The position numbers and the translations under genes were made by a program. 64,000 nucleotides of DNA from Veillonellales bacterium (GTDB lineage: Bacteria > Bacillota > Negativicutes > JAAYSF01): contig JBDKTO010000051.1 in assembly GCA_039680175.1 (NCBI GenBank), positions 1-64,000 on the forward strand. The letters are read 5' to 3'. Below, one piece after another: positions 1 to 64,000 of the stretch. Within the stretch, counting starts at the first letter, position 1; each line of letters starts with the position of its first letter. The notes beneath the pieces are model-generated. The model did no database searches, was not told where the DNA came from, and saw only the letters and a list, made by a program, of their open reading frames with translations.

Positions 1-533
1 CCGTGTCCTCTTTTGGGGATACGCACAGCCAAATTCCACTCGGGATACTGCTTGATTAAATGAATACAATCGCCTGTGGCAAAAGCCATAAAAGAAATAT
101 AATGCGTCTTTGTCATGGGGTGATCACTCGTAATGTACCAATCGTCTTCTATGACTTGAACAGACAGTTTTTCACTTTCTTCCGCTTTTTTTAGTGCCTG
201 AGCAGTCAGTTTTTTACCGCAGCACGAAATTTCTGCTTTGCCGGTGCAAAGTGAGATGTTATTGCATATTGAACAGATATAATATTTTGTGTTTTTCATA
301 TTGCCTCCTACAAAATCATTCGGGGTCATATCGCCGACTAGTAATTTTTGTGTATCAACTCTGAGAAGGTCTGAAAGTTCTGGAATAAGCGAAATATCCG
401 GGCATCCCAAACCACGTTCCCACTTGGAAACGGTTTTGTCGCTGATGTTCATTTTATCCGCAAGCTGTTTTTGCGTCATATTGCATTCCTGACGCAAGGT
501 GCGGATTATGTTTCCGACTTTACTGTTCTGCAT
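1..533 (-). CDS. XRE-family regulator with C-terminal cysteine-rich (desulfoferrodoxin-like) domain, partial
   Basis: Reading leftward from ATG at 533, the protein opens with a Cro/C1-type helix-turn-helix (residues about 8-60, containing MTQKQLADKMNISDKTVSKW). It continues in frame into a Cys-rich part with CSICNN and SCCGKKL, then a segment with WYITSDHPMTKTHYISFM that resembles desulfoferrodoxin-type domains. The gene is cut by the left window edge, so its C-terminus is unseen. An SD (GGAGGG) lies 7-12 nt upstream of ATG 533. An internal ATG at 300 has its own GGAGG, so a shorter product is possible. The combination suggests a redox- or metal-sensing repressor; the ligand is unknown. Confidence 0.75.
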   Translation of the reverse strand, partial: MQNSKVGNIIRTLRQECNMTQKQLADKMNISDKTVSKWERGLGCPDISLIPELSDLLRVDTQKLLVGDMTPNDFVGGNMKNTKYYICSICNNISLCTGKAEISCCGKKLTAQALKKAEESEKLSVQVIEDDWYITSDHPMTKTHYISFMAFATGDCIHLIKQYPEWNLAVRIPKRGH

Positions 534-740
534 TATTTTGTCCCTCCACGTATTAAATTGTACAAAGATTTCATCTGTTATTCAATCAACTCTCCGTAGA
601 GTTGTTTGTTGTATTTTTATGTAAAATATAGTAATATAAATTATACAATTTTGTAGAATCGGAAGAACCATCCCATTGAGTCAGTTTAAGAAAATTTGAG
701 CATGTAGGTAGAGGTTCATGAGGTTCATCTGGAGGAATTA
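534..740. promoter_or_regulatory. Divergent promoter region with operator-like palindromes
   Basis: This 207-nt AT-rich region separates the leftward XRE gene from the rightward methylase. It holds the palindrome TTGTACAA (558-565) just upstream of the XRE start and a 6-bp inverted repeat CAACTC/GAGTTG (587-592/599-604). Several TATAAT-like boxes lie in 630-650. XRE regulators often bind such sites near their own promoter, so autoregulation is plausible but inferred. Confidence 0.4.
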
Positions 741-1583
741 ATGGGAAAGAACAAACTTGCACTTGTTGCTCCTATTCTGAAATGGGCAGGAGGAAAGAGA
801 CAGCTCATTCATGAAATTGAAAAATATATACCAAGGAAGTTTACAACTTATTATGAGCCCTTTGTTGGGGGAGCGGCGGTGCTTTTTTATACTCAGCCCC
901 CAAAAGCTGTAATTAATGATGTAAACGCTGAATTAATGAATTTATATCAAGTAATAAAAAACGATGTTGATGGATTGATTGAATCCTTAAAAAATCATAA
1001 AAATGAGGCAGAATATTTTTATAAAATAAGAGAGTTAGATCGTGATAAGAATGTATATAGTAGATTAACATTAATTGACAGGGCATCAAGGATTCTATTT
1101 TTAAATAAAACGTGTTACAATGGCCTTTTTCGGGTTAATAAAGCTGGAGAATTTAACGCTCCGTTTGGAAACTACAAAAATCCAAATTTGGTAAATGAGA
1201 TTACTCTTAGGGCAGTTAGTAATTATTTTAATAAAGCAAATATAGTGTTTCTTAATGGCGATTTTGAACAAGCGGTAAGAGGTATAAGAAAGGGAAGTTT
1301 TGTTTATTTAGATCCGCCATACGATCCTGTTTCAAATAGCGCAAATTTTACAGGATATAATAAGGGCGGGTTTAATCAGGCAGAACAAATACGACTTAAG
1401 AAATTATGTGATTCGTTACAGCAAAAAGGCGTAAAATTTTTACTGTCTAATTCGGATACAGGTTTTATAAACGATTTATATAAGTCTTATAAAATTGAGG
1501 TTATTCAAGCTAGACGAGCTATAAATTCAAAAGCTGACTCGCGAGGCGAAGTTAATGAGGTTTTGGTGAGAAATTTTGAGTAG
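741..1583 (+). CDS. Dam-type DNA adenine (N6) methyltransferase
   Basis: The protein (280 aa) has the order of class alpha amino-methyltransferases of the Dam/DpnIIA family. The SAM-binding motif WAGGKRQLI is near residue 18, YYEPFVGGAAV near 41 and the catalytic DPPY near 192. Length matches the family (about 270-285 aa). The start follows GGAGGA by 6 nt. The restriction gene downstream overlaps it by 8 nt, so the two form a type II restriction-modification unit, and this enzyme protects host sites. The target is possibly GATC but cannot be fixed from sequence alone. Codon use is markedly AT-rich compared with the genes after 3.8 kb, which suggests horizontal acquisition. Confidence 0.9.
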   Translation: MGKNKLALVAPILKWAGGKRQLIHEIEKYIPRKFTTYYEPFVGGAAVLFYTQPPKAVINDVNAELMNLYQVIKNDVDGLIESLKNHKNEAEYFYKIRELDRDKNVYSRLTLIDRASRILFLNKTCYNGLFRVNKAGEFNAPFGNYKNPNLVNEITLRAVSNYFNKANIVFLNGDFEQAVRGIRKGSFVYLDPPYDPVSNSANFTGYNKGGFNQAEQIRLKKLCDSLQQKGVKFLLSNSDTGFINDLYKSYKIEVIQARRAINSKADSRGEVNEVLVRNFE

Positions 1584-2856
1584 TACGAAAAATGATATTG
1601 CCTGGGAAAAGTTATTTAAAAGCCATAATATTTTAAGCGAAGTTCAACGAAATAGGAGTTTTGAAATTTCAGCTGCACAGATTAATCAGGTACGTGAAGC
1701 TCGACTTATGACTAAATTTGATCATAAGATAAATTTGCCAAAAATTTTTACGGATAATAAATTGTCTATTTTACCGATTACACGGGGCAGTTATGTAATA
1801 TCCCAGTTTGAAACGTATAAAAAATTTGCGGAGATAGACTCTGAGCTTATAAGAGTATCTCTTCCTGAATACCTTCAAAGCATTGATTATGAGAATATAA
1901 ATAGTGAAGCAATGGCGATAAATTGTTCTTTTGTTTCAGGAATACTTGCGGATTTTGTTGAAGATGAAGAACTGCTGCCTACTGTTAGCGGGAGGATGGG
2001 CTCTAGTTCATTTAGCTTTAATATTAGGAATATGGAACTGAAACGGGATGTTACTATAAATGTTAAGAATTCTCAGATTGAAATTGATGGTGGATATGAA
2101 GGGCTTAGGTATTTAACTTTACTTGAAGCGAAAAACGCTATTTCAGATGATTTTCTTGTTAGGCAGCTATATTATCCATATAGATTATGGGCTGGTAACG
2201 TAGCAAAAAGAGTTAAGCCTGTCTTTATGGTTTATTCAAATGGGGTTTATTATTTGTACGAGTACCAGTTTGAAAATGTAAATAATTATAATTCACTCGC
2301 TTTAATTAAGCAGAAACGTTATAGTATTGAAGCTGTCGAAATAACTTTGGAAGATATTTTACAAATAATGGGGAATATTCAATTTGTTACAGAACCAGAA
2401 ATTGCCTTCCCGCAAGCAGATAATTTTAATAGAATCATCAATTTATGCGAGTTATTATTCCAGAATGAAATGACAAAAGACGATATTACTACAAACTATG
2501 ATTTTGATCCACGGCAAACTAATTACTACACTGATGCAGCGAGATATTTAGGTCTCATAGATAAGAAAAGGGACAATAGCTCAATCGTTTTTTATCTAAC
2601 CTATGAGGGGGAAAAGATTCTTAAGTTAAAATATAAGGTTAGACAACTGAATTTTGCGAGATTAATTTTGAGGCATAGGCCATATCATGATGTTTTAAGA
2701 AAGTATTTAACTACACGAAAGATGCCTTCAAAAGAAGAAATTGTCCGCAGTATGAGAGAATCCGGACTTTATAATATTGAAGCAGAAAGTACTTATAAAA
2801 GAAGGGCATCTACAGTGGCGGGATGGATAAATTGGATTTTGAATTTATCAAGGTGA
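1576..2856 (+). CDS. Putative type II restriction endonuclease
   Basis: This 426-aa reading frame begins with TTG at 1576 inside the end of the methylase gene (8-nt overlap), typical of translationally coupled restriction-modification pairs. No closer ATG with an SD was found. A candidate PD-(D/E)xK core is seen around residues 170-195: EIDGGYEG followed by LLEAKNAI, where E-A-K would be the ExK part. The rest is unrecognised; the C-terminal third looks helical and could hold a winged-helix domain. Assignment rests mainly on position beside the methylase plus this motif. Base composition is AT-rich like its partner. Confidence 0.65.
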   Translation: MSSTKNDIAWEKLFKSHNILSEVQRNRSFEISAAQINQVREARLMTKFDHKINLPKIFTDNKLSILPITRGSYVISQFETYKKFAEIDSELIRVSLPEYLQSIDYENINSEAMAINCSFVSGILADFVEDEELLPTVSGRMGSSSFSFNIRNMELKRDVTINVKNSQIEIDGGYEGLRYLTLLEAKNAISDDFLVRQLYYPYRLWAGNVAKRVKPVFMVYSNGVYYLYEYQFENVNNYNSLALIKQKRYSIEAVEITLEDILQIMGNIQFVTEPEIAFPQADNFNRIINLCELLFQNEMTKDDITTNYDFDPRQTNYYTDAARYLGLIDKKRDNSSIVFYLTYEGEKILKLKYKVRQLNFARLILRHRPYHDVLRKYLTTRKMPSKEEIVRSMRESGLYNIEAESTYKRRASTVAGWINWILNLSR

Positions 2857-2886
2857 AAAAAGCAAGGGGACGCTCAACTCGCTTCC
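2857..2886 (+). repeat. GGGGACG element, copy 1
   Basis: AAAAGCAAGGGGACGCTCA is followed by a CGCTTCC end. A second copy at 3588-3616 reads AAAAGCACGGGGACGTTCA and ends in TGCTCC. Both copies lie immediately downstream of a stop codon. GGGGACG-bearing repeats scattered in Firmicute genomes are often linked to REP-associated transposases; no transposase is visible here. Confidence 0.45.
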
Positions 2887-3128
2887 AATCAAGAGCTAAA
2901 AGAGGGAAGGCGGTTCCTGTTCCTTTTCAAGAAAGGACAAAGGCACAAGTATACTCCGGCAGAGCAGTAAACATCCCAGTTGATGAAAATCACTCTTTTG
3001 GGGGATATATTAGAAACGGAAATTGTTTTAAACTGAACACAGTAAGTTATTTTTTTGTCTTAATAAGAGCTTTTATGGTTTGCGGGCAGGAAACTAAGAA
3101 ATAATTTTGCATGAGGGGTGGTCCGGAA
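2857..3128. other. Intergenic stretch without a convincing gene
   Basis: The only open frame here (2823-3104) overlaps the restriction gene, has no ribosome binding site and gives a low-complexity basic peptide, so I do not call it. The stretch starts with a GGGGACG element directly after the restriction gene stop codon. Confidence 0.5.
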
Positions 3129-3287
3129 ATGTTTGATGACTGGATTATTTGGGGATCAGTAATTGCCTTAAGTATCATTCTAATAGTATCCGCCCAACTT
3201 ATTCGAAAAACATCTCATTCGTGTCACCGCAAAATTAAATACGTACATGTAAACCATATAAAATTTAGAGGTTTATATCATATGTAG
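3129..3287 (+). CDS. Small single-pass membrane protein, 52 aa, hypothetical
   Basis: ATG at 3129 is preceded by GAGGGGTGG. The product has one strong hydrophobic helix (residues about 5-25, WIIWGSVIALSIILIVSAQL) followed by a basic tail rich in His, Lys and Arg. I do not recognise a family. It sits in the AT-rich accessory stretch after the restriction-modification genes and may belong to that import. The good SD and clean topology argue for a real gene, but shortness keeps confidence low. Confidence 0.4.
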   Translation: MFDDWIIWGSVIALSIILIVSAQLIRKTSHSCHRKIKYVHVNHIKFRGLYHM

Positions 3288-3311
3288 CCATAATAAGAGG
3301 CGATAAAAAAC

Positions 3312-3587
3312 ATGGCAAATTTAATGACGGTTCGCGATAGGTATGCCGCAAATAAATTCAGAATGGATATCTTTTTTGTTTATGATTCCAAGCAACATAT
3401 GATTTTCTTTGATATCCAGCCACAGTCAATGCCATCTGAGCATAATTTAATGCTCTTTGTATCCAATGGCATTTTAAGTGTTTCTACGATTCCCCAAAGG
3501 CACTTGTATGCTGCCAAGCGGTCAACTATTTTTGCCAATATCATAAAAATTATTAAACGATGGATAATTGATTGTAAGGTAAAATGA
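3312..3587 (+). CDS. Hypothetical protein, 91 aa
   Basis: This open frame of 91 codons starts at ATG 3312 with only a weak purine-rich stretch (AAGAGGCGA) upstream. The protein has mixed hydrophobic and basic composition with no motif I recognise and no clear membrane segment. It lies between the small membrane protein and the second GGGGACG element, in AT-rich DNA. It could be a degraded fragment of a mobile-element gene. Confidence 0.35.
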   Translation: MANLMTVRDRYAANKFRMDIFFVYDSKQHMIFFDIQPQSMPSEHNLMLFVSNGILSVSTIPQRHLYAAKRSTIFANIIKIIKRWIIDCKVK

Positions 3588-3616
3588 TAAAAGCACGGGG
3601 ACGTTCATTTTGCTCC
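3588..3616 (+). repeat. GGGGACG element, copy 2
   Basis: This is the second copy of the element at 2857-2886, with AAAAGCACGGGGACGTTCA beginning right after the stop codon of the preceding open frame. The remaining 180 nt up to the exchanger gene show no further gene. Confidence 0.4.
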
Positions 3617-3794
3617 ATTCCCGTTCATACATTAGTTGTCTAAGGAAGAGAGAGATAGTTGTAAAAAAGGATTATAAGTGATAGTGCTGAATTTAAAAGC
3701 GTAGCAAAAGTTTTGTATTTGTTGGGGAACATATAGGTAGACTCAATTGGCCTGTTGATTTGCCCGTTTACTGTTATTGTTGGGAGGAATGTTT

Positions 3795-4850
3795 ATGGCT
3801 CGTTTTCTTCCAGTTGCGTTGCTTCTCATACCTTTGAGCGTGATGGCTGAATTCCTGCAGTGGGGCCCTGTTCCGGTATTTGTGATTGCCTGTCTGGCGA
3901 TTTTGCCGTTAGCGGTTTACATGGGCTTTGCCACCGAAGTACTGGCACTTTACACTAATCCTAAAGTCGGCGGATTTTTGAATGCGGCTTTCGGTAATGC
4001 AACCGAACTCATTATTGCTTTTTTCGCTCTTAAACAAGGTATGTTCGATGTTGTCAAAGCATCTATAGCCGGATCCATTCTGGGGAATTCCCTGCTGGTT
4101 CTGGGTGCCAGTATGGTTGCCGGCGGCGTGCGCAATGGCATACAGCACTTCAGCCGGCAGGCGGTAGAATTGTCGACTACGCTGTTGACCTTTGCTATCA
4201 TCGGGTTATGCATACCGGCTATATTCCTTTATACGGTCCGGCCTGAACTGGTGAATAGCTGGACATATGAGCCGCTCAATCTGTCGATTGCCGCAGTGAT
4301 GCTGGTGATCTATCTGCTGGGCATGTACTTTTCTTTTCGCAATAACAGCGACATGTATGGCGGTACAGGGCATGGTGAGGAACAGCCTCGCTGGCCGCGA
4401 ATGAAAGCGATCCTTATTCTCCTGGGTTCCACCTTGTTCATTGCCTGGGAAAGCGAGATTTTAGTGAGAGCTATTGAACCAATGACCCAGGTTTTGCAGA
4501 TCAGCCCGCTTTTTGTGGGAATTATCCTGATTCCCTTCATCGGCAATGCGGCTGAGCATAGTACCGCGATCTGGATGGCGATGAAGAATAAGATCGATAT
4601 TGCTGCCGAAATCGCCATTGGTTCTAGTCTGCAGATTGCGCTGTTCGTGATGCCCTGTCTGGTTATCGCCGGAGCAGTTATCAATCATCCCATGAGTCCG
4701 GTATTCAATATTTTTGAAATTTTTTCTTTGGTGATTTCGATTGTGATTGTGAACCGGGTTGCAGGGGACGGGAAATCTAACTGGCTGGAAGGACTTCAAC
4801 TTCTGGCAGTTTATTTTATCATTGCCGCCTGCTTTTTGTGGATCAATTAA
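3795..4850 (+). CDS. Calcium/proton exchanger, CaCA superfamily (Cax/ChaA type)
   Basis: This integral membrane protein of about 350 aa has roughly eleven hydrophobic helices. It carries the two family signature repeats: GFLNAAFGNATELIIAFFAL in the first half and PFIGNAAEHSTAIWMAMKNK in the second, each holding the acidic residue used for cation binding. Length fits bacterial CAX proteins. Three in-frame starts exist (TTG 3777, ATG 3789, ATG 3795); GGGAGG at 3782-3787 is best spaced for ATG 3795. It likely exports Ca2+ in exchange for protons. It appears to be a single-gene unit. Confidence 0.93.
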   Translation: MARFLPVALLLIPLSVMAEFLQWGPVPVFVIACLAILPLAVYMGFATEVLALYTNPKVGGFLNAAFGNATELIIAFFALKQGMFDVVKASIAGSILGNSLLVLGASMVAGGVRNGIQHFSRQAVELSTTLLTFAIIGLCIPAIFLYTVRPELVNSWTYEPLNLSIAAVMLVIYLLGMYFSFRNNSDMYGGTGHGEEQPRWPRMKAILILLGSTLFIAWESEILVRAIEPMTQVLQISPLFVGIILIPFIGNAAEHSTAIWMAMKNKIDIAAEIAIGSSLQIALFVMPCLVIAGAVINHPMSPVFNIFEIFSLVISIVIVNRVAGDGKSNWLEGLQLLAVYFIIAACFLWIN

Positions 4851-4925
4851 ATGACATACGGATTTAAGTGTCAGATTGCGATTTGCTGCTCAAAATTTAC
4901 TATTTAAAACCTGAGGTGAATCATT

Positions 4926-5162
4926 ATGGGAATTAAACTCAGCCAAGAAACACAGAAAGTTTTAATCAGCAGCATACAAAAGTTTTTTTCGGAAGAATGT
5001 GACGAAGAAATCAGTGAGTTCAAAGCCTCGATTTTTTTGGATTTTATTTTGAATGAGGCAGGAGTATATATTTACAATCAGGCTGTTTCCGATGCCTATC
5101 AGCTCATGAGTCAGAAAAATGAGGAACTTTTTTCACTTGAGAAACGTATTACAGGGAGATAA
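4926..5162 (+). CDS. DUF2164 family protein
   Basis: The protein is 78 aa and starts at ATG 4926 behind TGAGGTG. It matches the small DUF2164 family in length and in its features: an N-terminal SQETQKVLISSIQKFF helix, an acidic middle and a FLDFILNEAGVYIYNQAVSDA segment. The function of the family is unknown. It is a stand-alone gene about 95 nt ahead of the chemoreceptor. Confidence 0.75.
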   Translation: MGIKLSQETQKVLISSIQKFFSEECDEEISEFKASIFLDFILNEAGVYIYNQAVSDAYQLMSQKNEELFSLEKRITGR

Positions 5163-5256
5163 TTTGCCGGAAATAAAGGAAATCCTAATTTTTACAGCGA
5201 ACTTACTCTTATAAATCTTTCTTCTAATAAACATGTGAAATGAGGAGTGGCGTCCT

Positions 5257-6114
5257 ATGGAAATTGACCGGAGCATAGCGGGAAAAATTGTCGATTTTAT
5301 TCTTGCACAAACGGGATTCCATACGATTGTATGTGATACCAGCGGGACAATCATTGCAGATTCGGCTAAAAAAAGAAACGGAATTGTTCACAGCGGTTCG
5401 CAGAAAATTTTGCATTCCAGTATTGATTTCATCACAATAACGGAAGAAGACGAAGCTGCCAGCAACGGCAAACTGAAAGCGGGAATTCATTTGGCGATCA
5501 AAGACGGCGCCAGTAAAATTGGCTCATTCGGTATTGCCGGCAAGATCGACGTTGTTGAACCTGTCGCCAAAATTGCTGCTGGGCTCATCAAGTCCAAACT
5601 AAATGATAACCAAACCCGCATCATGATTCTTAATTCCATCCACGAAATGAATACTGCAATAGAGCAGGCAACTGCCGCTATCCAGCAGTTGACGGCGTCG
5701 TCGGAACAATTGGCCGTTGCCGGACAACATGCGGCTGAGATTTCCAGCAAAGCCGGTCATGATATCAGCAGTTCCACCGAGATACTCGAAATGATTAAAC
5801 GAGTAGCCGGACAAACAAATCTGCTTGGCCTTAATGCGGCGATTGAGGCGGCCCGGGCGGGAGAGTTGGGACGGGGATTTTCCGTTGTGGCCGATGAAGT
5901 TAGGAAATTATCGGATGAGACGAATCACTCGGTGAACAAGATCAACGATATATTAAACAGCATTAGTGCGACTGTGACGCAAGTTATTCAAAATACCCAG
6001 GAAAACAGCGGCATTATCCAGGAACAGGCGACAACCACCCAGAGTATCGCCCATATGCTGGAAGGCATAGAAAGCAGCAGTAAGAAACTTATCAGTCTGG
6101 CTCAGCAACTGTAA
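5257..6114 (+). CDS. Soluble methyl-accepting chemotaxis protein with CdaR-type diacid-sensing domain
   Basis: The protein (285 aa) has no membrane helix. Residues 1-110 resemble the Diacid_rec sensor domain of CdaR regulators ([26 protein letters not shown], then [20 protein letters not shown]). Residues 120-285 are a short MCP coiled coil with the hairpin tip [15 protein letters not shown] and [16 protein letters not shown], which contact CheA and CheW. It is likely a cytoplasmic chemoreceptor for a carboxylic acid. A paralogue of the same design is at 38310-39194. SD: GAGGAGTGG upstream of ATG 5257. Confidence 0.85.
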
Positions 6115-6197
6115 AGACGCACTCCCTGCTCCGTACCGGGTAATGGAATGCGGCGGTGGAAATAGACAGTAAACGTAAAAAGTATAAAATCTAAAAC

Positions 6198-6226
6198 TTG
6201 ACAGCAACGGGGGTCCTTGCTACAAT
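6198..6226 (+). promoter_or_regulatory. Sigma-A promoter upstream of fluoride riboswitch 1
   Basis: A consensus TTGACA (6198-6203) and TACAAT (6221-6226) are separated by 17 nt. A second, nearer candidate is TTGTCT (6276-6281) with TATAAG (6298-6303), 16 nt apart. That one would start transcription about 20 nt before the aptamer, like the promoters of the other four riboswitches. Confidence 0.7.
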
Positions 6227-6328
6227 GTAAAAAAGATAGATTTGTACTATATTTTTACAAAAATGATTATTTTAATTGTCTTATGCTATCCGTACAGTAT
6301 AAGTACGATAGACCGAAAATATTATTTT

Positions 6329-6411
6329 GCGGCGATGGAGTTCGCCTTGGAAGCGTTTTAAGCGCTAATGACTCCTGCAGAACGAATCTGCAGGAGTCAT
6401 TAGCGCTTTTT
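6329..6411 (+). promoter_or_regulatory. Fluoride riboswitch 1 (crcB motif) with overlapping terminator
   Basis: The aptamer core GGCGATGGAGTTCGCC (6331-6346) is followed by CGCTAATGACTCCTGCAG, matching the conserved fluoride (crcB) RNA. Its 3' part, AGCGCTAATGACTCCTGCAG (6361-6380), can instead pair over 20 bp without mismatch with 6388-6407, followed by TTTT. Fluoride binding would hold the 3' strand in the pseudoknot and prevent the terminator. The downstream gene is the first MutS-like ATPase. Confidence 0.93.
6361..6411 (+). terminator. Expression-platform terminator of fluoride riboswitch 1
   Basis: A perfect 20-bp stem (6361-6380 with 6388-6407) and 7-nt loop are followed by only four T. 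It shares its 5' arm with the aptamer, so the two folds are mutually exclusive. Confidence 0.88.
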
Positions 6412-6533
6412 AGACGGTTTGGAGAATTTATAATAGGTTATTTGCTGCTTATGCAGTGGATTAATTTCGTCGTGAGGGCATTTTTCATGATAGAGGTTTA
6501 ATATATGGGCTCTCATGACGAGGGGGGGATTTT

Positions 6534-8072
6534 GTGAAGCTCCACAGTATTTTATTTGGGGAAATGGCAGACAGCAGGATAACTGAAACGGAAACAGCAG
6601 AAGTTCCAGATTTTTTTAGTGATTTAATTCTTGACCAGATTATCGATGCGATCACGGCTGATAAGCAGGAATATCATTTAAAACCGTTTTTTTACACTCC
6701 TTTGCACGATATAAATCTGATTCGATATCGTTATGAAGTTATGCAGGATCTGGCAGACAGAAACCTGTTTGACTGCATCAAAGCATTTACAAGCAAGATG
6801 AGCTGTATGCGGGAGCAGCTTGTTCAGGCAGATAAGCTCCACTATAAGTACCAAAAAGAAAGCTGGTTTTTGGCTGCGGTGGAAGTTTATTGTGAAGCCG
6901 TAGGCTGTCTGGTTCATGATTTATCCCTTGTTGAACTAAAGTCCCGCGGCTTTTTGGCTTTTCGAGACTACATAACCGAATATTACCAATCGCAAATTTT
7001 TACCGCACTGCTGACTGAAACGAAACAAAGTAAAACGGACTTATCACTTGTTCAGTATTGTATGTTAATACAAGATAACTGTATTCAAGTTCGTAAATAT
7101 GCAGCAGAGACAGATTATAGTGCAGCTGTGGAGAAAACATTCGAGAAGTTCAGACAGGGAGCGGGGAAAAATTATCAGATTCAATTTTCCGATTATCCGG
7201 AGATGAATCATGTTGAGGAGCAGATTTTGGACTTTGTAGCCAAATTGTATCCGGAAATATTTTCACGCTTCGATAATTATTGTATAGTCCATGACAATTA
7301 TCTGGATGAAACGTTGAAAATTTTTGATCGGGAAATACAGTTTTATATTGCTTATTTGGAATTTATTGAAAGATTTGAACAGAACGGATTGAAGTTTTGC
7401 TATCCGCAGGTTTCAAGTACAGGTAAAGAAGTGTGTGCTTATGAAAGTTTTGATTTAGCCCTGGCCAACAAGTTGATCGGCGAAAAAGTACGCGTTGTCT
7501 GCAATGATTTTTACTTGAAGGGGAATGAACGTATCTTTGTCGTATCCGGTCCCAATCAGGGGGGGAAGACAACATTCGCCCGCACTTTCGGACAGCTGCA
7601 TTATCTGGCGGGTATCGGCTGTCCCGTTCCCGGCAGAAAAGCGCAGCTTTTTTTGTTTGATAAGCTGTTTACGCATTTTGAGAAAGCAGAGAATATCAAA
7701 AATCTCCGGGGAAAATTGCAGGATGACCTGGTTAGAATTTACGATATCCTAAACCAGGCCACAGCAGACAGTATTATTATCATGAATGAAATTTTTACTT
7801 CCACCACACTAAAGGATGCTGGTTTTTTAGGCAAACAGATCATGAAGAGAATCGTGCAATTGGATGCGTTGTGTGTTTGTGTAACTTTTATTGATGAATT
7901 AACCGCTTGCAGCGAAAACATCGTCAGTCTTGTCAGTACGGTAGTACCTGAAAATCCGGCCTTGCGGACCTACAAAATTGTGAGAAAATCTGCCGGCGGC
8001 CGCTTATATGCAGTATCCCTTGCCGAGAAGTATCGATTGACGTATGAATGCTTAAAGGAGCGTATCCAATGA
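6534..8072 (+). CDS. MutS-related ATPase, fluoride-riboswitch controlled (first of pair)
   Basis: The protein is 512 aa. It has only the helical core and C-terminal ATPase part of MutS; the mismatch-recognition domain is missing. Walker A is GPNQGGKTTFART (about residue 339) in place of the usual GPNMGGKST. The Walker B region reads IIIMNEIFTSTTLKDAG, so the usual D of DE is N while E is kept. GTG start at 6534 follows AGGGGGGG. It overlaps the next MutS-like gene by 4 nt, so the two may form a heterodimer. Its role in fluoride stress is unknown; canonical mismatch repair is unlikely without the sensing domain. Confidence 0.85.
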   Translation: MKLHSILFGEMADSRITETETAEVPDFFSDLILDQIIDAITADKQEYHLKPFFYTPLHDINLIRYRYEVMQDLADRNLFDCIKAFTSKMSCMREQLVQADKLHYKYQKESWFLAAVEVYCEAVGCLVHDLSLVELKSRGFLAFRDYITEYYQSQIFTALLTETKQSKTDLSLVQYCMLIQDNCIQVRKYAAETDYSAAVEKTFEKFRQGAGKNYQIQFSDYPEMNHVEEQILDFVAKLYPEIFSRFDNYCIVHDNYLDETLKIFDREIQFYIAYLEFIERFEQNGLKFCYPQVSSTGKEVCAYESFDLALANKLIGEKVRVVCNDFYLKGNERIFVVSGPNQGGKTTFARTFGQLHYLAGIGCPVPGRKAQLFLFDKLFTHFEKAENIKNLRGKLQDDLVRIYDILNQATADSIIIMNEIFTSTTLKDAGFLGKQIMKRIVQLDALCVCVTFIDELTACSENIVSLVSTVVPENPALRTYKIVRKSAGGRLYAVSLAEKYRLTYECLKERIQ

Positions 8073-9568
8073 AGGCATTTCTCATGTACAGAGACAGTGA
8101 TTTCGATATGCAGCAAAAATTACCGGCCAATGAACAGGCACTGATACAGGATTTGGCATTAGACACACTGTTTGCTGCTATGGCACGCGGTGACAAACTT
8201 TTATTTGAAGTGGCAAAAAAAGCCGTTTTAACCGGATTAACGAACCCGGATGGTATCGTATATCGACAGCGCATTCTTCAGGATTGTTTGCAAAATGCTT
8301 CCATCATCAGGGAGATTTACGCTATCCTGGCAGAGTCAATCGAAGGAAGAAAAAAATATTACTATAGTTTCTTCAGCAAGTATCCTGCGGCGATATTACA
8401 TCAGGCGATTGAACAACTGGAACTGTTTTTTGACACCTTAAAGAAAATGAGAACTATTGCTGATCAATATGCCGATCATTTTGTTTCGGAAGGGTTTACG
8501 GTGTTTTTCGCGATGCTGCGTCGAGAGCTGGATGACGAATATTTGTCCAGAATTGAAGAATACCTGAAAGAACTGACCTTTCGCGATGGAGTTCTAATCA
8601 GCGCTGAGTTGGGAAAAGGCAATAAAGGGTCGAATTATGTACTTCGCAAAAATTCGGAGGAGGGAAAACACGGTTGGCGGCAGCGCTTTTTCGGCATGAA
8701 AACGCCGGTTTACGTTGTTCATATCCATGCAAGAGATGAAAGCGGTGCTAGGGCTTTAGCGGAGTTAAGAGACAGGGGCATTAATCTCGTGGCTGATGTA
8801 CTTGCCCGGTCGACAGATCACATTCGCAGCTTTTTTACTATACTGCGGACCGAGTTGGCTTTTTATATCGGTTGCATGAATTTGCAGGAGCAATTGGTCA
8901 ATATGGGAGCGCCAATATCCTTTCCACTGCCTTTGAATCTAGGAGAACCCGGGCATTCTTTCCAGGGACTGTATGACGTTTGTCTGGCTCTCAGCCTGAA
9001 GCAAAGAATTGTCGGCAACAAAGGGAAGCCTGACAATAAAAAGCTTGTGATTATTACCGGCGCCAACCAGGGAGGAAAATCGACTTTTCTGCGCAGCATA
9101 GGTTTGGCGCAGCTGATGCTGCAATGCGGAATGTTTGTGCCGGCGGAAGCTTTGAGCGCCTCTGTTTGCAGCGGACTGTTCACTCACTACAAACGAGAGG
9201 AAGATGCCGCCATGAATAGCGGAAAACTGGATGAAGAACTGAGCCGAATGAGCGATATTGCCGACCATATTACGGCAAATTCGCTGATCCTGTTTAATGA
9301 GTCCTTTGCCGCGACAAATGAAAGGGAAGGGGCGGAGATTGCAAGGCAGATCGTTTCGGCCTTGATGGAAAAACAAATTAAAATTTTCTTTGTTACGCAT
9401 CAATATGAATTTGCCCATGGCTTTTATGAGAAAAAAAGCGAGGATATCATTTTTTTACGGGCAGAGAGACAAAACGATGGTGAACGGACGTTTAAAATCG
9501 TTGAAGGAGAGCCATTGCAGACAAGTTATGGCGAAGATTTGTATAACAAGATATTCGGTACCGCATGA
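8069..9568 (+). CDS. MutS-related ATPase (second of pair)
   Basis: The protein is 499 aa and starts at ATG 8069 (AAAGGAG with 8-nt spacing), overlapping the upstream stop as ATGA. It is a diverged paralogue of the preceding protein. Walker A is GANQGGKSTFLRSIG (about residue 331) and the Walker B region is SLILFNESFAATNEREGAE, again with NE rather than DE. A HQYEF segment follows in the position of the switch His. Helical residues 1-300 lack a mismatch-binding domain. Tight coupling with its neighbour argues for a two-subunit ATPase complex whose substrate cannot be told from sequence. Confidence 0.85.
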   Translation: MKAFLMYRDSDFDMQQKLPANEQALIQDLALDTLFAAMARGDKLLFEVAKKAVLTGLTNPDGIVYRQRILQDCLQNASIIREIYAILAESIEGRKKYYYSFFSKYPAAILHQAIEQLELFFDTLKKMRTIADQYADHFVSEGFTVFFAMLRRELDDEYLSRIEEYLKELTFRDGVLISAELGKGNKGSNYVLRKNSEEGKHGWRQRFFGMKTPVYVVHIHARDESGARALAELRDRGINLVADVLARSTDHIRSFFTILRTELAFYIGCMNLQEQLVNMGAPISFPLPLNLGEPGHSFQGLYDVCLALSLKQRIVGNKGKPDNKKLVIITGANQGGKSTFLRSIGLAQLMLQCGMFVPAEALSASVCSGLFTHYKREEDAAMNSGKLDEELSRMSDIADHITANSLILFNESFAATNEREGAEIARQIVSALMEKQIKIFFVTHQYEFAHGFYEKKSEDIIFLRAERQNDGERTFKIVEGEPLQTSYGEDLYNKIFGTA

Positions 9569-9626
9569 TTCGTTGGCTTAGGCATTTTACTGCTAAGGTC
9601 AGATTGACGTATGGAGGAGAAAAGTG

Positions 9627-11521
9627 ATGGAGCAGGATATTAAAGATAAAGAACATCCCACAAATGAAGAGCAAGTCGGGATTGCCGATGGTACAGATTC
9701 TGCGTTTGAAATCCAGCCGGATTTGGAAAAGCTTCGCATATATACCCAGACTAAATTGGCTTTGGCAAGCCAACTGCGCAGTTTGCGCGAGGCACTGATA
9801 TCACTTGGTTTGGAAGAAAGTGAACAGCAATGCGGGGAATTGACGGTAAAACTGGCCGAAGATCGGTTTACCCTGGCGGTATTGGGGCAGTTTAAGCGGG
9901 GTAAAAGTTCGCTTATGAATGCAATCATCGGACGTGAACTTTTACCAACAGGGGTTCTTCCCCTTACTTCCGCTATCACGGTTCTTAAATATGGACCGGA
10001 AGAACGGCTGCTGGTTCGCCGGGAAGATTCCATTTTTCCTGATGAATTGCCGGTTGCGTCTCTGGCCGATTATGTGACCGAAAAAGGGAATCCATCCAAC
10101 CGGAAAAAAGTGAAGACCGCCTGCGTGGAGCTGCCGCTTCCTTTTCTGCGCCGTGAAATTGAGTTTGTCGATACTCCCGGCGTCGGGTCGGCAGTGACAG
10201 CTAATACGGTCACTACGTATGGCTTCCTGCCGGAGTGCGATGCCGTATTGTTTGTAACCAGTGTGGATACGCCGATGACAAGTTTGGAATTGGAGTTTTT
10301 AAAAGAAATTCAGGAATATGTGGACAAAATTTTTTTTGTAGTGAATAAGATTGATCTGGTGAAAACGGAAGAAAGAGAGGAAGTTCTGAAGTTTGTGAAA
10401 GAAACTATTCGGAAGCAGACCGGCTGTAGTGCTGTGAGGGTTTTTCCCGTTTCCTCCCGCAACGGTATTGCCGCTAAAAATTCCGGCGATCCGGCTTTGT
10501 ATGAACAAAGCGGAATCAAAAGCATTGAAGAAGCATTGGCTTCTTTTTTATCGGAAGAAAAAGCGTCCGTATTTCTGGCTGCAGTAGCACGGAAAGCATT
10601 GCAGCTATTGGATTATGAAACGGATCGGGGAAGTTTTACCGAAGCTGCCTTGCAGCTTCGTGCCGAGACTGTAAAAAATGAAAAAATTATTGTCGTCCGG
10701 CGCAATCCCCATGATGCTGCGGTAATGGCGGCAGAGGTGCGGACGAAGCTGCAAGCATTGTATCAAGGTATTCTTAACAACCAAATAGCAGAGGTGGTAA
10801 AGAATGAAAACTTGACGGCGGCTGTTCCAGCAGCCTGTCATCAGGATGAGCTGTCAGGGATTGTTTCGCCGCCGGCGGTGTCGGATCTACAGACGGATTT
10901 GCAGATAAGGGGCTGTCCGGTTTGCCGACATATTGCCCAGCTTGTTTCTCAATTTTTTGCCCATTGGCAATACAAGCTGGGCAGCGACGGGCAGTCGCAG
11001 GCTGAGTTTGCCGCGGAACTGGGCTTTTGTCCGCTGCATACCTGGCAGCTGCTGGCGATGTCTTCTCCCCACGGTGCTTCTGTGGGATACGTGCGGCTGG
11101 CAGAAGAAATTGCCCGCCGCTTGAGAGAGAATATAACTGCAGATAAAGGCGGCGAGGCGGTACAGCGATTGGTACGGAATTCCCAGAATTGCCGCGTTTG
11201 TGGAATGATCCGACAGGCAGAAAAAGAGTATATTCGGCGGCTGGCTGTCATGGTTGGCGAACCGGCCGAAAATCGTATCGCAGTTCCCAAAGCGTTTGTC
11301 TTCATCATCTTGCTATGCTGCTGGATGTTTCAACCGCCGAGACCCGTAAATTTCTGCTTTCTCATACCGCTCAGCGATTTGAGGAAGATGCGGAAGACAT
11401 GCAGAGTTATGCCATGAAGCATGAGGCCATCCGCCGGGCATTGCAAAACCGCAATGAGGAGGATGCCTACAGAAGAGCCATGATACGTATGGTAGGTGAA
11501 CGGAATGTTTGCATGTCTTAA
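9627..11521 (+). pseudogene. Dynamin-like GTPase 1 with C-terminal CPxC/CxxH zinc module, frameshifted
   Basis: ATG 9627 follows GGAGGAG. The GTPase motifs are G1 GQFKRGKSS (residues 88-95), G2 Thr in LPLTSAIT, G3 DTPGVGS (182) and G4 NKID (240). The helical stalk of dynamin-like proteins is mostly absent; instead a module CPVC-(34)-CPLH-CRVC follows. The frame breaks near 11283-11292. One added base there, for example in the CCC or AAA run, restores ...VCLHHLAMLL through 11521. The restored CxxH falls 32 residues after CRVC, as in the stand-alone protein at 13609 (33 residues). This shows the second frame is the true end. As given, the ORF stops at 11417. Sequencing error and real mutation are both possible. 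Confidence 0.8.
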
Positions 11522-11550
11522 TATTTATCTATGCAGCAGAGAAACGCTAA

Positions 11551-11580
11551 TTGACCACATAAAACAGGGTGTTATATAAT
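11551..11580 (+). promoter_or_regulatory. Promoter of fluoride riboswitch 2
   Basis: TTGACC (11551-11556) and TATAAT (11575-11580) are 18 nt apart, placing the start of transcription about 12 nt before the aptamer. Confidence 0.85.
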
Positions 11581-11593
11581 AAAAGCAATCATC

Positions 11594-11670
11594 ATAGGGG
11601 CGATGGAGTTCGCCATTAATCCGCAGTGCGCGGTAATGACTCCTACCAGATTGACTGGTAGGAGATTTTG
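11594..11670 (+). promoter_or_regulatory. Fluoride riboswitch 2 with terminator
   Basis: The core GGCGATGGAGTTCGCC (11599-11614) is identical to riboswitch 1, followed by CGGTAATGACTCCTACC. The 3' strand can form TCCTACCAG/CTGGTAGGA with a 5-nt loop and a T-rich tail (GATTTTGTTG). It precedes the second dynamin-like GTPase gene. Confidence 0.95.
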
Positions 11671-11707
11671 TTGTTCGCTCGCCTGACAAAATAGGAGGAT
11701 GATGCCG

Positions 11708-13521
11708 TTGACGGAGAAAAATAAAGCAGGGACGCATGAATCGAAACAAGAACAGGAACAATGTCTTTTGGCGCTAATGACAAAGGCAGCGATGCTGTTT
11801 CGCCAGACGGGAAAAAGCCTTTCTGCTTATGGCGATCAGATGGAAGAACTGGCGACCCGGCTGCGGGAAGAACGGTTTCATCTTGCTGTTTTAGGTCAGT
11901 TTAAGCGGGGGAAAAGCAGCTTGATCAATGCCTTGCTGGGCGGGGAAATACTGCCGGCCAGTTCGATTCCTTTGACGGCTCTGCCGACGGTGATCCGCTG
12001 GGGCGAAAAGCGGCAGGCGGTTATTACTTTTGCAAGCGGGCGGGTGGAGAAAAACGTATTTGCGGATGATCCGTCGTTGACAGCTTATTTGACCCGATTC
12101 GTCGCCGAGCAGGAAAACCCTCATAACCAACTGGCAGTGAAGCAAGTGGAAGTCGAATATCCGGCCGGCTTTTTAGCCAATGGAGTGACACTTATTGATA
12201 CGCCTGGTATCGGATCAACATTCAAGCACAATACGGAAACAACTTTGCAGTTTCTTAGCCAGTGCGATGCGGCTTTGTTTGTACTATCCGCCGACCCGCC
12301 GATTACAGCTAATGAAGTGGAATTTTTGCAGACGGTAAAAAAGCATGTTCGCCAAGTCTTTTTTATTTTAAACAAGGTAGATTATCTCAGTGCTGCCGAG
12401 AGAGAAACTGTCATTGCTTTTTGCGAAAAGTTTTGCATGAACAGGCAGATGTGGCGGAAACAGTGCCGGTTTACAGGCTGTCGGCGCGGCAGGCGCTGGC
12501 AGCCAAACAGGCCGGTGATGTACAGCTGCTTGAACAGAGCGACCTTGGTGCGCTGGAAACGGCATTAACGGTTTTTTTGCAACAAAAGAAAAAAGCAGTA
12601 TTGGCAGCAGCTGTTGAGATGAAATTTGCTGCCGGGCTGCAAGCGGCTTTTATGGATCTGGAGCTGCATGTTAAGGCGCTGGAATTACCGGTGGATGAAT
12701 TGGCGATCAAGCAGGAACTGTTGGCGAAAAAACTGGCGGAAGTTGAAGAACAGCACCGGCTGGCCGGTGATTTGCTGGCAGGGGATAGAAAACGGGCGCT
12801 GGTATTTCTGGAATCTCAGGTTGACGCTTTGCGGCAAAAGGCCTATGCTCATCTAAGCAATATAGCGGAGGAGCTTCTTGGCAGCGGCTATCGGCCGGGA
12901 ATGGAGCAGGAAGCTCATCTTGTTTTGTCGCAAGCGGTTCAGACCCTTTTTGAGCAGGAGCTTACGGCAGCGGCCGAGCTTTTCGACGAGTATATGACCG
13001 GAATTCTCGCACCTCACCGACAAAAAGCCGACGCATTGATTTCTGCTGTGCGGGAAGCTGCCGTAGCTGTGTTTGCTATCGACTATCAAGCGACGGAGCA
13101 GGAAACAATTTTTCAAATGAAGCGTCAGCCCTATTGGGTCAAGGATAAGCTGCAAACCGGAGTGGCTGTTATTCCTCACGCTTGGCTGGAATCTCTGCTG
13201 CCTGACACTCTCCGTTTAGCTCGTATTCGCAAACGTCTGAAGCAGCATGTGGATGCGCTTATTACCCAGAATGTAGAGAATCTGCGTTGGGCAATACTGC
13301 AAAATGTGGAAAATGCCTTTCGCGCTTTTTCCGAAGCGCTCAAGGTTCGTCTTGCAAGGGCTGTAACGAGCACCAATCAGGCGGTCGCAGCTGCAGCGGC
13401 GATGAAAAATGACCGGGCGGATGTGGCGGAGGCAGAATTATCCCGGCTGCGGACGGCAGCACAGGAGGTGCGGCAGTTAATGGGGCGTTTGACAGTGCTG
13501 CAAAATAATCAGCCGAAATAG
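11708..13521 (+). pseudogene. Dynamin-like GTPase 2, frameshifted
   Basis: G1 [17 protein letters not shown]2 Thr in IPLTALPT, G3 [10 protein letters not shown] and G4 NKVD mark a dynamin-superfamily GTPase. After G4 the frame breaks at a run of five T (12418-12422). Six T would join ...ETVIAF to LRKVLHEQ... and the remaining 360 residues to 13521. That part aligns with GTPase 1 ([15 protein letters not shown] against PVSSRNGIAAKNSGD) and then forms a long helical stalk with an Ala-rich C-terminal coiled coil. No zinc module is present. AGGAGG (11693-11698) is too close to ATG 11699 or 11702; in-frame TTG 11708 has ideal spacing. A homopolymer error, mutation or slippage switch are all possible. 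Confidence 0.8.
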
Positions 13522-13608
13522 CGGATACAGGATATGCGGCAGGAAATGGGAAAAAGGGCTGAAAATTCTATGAAAAATACCAGTCAAAGGCAAAAGAGGT
13601 GAAATCGT

Positions 13609-14298
13609 ATGTTATACGACATCGGCCATTATTTAGAAGGACAGGTCTGCCCCGTTTGTGCCGTGGTGGCGGAAAATGAAGCCCGGTTTGTACGGTGGTT
13701 TGATTTGGAGTACGCCAGTTCGCCGCCGATGTGGGCTATGATGGCCGGTGGCGGTCTGTGCCGGAAGCATAGCGAGCAATTGGAAGGACTGGGGACAAGG
13801 CTTTCCGCGGCATTGCGCTATGTAACGGATAGTCGGCGGTCTGCGTTAGCCGGACTGGGGCAACAAGTTGGCGAAACGCGAAAAAGTTGGTGGATGAAGG
13901 GACCGGACTGGTTTCAACGATATTTTTGGCGCAAGAGTTTAAAGCGGCAAATTGCTGCTCTTACGGGTACTGTCGGATGCCCTGGTTGTGATAGCAATAG
14001 ACATGCTGTACGTTATGGCGTGATTGTGATGAAAGAATATCTCCTGCGCGAAGATGGCCGGGAATTGTACCGGCGGTATCCGACACTTTGCTGGACTCAT
14101 TTGGTCGATGTTTTGCAGCAAGCCGATACGCCGGAGACAGTGAATTTTTTAGTCGACTGCCATAAGGTACGGATGGAACAATGGGCTGGTGAATTTGAAG
14201 AGTATTTTCGCAAGCTGGATTACCGCTACGCTCAGGAACCAAAAGGATCAGAACAGCAGGTGTGGCGGATTGTGCTTCATTTTTTTGCTCGGGGATGA
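13609..14298 (+). CDS. CPxC/CxxH tandem zinc-module protein
   Basis: The protein is 229 aa with SD AGAGGTG and ATG 13609. It has two copies of a CPxC-(33)-CxxH unit: CPVC (14-17) with CRKH (51-54), and CPGC with CWTH later, each likely binding one zinc. The same double unit forms the C-terminus of dynamin-like GTPase 1, while GTPase 2 just upstream lacks it. The module is therefore fused in one case and separate in the other. It probably works with GTPase 2, either in the same complex or as its adaptor (inference). I do not recognise a named family with certainty; it resembles DUF6062-type proteins. Confidence 0.75.
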   Translation: MLYDIGHYLEGQVCPVCAVVAENEARFVRWFDLEYASSPPMWAMMAGGGLCRKHSEQLEGLGTRLSAALRYVTDSRRSALAGLGQQVGETRKSWWMKGPDWFQRYFWRKSLKRQIAALTGTVGCPGCDSNRHAVRYGVIVMKEYLLREDGRELYRRYPTLCWTHLVDVLQQADTPETVNFLVDCHKVRMEQWAGEFEEYFRKLDYRYAQEPKGSEQQVWRIVLHFFARG

Positions 14299-14314
14299 TG
14301 TGTCGTATATTGTA

Positions 14315-14343
14315 TTGACGGCTGCAAAACTATTTTGTATAAT
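14315..14343 (+). promoter_or_regulatory. Promoter of fluoride riboswitch 3
   Basis: TTGACG (14315-14320) and TATAAT (14338-14343) have 17-nt spacing, with the aptamer about 25 nt downstream of the -10 box. Confidence 0.85.
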
Positions 14344-14363
14344 AAAAATGTCATTCAAAAAAA

Positions 14364-14447
14364 TAGCGGCGATGGAGTTCGCCTTGAATTCTGTGCAAAC
14401 GGTAATGGCTCCTACCACCTCGCGGTGGCAGGAGTCTATTTTTTTGC
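14364..14447 (+). promoter_or_regulatory. Fluoride riboswitch 3 with terminator, no gene directly downstream
   Basis: GGCGATGGAGTTCGCC (14368-14383) and CGGTAATGGCTCCTACC form the aptamer. The stem GCTCCTACCACC/GGTGGCAGGAGT with TCGC loop is followed by CTATTTTTTT. The next 70 nt hold only the promoter-like elements of riboswitch 4, so this RNA has no gene of its own. Confidence 0.93.
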
Positions 14448-14476
14448 AAAGAGGCGGGGTAAACGAATCACCTGAA

Positions 14477-14506
14477 TTGATTTTGACAGGAATCTTTTGG
14501 TTATAG
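14477..14506 (+). promoter_or_regulatory. Possible promoter of fluoride riboswitch 4
   Basis: TTGATT (14477-14482) and TTATAG (14501-14506) are 18 nt apart. A better -35 box, TTGACA (14483-14488), lacks a good -10 at the right distance. It is weaker than the other four promoters. Confidence 0.45.
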
Positions 14507-14515
14507 CAGTATAGT

Positions 14516-14594
14516 TTATGGCGATGGGGTTCACCATAAAGTCCGTGAAAACGGTAATGACCTCTACCAAAAATTTGGTAGAGGTCTGTTTTAT
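14516..14594 (+). promoter_or_regulatory. Fluoride riboswitch 4 (variant) with terminator
   Basis: GGCGATGGGGTTCACC (14520-14535) differs from the others at two sites. The loop reads GGGG instead of GGAG, and the 3' strand reads GACCTCTACC instead of GACTCCTACC, consistent with covariation in the pseudoknot. The outer stem TTATGG/CCATAA is extended. The terminator is a perfect 13-bp stem (14559-14571 with 14574-14586) followed by TGTTTTA. It precedes the MFS transporter. Confidence 0.9.
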
Positions 14595-14620
14595 GGTGGA
14601 TAAGAAGGGAAATGAATTAT

Positions 14621-15838
14621 ATGAATGAAAAGAATGAGCAAGTAGATGATGAAAAAATAGCCAAAAAAAATATTACTGCGTTAGGCTGGGTCGCTTTTTG
14701 GGGCGGATTAAGCCAGGATATGATTGTGCCGATTCTGCCGATTTTTTATACGCAGATACTGGGAATGACCAAAGAGACGGTCGGGCTGATCGAAGGCTGT
14801 CTGACGACTGTTGTCAGTGTATGCAAAATTTTGTCCGGCATGATTTCCGATAAGGTGGGGAAGCGAAAACCTATTGTGTTTTTAGGCTACTTGTTTTCGG
14901 CAATAGGGCGGTTGCTGCTGGCCTTTTCTTCTCAGGTGGGGGCGGTGTTTGGCGTTAGAATGCTGGATGGTATCGGCAAGGGGACGAAAGACGCACCGCG
15001 GGATGCGCTGATTGCTAAGTCAGCATCTATGAAGAATATGGGGTATGCTTTTGGCTATCAACGCATGCTGGATACGCTTGGTTCATTTGTTGGACCGCTG
15101 GTCACTACCGGATTGCTGGTTTTATTCGCTCAATACGGAGAAGTACAAAAATATCGAATGGTTTTTTTGCTAGCCGGTATCGTGGCTTTTATTACGATTG
15201 TTTTGATTGCTCTATTGGTGAAAGAACGCAGTGAGACAAAGGCTGCCGGTAAGTTTGTTCTTGATTTTTCCGTACTCAAAGGAAAATTTTTATGGTTTTT
15301 TATAATTATGCTGGTATTTACCCTGGGTAACAGCAGCGACGCCTTCCTGATTTTACGTGCACAGGACGTAGGGGTAGCTCCTGTGCTGATTCCGGTCATC
15401 ATTGCAGTATTCAATTTATTGTATGCATTGTTGGCTATTCCCTGCGGCGTTTTGTCCGATCGCATTGGGAGAATTCGCGTCATTCAACTGGGCTGGCTGG
15501 TTTATGCTGCCAGCTATTTAGGGTTTGCTGTCGCCCAATCTGCCTGGCATATCTGGATTTTATATGCTGTTTATGGAATCTATTACGCCATGACGGAAGG
15601 GGTCGCCAAAGCATTGGTGGCTCAACTGGTGGATGAAAGCCATCGCGGTGCGGCCTTTGGTCTTTATAATGCATCTCTGGGACTTATGGCGCTTCCGGCC
15701 AGCGCGCTCGCCGGTGTATTGTGGGATAAAGTGTCACCTAGCGCTCCGTTTTATTTTGGCGCCGGCTTGGCTTTGGCGGCTGCCGGTTTACTTTTTCTGG
15801 TGAATTTTAAAAATACTGCCGAGAGCAAGGCGTTATAA
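14621..15838 (+). CDS. Major facilitator superfamily transporter, fluoride-riboswitch controlled
   Basis: The protein is about 405 aa with twelve predicted hydrophobic helices. The MFS loop 2-3 signature GMISDKVGKRKPIVFLGY and its repeat after helix 8, GVLSDRIGRIRVIQLGW, are both present. ATG 14612 is only 1 nt from AAGGGA, so ATG 14621 (10-nt spacing) is preferred. The substrate is unknown. Two fluoride riboswitches in series upstream tie it to fluoride stress. It might export a toxic metabolite or a fluoride complex, or take up a protectant (inference). Typical fluoride exporters are CrcB or CLC-F, not MFS. Confidence 0.88.
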   Translation: MNEKNEQVDDEKIAKKNITALGWVAFWGGLSQDMIVPILPIFYTQILGMTKETVGLIEGCLTTVVSVCKILSGMISDKVGKRKPIVFLGYLFSAIGRLLLAFSSQVGAVFGVRMLDGIGKGTKDAPRDALIAKSASMKNMGYAFGYQRMLDTLGSFVGPLVTTGLLVLFAQYGEVQKYRMVFLLAGIVAFITIVLIALLVKERSETKAAGKFVLDFSVLKGKFLWFFIIMLVFTLGNSSDAFLILRAQDVGVAPVLIPVIIAVFNLLYALLAIPCGVLSDRIGRIRVIQLGWLVYAASYLGFAVAQSAWHIWILYAVYGIYYAMTEGVAKALVAQLVDESHRGAAFGLYNASLGLMALPASALAGVLWDKVSPSAPFYFGAGLALAAAGLLFLVNFKNTAESKAL

Positions 15839-15847
15839 ATCTTCGTA

Positions 15848-15877
15848 TTGACGGATGAAGAAAACGGCTGGTATAAT
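15848..15877 (+). promoter_or_regulatory. Promoter of fluoride riboswitch 5
   Basis: TTGACG (15848-15853) and TATAAT (15872-15877) are 18 nt apart. Confidence 0.85.
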
Positions 15878-15892
15878 GAACCCATATCTAAA

Positions 15893-15967
15893 TAGCGGCG
15901 ATGGAGTTCGCCTTCAATTCCGTAAAACGGTAATGACTCCTACCACTTCGGCGGTAGGGGTTTGTTT
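15893..15967 (+). promoter_or_regulatory. Fluoride riboswitch 5 with terminator
   Basis: GGCGATGGAGTTCGCC (15897-15912) and CGGTAATGACTCCTACC form the aptamer. The terminator stem ACTCCTACCAC/GCGGTAGGGGT carries a TTCG tetraloop and a TTTGTTTATTTT tail. It heads the run that contains crcB. Confidence 0.95.
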
Positions 15968-16000
15968 ATTTTCTGCTGTTGAGTTCTAAAATTTGGCAGC

Positions 16001-16423
16001 ATGGACATTAAAAAGATGGTGGTGGCTTATGATGGGTCGGCAGGAAGTCAGAAGGCATTGGCCTGGGCAGTGGACTTAGCCCTCAAATTTGAGAGCGATG
16101 TAGTTGTCGTTTTCGTGGTCAAGCCGCCGGAGTTCAGCGCCAGTATTGATGAGGTGGATGAAGTATATGCCGACGGGGAAAAGCACTGTCGCCCGCTGTT
16201 GGAGAAAGCGGCGGCTTATGGCGAAGAGCAGGGAATTACTTTACAGACTAAAGTTTTACACGGCCATCCGGCGGAGAGTATTGTTCGCTATGCCGCTGAC
16301 CGCAAGGCTGATTTGATTGTGATGGGAACCCGAGGTATGGGCGGATTTAAAAATCTTGTCATTGGCAGTGTGGCGCAAAAAGTGGTTACTTATTCCAAGG
16401 TGCCGGTAACGATTATGAAGTAG
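16001..16423 (+). CDS. Universal stress protein (UspA family)
   Basis: The protein is 140 aa, the normal single-domain length. It starts with IKKMVVAYDGSAGSQKAL and ends with the nucleotide-binding GTRGMGGFKNLVIGSVAQKV motif (G-2x-G-9x-G-S/T) typical of ATP-binding Usp proteins. It is first in the riboswitch 5 transcript, ahead of DUF190 and crcB. UspA genes are known companions of fluoride riboswitches. No clear SD precedes ATG 16001, which is unusual in this window. Confidence 0.92.
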   Translation: MDIKKMVVAYDGSAGSQKALAWAVDLALKFESDVVVVFVVKPPEFSASIDEVDEVYADGEKHCRPLLEKAAAYGEEQGITLQTKVLHGHPAESIVRYAADRKADLIVMGTRGMGGFKNLVIGSVAQKVVTYSKVPVTIMK

Positions 16424-16457
16424 CAGTAGCAGCAGAGAATGGAAGGAGAAAATTTCT

Positions 16458-16805
16458 ATGCCAAAAATTGCAAGCCAGGCTAAGCGGTTACGAATTTATA
16501 TTGGGGAAAGCGATCATTGGAAACGGCGATCGCTGTATCATGCCATAGTAGAAAAAGCGAAAGAACTGGATATGGGCGGAGCTACCGTGTTTCGCGGATT
16601 AATGGGGTATGGCGCCAACAGCCGGATTCATATGGCCAAGATTGTGGATTTATCAAGTGATCTGCCTATTCTGGTTGAAATTATTGATAGTGAAGAGTTT
16701 ATTGATAAGTTAATTCCTTATTTGGATGAAATGATGGAGGAAGGCATGATTATCCTGGATGATGTCGAAGTTATCAAATACGGACGCAAGCCGCCTAGAC
16801 GCTAA
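16458..16805 (+). CDS. DUF190 family protein
   Basis: The protein is 115 aa with SD GGAAGGAG. It contains the DUF190 signatures RLRIYIGESDHWKRRSLYHA and GATVFRGLMGYGANSRIH. The family adopts a PII-like ferredoxin fold and is frequently adjacent to crcB. A role as a regulator or partner of the fluoride channel is inferred from that linkage. It lies between uspA and crcB with short gaps. Confidence 0.9.
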   Translation: MPKIASQAKRLRIYIGESDHWKRRSLYHAIVEKAKELDMGGATVFRGLMGYGANSRIHMAKIVDLSSDLPILVEIIDSEEFIDKLIPYLDEMMEEGMIILDDVEVIKYGRKPPRR

Positions 16806-16850
16806 AAAATACGGATGAGTTAGTTATTGATGCAAGTGAGGTGAAAAAAG

Positions 16851-17225
16851 TTGCAGGAAATCATTGCAGTAGCAGTCGGCGGAGGAATTGGTGCAGCGGC
16901 AAGGTATCTTGTGTCCATTTGGGCCGCAGGCAAGTTTGGCGCAGAGTTTCCCTATGGAACGCTTATCGTAAATATAGTCGGTTGTTTTATTATCGGCGCT
17001 TTTATGACACTTGCCGCGGAACGGCTCATCGTCAGCCCATATTGGCGGTTATTGATTGTTGTGGGCTTTGTAGGCGGATTGACGACTTTTTCATCCTTTA
17101 GTTATGAAACGCTGCGTATGCTGGAGGAAGCGGATATAGCTCAGGCCTTTTATAATATCGGCCTTAATGTGATTATCGGTTTTTTAGCGACATGGCTGGG
17201 AATTGGCGCTGCCAGATTGATTTGA
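16851..17225 (+). CDS. crcB: Fluoride-specific ion channel CrcB/Fluc
   Basis: The protein is 124 aa with four hydrophobic helices. All family motifs are present: GGGIGAAARYLVS in helix 1, GTLIVNIVGCFIIGA in helix 2 and GFVGGLTTFSSFSYET in helix 3 with the Phe-rich pore stretch. Fluc works as an antiparallel dimer that lets fluoride leave the cell. TTG start at 16851 is preceded by GAGGTG at about 7 nt. Only one crcB is seen, so it would form a homodimer. Its position under riboswitch 5 confirms that the island answers fluoride. Confidence 0.95.
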   Translation: MQEIIAVAVGGGIGAAARYLVSIWAAGKFGAEFPYGTLIVNIVGCFIIGAFMTLAAERLIVSPYWRLLIVVGFVGGLTTFSSFSYETLRMLEEADIAQAFYNIGLNVIIGFLATWLGIGAARLI

Positions 17226-17259
17226 CAGTAAACGAAACTGATTTAGAGGAGTGGAGAAT

Positions 17260-17733
17260 ATGATTTCAGTACAATTGCCGAATGGCAGGCAGTATGAATT
17301 TCACCATGTTGTGTTTGACTATAACGGAGTATTGGCAGAAGGCGGCCGCGTTTCGGATGAAGTCCGGCAGCTGCTGACGGAACTGGCTGTGAAGGTTTCG
17401 GTAGCGGTAATTACTGCCGACACTTTCGGCACAGCCCGGGAAGAATTAAAAAATGTGCCCGATGTAAAGCTGATTGTTTTACCGGCCGACAAAGACGGAA
17501 CGGAAAAAGCCCGCTTTGTTCAGGAGTGGGGGGCTGATACGACGGCTGTTATCGGCAATGGCGTTAATGATCAGCCGATGTTTTTTATTGCCGGGCTGAA
17601 AATCTGCGTATTAGGAGCGGAAGGAGTCAGCAGCGGCATTATGGCGGCAGCTAACGTCGTGGTGCGGTCGCCGGAAGATGCTATCCGACTGTTCTTAGAT
17701 ACTACGCGCCTTAGCGCGACATTGCGGTCATGA
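17260..17733 (+). CDS. HAD-family soluble P-type ATPase-like phosphatase
   Basis: The protein is about 157 aa. The nucleophile motif is VVFDYNGVLAEGG, with D conserved but the usual second Asp replaced by Asn. Motif II is VITADTFG and motif IV is VIGNGVNDQPMF, like the P-domain of P-type ATPases. The family is often annotated as soluble P-type ATPase. ATG 17260 follows AGAGGA. HAD phosphatases are direct targets of fluoride inhibition, since metal-fluoride complexes mimic phosphate. A decoy, sensor or replacement role in this operon is therefore possible, but only inferred. Confidence 0.8.
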   Translation: MISVQLPNGRQYEFHHVVFDYNGVLAEGGRVSDEVRQLLTELAVKVSVAVITADTFGTAREELKNVPDVKLIVLPADKDGTEKARFVQEWGADTTAVIGNGVNDQPMFFIAGLKICVLGAEGVSSGIMAAANVVVRSPEDAIRLFLDTTRLSATLRS

Positions 17734-17796
17734 GGTGATGCGATAGAAACGCTGTTTTGCCATATATGAGTTTTTTTAGTAGAGAGGAGAGGTACG

Positions 17797-18489
17797 ATGA
17801 ACTATTCAACGGAAGTAAAAGCAATGTGTACCGTAGCCAAAGGGCCAAACCACGGAGCGGCTCCCATTCCTCAGGAAGGGAAATGGACCAAGGTAAAGGA
17901 AGTTAACGAAATTAACGGGCTGACTCATGGTGTAGGCTGGTGCGCGCCGCAGCAGGGGGCGTGCAAACTAACTGTCAATGTAAAAGATGGAATTATTCAG
18001 GAAGCATTAATTGAAACGATCGGCTGCTCGGGAATGACTCATTCCGCCGCGATGGCTTCGGAAATTCTTCCCGGTAAGACTATTCTGGAAGCATTAAACA
18101 CGGATTTGGTTTGTGATGCCATTAATACGGCTATGCGTGAGCTTTTTCTTCAAATCGTGTATGGCAGAAGCCAGACGGCGTTTTCTGAAAATGGGCTGCC
18201 TATTGGAGCGGGATTGGAGGATTTGGGTAAGGGATTAAGAAGCCAGGTTGCCACTATGTACGGCACATTAGACAAAGGACCCAGATATTTGGAACTGGCG
18301 GAAGGGTATGTAACTCATATCGGGTTGGATGAGAACAGTGAAATTATCGGCTATCAATTTGTCCATCTTGGGAAAATGATGGAGATGATCGGTAAAGGAA
18401 TGGATGCCAATGAAGCGCTGAAGAAGGCGACAGGCCAATATGGACGATATGACGAAGCGGTAAAGGTTATTGATCCCAGACATGAATAA
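17797..18489 (+). CDS. NifU-like iron-sulfur scaffold-type protein, partner of GGGtGRT protein
   Basis: The protein is 230 aa with SD GAGGAGAGG. Cysteines occur in AMCTVAKG, VGWCAPQQGACKL, ETIGCSGMTHSAAMASEI and DLVCDAINTAM. The GCSGMTHSAA part resembles the NifU/IscU N-terminal fold. It is longer than IscU and has a C-terminal extension. The next gene begins 22 nt later and encodes the GGGtGRT protein, a pairing I know from other anaerobes. Its role is unknown; iron-sulfur assembly or sensing is the usual guess. Confidence 0.75.
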   Translation: MNYSTEVKAMCTVAKGPNHGAAPIPQEGKWTKVKEVNEINGLTHGVGWCAPQQGACKLTVNVKDGIIQEALIETIGCSGMTHSAAMASEILPGKTILEALNTDLVCDAINTAMRELFLQIVYGRSQTAFSENGLPIGAGLEDLGKGLRSQVATMYGTLDKGPRYLELAEGYVTHIGLDENSEIIGYQFVHLGKMMEMIGKGMDANEALKKATGQYGRYDEAVKVIDPRHE

Positions 18490-18511
18490 TCCACATGGAG
18501 GAGGAACCATC

Positions 18512-19510
18512 ATGATTACGTTTGAAGGCTACGAACGGCGTATCGACAGTATTAATAAAACACTTAGCAAGTATGGGATGGAATCCCTGGAGCAGGCAAA
18601 AGAGGTTTGTGATAAAAAGGATATTGACGTATACAGCATCGTAAAGGGAATTCAGCCAATTTGCTTTGACAATGCTTGCTGGGCCTATACGCTGGGGGCG
18701 GCGATTGCTATCAAAAAAGGCAATACAAAGGCAGCCGAGGTCGCACAAACACTAGGCGAAGGGCTGCAAGCATTTTGCATTCCCGGCTCTGTTGCCGATC
18801 ATCGCAAAGTGGGTTTAGGTCACGGTAATTTGGCCGCCATGCTGCTAAGGGAAGAAACGAACTGCTTTGCTTTTTTAGCCGGACACGAATCATTTGCGGC
18901 AGCAGAAGGGGCTATTGGCATTGCGAAGTCCGCCAATAAGGTCCGGAAAAATCCATTACGCGTCATACTGAATGGATTGGGGAAAGATGCAGCTCAAATT
19001 ATCTCGCGTGTGAATGGCTTTACATACGTACAAACGGAATTCGATTATCATACAGGAACATTAAATATCGTAAAAGAGATAAAGTATTCTAAGGGTGAAC
19101 GGGCGAGTGTTCGCTGCTACGGGGCTGACGATGTAGTGGAAGGCGTGGCGATTATGACTAAGGAAGGGGTAGACGTATCCATTACCGGAAATTCGACAAA
19201 TCCAACCCGCTTCCAGCATCCGGTGGCAGGTACGTATAAAAAAGAATGTATAGAGCAGGGAAAAAAGTATTTTTCCGTTGCTTCCGGCGGCGGAACGGGA
19301 AGAACGCTGCATCCTGACAATATGGCAGCGGGACCGGCATCGTACGGCATGACGGATACGATGGGGAGGATGCATTCAGATGCTCAGTTTGCGGGTTCAT
19401 CTTCCGTGCCGGCCCATGTGGAAATGATGGGCTTGATTGGAATGGGCAATAATCCAATGGTAGGCGCCAGTGTAGCAGTAGCGGTGGCGGTTGAAGAAGC
19501 AGTCGGTTGA
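18512..19510 (+). CDS. GGGtGRT family protein
   Basis: The protein is about 332 aa. It carries the family-naming motif FSVASGGGTGRTLHPDNM near residue 260 and conserved GHGNLAAMLLREETNCFAFL in the middle. ATG 18512 follows GGAGGAGG with ideal spacing. The function of the family is unknown. Together with the NifU-like protein it ends the riboswitch 5 run, just before a strong terminator. If co-transcribed with crcB, it would be fluoride induced. A separate promoter in 17734-17796 was not seen. Confidence 0.82.
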   Translation: MITFEGYERRIDSINKTLSKYGMESLEQAKEVCDKKDIDVYSIVKGIQPICFDNACWAYTLGAAIAIKKGNTKAAEVAQTLGEGLQAFCIPGSVADHRKVGLGHGNLAAMLLREETNCFAFLAGHESFAAAEGAIGIAKSANKVRKNPLRVILNGLGKDAAQIISRVNGFTYVQTEFDYHTGTLNIVKEIKYSKGERASVRCYGADDVVEGVAIMTKEGVDVSITGNSTNPTRFQHPVAGTYKKECIEQGKKYFSVASGGGTGRTLHPDNMAAGPASYGMTDTMGRMHSDAQFAGSSSVPAHVEMMGLIGMGNNPMVGASVAVAVAVEEAVG

Positions 19511-19547
19511 ATCCGGAAGTAGGCCGGCTTTACATTGCAAATATAAC

Positions 19548-19589
19548 GGTCTTTGCTGAGAATTATTGGCAGAGACCTGCTTTTTTTTT
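19548..19589 (+). terminator. Rho-independent terminator ending the fluoride island
   Basis: GGTCTTTG (19548-19555) pairs with CAGAGACC (19570-19577), followed by a run of nine T. Confidence 0.88.
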
Positions 19590-19622
19590 ATTTTATAAAA
19601 ATTAGTTGATTATGCTTGCTTT

Positions 19623-19662
19623 TTATATCGTTATATCGTAATATATGAATATAAAGATATAA
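19623..19662 (+). promoter_or_regulatory. AT-rich operator-like palindrome before the CoA-disulfide reductase fusion
   Basis: Two TTATATC half-sites (19623-19629, 19631-19637) face GATATAA (19656-19662), immediately before the SD. It is a probable site for the ArsR regulator encoded two genes on (inference). Confidence 0.5.
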
Positions 19663-19674
19663 GGAGCTGATACA

Positions 19675-22140
19675 ATGAAAGTTGTGATAATAGGCGGTGT
19701 GGCCGGCGGTGCCAGCGCGGCGGCAAGATTGCGGCGGTTGGATGAAACAAGTGAAATTATTTTGTTTGAACGGGGGCAGTATATTTCCTTTGCCAACTGC
19801 GGTCTGCCCTATTATGTGGGAGATATAATCCGCGAAAAAGAGCAGCTGCTGGTACAGACGCCGGCGGCGATGCAGGAACGGTTTCGCATTGATGTCAGGA
19901 CCGGCAGTGAAGTGGAAGCAATTGACAGAACCAATAAAACAGTAACCGTATATGAGGCGGCAGGTGGTAAGCGCTATCAGGAGTCCTACGATAAGTTGAT
20001 TCTGTCACCGGGGGCTCTTCCCATCAAGCCGGAACTGCCGGGGCTGGACGCTGACAATGTGTTTACGGTCCGTAATATTCCCGATACCTACCGGCTGCGA
20101 AATTTTGTTGACAGCCGCAATCCGGAACGGGCGGTTGTGGTCGGCGGCGGCTTTATCGGCATTGAACTGGCGGAGAATCTGGCCGAGCGGGGCGTTAAGG
20201 TTTCGCTTGTGGAACTGGCCAATCAGGTGATCGGCCCAATCGATTTTGAAATGGCAGCTCTGGTGCAGCGCCATTTACGGGAAAAAGGAGTAACTTTATA
20301 TTTGAACAGCATCATTCAAGCCGTAAGCAAAGAAGACGGATATTCCGTTGTTGAATTGTCCGGGGGAGAAAGGCTTAAAACCGATCTGGTGGCGCTGGGA
20401 ATCGGTGTTACACCGGAAAATCAATTGGCCAAAGCTGCGGGACTGAATGTGGGAAATCGGGGCGGTATCCGGGTAGACAAAACGCTGCGTACTTCCGATC
20501 CGGATATTTATGCGGTAGGGGATGTAATTGAGGTCACCGATTTTGTCAACGGTCAGCCGGCGATGATTCCTCTGGCCGGTCCGGCCAATAAGCAGGGGCG
20601 GATTGCCGCCGGCAATATTTGCGGTTTTTATGAAGAATATGAAGGAACACAGGGAACTTCAGTGCTGAAAGTATTTGATCTGACAGTCGCTTTTACGGGA
20701 AACAATGAAAAGATTCTCCAACGGCTGCAGATTCCCTATGAAAAGTCCATCACCCATTCTATGTCTCATGCTTCCTATTACCGCGGTGCTACGCCGATTT
20801 CGCTGAAACTGCTGTTCGCGCCGGACACGGGCAAAGTGCTGGGGGCTCAGGCTGTCGGCTATCAGGGAGTGGAAAAGCGGATTGATGTCATTGCCACTGC
20901 CATCCGGTCCGGCATGACGGCGGGCGATCTGGAAAAGCTGGAGCTGTCCTATGCACCGCCATATTCCTCGGCGAAAGATCCGGTGAATATGGCCGGCTAT
21001 GTGGCGAATAATATTGTCAAAGGCGACAGTAAGGTGATTCACTGGCAGGATATAGCCACTTTGGACCTGGCGAAAACAGCGTTGATCGATGTGCGGACAG
21101 CCGTGGAGTTTTCTCTGGGAACGATTCCGGGGGCAGTGAACATCCCCCTTGACGAGCTGCGGGAGCGGCTGGCGGAAGTGCCTCAAGTGAAAGACGTTGT
21201 GGTTTTTTGTCAGGTCGGCCTGCGGGGCTATCTGGCATACCGGATTTTAGTCCAGCACGGGTTTGATCAGGTTCGCAATTTAAGCGGCGGGTATAAGACC
21301 TATTCCGCCGCGGCGGAGCAGTCCGGTTCCGCCGACTCCGATGGGGACGGTATTTCGGCATCAAGCAATCTGCAGGCAGGCGGAGAACAGTCAAAAGCGG
21401 CGGTGCAGGAACAGCCGGCTGCCAGAAGGATTGATGCCAGCGGACTGCAGTGCCCGGGACCGATCATGCAGGTTCACAAGGCGCTGGCCGTGATGGAGCC
21501 GGAGCAGGTTCTGAAAATTACAGTAAGCGACCCCGGATTTGCTGCCGACATTACCGCCTGGTGTCAGAGAACGGGCAACCGGCTGCTGAAAATCAACCGG
21601 CAGGGAGTGCAGGCTATTGCTTATATCCAAAAAGAAAGTTCCGGCAGTAAAAGCGAATTACCGACGGGAGGGCACGATAAGACGATGGTGGTTTTCAGCA
21701 ATGATCTGGATAAGGCCATGGCTTCCTTTGTCATCGCTAACGGAGCGGCGGCTATGGGCCGCAGGGTGACAATGTTTTTTACCTTCTGGGGGTTGAATGT
21801 TTTGCGAAAATCTGCGCCGACTGCGGTGAAAAAAACATTTTTGGAAACAATGTTCGGCAAAATGATGCCCCGCGGTTCCCGGCAACTTAGCCTGTCGAAG
21901 CTGAATATGGGGGGGCTGGGAGGCAGGCTGATGCGCTATATGATGCGCACGAAGCAGGTCGCCTCGCTGGAAGATTTAATGGGACAGGCAAAAGATCAGG
22001 GTGTCCGGATGGTGGCGTGCAGCATGTCCATGGATGTGATGGGGATCAAGCCGGAAGAACTTATTGACGGAGTGGAAGTCGGCGGTGTGGCGGCTTATTT
22101 AGGTGCCGCGGAAACGGCGGATACCAATTTATTTATTTGA
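19675..22140 (+). CDS. CoA-disulfide reductase / rhodanese / TusA / DsrE four-domain fusion
   Basis: The protein is 821 aa. Residues 1-445 form an FAD/NAD(P)H disulfide oxidoreductase with GGVAGGASAAARLRRL and the active Cys42 in SFANCGLPYYVGD. Next comes a rhodanese domain (about 455-550) with Cys512 in VVFCQVGLRGY. A TusA domain (about 585-655) has Cys593 in GLQCPGPIMQV. A DsrE-like domain (about 660-821) has Cys782 in VACSMSMDVMG. Four thiols in one chain suggest relay of sulfane sulfur from persulfide or CoA persulfide. An Ala/Ser-rich linker separates rhodanese from TusA. SD AAGGAG with 8-nt spacing; ArsR follows 15 nt later. Location: cytoplasm. Confidence 0.93.
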   Translation: MKVVIIGGVAGGASAAARLRRLDETSEIILFERGQYISFANCGLPYYVGDIIREKEQLLVQTPAAMQERFRIDVRTGSEVEAIDRTNKTVTVYEAAGGKRYQESYDKLILSPGALPIKPELPGLDADNVFTVRNIPDTYRLRNFVDSRNPERAVVVGGGFIGIELAENLAERGVKVSLVELANQVIGPIDFEMAALVQRHLREKGVTLYLNSIIQAVSKEDGYSVVELSGGERLKTDLVALGIGVTPENQLAKAAGLNVGNRGGIRVDKTLRTSDPDIYAVGDVIEVTDFVNGQPAMIPLAGPANKQGRIAAGNICGFYEEYEGTQGTSVLKVFDLTVAFTGNNEKILQRLQIPYEKSITHSMSHASYYRGATPISLKLLFAPDTGKVLGAQAVGYQGVEKRIDVIATAIRSGMTAGDLEKLELSYAPPYSSAKDPVNMAGYVANNIVKGDSKVIHWQDIATLDLAKTALIDVRTAVEFSLGTIPGAVNIPLDELRERLAEVPQVKDVVVFCQVGLRGYLAYRILVQHGFDQVRNLSGGYKTYSAAAEQSGSADSDGDGISASSNLQAGGEQSKAAVQEQPAARRIDASGLQCPGPIMQVHKALAVMEPEQVLKITVSDPGFAADITAWCQRTGNRLLKINRQGVQAIAYIQKESSGSKSELPTGGHDKTMVVFSNDLDKAMASFVIANGAAAMGRRVTMFFTFWGLNVLRKSAPTAVKKTFLETMFGKMMPRGSRQLSLSKLNMGGLGGRLMRYMMRTKQVASLEDLMGQAKDQGVRMVACSMSMDVMGIKPEELIDGVEVGGVAAYLGAAETADTNLFI

Positions 22141-22155
22141 AATCGGGGTGAGGCA

Positions 22156-22431
22156 ATGGAAGATTTGAGACAATACGAGCAGTGCAGTGAAATGCTGAAA
22201 GCCTTGGCTCATCCGGTGCGGCTGTGCATTGTGCGGGGCTTGCTGGATCATCAGTGCAATGTGACAACGATGCGGGAATGTCTGGAGCTGCCGCAATCGA
22301 CGGTTTCGCAGCATTTGGCCAAGCTAAAGGCGGCAGGAATCATTGAAGGCAAGCGGACGGGACTGGAAATCTGCTATCAGGTGGTGAATCCCCAGGTCCG
22401 CCGGATTGTGGAGGTATTGTTTGGCGGATAA
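22156..22431 (+). CDS. ArsR/SmtB-family regulator
   Basis: The protein is 91 aa with a winged helix: LKALAHPVRLCIVRGLL, then the recognition helix LPQSTVSQHLAKLKAAGII. The usual CVC metal site is absent, but five Cys are present (10, 24, 34, 42, 73). This suits persulfide sensing as in SqrR/BigR-type members, though that is inference. It sits 15 nt after the sulfurtransferase fusion and is the likely repressor acting at 19623-19662. Confidence 0.88.
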   Translation: MEDLRQYEQCSEMLKALAHPVRLCIVRGLLDHQCNVTTMRECLELPQSTVSQHLAKLKAAGIIEGKRTGLEICYQVVNPQVRRIVEVLFGG

Positions 22432-22503
22432 AATAAAGACAGCCGCTGCAGAGAGACGGTTGGCCTTGTTTCCGGTATTTTGAGGGATATGTGGGGAAAG
22501 CGG

Positions 22504-22626
22504 ATGCTTGATGTGCAATTAAAATTTTTCAAACATTGTTGAGCAGAACGGATTTTCCAAAGCGCAGAAGTGCTGCATATGGCACAGTCTTCCGTCAGCC
22601 AGCAGATTCAGCGTCTGGAGGATTAA
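22504..22626 (+). pseudogene. LysR-family regulator remnant (N-terminal HTH)
   Basis: Translation from ATG 22504 gives MLDVQLKFFKHC, a stop, then AERIFQSAEVLHMAQSSVSQ followed by QIQRLED and a stop. This is the recognisable start of a LysR DNA-binding domain with an internal stop and no remaining effector domain. It is a decayed gene. Confidence 0.7.
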
Positions 22627-22656
22627 ATTGTTTGAACGGCTTTAAAACACTTATGA

Positions 22657-22707
22657 TGCCTTTATGCAAATAATAAATTTTTTATTTGCATAAAGGCAGG
22701 ATTTTTT
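22657..22707 (+). terminator. Strong hairpin terminator
   Basis: A perfect 17-bp stem (22657-22673 with 22682-22698), 8-nt loop and ATTTTTT tail. It isolates the FmdE operon from upstream. Confidence 0.85.
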
Positions 22708-22727
22708 GATAGAGTATAAAATTAATA

Positions 22728-22900
22728 AACTAAGTAACAGTGCAGTGCAGCCGGGGAATCGGATCAGGCAAAACGAAATGAATTCGTTGTACTGTCGCCA
22801 ATAAGTTATATCAGCGACAAATGAATACAAGAAGAAAAATATGCCATGAAGGCTTTTCTCTGTAACGGGAGAGCTTTTTTGGCATTTTTTATTTTAATTT
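22728..22900 (+). promoter_or_regulatory. Structured leader of the FmdE/ABC operon, possible unidentified riboswitch
   Basis: The leader appears to fold as a three-way junction. CAGTGCA (starting about 22739) pairs with TGTACTG and encloses hairpins CCG-GGGAAT-CGG and AACGAA-TGAA-TTCGTT. About 60 nt later a hairpin (AAGGCTTTTCTC / GGGAGAGC) with six T resembles an attenuator before the gene. I could not match it to the cobalamin, Moco, NiCo, THF or c-di-GMP riboswitch consensus. Confidence 0.45.
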
Positions 22901-22916
22901 CAGGAGGCATGAACAG

Positions 22917-23453
22917 ATGATAAATCAGCAGCAATGGGAGCAGTGCGTGGAGTTTCACGGGCATGAGTGCCCGGGACTGGCAATTGGCTTTAAAGCCTGT
23001 GAAGCCGCAAAAGAAAAGCTGGGAATTACATTTTCCGCCGATGAGGAAGTGGTGTGCGTGACGGAAAATGATGCCTGCGGCGTCGATGCTATTCAGGTAA
23101 TTACCGGCTGCACTTTGGGAAAGGGAAATCTGTTGTATAAAAATACCGGCAAGCAGGCTTTCAGCTTTTTTGACCGGGCGAGCGGCAGGAGCATCCGGCT
23201 GGTATTAAAGCCTTTTTCCGGGGAAATGGAACGAAAAGAAAGGCAGAACTATATTTTAGAAGCACCGGCCGCTGAGATTTTTACCTGCAAAGAACCTCAT
23301 TTCAGTGTACCGGAAAAGGCCAGACTGTTTAATACCGTGATTTGTGAACAATGCGGTGAGGGCGTCGCGGAACATCGAGTAAGGATTCATGAAGGCAAAA
23401 AGCTCTGTCTGGACTGTTTTGCCGATTATAACCGAGGGTGGGGCAACTCATGA
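22917..23453 (+). CDS. FmdE-family protein with C-terminal zinc ribbon
   Basis: The protein is 178 aa. The N-terminal part has the FmdE signature FHGHECPGLAIGFKA and ENDACGVDAIQVITGCT, and the C-terminus holds CEQC and CLDC zinc-binding pairs. FmdE is named after a subunit of formylmethanofuran dehydrogenase, but stand-alone bacterial forms occur beside molybdate, tungstate or nickel-type transporters. ATG 22917 lies 9 nt after AGGAGG. It overlaps the methyltransferase gene by 4 nt and heads a seven-gene operon. Confidence 0.88.
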   Translation: MINQQQWEQCVEFHGHECPGLAIGFKACEAAKEKLGITFSADEEVVCVTENDACGVDAIQVITGCTLGKGNLLYKNTGKQAFSFFDRASGRSIRLVLKPFSGEMERKERQNYILEAPAAEIFTCKEPHFSVPEKARLFNTVICEQCGEGVAEHRVRIHEGKKLCLDCFADYNRGWGNS

Positions 23454-24268
23454 AACTGGAGGATTTTACGGCGGCCTGGGATAATGAACCGGATTTAAAC
23501 CGGATGCAAAAGGTCTGGAACTTGCGGGCCGATGAATTTAATGATCATTTCCGTCACAGAGAAAGCAGCCGGCGGCAGGCAGATGTCCTCGCTTATTTAA
23601 CTGAAAAGGGCATGCTGTTTAAAGGCTCCAGTATTTTGGATATTGGCTGCGGTCCCGGCCGGTTCACGGTGGAATTTGCCGGGCAGGCGAAACAGGCAGT
23701 CGGCCTGGATATTTCTCCCAAAATGCTTGAGCATGCCCGGGAGAACGCACGGCAAGCCAACTGTGACAATGTTTTTTTTGATATGGCTGCCTGGGAGTCC
23801 TTAGATTTAAAGGAACGCGGCTGGGTAAAAAAATTTGATCTGGTTTTTGCTTCCATGTGCCCCGGCATCAGCAGCGGCAACGCTTTGCTGAAAATGTGCC
23901 AAGCCAGCAGCGGCGCCTGTTTTATGAGCAGTTTTGCAAAGCGGGAAGGCGCTGTCAGGGACGAGCTGCAGCATATTCTTCATAATCGGGGCGGGGAGGC
24001 GCGATGGGGCAGGAACATTTACTATGCCATCAATATTCTTTTCCTGTCCGGTTACTATCCTGAGATTACTTATCAGGATACCGAATGGGAAAATACCTGG
24101 CCGCTGGAACAGGCTGTGGAAAATTACACCAATCAATTTCAGACAGACGGCAGCGACGAGGAGGCAATAAATAAAAAAATCCGGGACTATCTTGCCGCTA
24201 TCGCTGCGGACGGCAAGGTCAGTGAAAAAGTCAGCTCTAAAATTGCCTGGATTTGCTGGAAGGTATAG
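23450..24268 (+). CDS. SAM-dependent class I methyltransferase
   Basis: The protein is about 272 aa, with SAM motif I ILDIGCGPGRFTVEFA near residue 62 and VGLDISPKMLEHARENA after it. ATG 23450 overlaps the FmdE stop (ATGA), so translation is coupled; the in-frame GTG at 23438 is less likely. The substrate is not evident. Its place between FmdE and a Nik/Opp-type importer suggests it modifies a metal chelator or the imported compound (inference). Confidence 0.8.
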   Translation: MKLEDFTAAWDNEPDLNRMQKVWNLRADEFNDHFRHRESSRRQADVLAYLTEKGMLFKGSSILDIGCGPGRFTVEFAGQAKQAVGLDISPKMLEHARENARQANCDNVFFDMAAWESLDLKERGWVKKFDLVFASMCPGISSGNALLKMCQASSGACFMSSFAKREGAVRDELQHILHNRGGEARWGRNIYYAINILFLSGYYPEITYQDTEWENTWPLEQAVENYTNQFQTDGSDEEAINKKIRDYLAAIAADGKVSEKVSSKIAWICWKV

Positions 24269-24300
24269 GAGTATTGGGAAAGAGGGGACCGGTACTGTTG

Positions 24301-25860
24301 ATGAATAAGGTGTGTAAAATTATGGCAGCGGCGCTGGCTGTTGCTTTGCTGGTGCTGGCGTCAGGCTGCGGCGGGAATTCTTTATCATCCGACCGCGGAA
24401 AAGCGCTTGTGGTGAATCTGGCAGGCGGCGACTGCGGCTATCCCACTCCTTACAGCCACTATGCCAGAGGTCCAGGCATGTTTAAAATGCAATTGATTTT
24501 TGACAGCTTGCTGGAACGGGGAGAAAAAGACTATATTCCCTGGCTGGCGGAAAAATGGGATGTATCGGCCGATGGAAAGGTCTATACGTTTTTTCTCCGG
24601 CAAAATGTGAAATGGCAGGATGGCAAGCCGATGACGGCAGAGGATGTAAAATTTTCTTTTGAGTATTTTATTCTGCATCCTCCCCTTGGGGATGAATTGA
24701 CTCTGAACGGCAAGAGCGTCATTGAGAAAGTGGAGGTTCTCAATGACCACACTGTAAAAATTACGGTGGATCAGCCTAACGCTGCGCTTTTGGGGCGGCT
24801 GGGGCAAGCGCGGATGATTCCAAAGCATATTTGGGAAAAGGTACAGGATCCGCAGAATTTTAACGGCCCGGAAGCGGTGATCGGCTGCGGGCCTTATGTT
24901 TTGAAGGAATACAATAAAGAACTGGGCGCTTATAAATTTGAAGCGTTTAAGGAATATTGGGGACCGAAGCCGCGGGTGGATGTTTTGCAGTTTGTTCCCG
25001 TCAGTGATAATATTTTGGCCTTTGATAAAGGCGAGATTGACTTGACGGTAATTTCTCCCGATCTGTTGTCTAAGTATCAAGATAATGAAGAATTTAAGAT
25101 TCAGAAGAATCCGCCGTTTTGGGGATACTGCCTTACTTTCAATCTGGAACGGCGGCCGGAGTTTCAGGATAAAAACATGAGGCAGGCTTTTGCTTATGCG
25201 GTGGATCGACAGGAGCTTGTGGAAAAAGTGGCAAGAGGGGCGGCTGTACCGGCCAGCGCCGGTTATCTGCCGACCGGTCATATCTGGTACAATCCCGGTG
25301 TCAGGCAATATGAATTTAATATTGCCAAAGCACAAGAACTGCTGAAGGGCCGGACGCCGGAGTTTACGCTCCTGATTTCGAATTCAAATGATGAAGTCCG
25401 GATTGCCGAATTGCTTAAAATCAGCTGTGCCCGGGCCGGTATTGGGCTGAAAATCAGGAGTGTCGACGGTAAAACGCGGGATGCGGCGGCCAAAAAAGGA
25501 GAGTATGAGATTCTTCTCAACGGTTACGGCGGCTGGGGCGGTGATGCCGATCTGCTTAGAAGCGTTTACGCCGCCGGCGCAAATGCAGACTCCGCTTTCC
25601 TGGGCAGAGGAATACCCGGCTACAGCAATACGCAAATTAATGATCTTGGCGCACAGCAAATCATAACCATGGACAGGGAAAAGCGTAAAGCCTTGATTTT
25701 TCGGCTCCAGGAAATAATCGCCGAGGAAGTTCCGCGGCTGCCTCTTTATAATACAACCGGCTATATTGTCTACAGACCGGCTAAATACGACGGCTGGAGG
25801 TATATGTTTGACCATCACGAAGTCACCCACAACAAATTATCCTATTTGGCAGGCCAATAG
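24301..25860 (+). CDS. ABC transporter substrate-binding lipoprotein, nickel/peptide type
   Basis: The protein is about 519 aa of the SBP_bac_5 family. The signal peptide KIMAAALAVALLVLASGC ends in a lipobox Cys, so it is anchored on the outer face of the inner membrane. The family segment LAEKWDVSADGKVYTFFLRQ and the later FAYAVDRQELV are clear. TTG 24298 or ATG 24301 are both possible starts; the long frame from 24253 would hide the signal peptide. Ligand may be a nickel/cobalt chelate or an oligopeptide. Permeases and a double ATPase follow directly. Confidence 0.9.
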   Translation: MNKVCKIMAAALAVALLVLASGCGGNSLSSDRGKALVVNLAGGDCGYPTPYSHYARGPGMFKMQLIFDSLLERGEKDYIPWLAEKWDVSADGKVYTFFLRQNVKWQDGKPMTAEDVKFSFEYFILHPPLGDELTLNGKSVIEKVEVLNDHTVKITVDQPNAALLGRLGQARMIPKHIWEKVQDPQNFNGPEAVIGCGPYVLKEYNKELGAYKFEAFKEYWGPKPRVDVLQFVPVSDNILAFDKGEIDLTVISPDLLSKYQDNEEFKIQKNPPFWGYCLTFNLERRPEFQDKNMRQAFAYAVDRQELVEKVARGAAVPASAGYLPTGHIWYNPGVRQYEFNIAKAQELLKGRTPEFTLLISNSNDEVRIAELLKISCARAGIGLKIRSVDGKTRDAAAKKGEYEILLNGYGGWGGDADLLRSVYAAGANADSAFLGRGIPGYSNTQINDLGAQQIITMDREKRKALIFRLQEIIAEEVPRLPLYNTTGYIVYRPAKYDGWRYMFDHHEVTHNKLSYLAGQ

Positions 25861-25873
25861 CCCCGGAGGCCGG

Positions 25874-26839
25874 ATGGTGAGAAAATTCGGCGAATATGCA
25901 CTTACTTTTTTTTGCATCATTACGCTGAATTTTCTCCTTCCCCGGCTGATTCCCGGGGATCCCTTTACTTTTTTGGCAGCGGATACGGACGAAGTTGCGA
26001 TAACCTGCTCCGAAGAGCAGATTGCCAGGTACAAGGAATATTATGGCCTCGATAAGCCGCTTTCCAGCCAGTACGTGCAGTATATCGATAATATGCTGCA
26101 CGGGTATATCGGCTACAGTATTTATTATCATGAAGATGTGCTGGCCATGATTGAAAAACGGGCAGCTTGGACTGTTTCCCTGGTGACGGTGTCCCTTGGG
26201 ATCAGCTGTGTGCTGGGAACGATTCTGGGCAGTTTTTCCGCCTGGAAGCGGAATCGTTCTTTTGACCAAAGATTGTATCTGTTAATGATCAGTTTTTCAG
26301 AAATTCCGTCCTTTTTAATTGGACTGTTTTTTCTGTTTATTGGCGCGGTCTGTCTGGGGTGGTTTCCGTTGTCCGGGGGAATGAGTCCCTTTGCGGTTTT
26401 TGCATCGCCGCTGCCGAAGATGCTGGATATTGTTCATCATGCGCTTTTGCCGGTCCTGACTCTGGTGGTGGCGCGGCTGGGGGAATTTTACCTGATTTCC
26501 CGGAACAGCATGCTGACCGTTTTGTCGAAAGACTATATTCGTACGGCACAGGGCAAGGGACTGACGAAAAAACGGATTTTGTTCGGTCATGCGCTGCGAA
26601 ATGCCGCCATACCGGTTGTCACCCGGATGTTTCTGAGCCTGGGGCATGTTTTTGGCGGTGCTGTGCTGGTGGAAAATGTATTTCGGTATCCCGGAGTGGG
26701 GTATTTGATGCGGGAGTCGGTGATGATCCGGGATTATGCTTTAATTCAGGGGATTTTTTTGTTTATCGCCGCTGCGGTTCTTACCATGAATTTTGCCGCT
26801 GATATGCTTTATCAAAAGCTTGATCCCCGGATCCGTTAA
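25874..26839 (+). CDS. ABC transporter permease, NikB/DppB type
   Basis: The protein is about 321 aa with six hydrophobic helices. The N-terminus NFLLPRLIPGDPF is typical of DppB/NikB, and the EAA loop reads GKGLTKKRILFGHALRNA. ATG 25874 follows CGGAGG and lies 14 nt after the binding-protein stop; the longer frame from 25766 would overlap that gene by 95 nt. It forms the membrane pore with the next gene product. Confidence 0.92.
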   Translation: MVRKFGEYALTFFCIITLNFLLPRLIPGDPFTFLAADTDEVAITCSEEQIARYKEYYGLDKPLSSQYVQYIDNMLHGYIGYSIYYHEDVLAMIEKRAAWTVSLVTVSLGISCVLGTILGSFSAWKRNRSFDQRLYLLMISFSEIPSFLIGLFFLFIGAVCLGWFPLSGGMSPFAVFASPLPKMLDIVHHALLPVLTLVVARLGEFYLISRNSMLTVLSKDYIRTAQGKGLTKKRILFGHALRNAAIPVVTRMFLSLGHVFGGAVLVENVFRYPGVGYLMRESVMIRDYALIQGIFLFIAAAVLTMNFAADMLYQKLDPRIR

Positions 26840-26860
26840 CAAAAGAGAGGAACCTGTGCA

Positions 26861-27706
26861 ATGCGAATCACGGAGATCTTTGCCAAAATATATCATAAGC
26901 TGTCGCCAGCCGCCAGGATTGCCCTTATAGTTGTGCTGTTTATTCTGTTTGCCGGTGTTTTTGCCGGCTGGCTATCGCCTTACTCCTACAATCTGCCGTC
27001 GGGGAAAGCGCTGCAGCCGCCTGGTGCCCAGCACTGGCTGGGAACCGACGACATGGGAATTGATTTGTGGGCGCAGATTTGTCACGGCGCACGGCTGAGT
27101 GTGATTATCGGGCTGAGCACCGCTTTTTTGGCCGGACTGGGCGGCAGTATTCTGGGAATGGTGTCCGGATATTTTGGCGGGATTACCGACCGGATCGTAA
27201 TGCGGTTGACGGATTTGATGATTGCCCTGCCGGATCTGCCGATGATGATTTTACTGGGGGTATTTTTCGGCCCCGGCATTTACAATATTATTTTAGTCCT
27301 TGCCTTGTTTTCCTGGACCGGCCCGGCCAGAATCGTGCGGTCCAGGATACTGTCCATCAAACAGGAAAAATATATTACGGCTGCTGTCAGCTTCGGGGCG
27401 GGTTTTTTTCATTTAGTCAAACATCATTTTCTTCCCGGAGTGCTGCCGCTGATTGCCATCAGCATCATTCGCCTGACCGGACGGGCGATCGTGGCGGAAG
27501 CCGGTCTGTCGTTTCTGGGCCTTGGCGATCCGACTTCAAAAAGCTGGGGACTGATTTTGAATCATGCGGTTCATTTTAAGGGCATTTATTTCACGGAATT
27601 CTGGAAATGGTGGCTGACCGTCCCGCTGGCAGCCATTACACTGCTGGTTGCGGCTATTGCCATTTTGGCCAGAGACTGCGAGAAATTGGTGAATGCCAAA
27701 TTATAG
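26861..27706 (+). CDS. ABC transporter permease, NikC/DppC type
   Basis: The protein is 281 aa. The N-terminal helix is followed by the DppC-type segment LGTDDMGIDLWAQICHGARL and an EAA loop with a VSFGAGFFHLVKHHFLPGVL motif. SD AGAGAGGAA precedes ATG 26861. It is the second membrane subunit; its end is 10 nt from the ATPase gene. Confidence 0.92.
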   Translation: MRITEIFAKIYHKLSPAARIALIVVLFILFAGVFAGWLSPYSYNLPSGKALQPPGAQHWLGTDDMGIDLWAQICHGARLSVIIGLSTAFLAGLGGSILGMVSGYFGGITDRIVMRLTDLMIALPDLPMMILLGVFFGPGIYNIILVLALFSWTGPARIVRSRILSIKQEKYITAAVSFGAGFFHLVKHHFLPGVLPLIAISIIRLTGRAIVAEAGLSFLGLGDPTSKSWGLILNHAVHFKGIYFTEFWKWWLTVPLAAITLLVAAIAILARDCEKLVNAKL

Positions 27707-27716
27707 GGAGACATTC

Positions 27717-29432
27717 ATGACGCCAATATTGCTGAAAATAGAAAATTTGACAGTTCGTTATGCTGCCGGTTCTTTCGCGGTTACGGCGGTGGATGATGTT
27801 TCACTGATACTGAAACAGGGAGAAAGTCTCGGTATTATCGGTGAATCCGGCAGCGGCAAGACCACCACTGCTCTGGCGGTGCTGGGGCTGCTGGGCAGAG
27901 AGACCGGCGTATGCGGACAGGTGTATTATCGCAGCACGGAATTGCTGCAATTGCCTGAACCGGAGCGCAACCGCTATCGCTGGGGGAAAATAGCCCTTGT
28001 TTTTCAAAATAGTCTGGATGTATTGAATCCGGTGCTTACGGTTCGGGAGCAGATCCTGGAATGCTTGCGGGAGCATACGATTTTGGGCAACAGGGAGGCA
28101 AAGGAAAAAGTCGGCAGCCTTTTGGCGATGGTGGGGCTGGACCCGGACCGGCAATATGATTATCCCCATCAGTTGTCGGGAGGCATGCGGCAGCGGGTTT
28201 TGTTGGCCATGGCTCTTTCCTGTGAACCGGATGTCCTGCTTGTGGATGAGCCGACGAATGCCCTGGATGCTGTCGCTAAACAGGAAATTGCCGCTTTGCT
28301 GCGGCAGCTTCACTGTGAGCAAAAGTTCGGTATGATTGTCATATCCCATGAAATCGGCTTGGTAGCCGGCCTGACATCACGGCTGGCCGTGATGTATAAA
28401 GGCCGGATTGTGGAAGAGGGTCCAACGGAAAAGATTATGGAACATCCTCTTCATACCTATACCCGGGGACTGTTGAACGCTTCGCCGGAAATAAATCCTT
28501 TTCGCGATTTATGGGGAATTCCCGGTGAAGAAAAGGAGACAGAAGGAGGCGGCTGTCCGTTTTATCCCCGCTGCAGTCAGTGCCTTGCGGTTTGTGAAAG
28601 TCAAAAGCCATTGCTGCAGCCAGCGGAGCCAGGACATTTGGTTGCCTGTAACCGGGGCGGCATTGTGACTGTTCTAAAAGGGAGTGGTATTTGTAAAACG
28701 TATAAGCTGCAGGGAAAAGAGATTCCGGCCTGCGATGAGTGCGCCATTGAAATTCGTTCCGGAGAAATAGCGGCGCTGATCGGTCAGTCTGGTTCCGGCA
28801 AGACGACTTTGGCGAGTATTCTTTGCGGCGTACTGGATGCCGATGCAGGCGAAGTTTTGTTTCAGGGAGACAAGGTGAAGCATAACGGGGCAACCTGCCG
28901 GAAAAACGGCATGCAGATCGTATTTCAGGACCCTTATTCTTCGCTTAATGAACAGTTTACGGTGGAAGCGGCGGTGCGGGAACCGCTGGATATTTTGCGG
29001 GACCCGGCTTCTGCCGCTGAACGGCAAGAGGCAGTCAGAAAGGCTTTGATTCAGGTACAGCTTCCCATGCGGGATGATTTTCTGCGGCGGAAATGCTACA
29101 CGTTAAGCGGCGGCCAGCGCCAGCGGGTGTCGCTGGCCCGGGCTTTGGTTATGGAACCGGTTTTGCTGATTGCCGATGAAATCAGTTCCATGCTGGACCC
29201 GTCGACGCAGGCTAATATTTTGCGGCTGCTCAAAGGTCTGCAGAATCGCAGCGGGTTTGCCATGCTGTATATTACCCATGATTTGGCGGTAGCGCAAAAA
29301 ATCGCCGATACAGTTTATGTGATGTATCAGGGCCGGATCGTCGAGCACGGAGATGCCCAGACAGTATTTTTCAAACCGGCTCAAGAGTATACGAAACAAT
29401 TGCTTGGGGTCGGACAGGCGGGGGAAATTTAG
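27717..29432 (+). CDS. ABC transporter double ATPase (NikD-NikE / DppD-DppF fusion)
   Basis: The protein is about 571 aa with two complete ATP-binding cassettes. The first has Walker A GESGSGKTTT, signature LSGGMRQR and Walker B LLVDEPTNALD. The second has GQSGSGKTTL, LSGGQRQR and LIADEISSMLD. Between them lies the Cys-containing oligopeptide-type C-terminal segment GGCPFYPRCSQCLAVCE. Both sites look active. ATG 27717 follows AGGGAG. It energises the importer encoded by the three genes before it. Confidence 0.93.
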   Translation: MTPILLKIENLTVRYAAGSFAVTAVDDVSLILKQGESLGIIGESGSGKTTTALAVLGLLGRETGVCGQVYYRSTELLQLPEPERNRYRWGKIALVFQNSLDVLNPVLTVREQILECLREHTILGNREAKEKVGSLLAMVGLDPDRQYDYPHQLSGGMRQRVLLAMALSCEPDVLLVDEPTNALDAVAKQEIAALLRQLHCEQKFGMIVISHEIGLVAGLTSRLAVMYKGRIVEEGPTEKIMEHPLHTYTRGLLNASPEINPFRDLWGIPGEEKETEGGGCPFYPRCSQCLAVCESQKPLLQPAEPGHLVACNRGGIVTVLKGSGICKTYKLQGKEIPACDECAIEIRSGEIAALIGQSGSGKTTLASILCGVLDADAGEVLFQGDKVKHNGATCRKNGMQIVFQDPYSSLNEQFTVEAAVREPLDILRDPASAAERQEAVRKALIQVQLPMRDDFLRRKCYTLSGGQRQRVSLARALVMEPVLLIADEISSMLDPSTQANILRLLKGLQNRSGFAMLYITHDLAVAQKIADTVYVMYQGRIVEHGDAQTVFFKPAQEYTKQLLGVGQAGEI

Positions 29433-29501
29433 TGCTGCTTTTTGTAAATCGTGTTCTTAGCAATGCTTAGGATAGGCAATCAAACGGGGGAGGTATATTT
29501 T

Positions 29502-31538
29502 TTGAAAAAAATAAAGAGACGATCATTAGTTTCAAAAACTATTTTAGCGGTGATAGCATCTTTTATGGCGGCAGCTCCGGCGGTATATGCGGAAGATGCG
29601 GCGCCGGATTTTACCATGGAGACGATTTTGGTCACCGACAGCCGGGCTGTTCAGGATAATGAAAATGAAGCGACGAAAGTGACTTCCATTAATGTGAAGG
29701 ATAAAATCGATGCCGGGCAGATTAAAAGCATTACCGATCTGCTGCAGGATGTTCCCGGAGTCATTGTGAATACCAGCCCTCAGTCCGGCACTACCGTTAG
29801 TATGCGGGGAATGAGCAACGAAAGAATTCTGGTGGCCATTAACGGCAATGTCATCGAAAATCAGGGGGGGATCTTCCGGGGCCGGTCCCTGGAATGGGAC
29901 TCCCTGCCTGTCAACAATGTCAAGAAAATTGAGATTATCCGCGGTGCCAGCTCGGCTTTATACGGCGGCACCTGGGGCGGCGTTATCAATATTGTAACGG
30001 TGGACAATCCCGGAGAAAATAAGACGTTTCTCAAATACAGCTACGGCAGCTATAATGATTGGAAGACCTCACTGACGAACCAGGGAACCGATGAGAACGG
30101 TAAATTTTCCTGGATCATTAACGCCAATAAACGGGAAGGCGACGGCTATTACCGCAATAATTCCATTGATGCCAAAGATGTTAACTTGAATATGACCTAT
30201 CATCTTGCAGAGAAGAAAAAAATGTCTTTTGCATTTACTGACAGCGACAGAAAAGAAGGGGTCATTACCGGCAATAATCACTTGGCGGCGAATGACAATG
30301 GCTGGGATTCCGACTATCCGGAAGTACCGGTGGCGCCTAATGCCGGTTTTGCTTCCGGCAAGCAGTATCTGGACGGCAGCTACCGTGAATTTAAAACAAA
30401 GAATTATGCTTTGAATTATGATAATGAAAATTGGAAATTGAACTTATACAGAAATACGCAGAACCGGGAGGATTATTTAATAACGAAAAACAGTACGTCT
30501 GTCTCGGGGCTGGATACCAAAAATACCGGCTACAGCTGGCAGCAAAACCGGAAGATCAATAATCATAACCTGATAGACGGCCTGGATTTCCGGCAATTGA
30601 AGCTGAGCGGCAGCAGCGCCTTCGAAGCCAATCTGCACGGCTATTTTCTTCAGGATAACTGGCAGGTCAATCATAAAACAGTCGTCGGCTTGGGGATGCG
30701 CTATGATGTGTACGATGCGGAAAATCAGAAAACCGATGTGGATTTGGCGGATGAATCCCAGTTGAGCCCGAAAGCCAGCGTAACGTATCAGCTGAATTCC
30801 CGGGAAGCGGTGTACGCCAGTGCCAGCCGGGTGTTCCGGGCGCCGACGGTGGCCGATTATTCCCGTTGGAGCGGTAACTATTATAACGACTCTAAGGGAA
30901 ACACTCCGGCTAATTTGACGACATATAACACCGCACATGGTTTAAAATGGAATTTAAACACCTGGCAGCAGGTACTGGGAACACTGAAGCCCGAACACGG
31001 CATGGCCTACGAATTGGGCTGGAAAAAGGAGTTTACCGCTAAATGGAACGGCCGGGTTACCGGTTTCCTGAATGATATCGATGACTATGTGAATGTTTAT
31101 TCCGGTTCGGAAATTGGCTCTCAACCGCCCACGTATAATATTGATCATGCTAAAATTAAGGGGCTGGAGTTTGCCACCGACTATCAGTTCAATCAAAAAG
31201 CGGGCGCGGTATTCAATTTTACGACCCAGACCGCCAGTAAATCAGGTGATCAGCTTGATCCTGACGGGACGGATTTGACTAACCTGCCGAAACAGACTGT
31301 TAATTTCGGCCTGCGCTATAATAATCTGCAGGGATTCCGCAGTTCCCTGGACACCCGCTACCGGAAGAATAAAACCCTTGGCAATTATGCGATTGTTGAT
31401 CTTGCTATGTCGTATACGAAAGACAACAGAACGGTTGCTTTGGCCGTCAACAACATTTTCGACAAAGATTATCAGCAAACAGCCGGATTCCCAATGCCGG
31501 GCATTAATTACAGTCTGTCGTACCAAATCGGCTTTTAA
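29502..31538 (+). CDS. TonB-dependent outer-membrane receptor
   Basis: The protein is about 678 aa. Signal peptide: basic KKIKRR, hydrophobic core to AAAPAVYA. A TonB-box-like METILVTDS and plug domain (DLLQDVPGVIVNTSPQSGT, IEIIRGASSALYGG) follow, then a beta-barrel ending in SLSYQIGF with terminal Phe. TTG 29502 follows GGGGGAGG; the frame upstream to 29451 lacks an SD. This requires an outer membrane and a TonB system, hence Negativicutes-like cells. The ligand is probably the same metal chelate or cofactor handled by the ABC importer. Confidence 0.93.
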   Translation: MKKIKRRSLVSKTILAVIASFMAAAPAVYAEDAAPDFTMETILVTDSRAVQDNENEATKVTSINVKDKIDAGQIKSITDLLQDVPGVIVNTSPQSGTTVSMRGMSNERILVAINGNVIENQGGIFRGRSLEWDSLPVNNVKKIEIIRGASSALYGGTWGGVINIVTVDNPGENKTFLKYSYGSYNDWKTSLTNQGTDENGKFSWIINANKREGDGYYRNNSIDAKDVNLNMTYHLAEKKKMSFAFTDSDRKEGVITGNNHLAANDNGWDSDYPEVPVAPNAGFASGKQYLDGSYREFKTKNYALNYDNENWKLNLYRNTQNREDYLITKNSTSVSGLDTKNTGYSWQQNRKINNHNLIDGLDFRQLKLSGSSAFEANLHGYFLQDNWQVNHKTVVGLGMRYDVYDAENQKTDVDLADESQLSPKASVTYQLNSREAVYASASRVFRAPTVADYSRWSGNYYNDSKGNTPANLTTYNTAHGLKWNLNTWQQVLGTLKPEHGMAYELGWKKEFTAKWNGRVTGFLNDIDDYVNVYSGSEIGSQPPTYNIDHAKIKGLEFATDYQFNQKAGAVFNFTTQTASKSGDQLDPDGTDLTNLPKQTVNFGLRYNNLQGFRSSLDTRYRKNKTLGNYAIVDLAMSYTKDNRTVALAVNNIFDKDYQQTAGFPMPGINYSLSYQIGF

Positions 31539-31635
31539 GGCGATGCTGCAGCGTTCGTTTGCTTCAAGGCAGAAAAGATGTTATTATGGCTATAATAGTT
31601 TGACGCTTGATTCGAATTGAGATTAGGCACGGAGG

Positions 31636-32034
31636 ATGATGCAACAAATGAAATTGCAAACTATACGCAAGCTGCATCTTTGGCTGGGATTATTCTTTTC
31701 TGTTTTTTTACTGGTTGAAGCGGTAACCGGTTTATTGCTTTCCGAACCGTGGCTGCTGGGAGAGAACCAGCCGAAGATGAGAGTGGAAGCCGGGAAGCAG
31801 CAACATTTGGCGGCTGCCGCCGGGAATGGCGGGCAGAAGCTGCAAAATCAGCCGAGAGGGCAGGGACAACATTCTGACAGTCTGTATCATACAATGAAAA
31901 CGTTGCATACCGGAAATTTTGACAATATGAATCTGAAATGGCTGGTTGATCTTACCGCCATTGCTCTTATTATTTTAGCGGCTACGGGAGTTTATTTCTC
32001 AGTGGTTTTGCTGCGGGCGGGCAGTAAAAAATAA
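31636..32034 (+). CDS. PepSY-associated transmembrane protein, short
   Basis: The protein is about 132 aa with helices near residues 13-35 and 105-127. The N-terminal IRKLHLWLGLFFSVFLLVEA and C-terminal LVDLTAIALIILAATGVYF match the first and last helices of PepSY-TM proteins. The middle is a short Gln-rich periplasmic loop, so most of the usual domain is missing. Three in-frame ATG codons (31636, 31639, 31648) follow GGAGG. Such proteins accompany TonB receptors and may reduce or release bound ferric or other metal ions (inference). Confidence 0.75.
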   Translation: MMQQMKLQTIRKLHLWLGLFFSVFLLVEAVTGLLLSEPWLLGENQPKMRVEAGKQQHLAAAAGNGGQKLQNQPRGQGQHSDSLYHTMKTLHTGNFDNMNLKWLVDLTAIALIILAATGVYFSVVLLRAGSKK

Positions 32035-32069
32035 TGTATTGGTTACGGGTTAAATCGTTATGTATAGTT

Positions 32070-32109
32070 ACAAAAATTCCTTTCATGTATACATGAAAGG
32101 AATTTTTGT
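32070..32109. terminator. Bidirectional terminator
   Basis: A perfect 18-bp palindrome, ACAAAAATTCCTTTCATG with its complement and a TATA loop. A/T runs at both ends serve the convergent PepSY and CdaR genes. Confidence 0.9.
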
Positions 32110-32147
32110 ACGAAGCAGCACAAACGGGGATAACGCTGTTGGTAGTC

Positions 32148-33335
32148 TTAACAGCAGTCCTTTTTATCCATTGAAAGAATAAATTTACAAATCATCGCAT
32201 GCTGAAAAAAATGGCAGGGATCCAGACCGACAATTTTTTTCAGTTTTTCCAGACGGAACTTCAGGGTGTTCCGGTGGATAAATAATTGGCTGGCAGTCGC
32301 GGAGATGTTGAGATTGTTTGCCAATAGGCAGTCCAATGTTTTATGCATATCATAGGGACTTTTGACTTCGTCAAATTTCTGTTTGATTTTTTTTAGCGCC
32401 AGGGAAGAAGCGCATTTGCCGCATTGATTTTCAAATAGATAATTTAGCAGGATGTCATATTCGGCGATGGAGCGGGTTTGATCCGGCGGGGAAGACGACA
32501 GAGCAAATAGCGCCTCTTCGTAAGACTGGCGAAGCAGGGATTCATTGGCTGCCGGACTGCCGATTCCTATTTGTATCGTCAATGGAGGCTGCAGAGATTT
32601 TAGCATGCCAGTTACACTTTTCGTAAAAATATTCAGCTTCTTTTCGCAGAAATCATCGGCCAAGGATTTAATAATACATAAATTTTTTTTATAAAACAAG
32701 CTGATATCCTGGTCGGTAAAACAAGCAGCTTCTTTAATCGTATTCAGCACCGTTTCCCGGATACGGGCGGAATACAGATTTTGCAGGCCATCGGCGCAAA
32801 AATCGTCTTTGCCTGCCGGCTCCAGTGCAATGAGAATGACCAAGCGCGGCAGGTTGATCCGATAGTTGAGCATTTCGGCCAATGTTTTAATATCTTCTTT
32901 TGCTCCCTCCGGTTGATTGGAGAACAGCAAATCCACCAGCTGTGCTTTTACTCTGTTTTCCGATCGGTAATCGGCCAGAAACATTTCCCGTTCCAGAATC
33001 AACTCGGTGACGGTTTTTACCAGCTTAGCGGTATCACGTACTTCACGCGGTTCACCGGTTACGCCGACAACGCCGACAATTTTCTTTTTTATATCAATCG
33101 GCCACATGACTCCAGGCAAAGCACCGCTGTAATGCTCCACTTCGTTCGTTTGGATTTCAACGACATTTTTTTCTTCTACAGCCAGTTTTCCTCCCTGATG
33201 AAAAGTATTGATTCGTTCAGACTGACCGGAAGCGATGATAAGTCCGCTGCAATTCATAATATTTACATTCCGGTGGACAATATCCATAAGTTGATTAACG
33301 ATTTTCTGTGCAAGTTCCCGCGAGATAATGGTAAT
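32148..33335 (-). CDS. CdaR-family (sugar diacid) transcriptional regulator
   Basis: The protein has an N-terminal Diacid_rec sensor (NVNIMNCSGLIIASG, then WPIDIKKKIVGVVGVTGEP), a central GGDEF-like fold and a C-terminal PucR-type helix-turn-helix (LNISATASQLFIHRNTLKFR). The first ATG (33287) cuts into the sensor domain. Codons upstream read TIISRELAQKIVNQL, the expected domain start, back to a stop at 33354-33356. No ATG, GTG or TTG occurs there. ATT at 33335 has AAAGGGG 8 nt upstream, so a non-canonical start is likely. It is divergent from larA and probably activates that operon. Confidence 0.88.
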   Translation of the reverse strand: MTIISRELAQKIVNQLMDIVHRNVNIMNCSGLIIASGQSERINTFHQGGKLAVEEKNVVEIQTNEVEHYSGALPGVMWPIDIKKKIVGVVGVTGEPREVRDTAKLVKTVTELILEREMFLADYRSENRVKAQLVDLLFSNQPEGAKEDIKTLAEMLNYRINLPRLVILIALEPAGKDDFCADGLQNLYSARIRETVLNTIKEAACFTDQDISLFYKKNLCIIKSLADDFCEKKLNIFTKSVTGMLKSLQPPLTIQIGIGSPAANESLLRQSYEEALFALSSSPPDQTRSIAEYDILLNYLFENQCGKCASSLALKKIKQKFDEVKSPYDMHKTLDCLLANNLNISATASQLFIHRNTLKFRLEKLKKIVGLDPCHFFQHAMICKFILSMDKKDCC

Positions 33336-33557
33336 AGTATCAACCCCTTTCCGTCAACTTCATTTTACCATTATCCCGGTTGTGAGTAAATGCGGCTGGC
33401 TTTTGTACATTAGTGGCAATGGAATTCGTATATGTGCCTGATGAACAAGAATGAACTGTGAATATTCTAAATTTTTGTTCTTGAAGCACAAAGGGATCAT
33501 AAAGAAGATATTGAATTATATTTCATATGATTTAAATACAAGTTTGGAGGAAAAAAG
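33336..33557. promoter_or_regulatory. Divergent regulatory region between cdaR and the larA-like operon
   Basis: About 220 nt separate the CdaR start from the racemase gene. It must hold both promoters and probably a CdaR site. I saw no strong -35/-10 pair and no clear inverted repeat, so activation-dependent promoters are possible. The SD of the racemase (GGAGG) ends the region. Confidence 0.4.
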
Positions 33558-34832
33558 ATGGCGACAATTAATATTCCGTACAGTAAAAGCCATATTGCAG
33601 TTTCCCTGCCGGACGCACAGCTGCAAGGCATATTGGAATCCAGGGCTCACCGGTATAAACCGGAGGCCGGTGAAGCTGAATTGGTACAACGGGCGTTGGA
33701 AAATCCTATTGCATCGCCGCGGCTGTGCGAGCTGGCAAAGGGACGCAAAAAAATTGTGATTATTACCAGTGATCATACACGGCCTGTCCCCACTAAAATT
33801 ATCAGTCCGCTGCTGCTGAAAGAAATTCGCAGCACGAATCCGGGCGCAGATATTACGTTTTTGGTGGCGACCGGCTTTCATCGGGCGACCACGCAGGCTG
33901 AGCTGCTGAATAAGTTTGGCGAGGAACTGCTGAAGAATGAGAAGATCGTTGTGCATGACTGCTGGGATAAAAGTACACTGGTTTCTGCCGGTAAGCTGCC
34001 GTCCGGCGGTGATTTGTTAATCAACAAGCTGGCAATGGAAGCAGATTTGCTTATCGCCGAAGGGTTTATCGAGCCTCATTTATTCGCCGGGTTTTCCGGG
34101 GGGCGGAAAAGCGTTCTGCCGGGGATTGTCAGCGGAGAAACTATTCAGGCCAACCATTGTTCCGAGTTTATTGCCCACGAAAAAGCCCGGGCCGGTATTT
34201 TAGACGGTAATCCGATTCATACCGACATGCTGTTTGCCGCGAAACAGGCGAAGCTGGCCTTTATTATGAATGTTGTCATTGATGCCGATAAAAAAGTCAT
34301 TCATGCTTTTGCCGGGGATCTGGAGCAGGCTCATGTGGCAGGCTGTCAGTTTGTTCGCGAACTGGCATCCGTTGAGGCAAAGCCGGCCGATATTGTGATT
34401 ACCTCTAACGGCGGCTATCCTTTGGATCAGAACATTTATCAACTGGTGAAAGGCTTGTCTTCCGGGGAAGCGACCTGCAAGCAGGGGGGGGTAATCATCA
34501 TTTGTGCCGCCTGCAACGACGGACACGGCGGCGAGGCGTTCTACAAATGGTTCAAAGAGGCACCGGGCGGCGCCCGGGAGGTTATGGACAAGATTATGAA
34601 AATCGGCCGGAACTCCACCATTCCCGATCAGTGGGCGGCGCAAATTATCGCCCGCATTCAATTGAAGCATACGGTTATTATCGTCAGTGATCAATGCGAT
34701 CATCAACTCATTGCCGATATGGGATTCAAACCTGCATCGACAATGGAAGAAGCACTGGCGGCGGCAAAAATTGCCGGCCCCCAAGCTACATTTACTGTAA
34801 TTCCCGATGGGGTGGCAGTCATTATCAACTGA
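33558..34832 (+). CDS. larA: LarA-family nickel-pincer 2-hydroxyacid racemase
   Basis: The protein is 424 aa. The catalytic and cofactor residues known from Lactobacillus LarA appear at the same numbers: D72 and R75 in SDHTRPVP, H108 in ATGFHRA, H174 in EPHLFAGFSGGRK with K184, and H200 in ANHC. K184 is the attachment point of the nickel pincer nucleotide. No larB, larC or larE is in this window. LarA homologues racemise lactate, malate, phenyllactate and others. The dehydratase and lactate permease downstream suggest a short 2-hydroxyacid. Confidence 0.88.
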   Translation: MATINIPYSKSHIAVSLPDAQLQGILESRAHRYKPEAGEAELVQRALENPIASPRLCELAKGRKKIVIITSDHTRPVPTKIISPLLLKEIRSTNPGADITFLVATGFHRATTQAELLNKFGEELLKNEKIVVHDCWDKSTLVSAGKLPSGGDLLINKLAMEADLLIAEGFIEPHLFAGFSGGRKSVLPGIVSGETIQANHCSEFIAHEKARAGILDGNPIHTDMLFAAKQAKLAFIMNVVIDADKKVIHAFAGDLEQAHVAGCQFVRELASVEAKPADIVITSNGGYPLDQNIYQLVKGLSSGEATCKQGGVIIICAACNDGHGGEAFYKWFKEAPGGAREVMDKIMKIGRNSTIPDQWAAQIIARIQLKHTVIIVSDQCDHQLIADMGFKPASTMEEALAAAKIAGPQATFTVIPDGVAVIIN

Positions 34833-34923
34833 GTATAGGCGGGTTTATCAGTCGGCTATATAAGGGGCATTAGAAATATGGATTTTTAATGCATTATATA
34901 GAAAAACACAAAGGAGGAAAAAT

Positions 34924-35223
34924 ATGGCTATTGATGCAATCGTATTGAATGAGAAGGATAATGTGGCGACAGCAGTGCAAATATTGAAAGCCGGTCAAAA
35001 AGCATCGGTTCGCTTAGGACGTGAACTGCATGCGGCTGTTTTGGCAGAGGATATTCCTTACGGGCATAAGTTTGCTGTGCGGAATATTACCAAAGGTGAA
35101 GATATTCTAAAGTATGGCGAGGTTATCGGACGGGCAACGAAGGATATTCCGAGCGGCTGTCATGCCCATGTGCAAAATATTGAAAGCCTGCGCGGCCGCG
35201 GTGATCTGAAAGGAGATAAATAA
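34924..35223 (+). CDS. UxaA/SuyA-type dehydratase small subunit (SAF domain)
   Basis: The protein is 99 aa with SD AAAGGAGG. It is a SAF domain with KDNVATAVQILKAGQKASVR, IPYGHKFAVRNITKGEDILK and YGEVIGRATKDIPSGCHAHVQN. It is the separate N-terminal piece of altronate/galactarate dehydratases, and the same split is seen in sulfolactate sulfo-lyase SuyAB. The large subunit starts 3 nt after its stop. Confidence 0.88.
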   Translation: MAIDAIVLNEKDNVATAVQILKAGQKASVRLGRELHAAVLAEDIPYGHKFAVRNITKGEDILKYGEVIGRATKDIPSGCHAHVQNIESLRGRGDLKGDK

Positions 35224-35225
35224 TT

Positions 35226-36386
35226 ATGGAATTTTTGGGTTATCGCCGTGCCGACGGTACGGTGGGTACGCGAAATTATGTAGGTGTTTTATCTGTAGTT
35301 GTATGTGTGAATGAAGTGGTAGAAGCGATTGCCAGCAAGGTTCAGGGCACGGTTCGTTTTACTCATCACCAGGGTTGCTGTCAGACGCCCCTTGATATTG
35401 GCAAGGTCAATCATACTTTGATTGGGCTGGGACGCAATCCCAATTTGCACTCCGTATTATTGGTCAGCCTGGGGTGTGAAAGCACGGATCTTTCCCAAGT
35501 TATCGAAGGTATTCGTGCCAGCGGCAAACGGGTGGAGCATATTGTGGTGCAGGAAACCGGCGGCGCGTCAAGGACTACGGCTCAGGGGATTTTGCTGGCT
35601 CAGGAAATGGTACGGGAGGCATCGTTGCAAGCCAGAGAACCGTTTCCCATCAGCGAACTCGTCATGGGTATGAAATGCGGCAGCTCGGATACGACGTCCG
35701 GTCTTGTACCAAATCCGGCGATTGGTGTGGCTTCCGATTTACTGGTAGCTGAAGGCGGTACTTCCGTATTGGGTGAAGTCACTGAGTTTATCGGGGCAGA
35801 ACATATTTTAGCCCGTCATGCCGCTAACGAGGAGGTGGCCAAAGGAATTTTCGCTCTTGTAAAACGCATGGAAAATCGGGCGATGGCAGTTGGGGAAGAT
35901 ATCCGCGGCGGCCAACCTACCGGCGGCAACATTAAAGGCGGTCTGACCACGATTGAGGAGAAATCCCTCGGCGCTATTGCTAAGGCCGGCAGCGCACCCA
36001 TTCAGGCAGTGTACGAGTATGGCGAGCGTCCGCAAGTCAAAGGACTGGTCGTTATGGATTCTCCCGGCCGGGAACCGGAGATCCTGACCGGTCTGGCGGC
36101 GGCAGGCTGTAATGTGATTGCGTTCGCAACCGGGCGGGGAGCGCCGCAGGGATTTCCCTTTGTCCCGGTATTGAAAATTACCGGTAGCCGTACAGCAGCG
36201 GAAAAAATGAGCGATCATATTGATATGAATCTGAGTGCCGTAATTGACGGGGGCGATACGATTCCTGATGCCGGACGGCGTGTTTTGGAAGAATTGGTCA
36301 AAGTTGCTTCCGGTGCCATGACAAAAGCCGAGATATCCGGTTATACCAACTCAATGGATATTTATATGTGGGGTCCGGTTATCTGA
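35226..36386 (+). CDS. UxaA/SuyB-type dehydratase large subunit
   Basis: The protein is 386 aa. The start GYRRADGTVGTRNYVGVLSV, TGGASRTTAQG and MGMKCGSSDTTSGLVPNPA are hallmarks of the altronate/galactarate dehydratase C-terminal family, iron-dependent enzymes that remove water (or sulfite in SuyB) from 2-hydroxyacids. With the SAF subunit it would act on one enantiomer supplied by the racemase. The substrate could be a sugar acid, glycerate-like acid or sulfolactate. LctP-type permease downstream points to a small monocarboxylate. Confidence 0.88.
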   Translation: MEFLGYRRADGTVGTRNYVGVLSVVVCVNEVVEAIASKVQGTVRFTHHQGCCQTPLDIGKVNHTLIGLGRNPNLHSVLLVSLGCESTDLSQVIEGIRASGKRVEHIVVQETGGASRTTAQGILLAQEMVREASLQAREPFPISELVMGMKCGSSDTTSGLVPNPAIGVASDLLVAEGGTSVLGEVTEFIGAEHILARHAANEEVAKGIFALVKRMENRAMAVGEDIRGGQPTGGNIKGGLTTIEEKSLGAIAKAGSAPIQAVYEYGERPQVKGLVVMDSPGREPEILTGLAAAGCNVIAFATGRGAPQGFPFVPVLKITGSRTAAEKMSDHIDMNLSAVIDGGDTIPDAGRRVLEELVKVASGAMTKAEISGYTNSMDIYMWGPVI

Positions 36387-36534
36387 TTAGCACTACGAAA
36401 AAAGGATAATTATCTTCCTTAAGTAACCATGGAGTTGTTATAATACCTGGGTTTTGATTAAAATGCATGGGGATAAATAGACGAATGTATAAAATAAAAT
36501 ATCATCCGTGCTAGTTAAATAAGGGGGGACAAGT

Positions 36535-38160
36535 TTGGACGCTTTAATTGCTTCATTACCAATAATAGTCATGCTGATCGGTCTGCCGATACTGATGAAA
36601 CCGGCAGTTAAGGTTGCTCCGGTTGCTTGGGCGGTGACCGTTTTAGTTGCAATCTTTTATTTCGGATTTCCGGCACAGGTAACCTTGCTGGCTGCTTTGC
36701 AGGGTGCAATCACCGGTATATTTCCAATTATGTATATTCCCTTTGGGGCCATTGTTATTTATAATGTATTAAAGGCTACCGGCTGGATGGATAAGCTGCA
36801 GAATTGCATGTCTTCATTGACCAGCGACCGTCGGGCCCAGGCTTTGCTGATTGGCTACGGCTTCAGCGCTTTCCTGGAAGGTATCTGCGGTTTCGGCGCA
36901 CCGGTTGCCATTCCGGCCAGTATTTTGGTCGGGTTGGGCTACGACCCGATGACAGCCGCTCTGGTTTGCCTCGTATCCAACACCGGACCGGTTCCGTTCG
37001 GTTCACTGTCGATTCCGACTAATACCCTGGCTCTTACCACCGGCCTTGATTTTGTAAAACTGTCGCAAATGGGCGGACGTATTATGCCGATTATGGCGTT
37101 CCTGATGACATTTTCCTGTGTTTATGTCATGTCCGGCGTCAAAGGCATGAAGGGTATTATTCCGGGAATTTTGATTACCGGTCTTAGTTTTTCCGTTGTC
37201 CAATTTGCTGTTTGTAATATCATTGATTCCACCATGGCCACCATTTTGGGCGCTTTGGCTTGTTTAGCCGCATTGTCAATTTATCTGTATAACCTAAAGA
37301 CCGAGACAGTATGGGTTTTCCCCGGAGAAGCCGCTTGCAGTGGAATGGGGTCTAAAAATATTGATTTCAAAGAACTGGGACTGGCGTGGCTGCCTTATAT
37401 CCTGGTGGCAATTTTTGTTCTAGCAGTAAGCTTGCCTTCAACAGCACCCTATATTTCGGGTAAAGCTCCGGGATTTAGCGCTTTGCTGGTAAAATTCCAA
37501 ATTTACAATCCCGGAAAACCATATGCATTTTCCTGGTTCCAAAGCCCTGGTACAATTGTATTGATTGCCGGGTTGGTTGCTTTCCAGTTCATGGGGATCC
37601 GCTTTTCGGAATTTACCAAGCAGGTTGGGGTTACTCTAAAACAAATGATGCCGGCTTTCATTACCGTTGCCTGCATCTTGTCTATTTCCGAGGTCATGAA
37701 TTTAGCAATGCCGATTGTAGATCCTAAGACAAAAGCTGTTGTTTGGGCAACTGCTTCGGGGGCTGCGCAAAAATCGATGATTGCAATTATGGCGCAGAAT
37801 CTTGTCAATACGGTGAACCAGCAGGTTATGCCGTTCCTGAGTCCGCTGATTGGTGCCTTGGGCGTATTTATTACCGGCAGCGCTACCTCGTCTAACGCTT
37901 TGTTCGGTAATTTGGAGAAATTGACTGCCCAAGGTTTGGGACTTTCCGATATCCTGATGGCAACCGGCGGGAATGTTGGATCGACAGCCGGCAAAATGAT
38001 TTCGCCGCAGAGTATCGTTATTGCCGCTACCGCTGTGGGATTGATGGGCAAGGAAGGTTTGATTATGCGTCAAACTATTAAGTTTGCCGTTCCCTACGCC
38101 ATATTGCTGGGCATCATCGTCTGGCTGTATGCCTTTGTATTCCCTGGCTTGGTGCCGTAA
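36535..38160 (+). CDS. L-lactate permease family transporter (LctP/LldP)
   Basis: The protein is 541 aa with about 13 hydrophobic helices. The family motif FSAFLEGICGFGAPVAIPA lies near residue 110, and PFLSPLIGALGVFITGSATS and GNVGSTAGKMISPQSIVIA in the last third. TTG 36535 follows AAGGGGGG at 6 nt. It imports lactate or a similar 2-hydroxyacid with protons, feeding the racemase and dehydratase upstream. A terminator follows 19 nt after the stop. Confidence 0.92.
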   Translation: MDALIASLPIIVMLIGLPILMKPAVKVAPVAWAVTVLVAIFYFGFPAQVTLLAALQGAITGIFPIMYIPFGAIVIYNVLKATGWMDKLQNCMSSLTSDRRAQALLIGYGFSAFLEGICGFGAPVAIPASILVGLGYDPMTAALVCLVSNTGPVPFGSLSIPTNTLALTTGLDFVKLSQMGGRIMPIMAFLMTFSCVYVMSGVKGMKGIIPGILITGLSFSVVQFAVCNIIDSTMATILGALACLAALSIYLYNLKTETVWVFPGEAACSGMGSKNIDFKELGLAWLPYILVAIFVLAVSLPSTAPYISGKAPGFSALLVKFQIYNPGKPYAFSWFQSPGTIVLIAGLVAFQFMGIRFSEFTKQVGVTLKQMMPAFITVACILSISEVMNLAMPIVDPKTKAVVWATASGAAQKSMIAIMAQNLVNTVNQQVMPFLSPLIGALGVFITGSATSSNALFGNLEKLTAQGLGLSDILMATGGNVGSTAGKMISPQSIVIAATAVGLMGKEGLIMRQTIKFAVPYAILLGIIVWLYAFVFPGLVP

Positions 38161-38178
38161 AAGAGTATTGCAAAACTT

Positions 38179-38213
38179 ATGAAGAAAGCACGCCGGTGGC
38201 GTGCTTTCTTCAT
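38179..38213 (+). terminator. Terminator of the 2-hydroxyacid operon
   Basis: A perfect 16-bp stem ATGAAGAAAGCACGCC with its complement and a GGT loop; only a weak T tail (ATTTG). Confidence 0.8.
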
Positions 38214-38309
38214 ATTTGAATATTTGGCGCAATTGAGGTAAAATAATGGTATAATTTGGTTGTGATTTGAAATTTTGGATTACATTTTATAGGCGGCGGA
38301 GGTAATGTT

Positions 38310-39194
38310 ATGGCACAAAAACATCAGATTCCTCAGGAAATTGCACAGAAAGTGGTGAATTTGCTGTATGAAGCGATTAACTGTAATATTAACGTGATGG
38401 GTGAAAATGGCGAGATTATTGCAACGATGCAAAAAGAGCGGCTTGGCAATATTCATGAGGGGGGAAGACGGGTTGTAAGCGGAGAGGCGGAATATGTTTC
38501 GATAGACGCAGAAATGGCAAAAACAATGACGGGGGTTTTACCGGGGTATATGGGTCCTATTGAGCTGGGTGGAGAAAGGATAGGTTGCATCGGTATTACA
38601 GGAGATCCCGGACAGGTAAAACCAATACAAAAACTGGCAGTTATGATCATTACGGAAGAACTAAAAAAAGAAAGACTGCATTCGGCACGGCAGCAGATTA
38701 TTAATACGGTAGCGGGGAAAATTCAGGGTGCCTCCGCCAGTATTCAGGAGATTTCCGCCGGTGCCGAAGAAATTGCCGGTACCAGCCAGACAATGAAGGA
38801 AACGGCACAGGAAATTGATCAACATGTCAGTGACATTAACCGGGTTGTAGATTTAGTTAGAAACATTGTTATGCAAACCAATTTATTGGGCTTGAACGCC
38901 GCGATTGAAGCGGCTCGTGCCGGAGAGTACGGACGAGGATTCAGTATTGTGGCGGAAGAGGTTCGGAAGCTTTCCGTCGATTCTGCTACTTCTTTACAAG
39001 ATATCAGCAAGACACTGGATCAAATAAAAATTTCTGTTTTAAATATTACTAAAGGGGTTGAACAAACAGCCGTAACCACAGATGAACAGGCAACTGCCTT
39101 ACAGACCGTGGGAACCAGTATTATTGATATTCAGAATCAGGTTACGGCTTTAGTGGAAGAAAATTCGGCGGATGGTAAATCATCAGGCTCTTGA
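38310..39194 (+). CDS. Soluble chemoreceptor with CdaR-type diacid-sensing domain
   Basis: The protein is 294 aa without membrane helices. The N-terminal 120 residues match the CdaR sensor ([51 protein letters not shown]). An MCP signalling coiled coil follows with the [15 protein letters not shown] tip. Because the CdaR regulator and the permease lie just upstream, it likely steers the cell towards the same 2-hydroxyacid. Same architecture as the protein at 5257-6114. Confidence 0.85.
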
Positions 39195-39251
39195 CTTTTT
39201 TAATAAAACATAATATTATTTACATGAAATATATTTCATAAGGAGTATACT

Positions 39252-39689
39252 ATGGTTCGTCCACAAAAAGAACGGCGGATAGAGCAGCTGCCGCCGGTTA
39301 CCCATTATAAACCGGCAGGCGTTCCACTGAGGGATATGAAAGAAATTGTATTGACATTTGAAGAGATGGAAGCAATCCGTCTGGCGGATGTGGAGCAGAT
39401 GGATCAGGCCGGTGCCGCTCAGCGGATGGAAATATCGCCGCCTACTTTTAACCGGATCGTAAATGGAGCCCACGGGAAAATTGCCACCGCCCTTTGGCAG
39501 GGCTATGCCTTGCGGGTTGAGGGGGGGAACTTTCGTATTGCCCGCTGCTGCCAGCAGCAGGAGAAGCGGAAGTTTACCTGTAACGCCTGCGGCCATCACT
39601 GGGTCCTGCCCCATGGCACGGGACAAAGATGCCGCGATGTCGTTTGTCCCCAGTGCCATTCCGGCGATATCAGTCGTTATCAGGAATAG
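39252..39689 (+). CDS. DUF134 family DNA-binding protein with zinc ribbon
   Basis: The protein is 145 aa. The N-terminal DUF134 part (MVRPQKERRIEQLPPVTHYK, FEEMEAIRLADVE) has a sigma-like helix-turn-helix (AAQRMEISPPTFNRIV). The C-terminus has CNACGHHW and CPQCHSGD zinc pairs, an extension beyond the usual 100 aa. DUF134 proteins often sit beside Mrp-type ATPases, as here. SD AAGGAG upstream of ATG 39252. Confidence 0.85.
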   Translation: MVRPQKERRIEQLPPVTHYKPAGVPLRDMKEIVLTFEEMEAIRLADVEQMDQAGAAQRMEISPPTFNRIVNGAHGKIATALWQGYALRVEGGNFRIARCCQQQEKRKFTCNACGHHWVLPHGTGQRCRDVVCPQCHSGDISRYQE

Positions 39690-39735
39690 ACGCCGGTATA
39701 ATCCGGCAGGAAAAAATAATTATGGAGGGCTGCAC

Positions 39736-40716
39736 TTGCAATTCAGTCCCATCGAATCGGCTCCTGACGCCGAAAGAGAGAACCGGCAGGAGCAGCAATT
39801 AAGCAAGTTAATCCGTCGTGTTTATCAAAAGACGGTTTTTTATCAGGAACGAATGGCGGCATGGAATCTGCAGCCGTCCGATATTCAGGGTATCGGTGAT
39901 TTGAAGAAGATGCCGTTTATGAATCAAACAGATTTAGCCGTAAATTATCCTTTTGGGCTTTTGACTATGCCGGTAAGCGGATTGAACCGGTTGTGCCAGG
40001 AGAAAAACGGCGAAGGCTTATTTTTTTCTGCTGGATTTACACAAGATGATCTTAAGCGGAAAACCGAGGCAATTGGCCGCATCTTACTTTCTTGCGGCAT
40101 TACGACGGGTTCAGTGCTTATGTTTGATTCGGCTTTGCCGCCGGAAAGGAGTCTGTCTCTTCGGCAGGCTGCTGAATGTCTGGGTGCAACGGTGGTATCT
40201 GCGGCCTCGGCTGATGCCAGTTCCCAAGTTCAGGCGATACTGGACTTCGGAGTTACAACGATTGTTTCCAGCCCGGAAGCGATATCTTTATTATTCGGTA
40301 TTGCCAGACAGAACGGTATTGACCGGCTGCCCTTGCAGAGTGCTTTTTGCGAGGTTCACCAATGCCATGAGGATGTCCGTGCTGTTTTGGAGGAAAAGTT
40401 TCAGATTCCCGTTTTTCTCTTTTACGGTCGTTCCGATATTATGAATGTGGGAATTGCCGGCGAGTGTTACCAGCGGGATGGGCTGCATATTCAAGACGAT
40501 TGTTTTATTCCCGAAATTATTGATCCGGATACCGGTGAATTGCTGGATGAAGGGAAGCCGGGGGAACTGGTTCTTACGACACTATTCCGGGAAGGAATGC
40601 CGCTGATTCGTTACCGGACGGGAGATATTGTACAATTGATCCGCGGCCGCTGTATATGCGATCGTACTATGCCCCGATTGCAAATTATTTTTGATCCGAT
40701 GACCAACCGCTCTTAA
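39736..40716 (+). CDS. PaaK-like AMP-forming ligase, shortened
   Basis: The protein is about 326 aa; PaaK proteins are about 430. The N-terminus RRVYQKTVFYQERMAAWNLQ and the late GELVLTTLFREGMPLIRYRT with GD are characteristic of phenylacetate-CoA ligase. The P-loop region, normally SSGTTGKPT, reads FFSAGFTQDDL and has lost its Gly/Thr pattern. The C-terminal small domain is truncated. It may be catalytically altered or decaying. TTG 39736 follows GGAGGG; the longer frame from 39463 overlaps the DUF134 gene. Confidence 0.7.
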   Translation: MQFSPIESAPDAERENRQEQQLSKLIRRVYQKTVFYQERMAAWNLQPSDIQGIGDLKKMPFMNQTDLAVNYPFGLLTMPVSGLNRLCQEKNGEGLFFSAGFTQDDLKRKTEAIGRILLSCGITTGSVLMFDSALPPERSLSLRQAAECLGATVVSAASADASSQVQAILDFGVTTIVSSPEAISLLFGIARQNGIDRLPLQSAFCEVHQCHEDVRAVLEEKFQIPVFLFYGRSDIMNVGIAGECYQRDGLHIQDDCFIPEIIDPDTGELLDEGKPGELVLTTLFREGMPLIRYRTGDIVQLIRGRCICDRTMPRLQIIFDPMTNRS

Positions 40717-40750
40717 CTTCCGTTTCTGCAAGCGGGAGTTAAGAGCGGTT
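40705..40750 (+). terminator. Long hairpin across the PaaK-like stop codon
   Basis: AACCGCTCTTAACT (from 40705) pairs with AGTTAAGAGCGGTT (to 40750). There is no T run after it, so it may stabilise RNA rather than terminate. Confidence 0.5.
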
Positions 40751-40841
40751 GAGTCCCTGGATAAATTCGACTGAAATTCAGATGGAGTTCAAACTTCACT
40801 TGAATTAAAGCTCATTCGATCAGAAAAAGGAGATGTAGCAG

Positions 40842-41651
40842 ATGTCATGCGGTACAAGTGATTTGGCAATGCAGGAACAGGATCAGCGAATCAACAGCTT
40901 CCTGCAGAACGTAAAGCATAAGTTTTTAGTCATGAGCGGCAAGGGCGGCGTGGGAAAAAGCACCGTTGCCACCAACTTAGCGGTTTTTCTCAGTAATGCG
41001 GGATACAGCGTAGGTTTGCTGGATGTGGATGTACACGGACCGAGTATTGCCGGTATGCTGGGTATGACCGGAATGAAACTTAATTTTGCCGAAAATAAAC
41101 TTCAGCCCTATCTTTATAAGGAAAATTTAAAAGTGATCTCGATTCAGGGACTGCTGGAGCAGCCGGATGAACCGCTGATTTGGCGCGGCCCGGTGAAGAT
41201 CGGAATTATCCGTCAGTTTCTTGCCGATGTGAACTGGGGCCCGCTGGATTATTTAATTATTGACAGCCCTCCCGGTACCGGTGACGAACCTCTTACCGTC
41301 GCCCAGACGATTCCCGGCTGCCAGGCTTTGATTGTCACCACACCTCAGGAGATATCCCTTGCCGATGTCCGCAAATCATTGGAGTTTTGCAAAAAAGTCA
41401 ATATGGATATTGTTGGGATTATTGAAAATATGAGCGGCTTTGTCTGTCCCGACTGCGGTACGATTCACGAAATCTTTAAATCCGGCGGCGGTGAGAAAAC
41501 AGCGGCTAAATGGGGCGTTCCCTTCCTTGGCCGGCTGCCGATTGATCCGTCTGTCGTAGCGGCGGGAGATGATGGCAGGCCTATTGACAATTCGGACAGC
41601 CAGGTGGCCAAAGAAATGCAGAAAATAGTGAATTCTATTCTTAAACGGTAA
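40842..41651 (+). CDS. Mrp/NBP35-family iron-sulfur carrier ATPase
   Basis: The protein is 269 aa. Deviant Walker A MSGKGGVGKSTVATNLAVF lies near residue 33, with switch LLDVDVHGPSIAGMLG and YLIIDSPPGTGDEPLT. The C-terminal FVCPDCG pair binds the bridging cluster in the dimer. The family carries [4Fe-4S] clusters to target enzymes in the cytoplasm. SD AAGGAG; a terminator follows. Confidence 0.93.
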   Translation: MSCGTSDLAMQEQDQRINSFLQNVKHKFLVMSGKGGVGKSTVATNLAVFLSNAGYSVGLLDVDVHGPSIAGMLGMTGMKLNFAENKLQPYLYKENLKVISIQGLLEQPDEPLIWRGPVKIGIIRQFLADVNWGPLDYLIIDSPPGTGDEPLTVAQTIPGCQALIVTTPQEISLADVRKSLEFCKKVNMDIVGIIENMSGFVCPDCGTIHEIFKSGGGEKTAAKWGVPFLGRLPIDPSVVAAGDDGRPIDNSDSQVAKEMQKIVNSILKR

Positions 41652-41662
41652 GCAAAAACGGC

Positions 41663-41710
41663 AAAGCACATTTGGATGATATCATGTCATTTCAAATGTG
41701 CTTTTTGTTT
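41663..41710 (+). terminator. Terminator after mrp
   Basis: AAAGCACATTTG (41663-41674) pairs with CAAATGTGCTTT (41693-41704), with a TTTTTGTTTT tail. Confidence 0.82.
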
Positions 41711-41757
41711 TAGGCAAAGTAGCTCTCGAATGAAAAATAGTTGCAGAAAAATAGTTA

Positions 41758-41789
41758 ATATATTATAATATGATAAAAATATAATATAT
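41758..41789 (+). promoter_or_regulatory. ArsR-type operator palindrome before the permease operon
   Basis: ATATATTATA (41758-41767) and TATAATATAT (41780-41789) form a perfect 10-bp inverted repeat, 12 nt apart. It lies just upstream of the SD, where an ArsR repressor would block transcription. Confidence 0.65.
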
Positions 41790-41815
41790 ACATATTTCTT
41801 CAAGGAGGTGTTTCT

Positions 41816-42763
41816 ATGCTGCAAAAATTTGCCGACATGCTGGTTTATCAATGGCTTGGTTTGATACCCGGGACGACGCTGGGCGAAGCAATTAATTTTT
41901 TTGTCTATGACAGCATAAAGATATTTCTTATGCTGATTGTCATTATTTTTGCCGTATCATTACTGCGCTCGTATTTTCCGGCAGAGCGAACGAAAAAAAT
42001 TCTCAGCCACAGGCGGGAGTTTTATGGGAATATTGTGGCGGCACTGCTCGGGATTGTTACGCCCTTTTGCTCCTGTTCCGCCGTACCGGTGTTCATCGGG
42101 TTTATTGAATCCGGGGTACCTTTGGGGATTACCTTTTCCTTTCTTATTTCCTCGCCAATGGTCAATGAGGTGGCGGTTATCATGCTGTGGGGATTATTGG
42201 GCTGGAAAATTACTGTCATGTATATTCTGTCGGGCGTTACCATTGCTATTATTGGCGGGTATCTGATCGGTAAATTTAAATTGGAACATTTGGTGGAAGA
42301 ATATGTGTATCAAATGAAAGTAGGCGATATTGAGATCGCCGAACAGTCTTTTGCCGATCGTTTGCTATATGCCCGGGACTATACGAAAGAAATTTTACGA
42401 AAAGTGTGGCTGTATGTCATCATTGCCATTGGCATTGGCGGTTTTATTCATGGTTACGCTCCGGAAGACTTTTTGGTCCAGTATGCAGGGAAGGATAATA
42501 TCTGGGCGGTACCGATGGCGGTCTTAATTGGTGTGCCGTTATATTCCAATGCCGCGGGAGTGATACCTATTGTTACGGCACTTATTCAAAAGGGTATGAG
42601 CCTGGGAACGGCACTGGCCTTTATGATGGCAGTGACCGCCTTGAGTTTTCCGGAAATGATTATTCTGCGCAATGTGCTGAAGCCAAAACTGATTGCAATT
42701 TTTATTGCTATATTGGCAGCGGCGATTATCTTTACAGGATATCTTTTTAATTTTATAATTTAA
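41816..42763 (+). CDS. DUF318/ArsP-type permease
   Basis: The protein is 315 aa with about eight hydrophobic helices. The family motif GIVTPFCSCSAVPVFIGFIE, with its CSCS pair, and FLISSPMVNEVAVIM are present; GVPLYSNAAGVIPIVTALIQ marks the second repeat. Relatives export trivalent organoarsenicals or act on sulfur compounds. ArsR and thioredoxin-like genes follow, a conserved trio in anaerobes. SD AAGGAGGTG. Confidence 0.88.
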   Translation: MLQKFADMLVYQWLGLIPGTTLGEAINFFVYDSIKIFLMLIVIIFAVSLLRSYFPAERTKKILSHRREFYGNIVAALLGIVTPFCSCSAVPVFIGFIESGVPLGITFSFLISSPMVNEVAVIMLWGLLGWKITVMYILSGVTIAIIGGYLIGKFKLEHLVEEYVYQMKVGDIEIAEQSFADRLLYARDYTKEILRKVWLYVIIAIGIGGFIHGYAPEDFLVQYAGKDNIWAVPMAVLIGVPLYSNAAGVIPIVTALIQKGMSLGTALAFMMAVTALSFPEMIILRNVLKPKLIAIFIAILAAAIIFTGYLFNFII

Positions 42764-42846
42764 TCATATTATTAAATTCTTAGCAGCATATTCCATTACG
42801 GTTATCGGATAGGGGCGTTCATTAAATTGATTCGGAGGTTCTTGCT

Positions 42847-43170
42847 ATGGCGGAAGATATTGTGGTCAAGTTAACGGCCGAACTGTTTAAAACACTAGGC
42901 CATCCTGTCCGCATTGAAATTTTGCGGATGTTAAGGGACGGCGAGCGGTGCGTTTGTGAAATGATTGAGCAAATCGATATTGAACAGTCCAATTTTTCAC
43001 AGCATCTGGGCGTGCTGAAAAAGCAAGGCTTAATCGATTCGCGCAAAGACGGGCAGCGGGTTATTTATTGGCTTGCCTATCCGTCGATAACACAATTAAT
43101 CGAAGCGGCGGAACAAACGCTGAGCGAGCAGATCAGGCATAGTCAGGGTCTGCTGAAGTTTTTGAAATAA
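42847..43170 (+). CDS. ArsR-family regulator with CVC metalloid site
   Basis: The protein is 107 aa. Winged helix FKTLGHPVRIEILRMLRDGE is followed by RCVCEMIE, the C-x-C metalloid- or metal-binding pair of ArsR helix 3, and the recognition helix SNFSQHLGVLKKQGL. It likely binds the palindrome at 41758-41789 and releases it on metalloid or thiol signals. SD CGGAGG. Confidence 0.9.
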   Translation: MAEDIVVKLTAELFKTLGHPVRIEILRMLRDGERCVCEMIEQIDIEQSNFSQHLGVLKKQGLIDSRKDGQRVIYWLAYPSITQLIEAAEQTLSEQIRHSQGLLKFLK

Positions 43171-43193
43171 ATTCAATTTGTGGAGGAAATGCA

Positions 43194-43430
43194 ATGAAAA
43201 TTGAAATTTTAGGCATGGGCTGTCAGAAGTGCAATGCATTAGAGCAGGCAGCAAAACAGGCGGCAAAAGAGCTGGGCATTGATGCTGAATTTGTGAAAGT
43301 GGAAAACATTAAGGAGATTATGAAGTACGGGGTTATGACTACACCTGCACTGGTGGTTGATGGAGTTGTTAAAGCCGCTGGCAAAGCGCTCGGCAAAGAA
43401 GAAATCAAAACAATGCTTACGATCAGCTAA
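43194..43430 (+). CDS. Thioredoxin-fold redox protein (glutaredoxin-like, CQKC)
   Basis: The protein is 78 aa. Active site GMGCQKCNALEQAAKQ, then YGVMTTPALVVDGVV with the cis-Pro loop. It belongs to the small TM0996/MTH895-type family. It lies 24 nt after the ArsR gene and probably keeps the permease cysteines or its substrate reduced (inference). SD TGGAGG. Confidence 0.9.
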   Translation: MKIEILGMGCQKCNALEQAAKQAAKELGIDAEFVKVENIKEIMKYGVMTTPALVVDGVVKAAGKALGKEEIKTMLTIS

Positions 43431-43472
43431 GACTCATCTTCCTTAAGCACTTCCCGATAACAAAGTTTGTTT

Positions 43473-43501
43473 TTGACAAAGAAACGGAGACAAAGTATAA
43501 T
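43473..43501 (+). promoter_or_regulatory. Consensus promoter before the thioesterase/murI operon
   Basis: TTGACA (43473-43478) and TATAAT (43496-43501), 17 nt apart: a perfect sigma-A promoter. Confidence 0.9.
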
Positions 43502-43507
43502 AAATAC

Positions 43508-43606
43508 GGAGTTTTGGCATATTGTAGTTATTGCTGCCTCCCAAGTCGGCGGGGTATCTGTAATGGAAACGATTAGCATGCCTGAGGCATGCTTTTTTCG
43601 TTGTAT
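43508..43606 (+). promoter_or_regulatory. Leader with attenuator hairpin
   Basis: The transcript from the promoter at 43473 runs about 130 nt before the gene. At 43577-43601 the stem AGCATGCC/GGCATGCT with TGA loop and TTTTTT forms a terminator. The leader before it contains TGCCTCCCAAGTCGGCGGGG, which may form a small alternative fold. No known riboswitch was recognised. Confidence 0.5.
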
Positions 43607-43642
43607 ATATTGTGTCAGGAATGGTAAAGCGGAGGGTAAGGA

Positions 43643-44053
43643 ATGGTAACGATACGAGAGAAGGTCCGGTTTGTGGAAACCGATATGATGGGGGTTGCCC
43701 ACCATTCTAATTATTTCCGCTGGTTTGAGATGGGGCGGGTGGAGTATTTGCGGCAGGTGGGAATCTATTTGAATGAGCTGATGGCGGCGGGTATTGTGTT
43801 TCCCATTACCAATGTGGACTGTCAATATCGGGCATCTGCCAAGTTCGACGATTATATATTGATAGAAACGACGCTGGCGGAAGTGTCACGGGCTAAAATG
43901 GTGTTCAGTTATGACGTGCGGCGGGAGACGGACGGTGTTTTATTGGCCGCCGGTCACACCACGAATGTTTTTACCAATCATGGCGGTAAAGTTGTTCGTT
44001 TGCCGGTCCAATATTATGAGCCATTATCAGTTGCATACGCGCAGCGCATATAA
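43643..44053 (+). CDS. Acyl-CoA thioesterase, YbgC/4HBT family
   Basis: The protein is 136 aa, a single hotdog domain. The signature RFVETDMMGVAHHSNYFRWF with the catalytic-region Asp and MGRVEYLRQVG are typical of YbgC-type thioesterases. It hydrolyses short acyl-CoA or acyl-ACP thioesters. It is the first gene of a long run that continues with murI. SD GGAGGGTAAGG. Confidence 0.88.
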   Translation: MVTIREKVRFVETDMMGVAHHSNYFRWFEMGRVEYLRQVGIYLNELMAAGIVFPITNVDCQYRASAKFDDYILIETTLAEVSRAKMVFSYDVRRETDGVLLAAGHTTNVFTNHGGKVVRLPVQYYEPLSVAYAQRI

Positions 44054-44096
44054 TATTATGGTCTGGGGAAATATTTCTGCATAGGGAGGTGGCGTT

Positions 44097-44903
44097 GTGA
44101 AAAATAACGCGCCAATCGGTGTGTTTGATTCGGGAATTGGCGGGCTGACGGTGGTGAAAGAACTGATTCGCAAAATGCCTGGCGAAAATTTGATTTATTT
44201 CGGGGATACGGCTCGTGTTCCTTACGGCTCCCGGCCGGTAGCTGAAATTAAGCAATTTATGGATCAAATACTGCGGTTTTTTGTTGCCCAGCAGATTAAG
44301 CTGGCTGTCGTAGCTTGTAATACAATGACGACAGTGGGTTTGCAGGAAGCTGTCAAGCGATATCCTTTTCCCATGGTTGGCATGAATACCGGCGTTCATA
44401 GGGCACTGCAAATCAGCCGCAGGCAGCATGTCGGAGTGATTGCTACGGAAGCTACTATTGCCGGCGGCAAACATGCGGCGGCGGCATTGGCGGTTAATCC
44501 TCAGGCTCAGGTCTTTTCTCAGGCGTGTCCAAAGTTTGTGCCGCTGATCGAACAGGGACGTGTTAAGGGACCGGAGATCGAAGCTGCGGCCAGGGAATAT
44601 CTGCTGCCGATGAAGGAAGCCGGGATTGATGCGTTAATTATCGGCTGTACTCATTACTCATACATAACTCCATTAATCAGCCGGATTGTAGGTTCGGAAG
44701 TGGCTTTGGTGGATCCGGCCGGTGAAACAACAGAGGATGCTTATGGGCTGCTGGAACAGGAGGAACAGCTTTCGGCGCTGACCCAAGGGACAGTGCGGTT
44801 ATGTGTATCCGGGGATGTACTTCAGGCCGACAGAATGGCGTCATTGGCATTGGAACCGCCGCTGCCGCAGTTTAAACGGATCAGACTGCTGGATTTTCCC
44901 TGA
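44097..44903 (+). CDS. murI: Glutamate racemase
   Basis: The protein is 268 aa. PIGVFDSGIGGLTVVKEL at the start, the first catalytic Cys in VVACNTMTT and the second in IIGCTHYSY, with GDTARVPYGSRP. It interconverts L- and D-glutamate for peptidoglycan. GTG 44097 follows GGGAGG. The usual clostridial partners rph, rdgB and yfcE occur 6 kb further on, separated by five inserted genes. Confidence 0.93.
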   Translation: MKNNAPIGVFDSGIGGLTVVKELIRKMPGENLIYFGDTARVPYGSRPVAEIKQFMDQILRFFVAQQIKLAVVACNTMTTVGLQEAVKRYPFPMVGMNTGVHRALQISRRQHVGVIATEATIAGGKHAAAALAVNPQAQVFSQACPKFVPLIEQGRVKGPEIEAAAREYLLPMKEAGIDALIIGCTHYSYITPLISRIVGSEVALVDPAGETTEDAYGLLEQEEQLSALTQGTVRLCVSGDVLQADRMASLALEPPLPQFKRIRLLDFP

Positions 44904-44987
44904 GAACATAGATTTTCAGGGAAAAATTTGGTATACTATTTAAGTTAATAGTTAAGGAGAGCGTTAGTTAGAGATGGAGGCTTTGGT

Positions 44988-45524
44988 GTGGATTTTTTAC
45001 TGATTTTATTGTTGGTAGCCTTGGCATTTGCGGCAGCGGTTTGGCTGTTTATCACTCATCAGGGAGATGCTGAGTTTGCTTTCTTGGTGGATCAGCGTAC
45101 CGACTTTGCCGTAACTGAGATAAATGAAAATATGGCAACATTTTCCTGTAAGGTCCCTTTTATAAATAAAGGTACACAACTGGGAACGATTATGGATGCC
45201 TATACCCGTCATTTGCTGCCTTATGAGCAGTATGACGGCGTAGAGGTTTATTCCCGTCTGGAATTGGAATCGGCACCGCGGACGGATGGCTATTTTGAAG
45301 CATTGCTTGTGCCTAAATCTACCGGCCAGACAGTAGTTATTACTGTGAAACTGACTGCCAAAGACGGCGATATTCGGCAAGCGCTTGCCGATATGGTGGA
45401 CATGCCTGTTGATATCGTTTATCAGGCGGTGGCTCGCGGGAATTGGTATATCGACAAGGCACGTATTGTGATGAAAGCTGCGGAAATCAGGCAGGCTGCG
45501 AAGCTAAGCGGCGCTGCCGCATAG
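44988..45524 (+). CDS. Hypothetical membrane-anchored protein
   Basis: The protein is 178 aa. One N-terminal helix (DFLLILLLVALAFAAAVWLF) anchors it, followed by a domain of about 150 residues with mixed strands and helices and no motif I recognise. GTG 44988 follows GGAGG. It sits between murI and the CofE-like gene in the same direction. Confidence 0.7.
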   Translation: MDFLLILLLVALAFAAAVWLFITHQGDAEFAFLVDQRTDFAVTEINENMATFSCKVPFINKGTQLGTIMDAYTRHLLPYEQYDGVEVYSRLELESAPRTDGYFEALLVPKSTGQTVVITVKLTAKDGDIRQALADMVDMPVDIVYQAVARGNWYIDKARIVMKAAEIRQAAKLSGAAA

Positions 45525-45547
45525 AATTGTCGGTGCGGGAGGTAAAT

Positions 45548-46216
45548 ATGGAAGAACTGGAACTTAAATCAGTACATACACGAATATTGACTTCGGATGA
45601 TAATATAGTGGATGCCATTGAACAATATGCGAAAGAAGATATCGGTCCCAATGACGTTGTGTCGGTTGCGGAGAGCGTTGTTGCTATTACCCAGGGACGG
45701 ATGAAACGGCCGGAAGAGATGGATCCCTGCTTTCTGGCGAAATTGCTCTGTCGGCTGGTGCCGCAAGAAGGAAGCCTGGCCAGTGCGTACGGCATGCAGG
45801 CGGCTATGGATGCGGAGGGGAAGTGGCGGGTGTTGTTTGCCATGGTGATGGGCATACTGGCAAAAATCGTGGGGAAAAGCGGTGTTTTTTATCAGTTGGC
45901 CGGCACACAGGCAGCGTTGATTGATGATGTAACCGGCACGATGCCGCCTTTTGATAAACATTTGGTATACGGACCCCATAATCCCGATGCGGTAGCGGAA
46001 GAAATAAAACAGCGTTTCGGTTGTTATGGAGCGGCCGTAGCGGATGTTAATGATTTGAAGCGGGCGGCTGTACTGGGAGTATCGGCAGGACTTGATGGCA
46101 AGCAGTTGGCTCAGATACTGATTGATAACCCCTTCGGCAATGCGTCTCAGCGTACGCCAATCGTTATTATTAAAAATTATGCTCAGGCGAGAGCCCATTC
46201 AAATGAGCCAGGTTAA
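45548..46216 (+). CDS. CofE-like (F420-0:gamma-glutamyl ligase family) protein
   Basis: The protein is about 222 aa. The family features are the start LKSVHTRILTSDDNIVDAIE, VVSVAESVVAITQGRM and the late LIDDVTGTMPPFDKHLVYGP. CofE adds glutamate to coenzyme F420, which most Firmicutes lack; single-domain homologues in anaerobes have unknown acceptors. ATG 45548 follows GGGAGG; the longer frame from 45443 overlaps the preceding gene. A dehydratase-type pair follows. Confidence 0.8.
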   Translation: MEELELKSVHTRILTSDDNIVDAIEQYAKEDIGPNDVVSVAESVVAITQGRMKRPEEMDPCFLAKLLCRLVPQEGSLASAYGMQAAMDAEGKWRVLFAMVMGILAKIVGKSGVFYQLAGTQAALIDDVTGTMPPFDKHLVYGPHNPDAVAEEIKQRFGCYGAAVADVNDLKRAAVLGVSAGLDGKQLAQILIDNPFGNASQRTPIVIIKNYAQARAHSNEPG

Positions 46217-46291
46217 AGGATTACCGAAGAGGATAGAATAACACTATCCTCTTTATTGTTATTATGGAGTTTAAACGGGGGAGGCAGGGTG

Positions 46292-47269
46292 GTGTCTCGT
46301 ATTGGCATGACGACTACGGTACCGGTGGAAATTATTCTTGCCGCCGGACAGGTTCCGGTTGATTTAAATAATATTTTTATATCGGATAACCAGGCCTCCG
46401 TCCTGGTAGAAGCTGCGGAAGATGAAGGTTATCCCCGTAATATTTGCGGCTGGATCAAAGGACTTTACTCGGTAGTAGTGAGTGGCGGCAATATTGATAA
46501 GGTAATTGCCGTTACTCAGGGGGATTGCAGCAATACTCATGCCCTAATGGAAACTTTTCAATTGGCGGGAATTGAAATTATACCGTTTGCTTTTCCGTTT
46601 GACCGGGATTACGACTTGCTGCGATTGCAAATGGACAAATTGATTCAGCTGTTGGGAACCAGCTGGGAAGATGTTCAGAGAGTCAAACACCGTTTGGATG
46701 TAGTGCGGAAGAAGGTGGCCGAGATTGACCGGCTTACCTGGCAGGAAAACACGGTAAGCGGCTGGCACAACCACTTGTATCAAATTAGCTGCAGTGATTT
46801 TAACGGTAATGTGTCTGAGTTTGAGCAGACTGTTGATCGTTTTTTGCTTCAAGCCGGTGCTGCATCCGAATTTGATGAAGATATCCGTCTGGGATATATT
46901 GGCGTACCGCCGATTTTTACTGATTTATACAGTTACTTGGAGAGTGTGGGAGCCCGGGTCGTTTTTAATGAAGTGCAGCGGCAATTCGCCATGCCTTTTC
47001 CGGTGGATGATATCGTGGAGCAATACCGGCTGTATACGTATCCCTATGGAGTTTTTGGCCGGATTGAAGACATCAGGGCCGAGATAGAGAAGCGTAATTT
47101 GGACGGGGTTATTCACTATGTACAAAGCTTTTGCTTCCGTCAGATCGAGGATATGATTTTCCGGGAGAAGCTGGATGTGCCTATTCTGACGATTGAAGGG
47201 GATAAGCCGGGCAAAGTGGATGCCAGGACGAAACTGCGAATCGACAGTTTTGTGGAGATGTTGCGATGA
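46292..47269 (+). CDS. 2-hydroxyacyl-CoA dehydratase family (HgdB/BcrC-like) subunit
   Basis: The protein is about 325 aa. The start RIGMTTTVPVEIILAAGQVP and three conserved Cys (NICGWIKG, TQGDCSNTH, QSFCFRQIED) are those that ligate the [4Fe-4S] cluster in this family. Only one such subunit is present here, whereas the true dehydratases need two. Single-subunit relatives act as ATP-driven reductases of unknown substrates. GTG 46292 follows GGGGAGG at 7 nt. Its activase follows 10 nt later. Confidence 0.85.
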   Translation: MSRIGMTTTVPVEIILAAGQVPVDLNNIFISDNQASVLVEAAEDEGYPRNICGWIKGLYSVVVSGGNIDKVIAVTQGDCSNTHALMETFQLAGIEIIPFAFPFDRDYDLLRLQMDKLIQLLGTSWEDVQRVKHRLDVVRKKVAEIDRLTWQENTVSGWHNHLYQISCSDFNGNVSEFEQTVDRFLLQAGAASEFDEDIRLGYIGVPPIFTDLYSYLESVGARVVFNEVQRQFAMPFPVDDIVEQYRLYTYPYGVFGRIEDIRAEIEKRNLDGVIHYVQSFCFRQIEDMIFREKLDVPILTIEGDKPGKVDARTKLRIDSFVEMLR

Positions 47270-47279
47270 GGTGAGGAAT

Positions 47280-48044
47280 ATGCGGTGCGGCATTGATTTA
47301 GGCAGTCGCAGTGTGAAATTAGTGTTAATGAATGAAACCGGCCTGCAGGACTCCAGGTTATTTGAAACCGTTGATTTTTACCGCAATTATGGCCGGCGGA
47401 CAGACAATGGCATGGTTGTTGACTTTCCGGCGATTGGTATTGAAGCAGTGGACAGCATTACGGCTACCGGTTATGGCCGCAATACCATCGATATCGTCGG
47501 TGCGAAGATTATTCCTGAGCTGAAAGCCCATGTTGTGGGTGCTATTTGGCAGACCGGACTGGAAAGCTTTACCCTTTTGGATTTAGGCGGGCAGGATAGC
47601 AAAGTGATCAAAGTGCAGAGCGGTAGGATGGTCGGCTTTGAAACCAACGATAAATGTGCGGCCAGTACCGGACGGTATTTGGAGAATATGGCGACAGTTT
47701 TAGGTATCAGTTTGGAAGAATTGAGCCGTTACAGTGACAATCCGGTAGAGTTAAATGCTACCTGCGCTATTTTTGGTGAGTCTGAACTTATCGGCAGGAT
47801 TGTGGAAGGACATGGTATTCCGGAATTAGCGGCCGGAGTGAACTATACCATTTTTAAACGGATTAAACCTATGCTGCGTTCTTTGCTTAGCGAAACGGTT
47901 GTTTTTACCGGGGGGGTGGCTCTTGGCAAGGGAATTTGCCGTTTGCTTGAGCAGGAGCTTGGCGTAAAGGTCGTTGTGCCCCGCCATCCCCAATTGAACG
48001 GCGCAATCGGCTGTGGGGTGTATGAGAAGGGAAAGAGGCGATAA
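47280..48044 (+). CDS. 2-hydroxyacyl-CoA dehydratase activase (HgdC/BadF family)
   Basis: The protein is about 254 aa. ASKHA ATPase motifs CGIDLGSRSVKLVLM and DLGGQDSKVIKV are present. The two cluster-binding Cys are in NDKCAASTGRYLE and ATCAIFGESELIG. The homodimer holds one [4Fe-4S] cluster and passes electrons to the partner using ATP. The long frame from 47193 overlaps the preceding gene; ATG 47280 follows GAGGTGAGG. Confidence 0.9.
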   Translation: MRCGIDLGSRSVKLVLMNETGLQDSRLFETVDFYRNYGRRTDNGMVVDFPAIGIEAVDSITATGYGRNTIDIVGAKIIPELKAHVVGAIWQTGLESFTLLDLGGQDSKVIKVQSGRMVGFETNDKCAASTGRYLENMATVLGISLEELSRYSDNPVELNATCAIFGESELIGRIVEGHGIPELAAGVNYTIFKRIKPMLRSLLSETVVFTGGVALGKGICRLLEQELGVKVVVPRHPQLNGAIGCGVYEKGKRR

Positions 48045-48046
48045 AA

Positions 48047-49723
48047 GTGCTGTTAGGAATTGACGTGGGAGGGACTTTTACCGACGCGGTTGTAGTAGCG
48101 GCTGGGAAGGTTATCGTACAGGTAAAAACTCCTACCACCCATGGCCAGCTTTTGGCCGGAATTTTAACGGCGCTGGACAAAGCGATGATCGGCATTGACA
48201 GTGGTGAGATTGAACGGGTTGCTTTGTCTACGACCATTGTTACCAACACTTTAGTAGAGGGGAAAACCGATCCGGTGGGGTTGTGCCTTCTGCCGGGTCC
48301 GGGGATGGATCTTAGCGGGATGATTCCCGCCAAGTCCTATCGGTTGGCAGGCAGTATTGATCATCGGGGCCGGGAAGTGGTGGAACCTGACCGATTGGCA
48401 GTACATGACGCCTGCCGGGATTTTACCGATTGTGATGTTTTTGCCGTTTCCGGTAAATTTTCAGTACGCAATCCGAAACAGGAATTGCAGGTCGCCCGTT
48501 GGATCAGGGAAACGGCAGATCCAAACTATATTAGTCTGGGATCTGCCGTATCAGGAACGCTTAATTTTTGGCGCCGAACCAATTCCGCTTATTATAACGC
48601 TGCCGTCTGGCGTCAGTTCGGTGTTTTTGCGGCTGATATTGAAACGGCTTTGGCTCAGCGGGATGTTACAGCTCCTGTATACGTATTAAAAGCCGACGGC
48701 GGGACAATGCCTTTGGCGGCGGCCAAGGAACAGCCGGTAGAGGCCATTTTTACCGGACCTGCCGCTAGTGTGCTGGGGATTATGGCGATGCATGACAATC
48801 ACCTTCCCGCCATATCACTGGATATTGGCGGAACAACAACCGATATTGCTTTGTGGCAGGAAGGGGTGCCTTTATTTGCTGCCAGGGGAGCAAATATCAG
48901 TGGTTATCCTACTGCTGTTCGGGCTTTTTGGCTGAAATCGGTGGGCCTGGGCGGCGATAGTTTTGTTCGCCGGGAAAATGGGAAACTTAAGATTGGGCCG
49001 ATGCGACGGGGACCGGCCATGGCAATGGGCGGTGATCAGCCAACTGTATCGGATGCGATGATTGTGGCAGGGAAAGCTTCCTTTGGTGATGAAACTCGGG
49101 CCTATGAGGCGATGACGCAGGTTGCTGCTTCCGATCAGACGCCCCAGGAAACGGCCCGAATGGTAATGGAGGCTGCGGCCGAGATTATTTGGCAATCGGT
49201 GGAAGCTATGCTGGATGAACAGGTTGCTGCGCCTGTTTACAGGGTGGAAGATGTTGTTCATAGTAATCGCTTTTTACCCCGATGGGTAATTGGTGTCGGA
49301 GGAGCGGCTGGTGGATTGGCACCGTTAGTGGCGAAGAAGTACCAGGTTCCCTGTGTGGTACCGGAAGGCGCGATGGTTGCTAATGCTGTTGGCGCTGCCG
49401 TTGCGAGACCTACAATTGATATTACGCTGCGGGCCGATACTGCCCAGGGTTATTTCACGATTGCGGAACTGGGCCTGCGGCAGCGGTTGACCAAACAACA
49501 CTTCGGTCTTGCTGATGCCGGTGAGCTGGCATCACAGTATTTGTCCGAACGGGCCAAACAAGCCGCTATGTCTGTTTCTGAGGTGGAGACTCTGCAGGCG
49601 GAAGAGTTTAACCTGGTCAGAGGCTTTAGTACGGCAGGAAAAATTATCACCTGCCGCAGACAGATTAAGCCGGGAGTACTGATGAATATTTCCGGGTTTA
49701 GCCAAAAGGGGGCCGTGTTATGA
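48047..49723 (+). CDS. Hydantoinase/oxoprolinase (HyuA)-like ATPase
   Basis: The protein is 558 aa. N-terminal LLGIDVGGTFTDAVVVAAGK and central ISLDIGGTTTDIALWQ are the two phosphate-binding motifs of the HyuA/ASKHA fold, and LSTTIVTNTLVEG is family-typical. There is no HyuB partner. Its place after the activase suggests it belongs with the HgdB/HgdC pair. GTG 48047 is 3 nt after the preceding stop, and the end overlaps the next gene by 4 nt. Confidence 0.85.
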   Translation: MLLGIDVGGTFTDAVVVAAGKVIVQVKTPTTHGQLLAGILTALDKAMIGIDSGEIERVALSTTIVTNTLVEGKTDPVGLCLLPGPGMDLSGMIPAKSYRLAGSIDHRGREVVEPDRLAVHDACRDFTDCDVFAVSGKFSVRNPKQELQVARWIRETADPNYISLGSAVSGTLNFWRRTNSAYYNAAVWRQFGVFAADIETALAQRDVTAPVYVLKADGGTMPLAAAKEQPVEAIFTGPAASVLGIMAMHDNHLPAISLDIGGTTTDIALWQEGVPLFAARGANISGYPTAVRAFWLKSVGLGGDSFVRRENGKLKIGPMRRGPAMAMGGDQPTVSDAMIVAGKASFGDETRAYEAMTQVAASDQTPQETARMVMEAAAEIIWQSVEAMLDEQVAAPVYRVEDVVHSNRFLPRWVIGVGGAAGGLAPLVAKKYQVPCVVPEGAMVANAVGAAVARPTIDITLRADTAQGYFTIAELGLRQRLTKQHFGLADAGELASQYLSERAKQAAMSVSEVETLQAEEFNLVRGFSTAGKIITCRRQIKPGVLMNISGFSQKGAVL

Positions 49724-51039
49724 GTGCCAAACCGTTAGGCCTGGTATTTTTCCCGGCTTTTGACTGGGCAATCAGTCCAAGCCATCCGGAACGGGAAGAA
49801 CGATTGTTGTATACCCGGGATCAGATTGTGGAAGAAGGGCTGCTGGACATGCCCGGCATTCGGGAATATAAGCCGTCTATGGCTGACTATAAAGATATCG
49901 AACGGGTACATATTGGAGTGCCGAATCTTCGGTCCCTTATCACTGATGCTCATTTAGTTTCGGCAGGGGGAGCAATTACGGCGGCAGAGTCGGTGATTCG
50001 GGGAGAAACAGCCCGGGCTTTTGCTTTGGTTCGTCCGCCGGGACACCATGCTATGCGGGTGGTCCATGGTACCCGTGGTTTTTGTACTGTAAACATGGAA
50101 GCTGCCATGATTGAGCATTTGCGGCAGCAGTATGGCATCAAAAAAGTGGCTATTGTTGATACCGATGTTCATCATGGTGACGGGTCCCAAGACATATTCT
50201 ATAATGATCCGGATACTTTGTTTATTTCTTTTCATCAGGACGGCCGGACGCTGTATCCCGGCACCGGTTTTACCGATGAACTTGGCACGCCCAATGCCCT
50301 GTGTTCTACGGTAAATCTGCCGCTGCCGCCGGGAACTGGCGATGAAGGACTGCATTATATACTGGATCAGTTGATTCTGCCGATGCTGGATGATTTTAAG
50401 CCCGAATTGGTGATCAATTCCGCCGGGCAGGATAATCACTACACCGATCCTTTGGCCAATATGGCGATAACGGCTCAGGGCTATGCTCGCTTAGCCGATA
50501 AATTAAAGGCGGATATTGCCGTATTGGAAGGCGGCTATTCGATTGAGGATGCGCTGCCCTATGTGAATGTGGGAATTATTCTGGCTATGGCCGGCCTTGA
50601 TTACAGTAAAGTCAGTGAACCCGATATTACCAGATGTCCGCGGCAGTCGGTAGCTACTACTGCCTATATTAAAAGACTGGTGCAAGAGCGGCAGGAAATG
50701 TGGCGGAATCGGGAGCAATTAAGGCGGCAAGCCATTGCCCGGGCCGGGGATTTCTGGCAGCGGAAGCGTGGTATTTATTATGATGACAGTGGAATCAGCG
50801 AGCAGCAGTTGGAGTCCGTGCGGATTTGTCCCCATTGTCATGGTTATGTTACGCTGGCAACTGAGTCGGGGGATTACGGAATAAATGCAAAGTCTGCCTT
50901 TGCGGCAATTATTCCCCGGAATGCCTGCTCTCATTGTCGGCAGGAAGCCCGAGACCGTGTTTTAAGAGCCAAAAAGCAGGGGAGATTCGATTACTATTTT
51001 ATTCAGGATAAGCCGGCCGATCACTTAGAGGAATTGTAA
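49720..51039 (+). CDS. Histone deacetylase-like amidohydrolase with C-terminal zinc ribbon
   Basis: The protein is 439 aa. The HDAC/AcuC fold spans residues 1-330: [33 protein letters not shown] (zinc Asp/His) and [14 protein letters not shown]. Residues 360-439 are an extra domain with CPHCHGY and CSHCRQEA, probably binding zinc. ATG 49720 overlaps the HyuA-like stop. It likely removes an acyl group from a small molecule or polyamine; the extra domain is unusual. Confidence 0.88.
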
Positions 51040-51061
51040 TAACGATATACAGGAGGTACTT

Positions 51062-51805
51062 ATGACACGAATTGATGGACGACAAAAAGATGAAATGCGG
51101 AAGGTGAAAATTACTCGTAATTATTTAAGATATGCGGAAGGGTCGGCTTTGATTGAGGTTGGCAATACCAAGGTAATTTGCGCGGCCACCATAGAAGACA
51201 GAGTGCCTCATTTTTTAAAGGGAAGCGGTGAAGGCTGGATTACGGCCGAATATTCCCTGCTGCCTCGTTCGACCCAGAGCCGTAATCCGCGGGAATCGGC
51301 AAAAGGCAAAGTGACAGGGCGTACCCATGAGATTCAGCGGCTGATTGGACGGGCACTACGCAGTGTAGTGGATTTAAAAGCATTGGGAGAACGGACAGTT
51401 TGGATTGACTGTGACGTGATACAGGCCGATGGCGGCACTCGCACCGCCTCTATTACCGGTGCATTCGTAGCCCTGGTTGACGCTGTGGATACCATCTATT
51501 CCAATAGCGACAAACCTTTTCCTGTTAAGGATTTTCTGGCGGCGGTGAGCATTGGATTGCTTGAAGAGGGAATTGCTATGGATTTGTGCTATGAAGAAGA
51601 CTCTAGCGCCATTGTGGATATGAATGTAGTAATGACCGGCACCGGCCAATTCGTTGAAATACAAGGTACCGGCGAAAAACGGCCTTTTACCAAAGATCAG
51701 ATGGAACAGATGGTTGGGGTGGCTGAACAGGGTGTTATGAGTTTAATTGACTATCAAAAAGATATTTTGGGGCCGCTGACATGGAAGGTGGGCCGGGAAC
51801 CGTGA
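51062..51805 (+). CDS. rph: Ribonuclease PH
   Basis: The protein is 247 aa. [20 protein letters not shown], then [34 protein letters not shown] and [19 protein letters not shown] are the RNase PH motifs for phosphate and RNA binding. It trims tRNA 3' ends. SD AGGAGG. It overlaps rdgB, the usual arrangement in Firmicutes. Confidence 0.95.
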
Positions 51806-52398
51806 TAGAAGTTGTTGTAGCCAGTAAAAATGCCGGAAAAGTTGCTGAATTTACTGCTGCTTTTGCGGCTGTTCCGATTCGAATTTTATCGCTTGCTGAT
51901 TTCGGCGATATTCCGGAAGCGGAGGAAAACGGCGACACTTTTGAAGCCAATGCTCTTGCCAAGGCCCGGCATTATGCCCATTATACGGGCAAGGCTTGTC
52001 TGGCCGATGATTCGGGCCTGGAAGTTGACGCACTGGATGGGGCGCCGGGGGTATACTCGGCCCGTTATGCCGGAGAACATGGCAGTGATGAAGCGAATAA
52101 CCGTAAATTATTGGCCGAAATGGAGAAATTTGCTCCGGGAAAACGAAGCGGGAGATTCTGCTGCGTATTGGCATTTGTTGCCGAAGATGGTACAACCTTA
52201 ACAGCTGCCGGTACTTGCGAGGGAATTATCCTTCAGGCTCCTTCCGGTCATGACGGTTTTGGCTATGATCCGTTATTTTATGTCCCCGCAAAAGGAAGAA
52301 CCTTTGCGGAACTTTCCCTAACGGAAAAGAACGGCATCAGTCATCGGGGAAAAGCCATTCGAAGCATGGTGGAGCAATTAACGGGGTATTACCGGTGA
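51802..52398 (+). CDS. rdgB: XTP/dITP diphosphatase (RdgB/HAM1)
   Basis: The protein is about 198 aa. [16 protein letters not shown] at the start, then [20 protein letters not shown] and [14 protein letters not shown] are the family motifs. It removes non-canonical purine nucleotides. Two starts are possible: GTG 51802, which overlaps the rph stop by 4 nt and gives the normal N-terminus, or ATG 51781. Confidence 0.94.
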
Positions 52399-52874
52399 AA
52401 TTCGGCGTTATCAGCGATACTCATGGCGATGAAGCGGCTATTCGGCAGGCCGTTGCGCTAATCGGCGAGGTGGATGGGTGGCTCCATGCCGGCGATTACA
52501 GTCAGGATGGCGCGGTATTGGCCGCCTTAACCGGGCAAAAAATAATTGCGGTTAAGGGAAACTGCGATGGGGCGGCTTCGGCAAACATCAATGAATTTAT
52601 CGATGTTGACGGGAAGAAAATCTGGCTTACCCATGGACATCGGTATCAGGTAAAGCAGGGAATTCACGAGCTCAGCTGGTGGGCCAGGCAGTATGAAGCG
52701 GACGCGGTGATTTACGGCCATACTCATGTCTCCAATATTTTTTGGGATAAGGAGCTTTTATTATTTAATCCCGGCAGTGCCGCCTGTTTCAACTGGAATG
52801 ACAATTCTGCCTGCGGCATACTGGAAGTGGATTCTGCGGGAAATATCATTCCCCGGATTCTTAAGATTGCATGA
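52395..52874 (+). CDS. YfcE/MJ0936-type metallophosphoesterase
   Basis: The protein is 159 aa. Metal-binding motifs FGVISDTHGDE, HAGDYSQDG, AVKGNCDGAAS, LTHGHRYQV and YGHTHVS are all present. It is a phosphodiesterase of broad specificity. GTG 52395 overlaps the rdgB stop. It is the last gene of the run; a terminator follows. Confidence 0.93.
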   Translation: MKFGVISDTHGDEAAIRQAVALIGEVDGWLHAGDYSQDGAVLAALTGQKIIAVKGNCDGAASANINEFIDVDGKKIWLTHGHRYQVKQGIHELSWWARQYEADAVIYGHTHVSNIFWDKELLLFNPGSAACFNWNDNSACGILEVDSAGNIIPRILKIA

Positions 52875-52878
52875 AAAG

Positions 52879-52922
52879 AAAGCTGTCTCATGATAAGTTT
52901 TTCCTATCTGAGATAGCTTTTT
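52879..52922 (+). terminator. Terminator after yfcE-like gene
   Basis: AGCTGTCTCA pairs with TGAGATAGCT (one G-T pair), followed by six T. Confidence 0.85.
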
Positions 52923-52998
52923 TAGCAGGTAAAATTTAAGTTATGCCGAAAGGATCATTTATTCAGATATGATTGGACTCATTTATAAGGAGTACGAC

Positions 52999-53358
52999 AT
53001 GGTGTGTATTGCTCAATTGAGACAGGATATCATGAAGATTAATAATGCAATTAATACGAAAATGTATGGCAGAGGTCTTATTCGGCAGAAAGTTTGTTTT
53101 TTGGAAGAAGAGAATATAATCTTAATCATTGCCAACAATCAAAGGGTGCCTGCGTTGGCGGCATTAGACAGTAAAGATCGTACAGCGACCCGACTGTTTG
53201 ATATGACATTACTTAAAGAGTTTTCGGAAAGATTGAAGGAAGAACTTTCTATTACACTTGGATTATCGATAAAATGTATTTTAAAAGACTACGATCCGGT
53301 TTGTGAATTAGCAGTTACAACAATTGTTTTAGAAAAGAGGATAATTGATAAAAAATAA
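52999..53358 (+). CDS. DUF2294 family protein
   Basis: The protein is about 119 aa. LRQDIMKINNAINTKMYGRG at the start and LKEELSITLGLSIKCILKDY with DP in the last third match the DUF2294 family (about 115-120 aa), of unknown function. ATG 52999 follows AAGGAG at 6 nt; the upstream ATG 52969 lacks an SD. It stands alone before the catabolic cluster. Confidence 0.7.
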   Translation: MVCIAQLRQDIMKINNAINTKMYGRGLIRQKVCFLEEENIILIIANNQRVPALAALDSKDRTATRLFDMTLLKEFSERLKEELSITLGLSIKCILKDYDPVCELAVTTIVLEKRIIDKK

Positions 53359-53466
53359 TAAAATGAGTAATATTTGTGCAGGAAAAAAGCAGATTGTATC
53401 GAAATACTACTCATCAAAGATGAGCTAAATAAATAGGTGGGCCGAAAGAACTCGTTTTGAGTGCTT
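53359..53466 (+). promoter_or_regulatory. Regulatory region A of the B12 mutase cluster
   Basis: TAAAAT (53359-53364) is a candidate -10 box, followed by TTTGTGCAGGAAAAAA (53373-53388), also seen at 56512-56527. The palindrome CTCATCAAAGATGAG (53410-53424) recurs before the other units of this cluster. A smaller ACTC/GAGT repeat lies about 53450-53462. Confidence 0.55.
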
Positions 53467-53550
53467 AAAAGCTACCAGTATGAACGCAAGCGGTTCGAAA
53501 TGCAGATTTTAAAATGCATTCCGGCAAGAGCGTTTTACTGGTAGCTTTTT
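53467..53550 (+). terminator. Nested hairpin attenuator before the NIF3-like gene
   Basis: Outer stem AAAAGCTACCAGTA (53467-53480) with TACTGGTAGCTTTT (53536-53549) and a run of T. Inside are AACGC/GCGTT and AATGCA/TGCATT (53499-53504 with 53515-53520). The 55-nt structured interior is larger than a plain terminator loop, so a leader RNA or small mobile hairpin is possible. Confidence 0.6.
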
Positions 53551-53579
53551 GTCTTACTTGGCTTAAAGGAAGGTGATAA

Positions 53580-54653
53580 GTGAAAAGGGCTGAAAGGAAT
53601 ACTAATGTTTTTATTACAGAGGGGGATGAAGTGGTGGAAACAAACGGGAGGACAAAGGTAAAAGATGTATTAACAGTGCTTGATAAAATTACCGGTGGCA
53701 GATGTGTGAAAAATCTAAGTGATATTTTTGAAGGGAAAAACCCTTTTGTCGTAGTAAAGTCTTCCAATATTCCTGGTAAGCAATGTATGGAAACCCCAGG
53801 TTTTGTCTGCGGTAATTTGGAAGCACCGGTACACAAAATTGCTGTGACCATGACATTGACGGAGTGTAATATTGAATTGGCCGGGGCTATCGGTATTGAT
53901 GTTATTATTGCGCACCATCCGATTGTGGAGGCGGCTAATTCCGGGGGAGTGACTTTGCGAAATTATTTGGCTCTTTATGGAATCTCAGTGTTTGAACTTC
54001 ATGAGGCATTTCATGGTCTGCACCCCGGGATTGCATTGCTTCACGGACACAAGGCATTTCGGGTAGATATTGCCTATGGCGGTATACCGGGAAATATTTT
54101 ATATGTGGGGAAAGCCTTGGAAGAGGTAGATACTTTAGGAGATATTTTAGAGCGACTGGATACCTTTATGGGGCTTGAAGAGGAGAATAAGGTCTTGATT
54201 GCGGAGAGATCATGCCGGGGCTGCGATTGCATTAGCGAAACGAATGTTGCTACAGGCGGAAAAATATTGCTGGGTACCCGTAAGGATAAGGTGGACACTA
54301 TTATTCATATTTTTCCGCACACTGGGTTTAGCCCTAAACATCTTGAACAGGTGAAAAAAGAGCATCCTGAGGCCGACACTGTATTGGCGTCCATCAGCCG
54401 CGTCCGACCCGACAGTGAGCTAGTGGAAAAAGCGAAAGAATTAAAAATGAATTTTATTGTAGGGAATTCTCATGCCATGGAAATTTTGGAAAATGGGCTG
54501 CCGTTGGCGAAAGCGATTGAAAAACAGCTTCCTGATGTAGAAGTGGTCCTGTTTAGAGAGCGTATTACCTCAACTCCTTTAGCGATGGCAGGAACAAAAG
54601 CAGTGCGAGAATACGCCGCCGACATTGCGGAACGGTTTCTTCAACCAAAGTAG
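53580..54653 (+). CDS. NIF3/DUF34-like metal-binding protein
   Basis: The protein is 357 aa. The dinuclear metal motifs of NIF3 are visible: IIAHHPIVEAAN near residue 112, HIFPHTGFSP and IVGNSHAMEILENGLPLAKA later. The KVKDVLTVLDKITGG start is typical. GTG 53580 follows AAGGAAGG; GTG 53631 or 53634 after GAGGGGG are alternatives. It is longer than some family members. It is the first gene of the catabolic cluster; what it acts on is unknown. Confidence 0.8.
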   Translation: MKRAERNTNVFITEGDEVVETNGRTKVKDVLTVLDKITGGRCVKNLSDIFEGKNPFVVVKSSNIPGKQCMETPGFVCGNLEAPVHKIAVTMTLTECNIELAGAIGIDVIIAHHPIVEAANSGGVTLRNYLALYGISVFELHEAFHGLHPGIALLHGHKAFRVDIAYGGIPGNILYVGKALEEVDTLGDILERLDTFMGLEEENKVLIAERSCRGCDCISETNVATGGKILLGTRKDKVDTIIHIFPHTGFSPKHLEQVKKEHPEADTVLASISRVRPDSELVEKAKELKMNFIVGNSHAMEILENGLPLAKAIEKQLPDVEVVLFRERITSTPLAMAGTKAVREYAADIAERFLQPK

Positions 54654-54677
54654 TGAAATATAACGGAGGTATGAACG

Positions 54678-55778
54678 ATGAGTGAGAATAACAATGCCGA
54701 AACTGTAAAAAAGGCTTCGCTGAAAAGAGAAATGAAGCCCATCGAATATCTAGGGTTTGTATTGGTAGTTTTAGCATTAATCGCACTATTCTATTTTCCT
54801 GCACCGGTCGCCGGCGCGTTTACAGCGGCGGCGGCTAAGGTTAAATCCGTTTGCTTTGATGCGTTTTTAATGAATATTGTTGGGTGGGCAATTATTTGCG
54901 GTGTTATTTTAGGACGATTAATGGAACGGGCCGGTTTTACCGATGCGTTAATTCGGATATTTGTTCCTATTACCCAGCGAATTGGCGTGAATCCCGCGGT
55001 TGTGGTACCCGCTATTTATCACATTATAGGGGATATTAATGCCGCGGGCAGAATAGCCGGGCCGACGGTGAAAAAAGCTGGGGCGACTAGAGATGAACAG
55101 AAAATTGCAATCGCGACAATGGTTCAGTCACAACAGTCATTTTCTACATTTATGCTGGGCCTTGTCGCCCTCACATTAGCGAACATCAATCCGTTTCCCC
55201 TGATTATTATTGCGATCTTTCTGCCGATTGTCGTTGTGCCGTTTATTCTTAAAAACACAATTTGGCGGGATACGAAAGGCGTTCCGTTGAGTGAACTGCC
55301 GCGATTTACTCCTGAGACGCCATGGATGAGTGTTTTATTCGGAGCGGCAAAAGAGGGGGCCGAGGTTCTGTTCCTGATTGTTATACCGGCTGCTGCTGCG
55401 GTGTTTGCTATTATCGGCGCCTTGGAATACGCCGGGATATGGCAGGTGATTCAAGGGTGGATCACGGTAGCTTTAAATGCGATTTCCGTTGATGTCGAAA
55501 CCGGGACAGTCACCATTCTAGCCGCGCCAACTTTGGCTATGGGCATGCTGACAAAGACGGCGGCGACGATTCCGCCTAAAATGGTGGTTGGTTCGTTTGT
55601 CTTGGCGGCTTCGGGATTTCCGATTGGAGTAATGTTGGGGCAGATCCCCATGATTTGGAAGGGAGTATCCGATTTGACGGAAGCGGAAGCGGCGAAAGCC
55701 GCCTGTTTAGGTATTGGAATGCGGATTATTACTGCATGGCTGGTGGCCGAGTTTTTAACGCCTTTCATCATGAGGTAG
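54678..55778 (+). CDS. Nucleoside-recognition (Gate) domain membrane transporter
   Basis: The protein is 366 aa with about nine hydrophobic helices. VGWAIICGVILGRLMERAGF and the Gate-type YHIIGDINAAGRIAGPTVKK lie in the first half; the C-terminal half repeats the fold. SD CGGAGG. It is 24 nt after the NIF3-like gene and likely co-transcribed. The substrate is unknown; context suggests an amino acid or related amine. Confidence 0.75.
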   Translation: MSENNNAETVKKASLKREMKPIEYLGFVLVVLALIALFYFPAPVAGAFTAAAAKVKSVCFDAFLMNIVGWAIICGVILGRLMERAGFTDALIRIFVPITQRIGVNPAVVVPAIYHIIGDINAAGRIAGPTVKKAGATRDEQKIAIATMVQSQQSFSTFMLGLVALTLANINPFPLIIIAIFLPIVVVPFILKNTIWRDTKGVPLSELPRFTPETPWMSVLFGAAKEGAEVLFLIVIPAAAAVFAIIGALEYAGIWQVIQGWITVALNAISVDVETGTVTILAAPTLAMGMLTKTAATIPPKMVVGSFVLAASGFPIGVMLGQIPMIWKGVSDLTEAEAAKAACLGIGMRIITAWLVAEFLTPFIMR

Positions 55779-55783
55779 ATAGT

Positions 55784-55818
55784 AACTATGGCAGGGGTAT
55801 AGCCCCGGATTCATAGTT
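55784..55818. terminator. Hairpin between convergent genes
   Basis: AACTATG (55784-55790) pairs with CATAGTT (55812-55818), with an inner GGGG/CCCC pair. No strong T run, so termination is likely weak or factor-assisted. Confidence 0.55.
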
Positions 55819-55833
55819 GACGTACGGAATTTA

Positions 55834-56280
55834 TTAGCAAGGAATCTTAATCAAGTAGTTGCCGCGGGATGTCCAATCAATGGCAACATCGGGACGAAGC
55901 AGGGGAATCTCGGTGGGCATCCCGCCATCGGCAGCGACTGCAAGGGACAGATAGTAGGCAAGTTGTCCTTGGTCAAGAATTACATTTGTTTCCAATGCAA
56001 CGGTTAGTTCTTTTAGCTGATTTTCTTCCAGCGACAAGGGCGCTGATTCAGCAGCCTCTAACGGACCAAGCCCTGCCGGAAGATCATCTAAAGCATATTG
56101 TTTTGTGCGGCCAAAGCCGGCAATCCGTTTACCTGGTAAAATGAAATCGTTCAGATTATACTGATCCCGGCCGGAGGTTTCGGGGATAACCTGCCCGTTG
56201 TTTACCAGAGCAACTGAAAAATAGTCACCGTTGTTGACCTCAAGCTGATGTTCCGTTTTGATTTCCATGGACAGACGCAT
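55834..56280 (-). CDS. Hypothetical protein, 148 aa
   Basis: ATG at 56280 has a near-perfect SD (AGGAGGG, 7-nt spacing), so I take it as real. The protein is acidic to neutral, with NNGDYFSVALVNNGQVIPET at the start and TEIPLLRPDVAIDWTSRGNY near the end. I recognise no family, signal peptide or membrane helix. It is the only leftward gene in the 53-64 kb cluster and converges on the transporter. Confidence 0.65.
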   Translation of the reverse strand: MRLSMEIKTEHQLEVNNGDYFSVALVNNGQVIPETSGRDQYNLNDFILPGKRIAGFGRTKQYALDDLPAGLGPLEAAESAPLSLEENQLKELTVALETNVILDQGQLAYYLSLAVAADGGMPTEIPLLRPDVAIDWTSRGNYLIKIPC

Positions 56281-56629
56281 TAGTTTTCCCTCCTAATACT
56301 TTCTCGCGTTTTCTCGTATCAAAATATGCAAGAATGTTAAAAGTGTGAGTATCCTTACTTGTGGGGGAGGAAAAAATTAGTGCGGGTCGAAAATGATTAG
56401 AGACTTGTGCATTGATGCCCAGATAGGCTCAGGCGGATATATTCTGCAGTTAGTTGCTACGGTTTTTCTGATGATCACAAAATTGTTAAAATATTTTTAA
56501 TATAATGTTATTTTGTGCAGGAAAAAAAGAAGAACCAGCGAAGTAGTACTCATCATAAATGAGCGATGAGACGTACTCAATTTCATGAGCGCTATAATGT
56601 CTCATTGAAGTAAAAAGGAGGAGGATATT
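56281..56629 (+). promoter_or_regulatory. Regulatory region B (349 nt) before the FAD oxidoreductase
   Basis: The left part holds the leftward promoter of the hypothetical gene. The right part has TATAAT (56501-56506) followed by TTTGTGCAGGAAAAAA (56512-56527). Then come palindromes CTCATCATAAATGAG (56549-56563) and CTCAATTTCATGAG (56576-56589). GAGAC/GTCTC repeats flank the second. No gene is seen in this stretch. Confidence 0.55.
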
Positions 56630-57970
56630 ATGGCTAAAAAAGTAGTAATTGTTGGTGGGGGATGGGCAGGCTGCGGCGCCGCATTAGCGGCTCGGAAAGC
56701 AGGCTGCGATGTAGAATTATTTGAGCGGGCAGATATGCTGCTTGGTACCGGACTGGTTGGCGGGATTATGCGCAATAATGGACGGTTCACCGTTGCCGAG
56801 GAAATGCTTGCTATGGGTGGCGGCGATCTGTTTACCATTACGGATGAAAATGCCCGTCACAGAAACATTGATTTTCCCGGGCATAAGCATGCATCGCTTT
56901 ACGATGTATGTACCATTGAACCCGCTGTGCGCAAGGCACTGCTGGCTGCCGGGGTAAAGGTTCATCTTAAGGCCCGTGTTAAGGATGCTATTGTGGAAGA
57001 TGGTAAGATTGTAAAGGTTATCGCTGATGTATTCCATAGTGGTGAAGTGATTGAAGCCACGGGTGACGCTTTCGTCGATGTCTCTGGTACTGCCGGTCCC
57101 CAAGTCAATTGTATGAAGCATGGTAATGGCTGCGCCATGTGTATCTATCGCTGCCCGACCTTTGGTCCCCGCTTCAGCATTGCCGCCAAAGCCGGCATTA
57201 AAGAGATGATCGGTGAAAAAGCGGACGGTAGTTTTGGTGCTATGAGCGGTTCATGCAAACTTCACAAAGATTCCTTAGCACCCGCGGTGAGAGAGGAGCT
57301 GGATAAGACTGGCGTTTGCGTCATTCCGGTGCCTAAGAATCTCCAGAAAAGCATGTCGGATCTTGCGCAAAAAGCCTGTCAACAATATGCGCTGAAGGAG
57401 TTTGCTGAGAATATTGTTTTACTGGATACCGGCCACGCAAAACTGATGTCTGCTTATTATCCAATTGAAATGCTTCGCCAGATCCCTGGTTGTGAGAATG
57501 CCCGTTTTGAGGATCCCTATTCCGGCGGCATTGGCAACTCCATGCGTTATTTCGGAATGCTGCCCCGCGACAATGCTCTCAAGGTAGAAGGACTGAAAAA
57601 TGTCTTTTGCGGCGGAGAAAAAGCCGGGTTGTTGGTAGGCCATACCGAAGCAATTATTACGGGAACTCTTGCTGGTCATAATGCTGCAAGATGCGCATTG
57701 AGGCTGGATATGATCGAGATTCCCCGGAGTCTGGCCTGCGGCGAAGGCATAGCTCATGTAAAAGAAAGAATGCAGACGAAAGAAGGGTTAACTAAGAAAT
57801 ATACCTTCTCAGGTTCGGTGCTATTTGATCATATGAGGAGCAAAGATTTGTATACCACTAACGTTCAAAAAATTAAGGAAAACGTTAAGAACGCCAATAT
57901 GATAGACTTTTTCGCAAAGAATCTTACGGGTTATCGTTCGGAAGCGGCTGCAACTAGAACGGATCAATAA
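56630..57970 (+). CDS. FAD-dependent oxidoreductase
   Basis: The protein is 446 aa. The Rossmann FAD motif VVIVGGGWAGCGAALAARKA is at the N-terminus, ATGDAFVDVSGTAGPQ in the middle and the second FAD contact NVFCGGEKAGLLVGHTEAII near residue 325. It resembles the FAD-binding part of GidA/MnmG-like and FAD-dependent dehydrogenases, without their RNA-binding C-terminus. The run NGCAMCIYRCPTFG has two Cys that might bind metal or be redox active. SD AGGAGGAGG. Confidence 0.82.
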   Translation: MAKKVVIVGGGWAGCGAALAARKAGCDVELFERADMLLGTGLVGGIMRNNGRFTVAEEMLAMGGGDLFTITDENARHRNIDFPGHKHASLYDVCTIEPAVRKALLAAGVKVHLKARVKDAIVEDGKIVKVIADVFHSGEVIEATGDAFVDVSGTAGPQVNCMKHGNGCAMCIYRCPTFGPRFSIAAKAGIKEMIGEKADGSFGAMSGSCKLHKDSLAPAVREELDKTGVCVIPVPKNLQKSMSDLAQKACQQYALKEFAENIVLLDTGHAKLMSAYYPIEMLRQIPGCENARFEDPYSGGIGNSMRYFGMLPRDNALKVEGLKNVFCGGEKAGLLVGHTEAIITGTLAGHNAARCALRLDMIEIPRSLACGEGIAHVKERMQTKEGLTKKYTFSGSVLFDHMRSKDLYTTNVQKIKENVKNANMIDFFAKNLTGYRSEAAATRTDQ

Positions 57971-58003
57971 GTAGTTGAAGTACATATTTTGTTTTTCCCG
58001 GCA

Positions 58004-58031
58004 AAGGCATAGAGAGGTTACTCTATGCCTT
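58004..58031 (+). terminator. Hairpin after the FAD oxidoreductase
   Basis: AAGGCATAGAG (58004-58014) and CTCTATGCCTT (58021-58031) form a perfect 11-bp stem without a clear T run. Confidence 0.5.
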
Positions 58032-58102
58032 GTCGTGTGAAACATCCGATTTCGAGCGATGCCAGTTTAGTCACTAAATGTTAAATGGGGGAGGATTCTA
58101 CA

Positions 58103-59506
58103 ATGCAACAAGTTGCGACATTGTCACTTGCGGATTGGGTCTTTATGTTTTTTGTAATTGTTACCTTGGGCTGTTTGGCGACACGTCGGGATGCTTTGCT
58201 GCCGACTTCCGTGGGACTGTTAGTGGTTGGGTCGATTCTTAAGGGGAGTATTATTGGTGGACTTATGGTGTCATTTAATGCCATTTTGGCGTCTACTACC
58301 GACTTATTAAATATTATCATTGTCATAGCTATGGTTGTTATGATGACCAAAACAATGGAAGATATGGGTTCAGACCGCCTGATGGTTGCTCCTCTCCGTA
58401 GTTTATTAGGCAATCCCAGTGTTTCTTATTGGGTTATTGGTTTTGCAATGCTAATTCTTTCCTGGTTTATTTGGCCTACGCCGGCTGTTGCCCTATTGGG
58501 TGCGCTTGTTTTGCCTCTGGCGATTGTTGGCGGTTTACCACCTATCATTGCTGGTATGTCGCTATCAATTTTTGGTAAAGGCATCGCTTTGTCAAGTGAC
58601 TTTATTATTCAGGGCACGCCATCCATAACTTCCAAAATGACAGGAATACCGGTTGGTGACATTATGTCCGCCAGTATTCCCGTATGGGCAACGGTTTCTC
58701 TTGTTGCGGCCGTTAGTGCTTTCTATATTGCGCACAAGGCTATAAAAGCCAGCAAAGGCAAAGAAATTGAGAATACTTCCAGCAGCCAAGAAATGGCGAA
58801 AAGGGCTGCTGCCGCTACGGCCACTATTAACGCCAGCCCAATTGGCAGAGTGATGGCATGGATTATCCCGCTGGCCCTGCTGCTGGATGTTTTCTTTATG
58901 TTTAAACTGGGACTGAAAGGCGGCGCGGCGACCGCTCTTGTCGGCGGTACTACGCTGGCTATTACCATGATTAGTGCTTGTTTTCAGTATAAGGACGATG
59001 CTTTCTCCAAAGTGATGAATCATGCCCGTCAAGGCTGGATGTTTGCCGTAAAAGTATTTGGACCGGTTGTAATTATCGCCGGATTCTTTTGGTTAGGCGG
59101 CGATTCACTGAAAGATATCCTAAAGGATAAAAATGTTCAGGGCCTAATGTTTGACTGGGGGTACTTTATTGCCGCCCATGTACCGATTAATACCTTTATG
59201 GTATCTTTAATGGTGACTATTGCCGGCATACTAGCCGCTTTCGACGGCTCCGGCTATGCGGCCATTCCTCTGGGAGCAAGCATAGCTATGGCTCTTGGTA
59301 CGCCAATTGGTGCCGATGTATCTATCCTGGCTTCTCAAGCCCAAATGGCTGCTATTTGGACAGGCGCCACTTTGGTTCCCTGGGGCTTCCTTGCGGTTAC
59401 CGCATCTTTCGCCGGCGTTGACCCGGCTGACTTGGCACGACGCAACATGTGGCCAACCCTGCTGGGCTTGGGCGCGGGTGTTATCGTCACCACGTTTCTG
59501 GCGTAA
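58103..59506 (+). CDS. Ion transporter (IT) superfamily-type permease
   Basis: The protein is about 467 aa with 11-12 hydrophobic helices. LSLADWVFMFFVIVTLGCLA is the first. The FDGSGYAAIPLGASIAMALG loop near residue 385 resembles re-entrant segments of IT-superfamily carriers such as GntP, CitM or NhaC-type proteins. Subfamily and substrate are not clear. ATG 58103 follows GGGGGAGG at 8 nt (ATG 58085 lies before this SD). It is probably the second uptake system of the cluster. Confidence 0.75.
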   Translation: MQQVATLSLADWVFMFFVIVTLGCLATRRDALLPTSVGLLVVGSILKGSIIGGLMVSFNAILASTTDLLNIIIVIAMVVMMTKTMEDMGSDRLMVAPLRSLLGNPSVSYWVIGFAMLILSWFIWPTPAVALLGALVLPLAIVGGLPPIIAGMSLSIFGKGIALSSDFIIQGTPSITSKMTGIPVGDIMSASIPVWATVSLVAAVSAFYIAHKAIKASKGKEIENTSSSQEMAKRAAAATATINASPIGRVMAWIIPLALLLDVFFMFKLGLKGGAATALVGGTTLAITMISACFQYKDDAFSKVMNHARQGWMFAVKVFGPVVIIAGFFWLGGDSLKDILKDKNVQGLMFDWGYFIAAHVPINTFMVSLMVTIAGILAAFDGSGYAAIPLGASIAMALGTPIGADVSILASQAQMAAIWTGATLVPWGFLAVTASFAGVDPADLARRNMWPTLLGLGAGVIVTTFLA

Positions 59507-59746
59507 TTTCAAATATGTGGAGACCAAACATACAAATCATCAAAGATGATGAATCTTTTTAAAAATATTGTTAGAAAAATTCGTAAAGGGTTGCAGAAAC
59601 AGCTGGGTTGATTTATACTAATAGTAGGTCATCAAAGATGAGCGATGATCGAGAGCTTAATTGAAAAATCTAATAGGGTCATATTATGGGTTAACACTAC
59701 TCATTAATGGTGAGTTACTAATGGGTGAGATATTGGAGGGAGTATC
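59507..59746 (+). promoter_or_regulatory. Regulatory region C (240 nt) before the B12 mutase operon
   Basis: ATCATCAAAGATGAT (59536-59550) with a following CTTTTT probably ends the transporter transcript. TCATCAAAGATGA (59629-59641) and ACTCATTAATGGTGAGT (59699-59715) match the palindrome seen in regions A and B. TTGCAG (59591-59596) could be a -35 box. No gene seen. Confidence 0.55.
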
Positions 59747-59992
59747 GTGTTAAGATCCTTAAACCAAGTGATGGATGCGCTCGACATAGAGACTTTCTTT
59801 ATCTGCCAAAGTGAACAGGAAGGTAAAAACCTGATGTTGAGTCTGCTGACGAATATGGGCTTTAAAGATATTGATATTGTGTTTGCTCAATATGCAGGCC
59901 CCGGCGCCCGCATTAGGGGCAGGGCCTATGTGCATCGTCCTGCGGATCAATACAGATGGCTGTTTGCCGATACTGGAAAGGAAGGGGAATAA
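59747..59992 (+). CDS. Small protein, 81 aa, companion of the B12 mutase
   Basis: GTG 59747 follows GGAGGG. The protein has an N-terminal helical stretch (LRSLNQVMDALDIETFFICQ) and a C-terminal GPGARIRGRAYVHRP. No family recognised. It ends 2 nt before the mutase start, so the two are translated together. It may be a small mutase subunit or chaperone (inference). Confidence 0.65.
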   Translation: MLRSLNQVMDALDIETFFICQSEQEGKNLMLSLLTNMGFKDIDIVFAQYAGPGARIRGRAYVHRPADQYRWLFADTGKEGE

Positions 59993-59994
59993 GT

Positions 59995-61866
59995 ATGAAA
60001 TGCAAAGTGATGCTTGTTCCTATTGATCCGGTTCATGATATCGGGTTAAAAATGATCGCCAGAGGTTTGATAGAGAAAGGTCATGAAATCATAATGCTGC
60101 CGCCGGATCTAGCGATGGAAGAAATCGTCGAGCAAGTGCTCAGAACAAAAAATGTTGACACACTCTTGATGAGCCGGACGCTGGGCTACGGTGTCGGGGA
60201 ATTATTGGCCCGCTTTATTGATCTTGTCGACTCAACAGGAATTCGGGAAAAAGTCAAGATTGGTATCGGCGGAATGGCCATTAGGCCTGAGCTTGCGGCT
60301 GAATTGGGCTTTGATGCCGGTTTTGGCCCCGGGACAACGGTGGAAGAAACAATATGCTTTGTGGAAGGCCGGGAATATACACCTGATACACTGCGAACTC
60401 AAAAGGTTAAGCAAGACATGACAGCAGGGTATGACTACGCCTATCATAGTACGTTAATCGGCGATGAGCTGCATTCCATTACCGATATGATTCTGGACTG
60501 GGTCGACGATAAGACATCACCAGGCGTCGAGCGGGCTAAAGTACGCGATGAACTTTGGGATATAGAAAGATGGCGCAGCCGCCAAGGTAATCCGGAATTT
60601 GACAAAGTCTATCCTGGCCTATGCGGCGAGATCCCTCGCCGCTACTACCAGACAGGTGAATTACATCCCAAGACTCGACGCTTTACAGTCGATGAAGTGC
60701 AGGCTTTTGAAAGATATCAAAAAGAAACAAAGTCCCGGATGTCAGTAATGAAACTGCAGCATACGCGTAAAAAGCCAATGATATTTAATCAGTACGGTAC
60801 AGGATGTCCTTTTATGGATATCGGTCATGTAATAGCCAGCGAAGCGTGGGGGGCGGATGGTGTAGTTCATTTCGATCCTTCGTGGGGGGCAAGAACGGAA
60901 GGGTTTCTGGACGGGTTTTTAACCCATCAGGAGGATGGAACAGTTATTACCCCGGCGAACCTTAATCGTATTCATGGGGGATTGGAAAAGTCTACATTGT
61001 GGCAGGTTCGGGCGCATCGGGGCCTTAATACCCCGGAGACGGTTGTGCTGGCGGGAAAGATAGGCGCTGATTTGACGAAGATTAACATTTGCTATGGGGC
61101 GCTGGGGGCCGGCACTGATCCGGAACGAATGACTGTCGACGGTTATCATTCAATCTTATATGCCGCAAAGTACAATATGCCTTTTGACGTAGTAACAAAT
61201 GAAGAACTGTGCGGGGTTCCGTCATACAAGGCGTTTGCCGGCATGCTGATTGTCGCTGATCTAGCGAGAAGACTTGGCGCCCGGCCCATTTTACAGCCCC
61301 TTTTCGCTTATTCGCCGGAAGTGATGATTCACGGATATATGGAAGACAACTATATTGATTTCAATGCCGCAAAAGTGTTCGCGTTACGAAGCATTATTAA
61401 TGCACCTATCTGGCCCGGGGCACCAATCGGTTTCTTGACTCATACCGAAGACCGTGTGCAGTCGGCGATGACGACGGCACTGCATACTTGTCTGGGTTCA
61501 TCACTAGGTGTTGATGCTGTCTCTATTGCTTCTACTGACGAGGCATATTCCGGCGGGCCGATTACCATTCCGGCCAAAATAGACACACTGCGTGCGGTCG
61601 CGGAAAGTCTTCGTTTCATGGGCCAGGCCCATATTAGAGAGACAGAACAGGCTCAGGTATATGCCGATCGCATGGTAGAGGGTATAAGCCACGTACTCTC
61701 CGACATCATCCATTGTGGTGATTTTGTTACCGCCATTCATGCGGGCCTCCTGGGAAGTAGAGAAGAAGGAGCATATCCGGGACGAACCGGTAAAGGTACA
61801 GTAACAATAAAGAAAGGGGTGTATGAATATGACAGATCCTTATGCGGCAGGGAAGCTTGTCAGTAA
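59995..61866 (+). CDS. Cobalamin-dependent carbon-skeleton mutase, glutamate mutase-like, fused B12 and TIM-barrel domains
   Basis: The protein is about 623 aa. Residues 1-130 form a B12-binding domain: DPVHDIG near residue 11 with His14 as the likely cobalt ligand (the usual D-x-H-x-x-G, with Asp one place further away), SRTLGYG and GIGGMAIRP. Residues about 200-610 resemble the catalytic barrel of glutamate mutase epsilon subunit (NQYGTGCPFMDIGHVIASEA, GGLEKSTLW). In glutamate mutase these are separate proteins with the B12 unit apart. ATG 59995 follows GGAAGGGG. The next gene starts inside its 3' end (38-nt overlap). Substrate unknown. Confidence 0.85.
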   Translation: MKCKVMLVPIDPVHDIGLKMIARGLIEKGHEIIMLPPDLAMEEIVEQVLRTKNVDTLLMSRTLGYGVGELLARFIDLVDSTGIREKVKIGIGGMAIRPELAAELGFDAGFGPGTTVEETICFVEGREYTPDTLRTQKVKQDMTAGYDYAYHSTLIGDELHSITDMILDWVDDKTSPGVERAKVRDELWDIERWRSRQGNPEFDKVYPGLCGEIPRRYYQTGELHPKTRRFTVDEVQAFERYQKETKSRMSVMKLQHTRKKPMIFNQYGTGCPFMDIGHVIASEAWGADGVVHFDPSWGARTEGFLDGFLTHQEDGTVITPANLNRIHGGLEKSTLWQVRAHRGLNTPETVVLAGKIGADLTKINICYGALGAGTDPERMTVDGYHSILYAAKYNMPFDVVTNEELCGVPSYKAFAGMLIVADLARRLGARPILQPLFAYSPEVMIHGYMEDNYIDFNAAKVFALRSIINAPIWPGAPIGFLTHTEDRVQSAMTTALHTCLGSSLGVDAVSIASTDEAYSGGPITIPAKIDTLRAVAESLRFMGQAHIRETEQAQVYADRMVEGISHVLSDIIHCGDFVTAIHAGLLGSREEGAYPGRTGKGTVTIKKGVYEYDRSLCGREACQ

Positions 61867-62263
61867 TCCCTATACAAAAAAGAGTGATGTGGCCGGTCCA
61901 TTGGTTGCAATTCTTGACGGCCGGATGGAAGACAGGGGCCTTAATTTAATGAAGCCGATTTCTCGCTGTGTTAAAACTTATGATGTGCATGAAATCATTC
62001 TTACTGATGAGCAGGAGGCCGGTCCTGGTAGGAAAGTGAACCGAATTGCTTATTTGGGTTTTTTTGAAGTGGCTGGCGGTGGCGTAATTGTCGCCGGTGA
62101 TAAAGTACTTCTTGATGATGTTTGTGTTGGTGTCTTGGCGGGTTTTGATGAGACCCATATGCCCAATCATCTCAATATTGTCATAAAGACAGATAAATTA
62201 TTAACCGGCGTAGAATGCGGGGCAGGTTTAGGTAATATAATTACCTTTAAAATAAAAACCTAA
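61829..62263 (+). CDS. Conserved hypothetical protein in mutase operon, about 144 aa
   Basis: ATG 61829 lies 8 nt after AAAGGGG, inside the last codons of the mutase gene. The protein is mostly strand-forming: LVAILDGRMEDRGLNLMKPI, YLGFFEVAGGGVIVAGDKVL and HMPNHLNIVIKTDKLLTG. I recognise no characterised family. Overlap with the mutase suggests a matched amount, for example a subunit or product-handling protein. Confidence 0.7.
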   Translation: MTDPYAAGKLVSNPYTKKSDVAGPLVAILDGRMEDRGLNLMKPISRCVKTYDVHEIILTDEQEAGPGRKVNRIAYLGFFEVAGGGVIVAGDKVLLDDVCVGVLAGFDETHMPNHLNIVIKTDKLLTGVECGAGLGNIITFKIKT

Positions 62264-62284
62264 TATCAATAGGGGAGGAAAAAG

Positions 62285-62743
62285 ATGAGTATTGAAGCTA
62301 AGCTGAAAGAGATGGGTCTGGAACTTCCGTCAGCACCAAAGCCGGTAGCGGCTTATGTTCCAGCCGTAAAGGTTGACGGGTATGTCTACACATCAGGACA
62401 GATACCTTTTGTCAATGGCGAATTAAAGTTTAAAGGTAAAGTAGGCAAGGATCTCGACGAGACACAGGGATATGAGGCGGCTAAATGCTGTGTGTTAAAT
62501 TGCCTGAGTGTAATTAAAGCACAAATCGGTGATCTTGACCGTATTGAAAAGGTGATAAAGGTTGTGGGCTTTGTAAGCAGTGCTCCAGGCTTTAATATGC
62601 AGCCTAAAATTATTAATGGTGCTTCAGAACTTTTAGGTCAATTGTTTGGTGAAAAGGGACAGCATGCCAGGTCTGCTGTCGGCGTTAGCGAATTGCCGCT
62701 TGATGCTGCCTGCGAAGTAGAATTGATTGTAAAGTTTAACTAA
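62285..62743 (+). CDS. RidA/YjgF-family protein
   Basis: The protein is 152 aa. VDGYVYTSGQIPFVNGELKF in the N-terminal part and SAVGVSELPLDAACEVELIV at the end are RidA signatures, but the usual Arg of the deaminase site reads as part of GQHARSAVG. It hydrolyses reactive enamines or imines made by PLP enzymes, fitting the next gene. SD GGGGAGG. Confidence 0.9.
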   Translation: MSIEAKLKEMGLELPSAPKPVAAYVPAVKVDGYVYTSGQIPFVNGELKFKGKVGKDLDETQGYEAAKCCVLNCLSVIKAQIGDLDRIEKVIKVVGFVSSAPGFNMQPKIINGASELLGQLFGEKGQHARSAVGVSELPLDAACEVELIVKFN

Positions 62744-62777
62744 ATATAAATACATAAATAAAGGAGAGGAATTTTCT

Positions 62778-64000
62778 ATGGCTAAATTCAAGTATAAACA
62801 TCAAATGTATCAACATCTTCTGGCGAATACTGCCAATATCTATGCCGATGCCCGGAAGGCTGCTGAAGAACTAAAAATCCCGGCAGATATTAAAGGTAAA
62901 TTTGGGATGACAGGTGGCATCTCGGGGTGTCCGGCACCGCTGAGGGACGATATGATAAAAGCAGGCGAAGAAGTATCCCAAAAGGTAATGCCTCTGGCAG
63001 GCATGGTTACTCAGATCCGCGAACTGGTTAAGGATATTTATGGCGACGAATATGACGCTGCTCCGGTTAGTACTTGCGAAGCAGGCCTATGGACGGCTTT
63101 TGGTTGTTTGTTTACGCCTCCCAGCCTTGGCATGGGTGATAACTATCGTGCTCGTTATATAGCGCCTCTGGAAAAACATTTTCATCATCAAGGCGGCTAT
63201 GGCCGGCCGTTCCCTGCTCGCTATAAAGATATGCTTGCTGACCGCGGGACTACTCCGGGTGAGCTTGGGGTATATGGCAAGCGCCAAAACAACCTGGATG
63301 TCATTGTAGTACCGCTTGCCGGTGCGAAATACGATGTTCATGGCATCAAATCCCATCCGGTTCCGATGCTGGCGAAAGTTGATCCGAAGCAGGTCTTTGA
63401 AGATATGAAAAAATTTGCCGGCATTCATGCCAGCATGCTGACTGGTATCGCATCCGTGGGCTATGATACTCCGGGCTACGGTTACGGCGTCCATGAAAAA
63501 GATGGTTGCCCAACCTTGCAAAAAATGTATGCCAAAATTGCCCAGGAATATGGTATTCCGTACGTGATTGATAATGCCTGGGGTGTACCCGGTATTGGCC
63601 ACGATATCCGTAAATCTGGTGCTGACGTTATCATCTACAGTATGGATAAGGCCAGCGGTTGTGCTACCAGCGGTCTGATTATTGGAAAAGCAGATGTTAT
63701 GGTGCCAATCCGTCGTTCATTGGGCTTCCATGGCGACAGATGGGGTTCAACCGGCTCTTATGGTAAAGCTGCTTTCGTAGGGTTTGATCCCGGGAAAGAA
63801 GCACTTGCCTCGCAAATTCAGGCATTGAAAGTATTGCGGGATAATCCTGGCGTATACACGAATGCAGTTGATGATCTGTATGATGTGGTTGTAGAAGAGT
63901 TTGCCAAGATTAATCCCAAACTTAAAACAGGCATCGTCATCAGTAAATCCTATAATTCCCGTGCAGTTGAAGTTAACTACGAAGGCACTTGGGCGAACGG
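62778..64000 (+). CDS. PLP-dependent enzyme, fold type I, partial
   Basis: At least 407 aa, open to the right window edge. ATG 62778 follows AAGGAGAGG. YVIDNAWGVPGIGHDIRKSG gives the Asp that contacts the pyridine ring, and YSMDKASGCATSGLIIG gives the probable PLP lysine. The fold resembles aminotransferase-like or SepSecS/SelA-like enzymes; FHHQGGYGRPFPARYKDM is distinctive. Reaction type (ammonia lyase, aminotransferase, racemase) cannot be fixed. It closes the visible operon with mutase and RidA. Confidence 0.82.
   Translation, partial: MAKFKYKHQMYQHLLANTANIYADARKAAEELKIPADIKGKFGMTGGISGCPAPLRDDMIKAGEEVSQKVMPLAGMVTQIRELVKDIYGDEYDAAPVSTCEAGLWTAFGCLFTPPSLGMGDNYRARYIAPLEKHFHHQGGYGRPFPARYKDMLADRGTTPGELGVYGKRQNNLDVIVVPLAGAKYDVHGIKSHPVPMLAKVDPKQVFEDMKKFAGIHASMLTGIASVGYDTPGYGYGVHEKDGCPTLQKMYAKIAQEYGIPYVIDNAWGVPGIGHDIRKSGADVIIYSMDKASGCATSGLIIGKADVMVPIRRSLGFHGDRWGSTGSYGKAAFVGFDPGKEALASQIQALKVLRDNPGVYTNAVDDLYDVVVEEFAKINPKLKTGIVISKSYNSRAVEVNYEGTWAN

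Follow-up and report, generated by a model that had tools for sequence, protein, structure and literature searches.

A conserved gene cluster that reaches past the end of a 64,000-nucleotide stretch of Veillonellales contig JBDKTO010000051.1 (hereafter the window) encodes a B12 mutase, MUT, and a small partner, S81. Judged from sequence, the MUT/S81 pair is at the superfamily level a class III AdoCbl mutase, its barrel, B12 domain and dimer domain being closest to those of KamD, KamE and OraE. To our knowledge, few families of B12 radical mutases have been described, those of class III being PLP users. We consider that the enzyme family and its operon probably constitute a new, aminomutase-type branch of the class III mutases set in a catabolic operon. 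The family, its architecture, the operon, the relationship to KamB and the loss of PLP-site residues are results of the computations presented below.

Table 1. Features of the mutase cluster (the window begins at contig position 1)
Feature	Position	Strand	Evidence
NIF3/DUF34-like protein, accessory	53580..54653	+	PF01784, 31 bits over cut-off
Gate (nucleoside-recognition) membrane protein, accessory or alternative permease	54678..55778	+	PF07670, 21 bits, below cut-off
148-aa protein, no known family, accessory	55834..56280	-	no Pfam/NCBIfam match
FAD oxidoreductase, GidA/TrmFO clan, core	56630..57970	+	PF01134, 96 bits; 54/79 loci
473-aa membrane permease, core	58085..59506	+	no Pfam or PDB relative; 26/79 loci
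S81, 81-aa mutase partner, KamE N-terminal dimerisation domain-like	59747..59992	+	79/79 loci
MUT, 623 aa, B12 domain and KamD-like barrel	59995..61866	+	profile and predicted fold
DUF6917 protein, core	61823..62263	+	PF21891, 163 bits; 55/79 loci
RidA/YjgF imine-enamine hydrolase family, core	62285..62743	+	PF14588, 85.7 bits; 41/79 loci
PLP enzyme, fold type I, 487 aa, core	62778 to contig position 64241, past window edge	+	70/79 loci
GntR-FCD regulator, outside window	64619-65353		after PLP enzyme gene
KamB-like protein, outside window	65434-66636		NF052386, 207.9 bits

All the open reading frames named in an earlier sequence-only reading lie where it had placed them, with the PLP enzyme gene running on past position 64,000, and its view of a catabolic-looking B12-mutase cluster that fits no known pathway is upheld. 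The S81-MUT arrangement was found again in 79 named loci and is therefore not a product of chance; the cluster is genuine and conserved, and is widespread in anaerobes of several phyla. Within it, the DUF6917 reading frame overlaps the 3' end of MUT. Three of the proteins named as part of the cluster are seldom kept: among the 79 loci, a relative accompanies the mutase in 5 for the NIF3 protein and in 2 each for the Gate protein and the 148-aa protein. We therefore regard these three as accessories, and co-occurrence rules out NIF3 and Gate as core components. The Gate relatives are found in loci L114 and L116 (the L120 cluster has another, distinct Gate protein next to it), and those of the 148-aa protein, with 27-34% identity, in L105 and L116. 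No Rfam elements were present in 52-64 kb, and no plasmid match was found for the mutase. The closeness of the cluster to a D-Ala-D-Ala carboxypeptidase gene and further cell-wall genes might have hinted at a cell-wall role, but it looks like an insertion site that loci of the same clade share.

By profile comparison and predicted fold, MUT is nearest to lysine 5,6-aminomutase (KamDE). As previously described from the sequence, its B12 domain (residues 11-125, or 11-117 in a narrower delimitation) is N-terminal and joined to the barrel (residues ~150-605). In hhalign, the barrel aligned with the profile of KamD, the alpha subunit of lysine 5,6-aminomutase, over 418 columns (Prob 90.7, E 1.3e-6; control families gave E values of at least 0.06), and Foldseek placed the 5,6-aminomutase 1xrs first (2.1e-17), followed by 8t0v, 9q1a, 4,5-OAM and then glutamate mutase (4.7e-11). 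The B12 domain matched the KamE profile with Prob 99.6 and the 5,6-aminomutase beta subunit with E 6e-18, and scored 45 bits over cut-off in the Pfam B12-binding match; His14 is invariant, and the motif has the unusual spacing D-x-x-H-x-x-G where D-x-H-x-x-G is usual. MUT is a putative AdoCbl-binding protein of the base-off/His-on type that would work through a 5'-deoxyadenosyl radical. PF09043 (the KamD family) has no match in MUT or elsewhere in the host genome, and PF06368 (the glutamate mutase barrel) has none in the host genome.

These comparisons agree with the sequence-only reading in that the protein is a B12 mutase, but not in the label "glutamate mutase-like", since the barrel shows no similarity to the GlmE profile (hhalign Prob 0.3). 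Glutamate mutase carries out skeleton chemistry without PLP, and a carbon-skeleton mutase of the glutamate or methyleneglutarate type with a GlmE-family origin would account both for the glutamate mutase structure among the Foldseek matches and for the missing PLP site; given the profile result and a partner of KamB rather than GlmL type, we regard this proposal as very improbable, and the GlmE comparison led us to reject such an origin for MUT. Skeleton chemistry may take place on a KamD-type scaffold.

S81, encoded upstream of the mutase in each of the 79 relatives, resembles the dimerisation domain that precedes the B12 domain in KamE (hhalign Prob 79.6, E 1.5e-5, over just 38 columns; control families at least 0.019). 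This resemblance and the invariant position together give the order dimer domain, then B12-barrel chain, whereas in KamDE the barrel forms KamD and the dimer and B12 domains follow each other in KamE.

We then compared MUT with the PLP contacts of 5,6-aminomutase (PMC3958899), in which the imine lysine (Lys144 of the beta subunit) lies 11 residues past the B12 histidine. Lysine occupies this position in 21/21 KamE sequences; in MUT it becomes L25, with leucine in 53 of 57 sequences and lysine in none. R184 is replaced by Asp, R268 by Ala and S238 by R342, which is invariant, while the phosphate motif RTTGQS reads HFDPSW with GQS deleted. Because Y263 is the sole examined contact retained, MUT appears to be a PLP-free branch; the alignment behind this apparent loss is a remote one (21% identity), and a different mode of PLP binding is conceivable, as K19 is invariant. 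An ordinary PLP-dependent class III aminomutase with a moved site, catalysing a 1,2-amino shift with a diamino acid as its substrate (for example through an imine to Lys19, or with a PLP-substrate adduct passed on by the neighbouring PLP enzyme), would fit the nature of the nearest relatives, which are PLP-dependent aminomutases, the retention of Y263 and of the PE and TEG motifs, and the constancy of the PLP enzyme. We nevertheless consider it unlikely, as Lys144, R184, GQS, S238 and R268 have all changed, and the corresponding motifs are common to KamD and OraE.

The sequence-only reading had also suggested looking beyond position 64,000 for a reactivase gene; one does lie just past the window edge, although of KamB type and not MutL type. 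Its product, a P-loop protein, scores slightly below the NF052386 cut-off of 210 bits, and was first taken for DUF1611, an assignment discarded because Pfam gave no match and NCBIfam pointed to KamB. KamB paralogs occur near KamE in other genomes (beside kamC-kamD-kamE in L139). As the host genome has a single KamB and no PF09043 match, this protein most plausibly serves MUT. The PLP enzyme, the most constant catalytic partner of the mutase (70/79 loci), belongs to fold type I near SelA, SepCysS, DgaE and Cap15, and its D265 and K291 are invariant.

We infer all the reactions of the following pathway. Under GntR-FCD control, the permease would import an amino acid, which MUT/S81 would rearrange via a 5'-deoxyadenosyl radical without the PLP-holding mode of known aminomutases, while the KamB-like protein would reactivate MUT. 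The SelA/DgaE-like PLP enzyme would probably eliminate from or cleave the mutase product, RidA would hydrolyse the enamine or imine that this step yields, and an oxidation would fall to the FAD protein. It is rather unlikely that the operon serves salvage or detoxification of a metabolite (e.g., from cell-wall turnover) instead of fermentation: its occurrence in organisms such as Heliobacterium, which has a narrow substrate range, and the fact that no CoA-transferase or thiolase was recognised among the conserved genes of the loci speak for such a role, but the regulator, the permease and the amino-acid dehydrogenase-type subunits found in the same operon in Thermotogota speak against it.

As to the substrate, the leading candidate, held tentatively, is 2,6-diaminopimelate (DAP) or a close diaminodicarboxylate. 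The diaminopimelate epimerase DapF, with its catalytic Cys motifs kept, is encoded in the operon of 9/9 Thermotogota carriers and of one Atribacterota locus. Some of these operons have a DAP dehydrogenase as well: the one in L118 (289.6 bits over cut-off) has homologs in L109, L195 and L108. Alternatively, the catabolic operon may be genuine and its substrate another amino acid or amine, with DapF and DAP dehydrogenase as passengers or for lysine synthesis, a reading to which we give not quite an even chance. In line with it, DapF is absent from all Bacillota loci, and the DapF-linked operons fall in one mutase clade (SH-aLRT 98), therefore reflecting a single event and making the DAP link a lead and not proof; moreover, each of the nine Thermotogota genomes has lysA and no DapF other than the operon copy, so that this copy may also serve lysine synthesis. 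Against it, DapF stays beside S81-MUT across the deep Thermotogota-Atribacterota split, the core genes of these operons are the same as elsewhere, and the operon DapF forms a separate subfamily: the Atribacterota copy is 46-48% identical to its Thermotogota counterparts and 39% to a second, biosynthetic DapF beside lysA/dapA in its own genome. The full route, an undescribed anaerobic DAP pathway in which PLP-free B12-radical rearrangement by MUT is followed by the new-type PLP enzyme, RidA, the FAD protein and DUF6917, is a rather doubtful proposal. A class III branch that works without PLP, has its domains cut into a new order and occurs in anaerobes of several phyla would show how the scaffold changes chemistry; DUF6917 and the unclassified permease would gain a probable setting, and the fate of diaminopimelate under anoxia would become directly testable. 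The literature covered, which was incomplete, yielded no paper on DUF6917, diaminopimelate catabolism or this mutase family.

Among known systems, KamDE with KamB(C) shares the KamD-type barrel, the KamE-type B12 domain, the small KamE-like dimer domain, the KamB-type reactivase and the catabolic operon; here, however, the B12 domain is fused N-terminally to the barrel, the dimer domain has its own gene, the PLP-site residues are lost, the B12 motif is D-x-x-H, and KamC, kdd and kce were not seen in the cluster. The D-ornithine 4,5-aminomutase OraSE likewise combines barrel and B12 domain in one large chain, and its B12 domain can be aligned (Prob 97), but OraE starts with the barrel, ends with the B12 domain and retains RTTGQS and the PLP lysine, both missing from MUT, and ord/ortAB were not seen near the cluster. 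Glutamate mutase GlmES also pairs a B12 domain with a barrel and is PLP-free, yet the MUT barrel has no detectable profile similarity to it, its B12 subunit is small and separate, and its reactivase differs. Finally, although the PLP enzyme described here is longer than DgaE (487 against about 365 aa) and falls far under the NCBIfam cut-offs, it shares with DgaE/SelA-type enzymes the fold type I core and the invariant Asp and Lys.

The window takes in positions 1-64000 of a 106-kb contig from a 4.08-Mb assembly. All of the ORFs named in the sequence-only reading were found in it, and Pfam and NCBIfam assigned NIF3/DUF34, FAD (GIDA), B12-binding, DUF6917 and RidA families to the cluster, with weak matches for the Gate domain and, in the PLP protein, to an aminotransferase V/SelA-like family. 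A Pfam search returned no family for the 81- and 148-residue ORFs, the barrel of the 623-residue B12 protein (MUT) or the 473-residue permease, whose family also lacks a PDB relative even by profile. Beyond the P-loop protein lie what we take, from translations, to be fumarase and succinate dehydrogenase genes.

Features of the mutase cluster (contig positions)
Feature	Position	Remark
129-residue ORF	52969-53358	upstream of NIF3
FAD protein	56630-57970	GIDA
Permease	58085-59506	473 residues
S81	59747-59992 (+)	81 residues, directly before MUT
MUT	59995-61866 (+)	B12 domain and barrel
MUT/DUF6917 overlap	61823-61866	
DUF6917 protein	61823-62263	
RidA	62285-62743	
PLP enzyme	62778-64241	3' end beyond window edge
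GntR-FCD regulator	64619-65353	FCD domain
P-loop protein (KamB-like)	65434-66636	scored against NCBIfam NF052386

The enzyme had been read as glutamate mutase-like, an assignment that profile comparison overturned: the MUT barrel matched KamD, the lysine 5,6-aminomutase (5,6-LAM) barrel (PF09043 members), with Prob 90.7 (E 1.3e-6, 418 columns, 21% identity), versus Prob 0.3 for the glutamate mutase barrel GlmE (PF06368 members). Unrelated families of the same loci gave E values of at least 0.06; for scale, KamD scored Prob 99.9 against ornithine 4,5-aminomutase (OraE) and 0.7 against GlmE. An AlphaFold2 model (mean pLDDT 89) matched lysine 5,6-aminomutase best (E 2.1e-17), followed by ornithine 4,5-aminomutase and then glutamate mutase, and the B12 domain scored Prob 99.6 against KamE, the dimer-B12 subunit, and 97.4 against OraE. 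For S81, the match was to the dimerisation region at the KamE N-terminus (E 1.5e-5 over 38 columns; controls at least 0.019). The MUT family adds to a known superfamily a new branch whose architecture is also new; a literature search, with most subscription journals outside its reach, found no description of it. The MUT frame overruns the usual C-terminus by about 15 residues, at low pLDDT, and extends into the start of DUF6917. Separately, frames of about 565-615 residues in five genomes (G115:C54:1378-2130, G079:C18, G008:C1, G055:C1 and G094:C2) show weak similarity to the barrel of glutamate mutase (E about 1e-6 to 1e-7) and possibly represent another unassigned B12 mutase family.

The suggested search for reactivase genes past 64000 yielded the P-loop protein, which scored 207.9 bits (cut-off 210) against NF052386, the 5,6-LAM reactivase subunit KamB. 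The window's genome gave no match to PF09043 and encodes a single KamB, so the simplest partner for this KamB is MUT. More distant KamB paralogs lie a few kilobases or less from KamE in about eleven other genomes, and one kam cluster (L139) reads kdd, KamB, MutS-like KamC, KamD, KamE, kce (kdd, kamC and kce presumptively, from reading their sequences). Among the genes conserved around MUT, none was recognisable as KamC-like.

The PLP contacts of 5,6-LAM (PMC3958899) are, by alignment, largely replaced in MUT. Lys144beta, 11 residues past the axial His, is Lys in 21/21 KamE and aligns with Leu25 of MUT (Leu in 53/57, Lys in 0/57); R184 becomes D294, S238 an invariant R342 and R268 A372, G187-Q188-S189 fall inside a deletion, N299 lies opposite a gap, and Y263 is retained. 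The RTTGQS, SG and R268 motifs are common to the KamD and OraE profiles. In the MUT B12 motif, D-P-V-H-D-I-G, the Asp-His spacing is one residue longer than in D-x-H-x-x-G, and D11, H14, D15 and K19 are invariant across 57 sequences. If MUT does work without PLP, plausible options are migration of a carbon group or a substrate that itself bears an imine or keto group; the migrating group could be either amino or carbon.

Full-length homologues (51-75% identity) occur in about 40 of 398 genomes searched in the phylum, and a scan of genome contigs gave 79 named loci. Carriers include Sporomusa, Pelosinus, Lucifera, Candidatus Formimonas, Desulfotomaculum relatives, Heliobacteria, Tepidanaerobacter, Fervidicola and Halobacteroidaceae, as well as a Treponema, a Candidatus Adiutrix, Pseudothermotoga and Atribacterota. 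Counted over fetched DNA, in which many loci end at contig ends, S81 accompanies MUT in 79/79, PLP in 70, KamB-like in 63, DUF6917 in 55, FAD in 54, GntR in 50, RidA in 41, the permease in 26, NIF3 in 5 and Gate in 2. The commonest same-strand neighbours are S81-MUT (60), MUT-KamB (50), PLP-FAD (44), RidA-PLP (31) and DUF6917-RidA (29), and in most loci no other genes interrupt the core. The 129-residue ORF, of unknown family, recurs with NIF3 and Gate near MUT at two loci (L114, L116), so these four, ORF included, may form a separate accessory module. One clade (support 99; L089-L092, L095, L096, L100, L104, L111) has a minimal GntR-S81-MUT-PLP cluster, with KamB, FAD, DUF6917 and RidA not found nearby, and possibly acts on a different substrate. 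Several genomes hold two copies (L047/L050, L048/L049, L051/L056, L057/L064, L069/L098); in Selenomonadales with two, KamB is on one and GntR on the other. In Tepidanaerobacter/Fervidicola relatives (L070, L074, L079, L080, L088) D-Ala-D-Ala carboxypeptidase and pseudouridine synthase genes flank the cluster.

As to substrate, diaminopimelate or a close analogue is the leading candidate, which we rate as somewhat less likely than not. MUT occurs in 9/103 Thermotogota and 4/50 Atribacterota genomes; DapF, with both catalytic cysteine motifs, lies upstream of S81-MUT-KamB in the operon of all nine Thermotogota carriers, sometimes with other genes between (L196 and L195-type operons), and in an Atribacterota operon (L108/L203). 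DAP dehydrogenase adjoins it in L109, L118, L195 and L108 (in L118, DapF scores 239, cut-off 114.65, and the dehydrogenase 289.6, cut-off 180.6). The Atribacterota genome has a second DapF, adjoining lysA and what we take to be dapA and aspartokinase genes; its operon DapF is 46-48% identical to the Thermotogota operon copies versus 39% to that second copy. Some Thermotogota operons also carry the Bacillota core of DUF6917, RidA-family, PLP, FAD and permease genes, and genes of the DHDPS family occur after KamB in L066 and before PLP in L107. Against diaminopimelate, however, the DapF-linked mutases form one clade (support 98), the Thermotogota carriers possess lysA and their operon copy is their sole DapF, and DapF is absent from all Bacillota MUT loci. 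Operons of Thermotogota and Atribacterota (L195, 7863-19612; L107) additionally encode SoxA-type FAD, 2Fe-2S and BFD subunits, DAO-family and Asp/Glu racemase-family proteins and a TRAP/TAXI transporter.

The gene set suggests a pathway in which the substrate would be imported, epimerised only where DapF is present, and rearranged by radical chemistry on MUT/S81; the PLP enzyme would then eliminate or cleave, RidA hydrolyse the enamine and the FAD protein perform an oxidation. The nearest folds of the PLP enzyme are Cap15, SepCysS, SelA and DgaE. No SelA/DgaE-like gene was found in L108, which has a PALP enzyme assigned to the D-cysteine desulfhydrase family (315 bits, cut-off 289).

The architecture sets the system apart from the L139 kam cluster: there the barrel is on its own gene and the dimer-B12 region on another, whereas in the present operon the dimer domain comes first, then B12 and then the barrel, the gene boundary falling after the dimer domain.
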